A DNA stretch of 6,369 bases. Origin: JAUWCW01 sp030609125 [NCBI: Candidatus Rokuibacteriota bacterium] (GTDB lineage Bacteria; JAUVQV01). The stretch's first letter is position 1. The number at the start of each line of letters is the position of its first letter. The stretch lies in assembly GCA_030609125.1 (NCBI GenBank), contig JAUWCW010000120.1, positions 1 through 6,369 of the forward strand, given 5' to 3'. The notes below the pieces were generated by a model. The model saw nothing but the letters and a program-made list of their open reading frames with translations, made no database searches and had not been told where the DNA came from. Positions 1-6,369 of the stretch are shown here, in pieces. Position numbers and translations under genes: made by a program.

Positions 1-415
1 TCTTCTCGGCGGCCGGGTGGCGGAGGAGCTCGTCTTTACCGACATCTCCACCGGCGCCCAGAACGACCTGCTGAGGGCCACCGACATCGCCCGCAGCATG
101 GTCACCGAGTACGGCATGAGCGACAGGCTGGGCCTGGTCACGTACATCAGGGAGCAGCAGGCGATCTTTCTTCCCACCGGCGCCCCGCCGCCGCCCGCGG
201 AGTACAGCGAGGAGACGGCGCAGGTGATAGACGCCGAGGTGTCCCGGATCGTTGCCGAGACACAGGGGCGGGTGAGGAAGATCCTGGGGGAGAAGAGGCA
301 GGAGCTCGAAGCCGTCGCCGGGGCTCTCCTCGAGAAGGAGAGCATCACCGGCGAGGAGCTGCGGGAGCTGCTGGGGCAAAGGGAAAGCCTTGACAGCGGC
401 TCCCCGAACCAATAA
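1..415 (+). CDS. ftsH: FtsH ATP-dependent zinc metalloprotease, C-terminal part (5' end outside window)
   Basis: This is the C-terminal part of the membrane-anchored AAA+ protease that degrades misfolded membrane proteins and some regulators. The reading frame is open from base 2 and runs to TAA at 413-415. It begins with LLGGRVAEELVF and continues with ISTGAQNDLLRATDIARSMVTEYGMSDRLG, a hallmark stretch of the M41 peptidase domain. The Asp of the GAQND motif (codon 65-67) matches the third zinc ligand of FtsH. The HEXXH site, AAA domain and membrane segments lie upstream, outside the window. The GTG at 17 is an internal Val codon, not a start. A proline-rich stretch (TGAPPPPAEY) precedes the helical end (EETAQVIDAEV..., ending SGSPNQ), which is fairly short for the family. 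The last codons also hold the trp promoter, and no terminator is seen between the stop and the trp leader, so ftsH transcripts may run into the attenuator. Identity is secure. Confidence 0.95.
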   Translation, partial: LLGGRVAEELVFTDISTGAQNDLLRATDIARSMVTEYGMSDRLGLVTYIREQQAIFLPTGAPPPPAEYSEETAQVIDAEVSRIVAETQGRVRKILGEKRQELEAVAGALLEKESITGEELRELLGQRESLDSGSPNQ

Positions 416-418
416 AAT
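390..418 (+). promoter_or_regulatory. Predicted sigma70-type trp operon promoter
   Basis: A perfect -35 hexamer TTGACA (390-395) is followed after 17 bp by TAAAAT (413-418), one mismatch from the -10 consensus TATAAT. The whole promoter lies in the 3' end of ftsH, and the -10 box contains the ftsH stop codon TAA. Normal spacing puts the transcription start near 424-426, directly before the leader peptide ATG at 429. Position ahead of the leader peptide and attenuator supports a role as the operon promoter. No TrpR-type palindromic operator was recognised around it. The start site itself is inferred. Confidence 0.8.
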
Positions 419-428
419 AACCCCCGTT

Positions 429-497
429 ATGGAGATACGGCACACTCACAATTCCCGGAGCGCAGTTCTCTGGTCCTGGTCCTGGCGGTGCGCCTGA
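429..497 (+). CDS. trpL: trp operon leader peptide (attenuation sensor)
   Basis: This is a 22-codon ORF, ATG at 429 to TGA at 495-497. Its second half reads V-L-W-S-W-S-W-R-C-A: three Trp codons (TGG at 471, 477 and 483) alternating with Ser TCC codons. Three tryptophans in 22 residues, between a strong promoter and a terminator hairpin and upstream of trpE, is the signature of a trp attenuator leader. A ribosome starved of Trp-tRNA would stall here and leave the antiterminator strand (492-508) free; a ribosome reaching the stop codon would cover it. There is no other ATG, GTG or TTG in frame, so the start is unambiguous. However, the bases before it (AACCCCCGTT) show no SD, and the predicted transcript begins only a few nt upstream, pointing to leaderless initiation. 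The peptide is too short for ordinary gene finding and probably has no function after synthesis. Confidence 0.82.
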   Translation: MEIRHTHNSRSAVLWSWSWRCA

Positions 498-503
498 GGC
501 CGG
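476..503 (+). promoter_or_regulatory. Attenuator 1:2 hairpin (over the Trp codons)
   Basis: Bases 484-487 (GGCG) pair with 491-494 (CGCC) around a 3-nt loop. After a small internal loop, 476-481 pair with 498-503, using G-U wobbles at 477/502 and 480/499. The 5' strand contains the second and third Trp codons of the leader peptide. This is the expected position of the hairpin that competes with the antiterminator in a trp-type attenuator. The outer helix is weaker than the other two structures and was found by eye. Confidence 0.55.
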
Positions 504-559
504 CCCGTATCCCACAACACTGAAATAACAGAGCAAAGAGCCACGGGGAGGCCGAAGGC
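492..559 (+). promoter_or_regulatory. Attenuator 2:3 antiterminator helix
   Basis: Three colinear helices separated by symmetric 2x2 internal loops join 492-508 to 543-559. GCCT (492-495) pairs with AGGC (556-559), GGCC (498-501) with GGCC (550-553), and CCCGT (504-508) with ACGGG (543-547), giving 13 Watson-Crick pairs. One internal loop is a GA/GA tandem mismatch (496-497 with 554-555), which can form stable sheared pairs. The helix uses bases of both the outer and inner stems of the terminator, so the two structures exclude each other. It also overlaps the stop codon of the leader peptide, so a ribosome finishing the peptide would block it. Confidence 0.7.
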
Positions 560-586
560 GGCCGGTTCCGTGGCTTTTCGTCTTTT
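536..586 (+). terminator. trp attenuator: rho-independent terminator
   Basis: The outer stem AAGAGCCACGG (536-546) pairs with CCGTGGCTTTT (568-578), with one G-U pair. An inner stem GGCCG (550-554) pairs with CGGCC (559-563) across an AAGG loop. The 3' arm runs directly into a T-rich tail (TTTTCGTCTTTT, 575-586). It lies between the leader peptide and trpE, 68 bp before the trpE start, where a trp attenuator terminator is expected. It could also stop transcripts running in from ftsH. Confidence 0.82.
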
Positions 587-653
587 CCCATGCTCAGCCG
601 AACCGGACCGCCGACGGTTTTTCCTCCGCAGGCCCGGAAAGGAGACGGAAAAC

Positions 654-2126
654 ATGTACTACCCGACCAAGGAGGCATTCAGGAAGAAATGCCGCCAGGG
701 GAATCTCATCCCCGTTGCCGCCGAGATCATGGCGGACCTGGAGACCCCTGTCTCGGCTTTTCTGAAACTCAACAGCCGGCCCTCCACATTCCTGCTGGAA
801 AGCGTCGAGGGTGAGACCGGCCACGGCCGCTACTCCTTCCTCGGCACCGGACCGAGGACCCTCTTTCGCGCAACGGGCAAGAGGGGGGAATTCTTCCGGG
901 ACGGCGTCTGGAAGGGGGACGAGATATCAGATCCCCTCATCCTTCTCGAGGAGGAGATGTCGCGCTACACCTTCGTCCCCGACGACCGGCTTCCGCCCTT
1001 CACCGGCGGGGCGGTGGGCTACCTCTCCTACGACGCGGTGCGGCACTACGAGCGTCTCCCCGACAGTCTCGGGGACGACCTGGGGCTGCCGGAGATGTAC
1101 TTCATGCTCACCGACACGCTCCTCGCCTTCGACCGGCAGACCCACAAGATCACCGTCATCGCCCTGGCGGAAGTCGACGGCAACCCGGACCAGGCCTACA
1201 GCCGGGCCGTGGCGAGGATCAACGAGATCATCGAGGCCCTGAGGCGTCCCGTCACGCAGGAGCAGGTCGGCTACCTCGGCCGGGGCGGCGGCTCCCGCGG
1301 GTTTCGCAGCAAGGTCTCTCAGGGCCGCTATCAGAAGATGGTGGAGCGCGCCCTGGAGTACATCCGCGCCGGCGATATCCTTCAGGGGGTCCTCTCCCTG
1401 CGGTTCGAGGCGCCCCTCTACGCCGACCCCTTCCAGGTCTACCGGGCCCTCAGGGTGCTCAACCCCTCCCCGTACATGTTCTACCTGAAGTTCGACGACT
1501 TCCACATTGCCGGCTCCTCGCCGGAGCTGATGGTGAAGAAGCTCGGCGACGAGGCGACGGTCCACCCCATCGCCGGCACCCGCCCGCGGGGCGCGGACAG
1601 CGCGGAGGATCGCGCCCTGGAGAAGGAGCTGCTGGGCGACGAGAAAGAGAACGCCGAGCACGTCATGCTCGTCGACCTGGGGCGCAACGACCTGGGCCGG
1701 GTCTGCGAGCCCGGGACGATAACCATCCCCGAGTACAAGCAGATCGACCGCTACTCCCACGTGATGCACATGGTTTCAACCGTCAAGGGAAAGCTCAAAG
1801 AGGGCAAGACGGCCTTCGACCTCATCCGGGCCACCTTTCCGGCGGGCACCGTCACCGGCGCTCCCAAGGTGAGAGCCATGGAGATCATCGAGGAGCTCGA
1901 GGCGCAGCGCCGGGGGATCTACTCCGGCATGGTGGGCTACTTCGACTACTCCGGCAATTTCGACTCGGCCATCACCATCCGAACGGTCGTCGCCCGGGAG
2001 GGGAGGGCCTACATCCAGGCCGGGGCGGGCGTCGTGGCCGACTCCGAGCCGGAGCGGGAATACCAGGAATGCAGGCACAAGGCGCAGGCCCTCTTCCGGG
2101 CCGTCGAAATGGCGCAGGGAGGGTGA
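654..2126 (+). CDS. trpE: Anthranilate synthase component I
   Basis: TrpE forms anthranilate from chorismate with ammonia delivered by the TrpG glutaminase. ATG 654 is chosen because AAAGGAGA lies about 9 nt upstream and MYYPTKEAF matches usual TrpE N-termini. An in-frame GTG at 570 lies in the terminator's 3' arm and would add 28 unrelated residues. The product is 490 aa, normal for the family. Motifs seen: LLES (residues 47-50) and NPSPYM (270-275), both linked to the tryptophan feedback site; PIAGTRPRG (305-313); [13 protein letters not shown] with a conserved His at 336; [11 protein letters not shown] (395-405); YSGMVGY (423-429). These are chorismate-binding enzyme motifs, and the full N-terminal domain plus LLES favours TrpE over PabB or isochorismate synthase. 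The usual QVVLSQRF-like segment reads QGVLSLRF here. The trpG moiety begins 4 bp after the stop, implying coupled translation. Confidence 0.96.
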
Positions 2127-2130
2127 TGAG

Positions 2131-3717
2131 ATGATACTGCTCATAGACAACTATGATTCCTTCACCTACAACCTCTACCAGTATCTCGAGGAACTGGGCC
2201 GGGAAGTGGCGGTCTACCGCAACGACGCCCTCGGTCTCGACACCGTCCGGGCCCTCAAGCCGGAGGCGATCGTCATCTCCCCCGGCCCGGGCATCCCGGA
2301 CCAGGCGGGCATCAGTCTCGACGTGATCCGGGAGTTCGGCGGCGAGATACCGATCCTCGGCGTCTGTCTCGGCATGCAGTGCATCGGCCAGGTCTACGGC
2401 GGCGCCATCGTCCGGGCCGACAATCTCATGCACGGCAAGGCCTCGATGATACGCCACGACGGCAAGACGATCTTTTCCGGCCTCGAGTCTCCCCTCGAGG
2501 TCGGCCGGTACCACTCCCTCGTCCTGGACCCCGATACCGTTCCGGACTGCCTCGAGATCTCCGCCACGTCCGACGACGGCGAGATCATGGCCCTGCGGCA
2601 CAAGGAACTTCCCGTCGAGGGCGTGCAGTTTCACCCCGAGTCCATCCTCACGCCCCAGGGCCGCACGCTCCTGCACAACTTCATCTCCGGCAGGGAGTCG
2701 GGAATGAAGATCAAGGAGGGGATAGGCGCCGTCATCTCCGGGAAGGACCTGAGCGAGGGGGAGGCGGAGGACATGATGCGCAGCATAATGTCCGGCCTTG
2801 CCACGCCGGCCCAGATAGCGGCCTTTCTCACGGGCCTGAGGCTCAAGGGCGAGACGGTGGAGGAGATCACCGGCTTCGCCCGGCTCATGCGCAGGAAGGT
2901 GACGAAGATCAAGCCTCCCGAGGGGATGCTGGTCGACACCTGCGGCACGGGGGGGGACCAATCGGGGTCCTTCAACATCTCCACCGCCGCCGCCTTCGTC
3001 GCCGCCGGGGCCGGGGTGAGAGTGGCCAAGCACGGCAACCGCTCCGTCTCCTCCAAGTGCGGCAGCGCCGACGTCCTGGCGGCGGCGGGCGTGAACATCA
3101 TGGCGCCGCCTCCCGTGGTTGAGAAGGCCCTGCGGGAAATCGGCATCGCCTTCTTTTTCGCGCCGCTCTTTCATCCCGCCATGAAGCACGCCATCGGGCC
3201 GCGGCGGGAGATCGGCATCCGCACGGTCTTCAACATTCTTGGACCCCTCTCGAACCCCGTCGGCGCCCACGCGCAGGTGCTGGGGGTCTACGACCCTGAT
3301 CTGACGGAGACCATGGCCCGCGTTCTCGGTGAGCTTGGCTCCGACTCGGCCTACGTCGTTCACGGCCTGGACGGCCTGGACGAGATCACCCTGACGACGA
3401 AGACGAAGATATCGTCCCTGAAAGACGGCAAGGTCGAGACTTTTTATCTTGCGCCGGAGGATCTCGGTCTCGAGCCCTGTGAGCCCGAAGCGCTCCTGGG
3501 GGGGGCGGCCAGAGAGAACGCCGAGACGATGAGAAGGATCTTCTCCGGGGAAAAGGGGCCCGTTCGAGACGTGGTTCTCCTCAACGCCGCAGCCACCCTT
3601 GTCGTCGCCGGCGAGGCGGCGGACCTGAAGGAAGGACTGGAGAGCGCCGCCCGCTCCGTCGAATCCGGAGCGGCCATGGAGAAGCTCGATGCGCTGGTGC
3701 GGGTCACGAATGAGTAG
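2131..3717 (+). CDS. trpGD: Fused anthranilate synthase glutaminase / anthranilate phosphoribosyltransferase
   Basis: This is a bifunctional 528-aa protein. Residues 1 to about 190 are a class I glutamine amidotransferase (TrpG) that releases ammonia for TrpE: N-terminus [15 protein letters not shown], oxyanion-loop PGPG (51-54), and triad C79 (GVCLGMQ), H168 and E170 (QFHPES). Residues from about 192 are TrpD, which joins anthranilate to [12 protein letters not shown] (269-276), KHGNRSVSS (from K300), GPLSNPVG, and the metal-binding pair D417-E418 (GLDEIT). There is no stop between the halves; the linker is only SGRESG. TrpG usually has CLGHQ where this protein has CLGMQ. An SD-like GGGAG and ATG (2704) remain at the junction, so separate TrpD synthesis is possible. 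TrpG-TrpD fusions are known in enterobacteria and Thermotoga. The start ATG follows the trpE stop by 4 bp, with GGGAGGG (2117-2123) as SD overlapping the trpE end. Confidence 0.96.
2693..2706 (+). promoter_or_regulatory. Possible internal ribosome binding site and start for TrpD
   Basis: GGGAG (2693-2697) lies 6 nt before an in-frame ATG (2704-2706) exactly where the TrpD domain begins ([13 protein letters not shown]). This looks like a retained start site from a formerly separate trpD. Whether it is used cannot be told from the sequence. Confidence 0.4.
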
Positions 3718-3752
3718 GCGGACGCCTCACCTCGGGCCTCTTTCCGGTTGCT

Positions 3753-3837
3753 CCCTCTCCCCTGATGGGAGAGGGCAGAGCCTGTCCTGAGCACTTCGGC
3801 TTTGCTCAGCACAGGCTCCGCCGAAGGAGTGAGGGGG
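3753..3837 (+). repeat. Palindromic intergenic repeat, copy A, apparently split by a second element
   Basis: CCCTCTCCC (3753-3761) and GGGAGAGGG (3767-3775) form a perfect 9-bp stem with loop CTGAT. The related copy at the trpC-trpF junction has GGGAGAGGG, then TAG, then GGTGAGGGG. Here GGGAGAGGG is followed by about 50 bp of other hairpin sequence before GTGAGGGGG resumes (3829-3837). The simplest reading is an insertion inside the repeat. It fills much of the 133-bp trpGD-trpC gap; the rest (3718-3752) shows nothing recognisable. Confidence 0.6.
3778..3818 (+). repeat. Long hairpin element nested in copy A
   Basis: The arms 3778-3793 and 3803-3818 are inverted repeats of 16 nt with one C-C mismatch (GAGCCTGT-C-CTGAGCA against TGCTCAG-C-ACAGGCTC). 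The loop contains CTTCGG. The loop segment CTTCGGC (3794-3800) is also complementary to GCCGAAG just downstream (3820-3826). No T-tract follows, so this is not a typical terminator. It could slow or stabilise the mRNA between trpGD and trpC, but it is more simply a dispersed palindromic repeat. Confidence 0.6.
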
Positions 3838-3850
3838 ACACGATAGACGC

Positions 3851-4693
3851 ATGAAACACACGTCGCTGACGGACTTTCTCGAGCGTATGCGCGCTCTCAA
3901 GGAAGAGGAGGTGCGCCTGCGCCTGGCGCGGCGCTCCGCCGCCGGGATGGAGAAACTGGCGGCGGAAAAGAAGGCCCCGCCCGACTTCACCGCCGCCCTT
4001 CAGCTGCCGTCGGGAGGGAAAGTCCGGCTCATCGCGGAGATGAAGAGGGCGTCCCCCTCGGCGGGAGTCATCAGGGAGGGCTTCGAGCCCCTCTACCTCG
4101 CGCGCAAGGTCGTCCAGGCCGGGGCATCGGCCGTGTCGGTCCTCACCGAGGAGAAGTTCTTCCAAGGCTCCCTCCAGGACCTGGCCCGGGTGGCGGCGGG
4201 CGTGCCGGCGCCGGTGATGCGCAAGGACTTCATCGTCGACACCTATCAGCTCCTCGAGGCGCGCGTGGCGGGGGCCGCGGCCTGTCTGCTCATCGTGGCC
4301 ATGGTTTCGCCGGCCGAACTCCGCCGTCTCATGAAAGACACCGCCGATCTCGGCATGGCCGCACTCGTCGAGACCCACGACCGCCGCGACGTGGAGACCG
4401 CCCTCGAAGCGGGCGCGCGCATCATCGGCATCAACAACCGCAATCTCAAGACCCTCCGGGTCGACACGGGCACCACCCTGGAGCTGAAAGAGCTCATACC
4501 CGGCGACAGGGTGATCGTGAGCGAGAGCGGGTACAGGAGCCGCGCCGACCTGCGGGTCCTCGAGGAGGCGGGGGTCCAGGCCGTTCTCATCGGGGAGGGG
4601 ATCATGCGCGCGGACGACGTGGGCGAAAAAGTGCGGGAACTCCTGGGAGAAGGACCGGGCAGACGCCCCCTCTCCCCCGAGGGGAGAGGGTAG
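3851..4693 (+). CDS. trpC: Indole-3-glycerol phosphate synthase
   Basis: TrpC closes the indole ring, converting carboxyphenylamino-deoxyribulose phosphate to indole-3-glycerol phosphate with loss of CO2 and water. The 280-aa (beta/alpha)8 barrel has IAEMKRASPSAG (E63, K65, SPS phosphate loop), MRKDF with catalytic K125, E174 in VETHD, NNRN (195-198), and SESGY (E225, S226). It ends in LIGEGIMRADDVGEKVRELLG, near the usual family end. The last 14 or so residues (EGPGRRPLSPEGRG) are extra: they are encoded partly by a palindromic repeat that also provides the stop codon TAG. ATG 3851 is the start, since the frame has a stop at 3830-3832. The only SD-like sequence, GAGGGGG (3831-3837), is rather far (13 nt) and belongs to the upstream repeat, so initiation may be modest. 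Confidence 0.95.
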   Translation: MKHTSLTDFLERMRALKEEEVRLRLARRSAAGMEKLAAEKKAPPDFTAALQLPSGGKVRLIAEMKRASPSAGVIREGFEPLYLARKVVQAGASAVSVLTEEKFFQGSLQDLARVAAGVPAPVMRKDFIVDTYQLLEARVAGAAACLLIVAMVSPAELRRLMKDTADLGMAALVETHDRRDVETALEAGARIIGINNRNLKTLRVDTGTTLELKELIPGDRVIVSESGYRSRADLRVLEEAGVQAVLIGEGIMRADDVGEKVRELLGEGPGRRPLSPEGRG

Positions 4694-4702
4694 GGTGAGG
4701 GG
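4668..4702 (+). repeat. Palindromic repeat, copy B, spanning the trpC end and trpF start
   Basis: CCCTCTCCCC (4668-4677) and GGGGAGAGGG (4681-4690) form a perfect 10-bp stem with a CGA loop, followed by TAGGGTGAGGGG. It shares the stem and the GTGAGGGG tail with copy A in the trpGD-trpC gap. The element encodes the PLSPEGRG tail of TrpC, the trpC stop, and the SD and GTG start of trpF. The trpF SD (GGGGAG, 4681-4686) lies in the 3' arm of the stem. Confidence 0.75.
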
Positions 4703-5315
4703 CTACAGGGCAAGGATAAAGATCTGCGGTTTGACGGACCCCGTCGACGCGGGGGTCGCGGTGGATCTGGGAGCGGACCTGCTGGGGTTCGTCTTTGCCC
4801 CCGGCCCCCGGCAGCTGCCGGTGGAGGAGGCCTTCAGGTTCTGGATGAGCCTCCCCCGGGGCGTGCCGAAAATCGGCGTCTTCAAGGACCAGCGGGAGGA
4901 GCAGGTGCGGAGCGTTCTCTCCGCTCTTTCCCTCGACTATCTTCAGTTTCATGGAAACGAGAGCCCGGAGTTCTGCCGCTCCTTCGGCCTCCCGGTGATC
5001 AGGGCCTGTTCGGCCAGGAGCGTGGAGGACCTGAAATTTCTCGATGGGTGGGGTTTTGCCGACCTTTTCCTCGTGGACCTGCCCAAGGAGGATGCCGGGG
5101 GGGTCCTGCCCCGCGATGTGGCCGAGGCGGCGGCGCACCTGGCGAAACCTACCCTCCTGGCGGGGGGGCTCGATCCGGAGAACGTGGGGGACCTGGTGCG
5201 GAGCGTGCGCCCTTACGGCGTCGACGTGGCCCGCGGGGTTGAGAGGGAACCGGGCAAGAAGGACCTTGGGAAGATGCGCCTCTTCATCGAGCGGGCGCGT
5301 GGAGTGGTAGAGTGA
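4695..5315 (+). CDS. trpF: Phosphoribosylanthranilate isomerase
   Basis: TrpF performs the Amadori rearrangement of phosphoribosylanthranilate, the step between TrpD and TrpC. The 206-aa barrel has the usual length. The catalytic Cys is C11 in RIKICGLTD, the general acid is most likely D128 in LFLVDLPKE, and QFHGNE and LLAGGLDPENV are typical. GTG 4695 is the only plausible start: no ATG precedes the KICGLT motif, and GGGGAG lies 8 nt upstream. It begins 1 bp after the trpC stop, so translation is probably coupled. Several normally conserved spots differ: DVARGVE instead of DVSSGVE, GGVLPRD where many members have GGTG plus an FDW-like stretch, and FAPGPRQLP instead of FAPxSPRYV. The frame is intact, so divergence rather than decay is the likely reading. 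Confidence 0.93.
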   Translation: MRGYRARIKICGLTDPVDAGVAVDLGADLLGFVFAPGPRQLPVEEAFRFWMSLPRGVPKIGVFKDQREEQVRSVLSALSLDYLQFHGNESPEFCRSFGLPVIRACSARSVEDLKFLDGWGFADLFLVDLPKEDAGGVLPRDVAEAAAHLAKPTLLAGGLDPENVGDLVRSVRPYGVDVARGVEREPGKKDLGKMRLFIERARGVVE

Positions 5316-5316
5316 G

Positions 5317-5370
5317 GGCTGTCATCCCGAGTGCTTCGGCTGTCATCCCGAGTGAAACGAGGGATCTGAC
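5317..5370 (+). repeat. Partly duplicated ATCCCGAGTG-type repeat in the trpF-trpB gap
   Basis: GGCTGTCATCCCGAGTG occurs twice in direct orientation (5317-5333 and 5338-5354), offset by 21 bp. The second copy continues into an inverted arm: GTCATCCC (5342-5349) can pair with GGGATCTGAC (5361-5370) through a 2-nt bulge. The first copy appears truncated. The element occupies most of the 78-bp gap; the trpB SD GAGGG (5381-5385) lies outside it. No T-tract follows, so it is not an obvious terminator. Confidence 0.65.
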
Positions 5371-5393
5371 GGGAACGATCGAGGGTTGAAACC

Positions 5394-6369
<976 letters not shown>

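Follow-up and report, generated by a model that had tools for sequence, protein, structure and literature searches.

A ribosome-mediated trp attenuator with a probably nearly leaderless leader mRNA, predicted upstream of a bacterial trpE-GD-C-F-B cluster

Ribosome-mediated attenuators of trp operons are classical regulatory elements. In E. coli, the trpL attenuator consists of a promoter, a leader with tandem Trp codons, and RNA segments that form the 1:2, 2:3, and 3:4 helices; the leader is preceded by a 5′ untranslated region with a Shine-Dalgarno sequence, and TrpR also represses the operon. The Rfam family Trp_leader is presumably the family of this attenuator. In other bacteria, trp operons are controlled by a trp RNA-binding protein or a T-box. 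Leaderless trp leaders are already known in S. meliloti (PMC7298713) and S. lividans (PMC8079986), and leaderless genes are described as widespread in bacteria (PMC3160421). The trpL-trpE(G) attenuator (peTrpL/rnTrpL) of S. meliloti, an organism with three trp operons, has a 14-aa leader and an RNA 5′ end at the leader ATG, and is reported to be free of transcriptional repression (PMC7298713). In S. lividans, trpE is preceded by trpL1, a leader that is described as leaderless and carries three Trp codons (MFAHSTRNWWWTAHPAAH; PMC8079986).

We analyzed a window of 6,369 nucleotides (the whole stretch of DNA shown above), in which a cluster of trp genes follows the end of ftsH. The element between ftsH and trpE is, with a probability of about 0.93, a transcription attenuator through which a translating ribosome controls the trp operon. 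Support is good for the core of this reading, an attenuator of that kind whose helices exclude each other. Computation located the parts, showed which of them cannot coexist, yielded the ribosome geometry, and found the element kept in one relative. The features of the window are as follows.

Ends at 415, + strand: C-terminal part of ftsH (Pfam Peptidase_M41)
390-418, + strand: sigma-70-type promoter TTGACA-N17-TAAAAT, 11/12 consensus matches
416-653: ftsH-trpE intergenic region, 238 nt
429-497, + strand: trpL-like leader ORF MEIRHTHNSRSAVLWSWSWRCA, 22 codons, ATG at 429 and TGA at 495-497
434-511, + strand: further helix (434-440:505-511) joining leader codons 2-4 to the antiterminator arm at its 3′ end, in the minimum-energy folds of untranslated, ribosome-free RNA
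471-473, 477-479, and 483-485, + strand: regulatory Trp codons TGG with TCC between them (WSWSW)
476-503, + strand: protector (1:2) hairpin over the second and third Trp codons (476-481:498-503, 482:496, 484-487:491-494)
491-508, + strand: antiterminator 5′ arm with core GGCCGGCCCGT at 498-508, from folding
543-560, + strand: antiterminator 3′ arm, overlapping the terminator 5′ arm, from folding
536-578, + strand: two-tier intrinsic terminator hairpin, 13 bp + 5 bp (536-548:566-578 plus 550-554:559-563)
575-586, + strand: U-rich tract of the terminator, TTTTCGTCTTTT, the first four bases of which also close the stem
639-644, + strand: trpE Shine-Dalgarno sequence AAGGAG, 9 nt before the trpE ATG
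654-2126, + strand: trpE, anthranilate synthase component I (Pfam Anth_synt_I_N and Chorismate_bind)
2131-3717, + strand: trpGD fusion, glutamine amidotransferase and anthranilate phosphoribosyltransferase (Pfam GATase, Glycos_trans_3N, and Glycos_transf_3)
3851-4693, + strand: trpC, indole-3-glycerol phosphate synthase (Pfam IGPS)
4695-5315, + strand: trpF, phosphoribosylanthranilate isomerase (Pfam PRAI)
5394-6368, + strand: trpB, tryptophan synthase beta (Pfam PALP), named from its operon position and running off the contig

The promoter, the Trp-codon leader, and the three helices are common to this locus and E. coli trpL. Unlike in E. coli, the leader here lacks a Shine-Dalgarno sequence, its Trp codons are interrupted, and no TrpR was found. 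The S. meliloti attenuator, as described, is alike in its clustered-Trp leader and its choice between antiterminator and terminator (PMC7298713), and the reported lack of transcriptional repression there is matched by the lack of a detected TrpR here; however, the leader of the window is longer (22 aa), its ATG would lie ~2-5 nt inside the predicted RNA, and the genes form one trpE-GD-C-F-B cluster. The S. lividans leader, as described, resembles that of the window but differs in that its Trp codons are tandem (WWW) and its trpE is monocistronic (PMC8079986). No earlier description of the window's leader was found in the literature searched, which lay mostly outside subscription journals, and we claim no priority.

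The sequence-only reading had proposed a consensus promoter and a 22-codon leader with three alternating Trp codons, and both are present. The promoter boxes (TTGACA at 390-395 and TAAAAT at 413-418, separated by a 17-nt spacer) form the sole promoter of this class in 300-800, where about none was expected from shuffles (mean 0.0, sd 0.2). A short ORF with three Trp in five residues was obtained in 0 of 5,000 dinucleotide shuffles of the intergenic region (416-653), and Trp accounts for 9 of the 1,833 codons counted in the operon genes. The two-tier terminator with its T-rich tail, also proposed earlier, was confirmed, with 1 of 1,000 shuffles of 530-586 folding equally well. Both the leader and the terminator are clearly beyond chance. 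The hairpin at 536-578 lies on the ftsH strand, ~120 nt past the stop codon of that gene, and it might accordingly be the terminator of ftsH, with a Trp-rich ORF occurring nearby by chance. However, the near-consensus promoter overlaps the ftsH end and precedes the hairpin, the three-Trp cluster did not arise in the shuffles, and the relative G001 (see below) keeps the leader, antiterminator, and terminator despite a different upstream gene. An ftsH terminator is thus largely refuted and very unlikely.

Folding also confirmed the 13-bp antiterminator that had been claimed between 492-508 and 543-559. Its pairs (4 + 4 + 5) are 492-495:556-559, 498-501:550-553, and 504-508:543-547, and the duplex of −28.2 kcal/mol is extendable by 491:560 to −30.3 kcal/mol. 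The best duplex between 486-534 and 536-563 (−32.7) was matched by 8 of 2,000 shuffles of 486-534 and reached by 71 of 2,000 when the longer segment 474-534 was shuffled; taken alone, the window antiterminator exceeds chance only moderately. The antiterminator and the terminator exclude each other, as had been stated, but the bases that they share are 543-547, 550-553, and 559 instead of 543-554 and 559, with bases 548 and 554 pairing in the terminator only. The hairpin expected over the Trp codons was found as well, spanning the second and third TGG; unless a ribosome were stalled at these codons, it would sequester the antiterminator arm.

The effect of the ribosome was simulated by folding the RNA with its 5′ part removed, the mask extending 12 nt past the codon; a footprint of 12 nt past the stop codon has been reported (PMC4833913). 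When the RNA to 560 was masked to 485, 491, and 497 (12 nt past the first, second, and third TGG), it folded into the antiterminator at −28.7, −27.8, and −19.0 kcal/mol, respectively. The claim that stalling at the first or second TGG frees the antiterminator arm therefore held, but the restriction to these two codons did not, as the third TGG also leaves 498-508 free, with 9 pairs kept. With the mask to 509, representing a ribosome at TGA, the antiterminator was impossible and the full RNA folded into the 536-578 terminator. This agrees with the proposal that a ribosome at the stop codon covers the antiterminator arm, and the 12-nt footprint beyond TGA coincides with the core at 498-508. When the full RNA was available, the terminator was stronger than the antiterminator even with a stalled ribosome. 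The outcome of the switch therefore depends on the folding order, as in known attenuators.

From these structures, we infer a start site, leader translation, stalling, termination, and a dependence on tryptophan that would operate as follows. RNA polymerase would start a few bases upstream of the leader ATG, and a ribosome would begin translating the 22 leader codons at the RNA 5′ end or very close to it. When charged tRNA-Trp is short, the ribosome would stall at any of the three TGG codons and break the protector hairpin; the free 498-508 segment would then pair with 543-553, no terminator would form, and the operon would be transcribed. When tryptophan is plentiful, the ribosome would reach TGA at 495-497 and cover ~12 nt beyond, which is the core at 498-508, so that the 536-578 hairpin would form and transcription would end near 586.

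The TCC codons between the Trp codons had been called unusual and had been taken, speculatively, as a sign of a response to serine. Serine is a co-substrate of TrpB, and two Ser codons lie inside the stall region, so an attenuator sensing serine together with tryptophan can be imagined. By contrast, the operon genes use TCC more often than any other Ser codon (42 of 88), and G001 has W-W-C-W without Ser between its Trp codons. Moreover, the TCC bases are engaged in the protector helix, one half of which is C-UGG-UC of codons 16-18 with GGCCGG at 498-503 as its partner; because of this pairing, the TCC codons may be accounted for without serine, which would be the simpler reason for their presence. 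The response to serine is unsupported, and we regard it as highly improbable.

Two genomes of the phylum were searchable, that of the window and G001, which belongs to another family of the same order and has a TrpE 74% identical to the window's. The leader ORF and both helices recur in G001, the sole further searchable genome of the phylum (1 of 1). Their absence from relatives, which the sequence-only reading had named as a refutation, was thus not observed. The G001 leader is MNRLQAATGALWWCWRSPGLPAD (…LWWCWR…). Its antiterminator is interrupted and has 18 bp, with a best duplex of −38.6; in the shuffle test, a duplex of −35.5 was reached by 0 of 2,000, and the G001 antiterminator is strongly beyond chance. 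The terminator has the same two-tier build as that of the window, and among the 13 pairs of the lower stem, one is changed on both sides, three are changed on one side, and none is broken, a covariation that is thin because it comes from only one phylum relative. The antiterminator cores GGCCGGCCCGT (window) and GGTCTGCCCGC (G001) have 8 of 11 bases in common when matched by eye; MAFFT of the two leaders aligned the terminators but not the antiterminator 5′ arms. Two results from G001 count against the model. Untranslated RNA extending to the terminator 5′ arm folded into the antiterminator and not the protector hairpin, unlike in the window, and 5′ RNA masked to 1273 gave no antiterminator. 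The G001 leader is preceded by a TPR-like ORF (TPR matches below Pfam cut-offs) instead of ftsH. Because G001 keeps the leader, antiterminator, and terminator behind a different gene and a promoter weaker than the window's, the module belongs to trpE.

We also considered control by a trp RNA-binding protein or a T-box in place of a translating ribosome, since such systems govern trp operons elsewhere in bacteria. No T-box (RF00230) was found in the window or in the window's genome, and no TrpR was found in that genome; these absences are not certain because the genome is 92% complete. Rfam gave no family, Trp_leader included, at gathering score in the window and nothing relevant at E up to 10 in 350-700. 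In addition, only a ribosome-mediated switch would be expected to have a Trp-rich ORF whose end lies at the antiterminator arm. Control by such a protein or a T-box is the least probable of the explanations considered here. On the ribosome-mediated reading, classic trp attenuation extends to a lineage of which two genomes were searchable, and the Rfam models are blind to it.

Two points absent from the sequence-only reading concern how the leader begins: its ATG lies 10 nt past the end of the -10 box, and it has no Shine-Dalgarno sequence, in contrast to trpE with AAGGAG at 9 nt. In frame, the one alternative start is a TTG, which is itself part of the -35 box. A -10-to-TSS spacing of 4-9 nt, as given in PMC8079986, predicts a transcription start at about 424-427. 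The leader has the combination by which leaderless mRNAs are described as recognizable, a -10-like signal located ~10 bp upstream of the start codon together with the lack of a Shine-Dalgarno sequence (PMC3160421). Because of this distance and the lack of a Shine-Dalgarno sequence, the leader mRNA is probably nearly leaderless. The TTGACA-to-ATG distance is 39 nt in the window and 38 nt in G001, and with a spacing of 4-9 nt both RNAs would start no more than a few bases from the ATG. Against this step, the -10 box of G001 is poor (TAAGAA; 9/12 overall), and GGAG is located 14 nt before the G001 ATG.

We then took a census of the regions upstream of trpE in 153 genomes or records, with one region from each and only two from the window's phylum. 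The sample comprised 139 genomes (the 133 better-scoring of 189 with a match, plus 6) and 14 records from the best 80 of 579, the other 66 being mostly Nocardia, Rhodococcus, and kin. Minus-strand loci were turned, and all 153 regions passed the frame check. In 32 of 153 regions, compared with 28 of 612 shuffles, a leader ORF carrying a Trp pair or cluster stood ahead of a terminator-like hairpin; at this rate, some of the two-Trp leaders will be false. Leaders with at least three Trp codons were found in 16 of 153 regions and in 1 of 612 shuffles (Fisher p 5e-11, an optimistic value since kin are not independent), and fewer than one of these 16 is expected by chance. As judged by eye, the Trp run is interrupted in 10 of the 16 (WWCW, WWVW, WRWWRW, WWFFW, and others) and plain in 6; an adjacent Trp pair is missing in two, the window and G058. 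The alternation of Trp codons, previously considered unusual, is thus one end of a continuum and not a new design. A W-S-W-W leader with a 10/12 promoter 9 nt before its ATG is present in G255, which failed the census filter and is uncounted.

The geometry of the window's leader was then sought in the census. Twenty-four of the 32 leaders entered this analysis, and the removal of four without an ATG start (G058, G193, G018, and L036) gave n = 20; the eight left out had no adjacent Trp pair, a terminator weaker than −13 kcal/mol, or a stop outside 60-340 nt before the reference point. Where several ATGs were available, the best-scoring one was taken, and the shuffles chose likewise but the background ORFs did not. 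A promoter with at least 8/12 matches and a -10 box ending 4-11 nt upstream of the ATG was found in 12 of 20 leaders, including the window (2.55 expected from shuffles), and the same geometry with at least 9/12 matches was found in 7 of 20 (0.49 expected). For background short ORFs of the same regions, the corresponding numbers were 54 and 11 of 609 (Fisher p 4e-8 and 3e-7, respectively, values that are optimistic because related genomes were counted singly). The 12 leaders (window, G001; G022, G251, G159; G036, G247, G170; G020, G157; G141; G177) span five phyla. G022, G036, and G141 represent three further phyla, and G020 and G157, of one family, are in none of those phylum lists; the geometry of G177, which is AT-rich, is likely due to chance. 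The geometry was absent in the remaining 8 of 20, of which five (G032, G094, G245, G199, and L032) have a four-base Shine-Dalgarno-like match instead and three (G026, G047, and L037) have neither.

In the window's genome, the pattern TTGACA-N16-18-TANNNT-N4-10-ATG occurs 19 times and its reversed form once; with a spacing of N24-30 instead, the counts are 16 and 1. The ORFs behind the 19 sites are the window's leader, 10 of at least 76 codons, and 8 of 1-40 codons. When the first residues (up to 110) of the 10 longer ORFs were scanned, nine had a Pfam match and eight passed the curated cut-off. Judging from this promoter pattern, the window's genome seems to use leaderless-type starts elsewhere. 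The genes behind such promoters at L242, L244, L245, L248, L251, L254, L256, L258, and L259 of this genome (G000) have the following domains: HrcA (HrcA-type repressor), FitA-like antitoxin, metal-sensitive repressor, GreA/GreB, poly(A) polymerase head, response-regulator, and, in three cases, AAA_14, one of these matches being below cut-off.

To the leaderless trp leaders already described, the window adds one lineage and the census several more. Tentatively, and at slightly under even odds, the trp attenuators of this phylum and at least four others may have leaderless leader mRNAs. If so, the ribosome would engage the RNA 5′ end upon its emergence, which would couple it tightly to the polymerase, and termination would release a small leaderless mRNA of ~160 nt, free to act at other sites in the way reported for S. 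meliloti. Confirmation of the geometry would suggest that 5′-end loading of ribosomes is a recurrent means of starting attenuator leader peptides and not a quirk of rhizobia and streptomycetes. This recurrence is the part worth following up.

Several further observations were made on the terminators and on the operon. Two tandem terminator-like hairpins, judged by eye, follow the Trp leader upstream of trpE in L009 (G032) and L027 (G022), as if attenuation were doubled. The motif GCC[AG][CT][AG]GG is present in attenuator terminators of several phyla, in 10 of 24 compared with 4 of 66 other terminator-like hairpins (Fisher p 2e-4, which is optimistic because the motif was chosen after viewing the same sequences). 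Its carriers are the hairpin at 536-578 of the window, L003 at 1323-1368, and the terminators of G022, G094, G245, G247, G251, G159, L032, and L036; other conserved patterns in trp attenuators have been described for Actinobacteria (PMC1262725). In the window, trpG and trpD are a single fused protein of 528 aa (2131-3717). The trpF-trpB gap contains GTCATCCCGAGTGAAACGAGGGATCT at 5342-5367, a dispersed repeat with five genome copies including its own (up to 2 mismatches) and none of the reversed pattern. The trpGD-trpC gap contains, at 3748-3835, an inverted repeat of the CCCTCTCCC/GGGAGAGGG type that is similar by eye to 4668-4691 and is perhaps another interspersed element.
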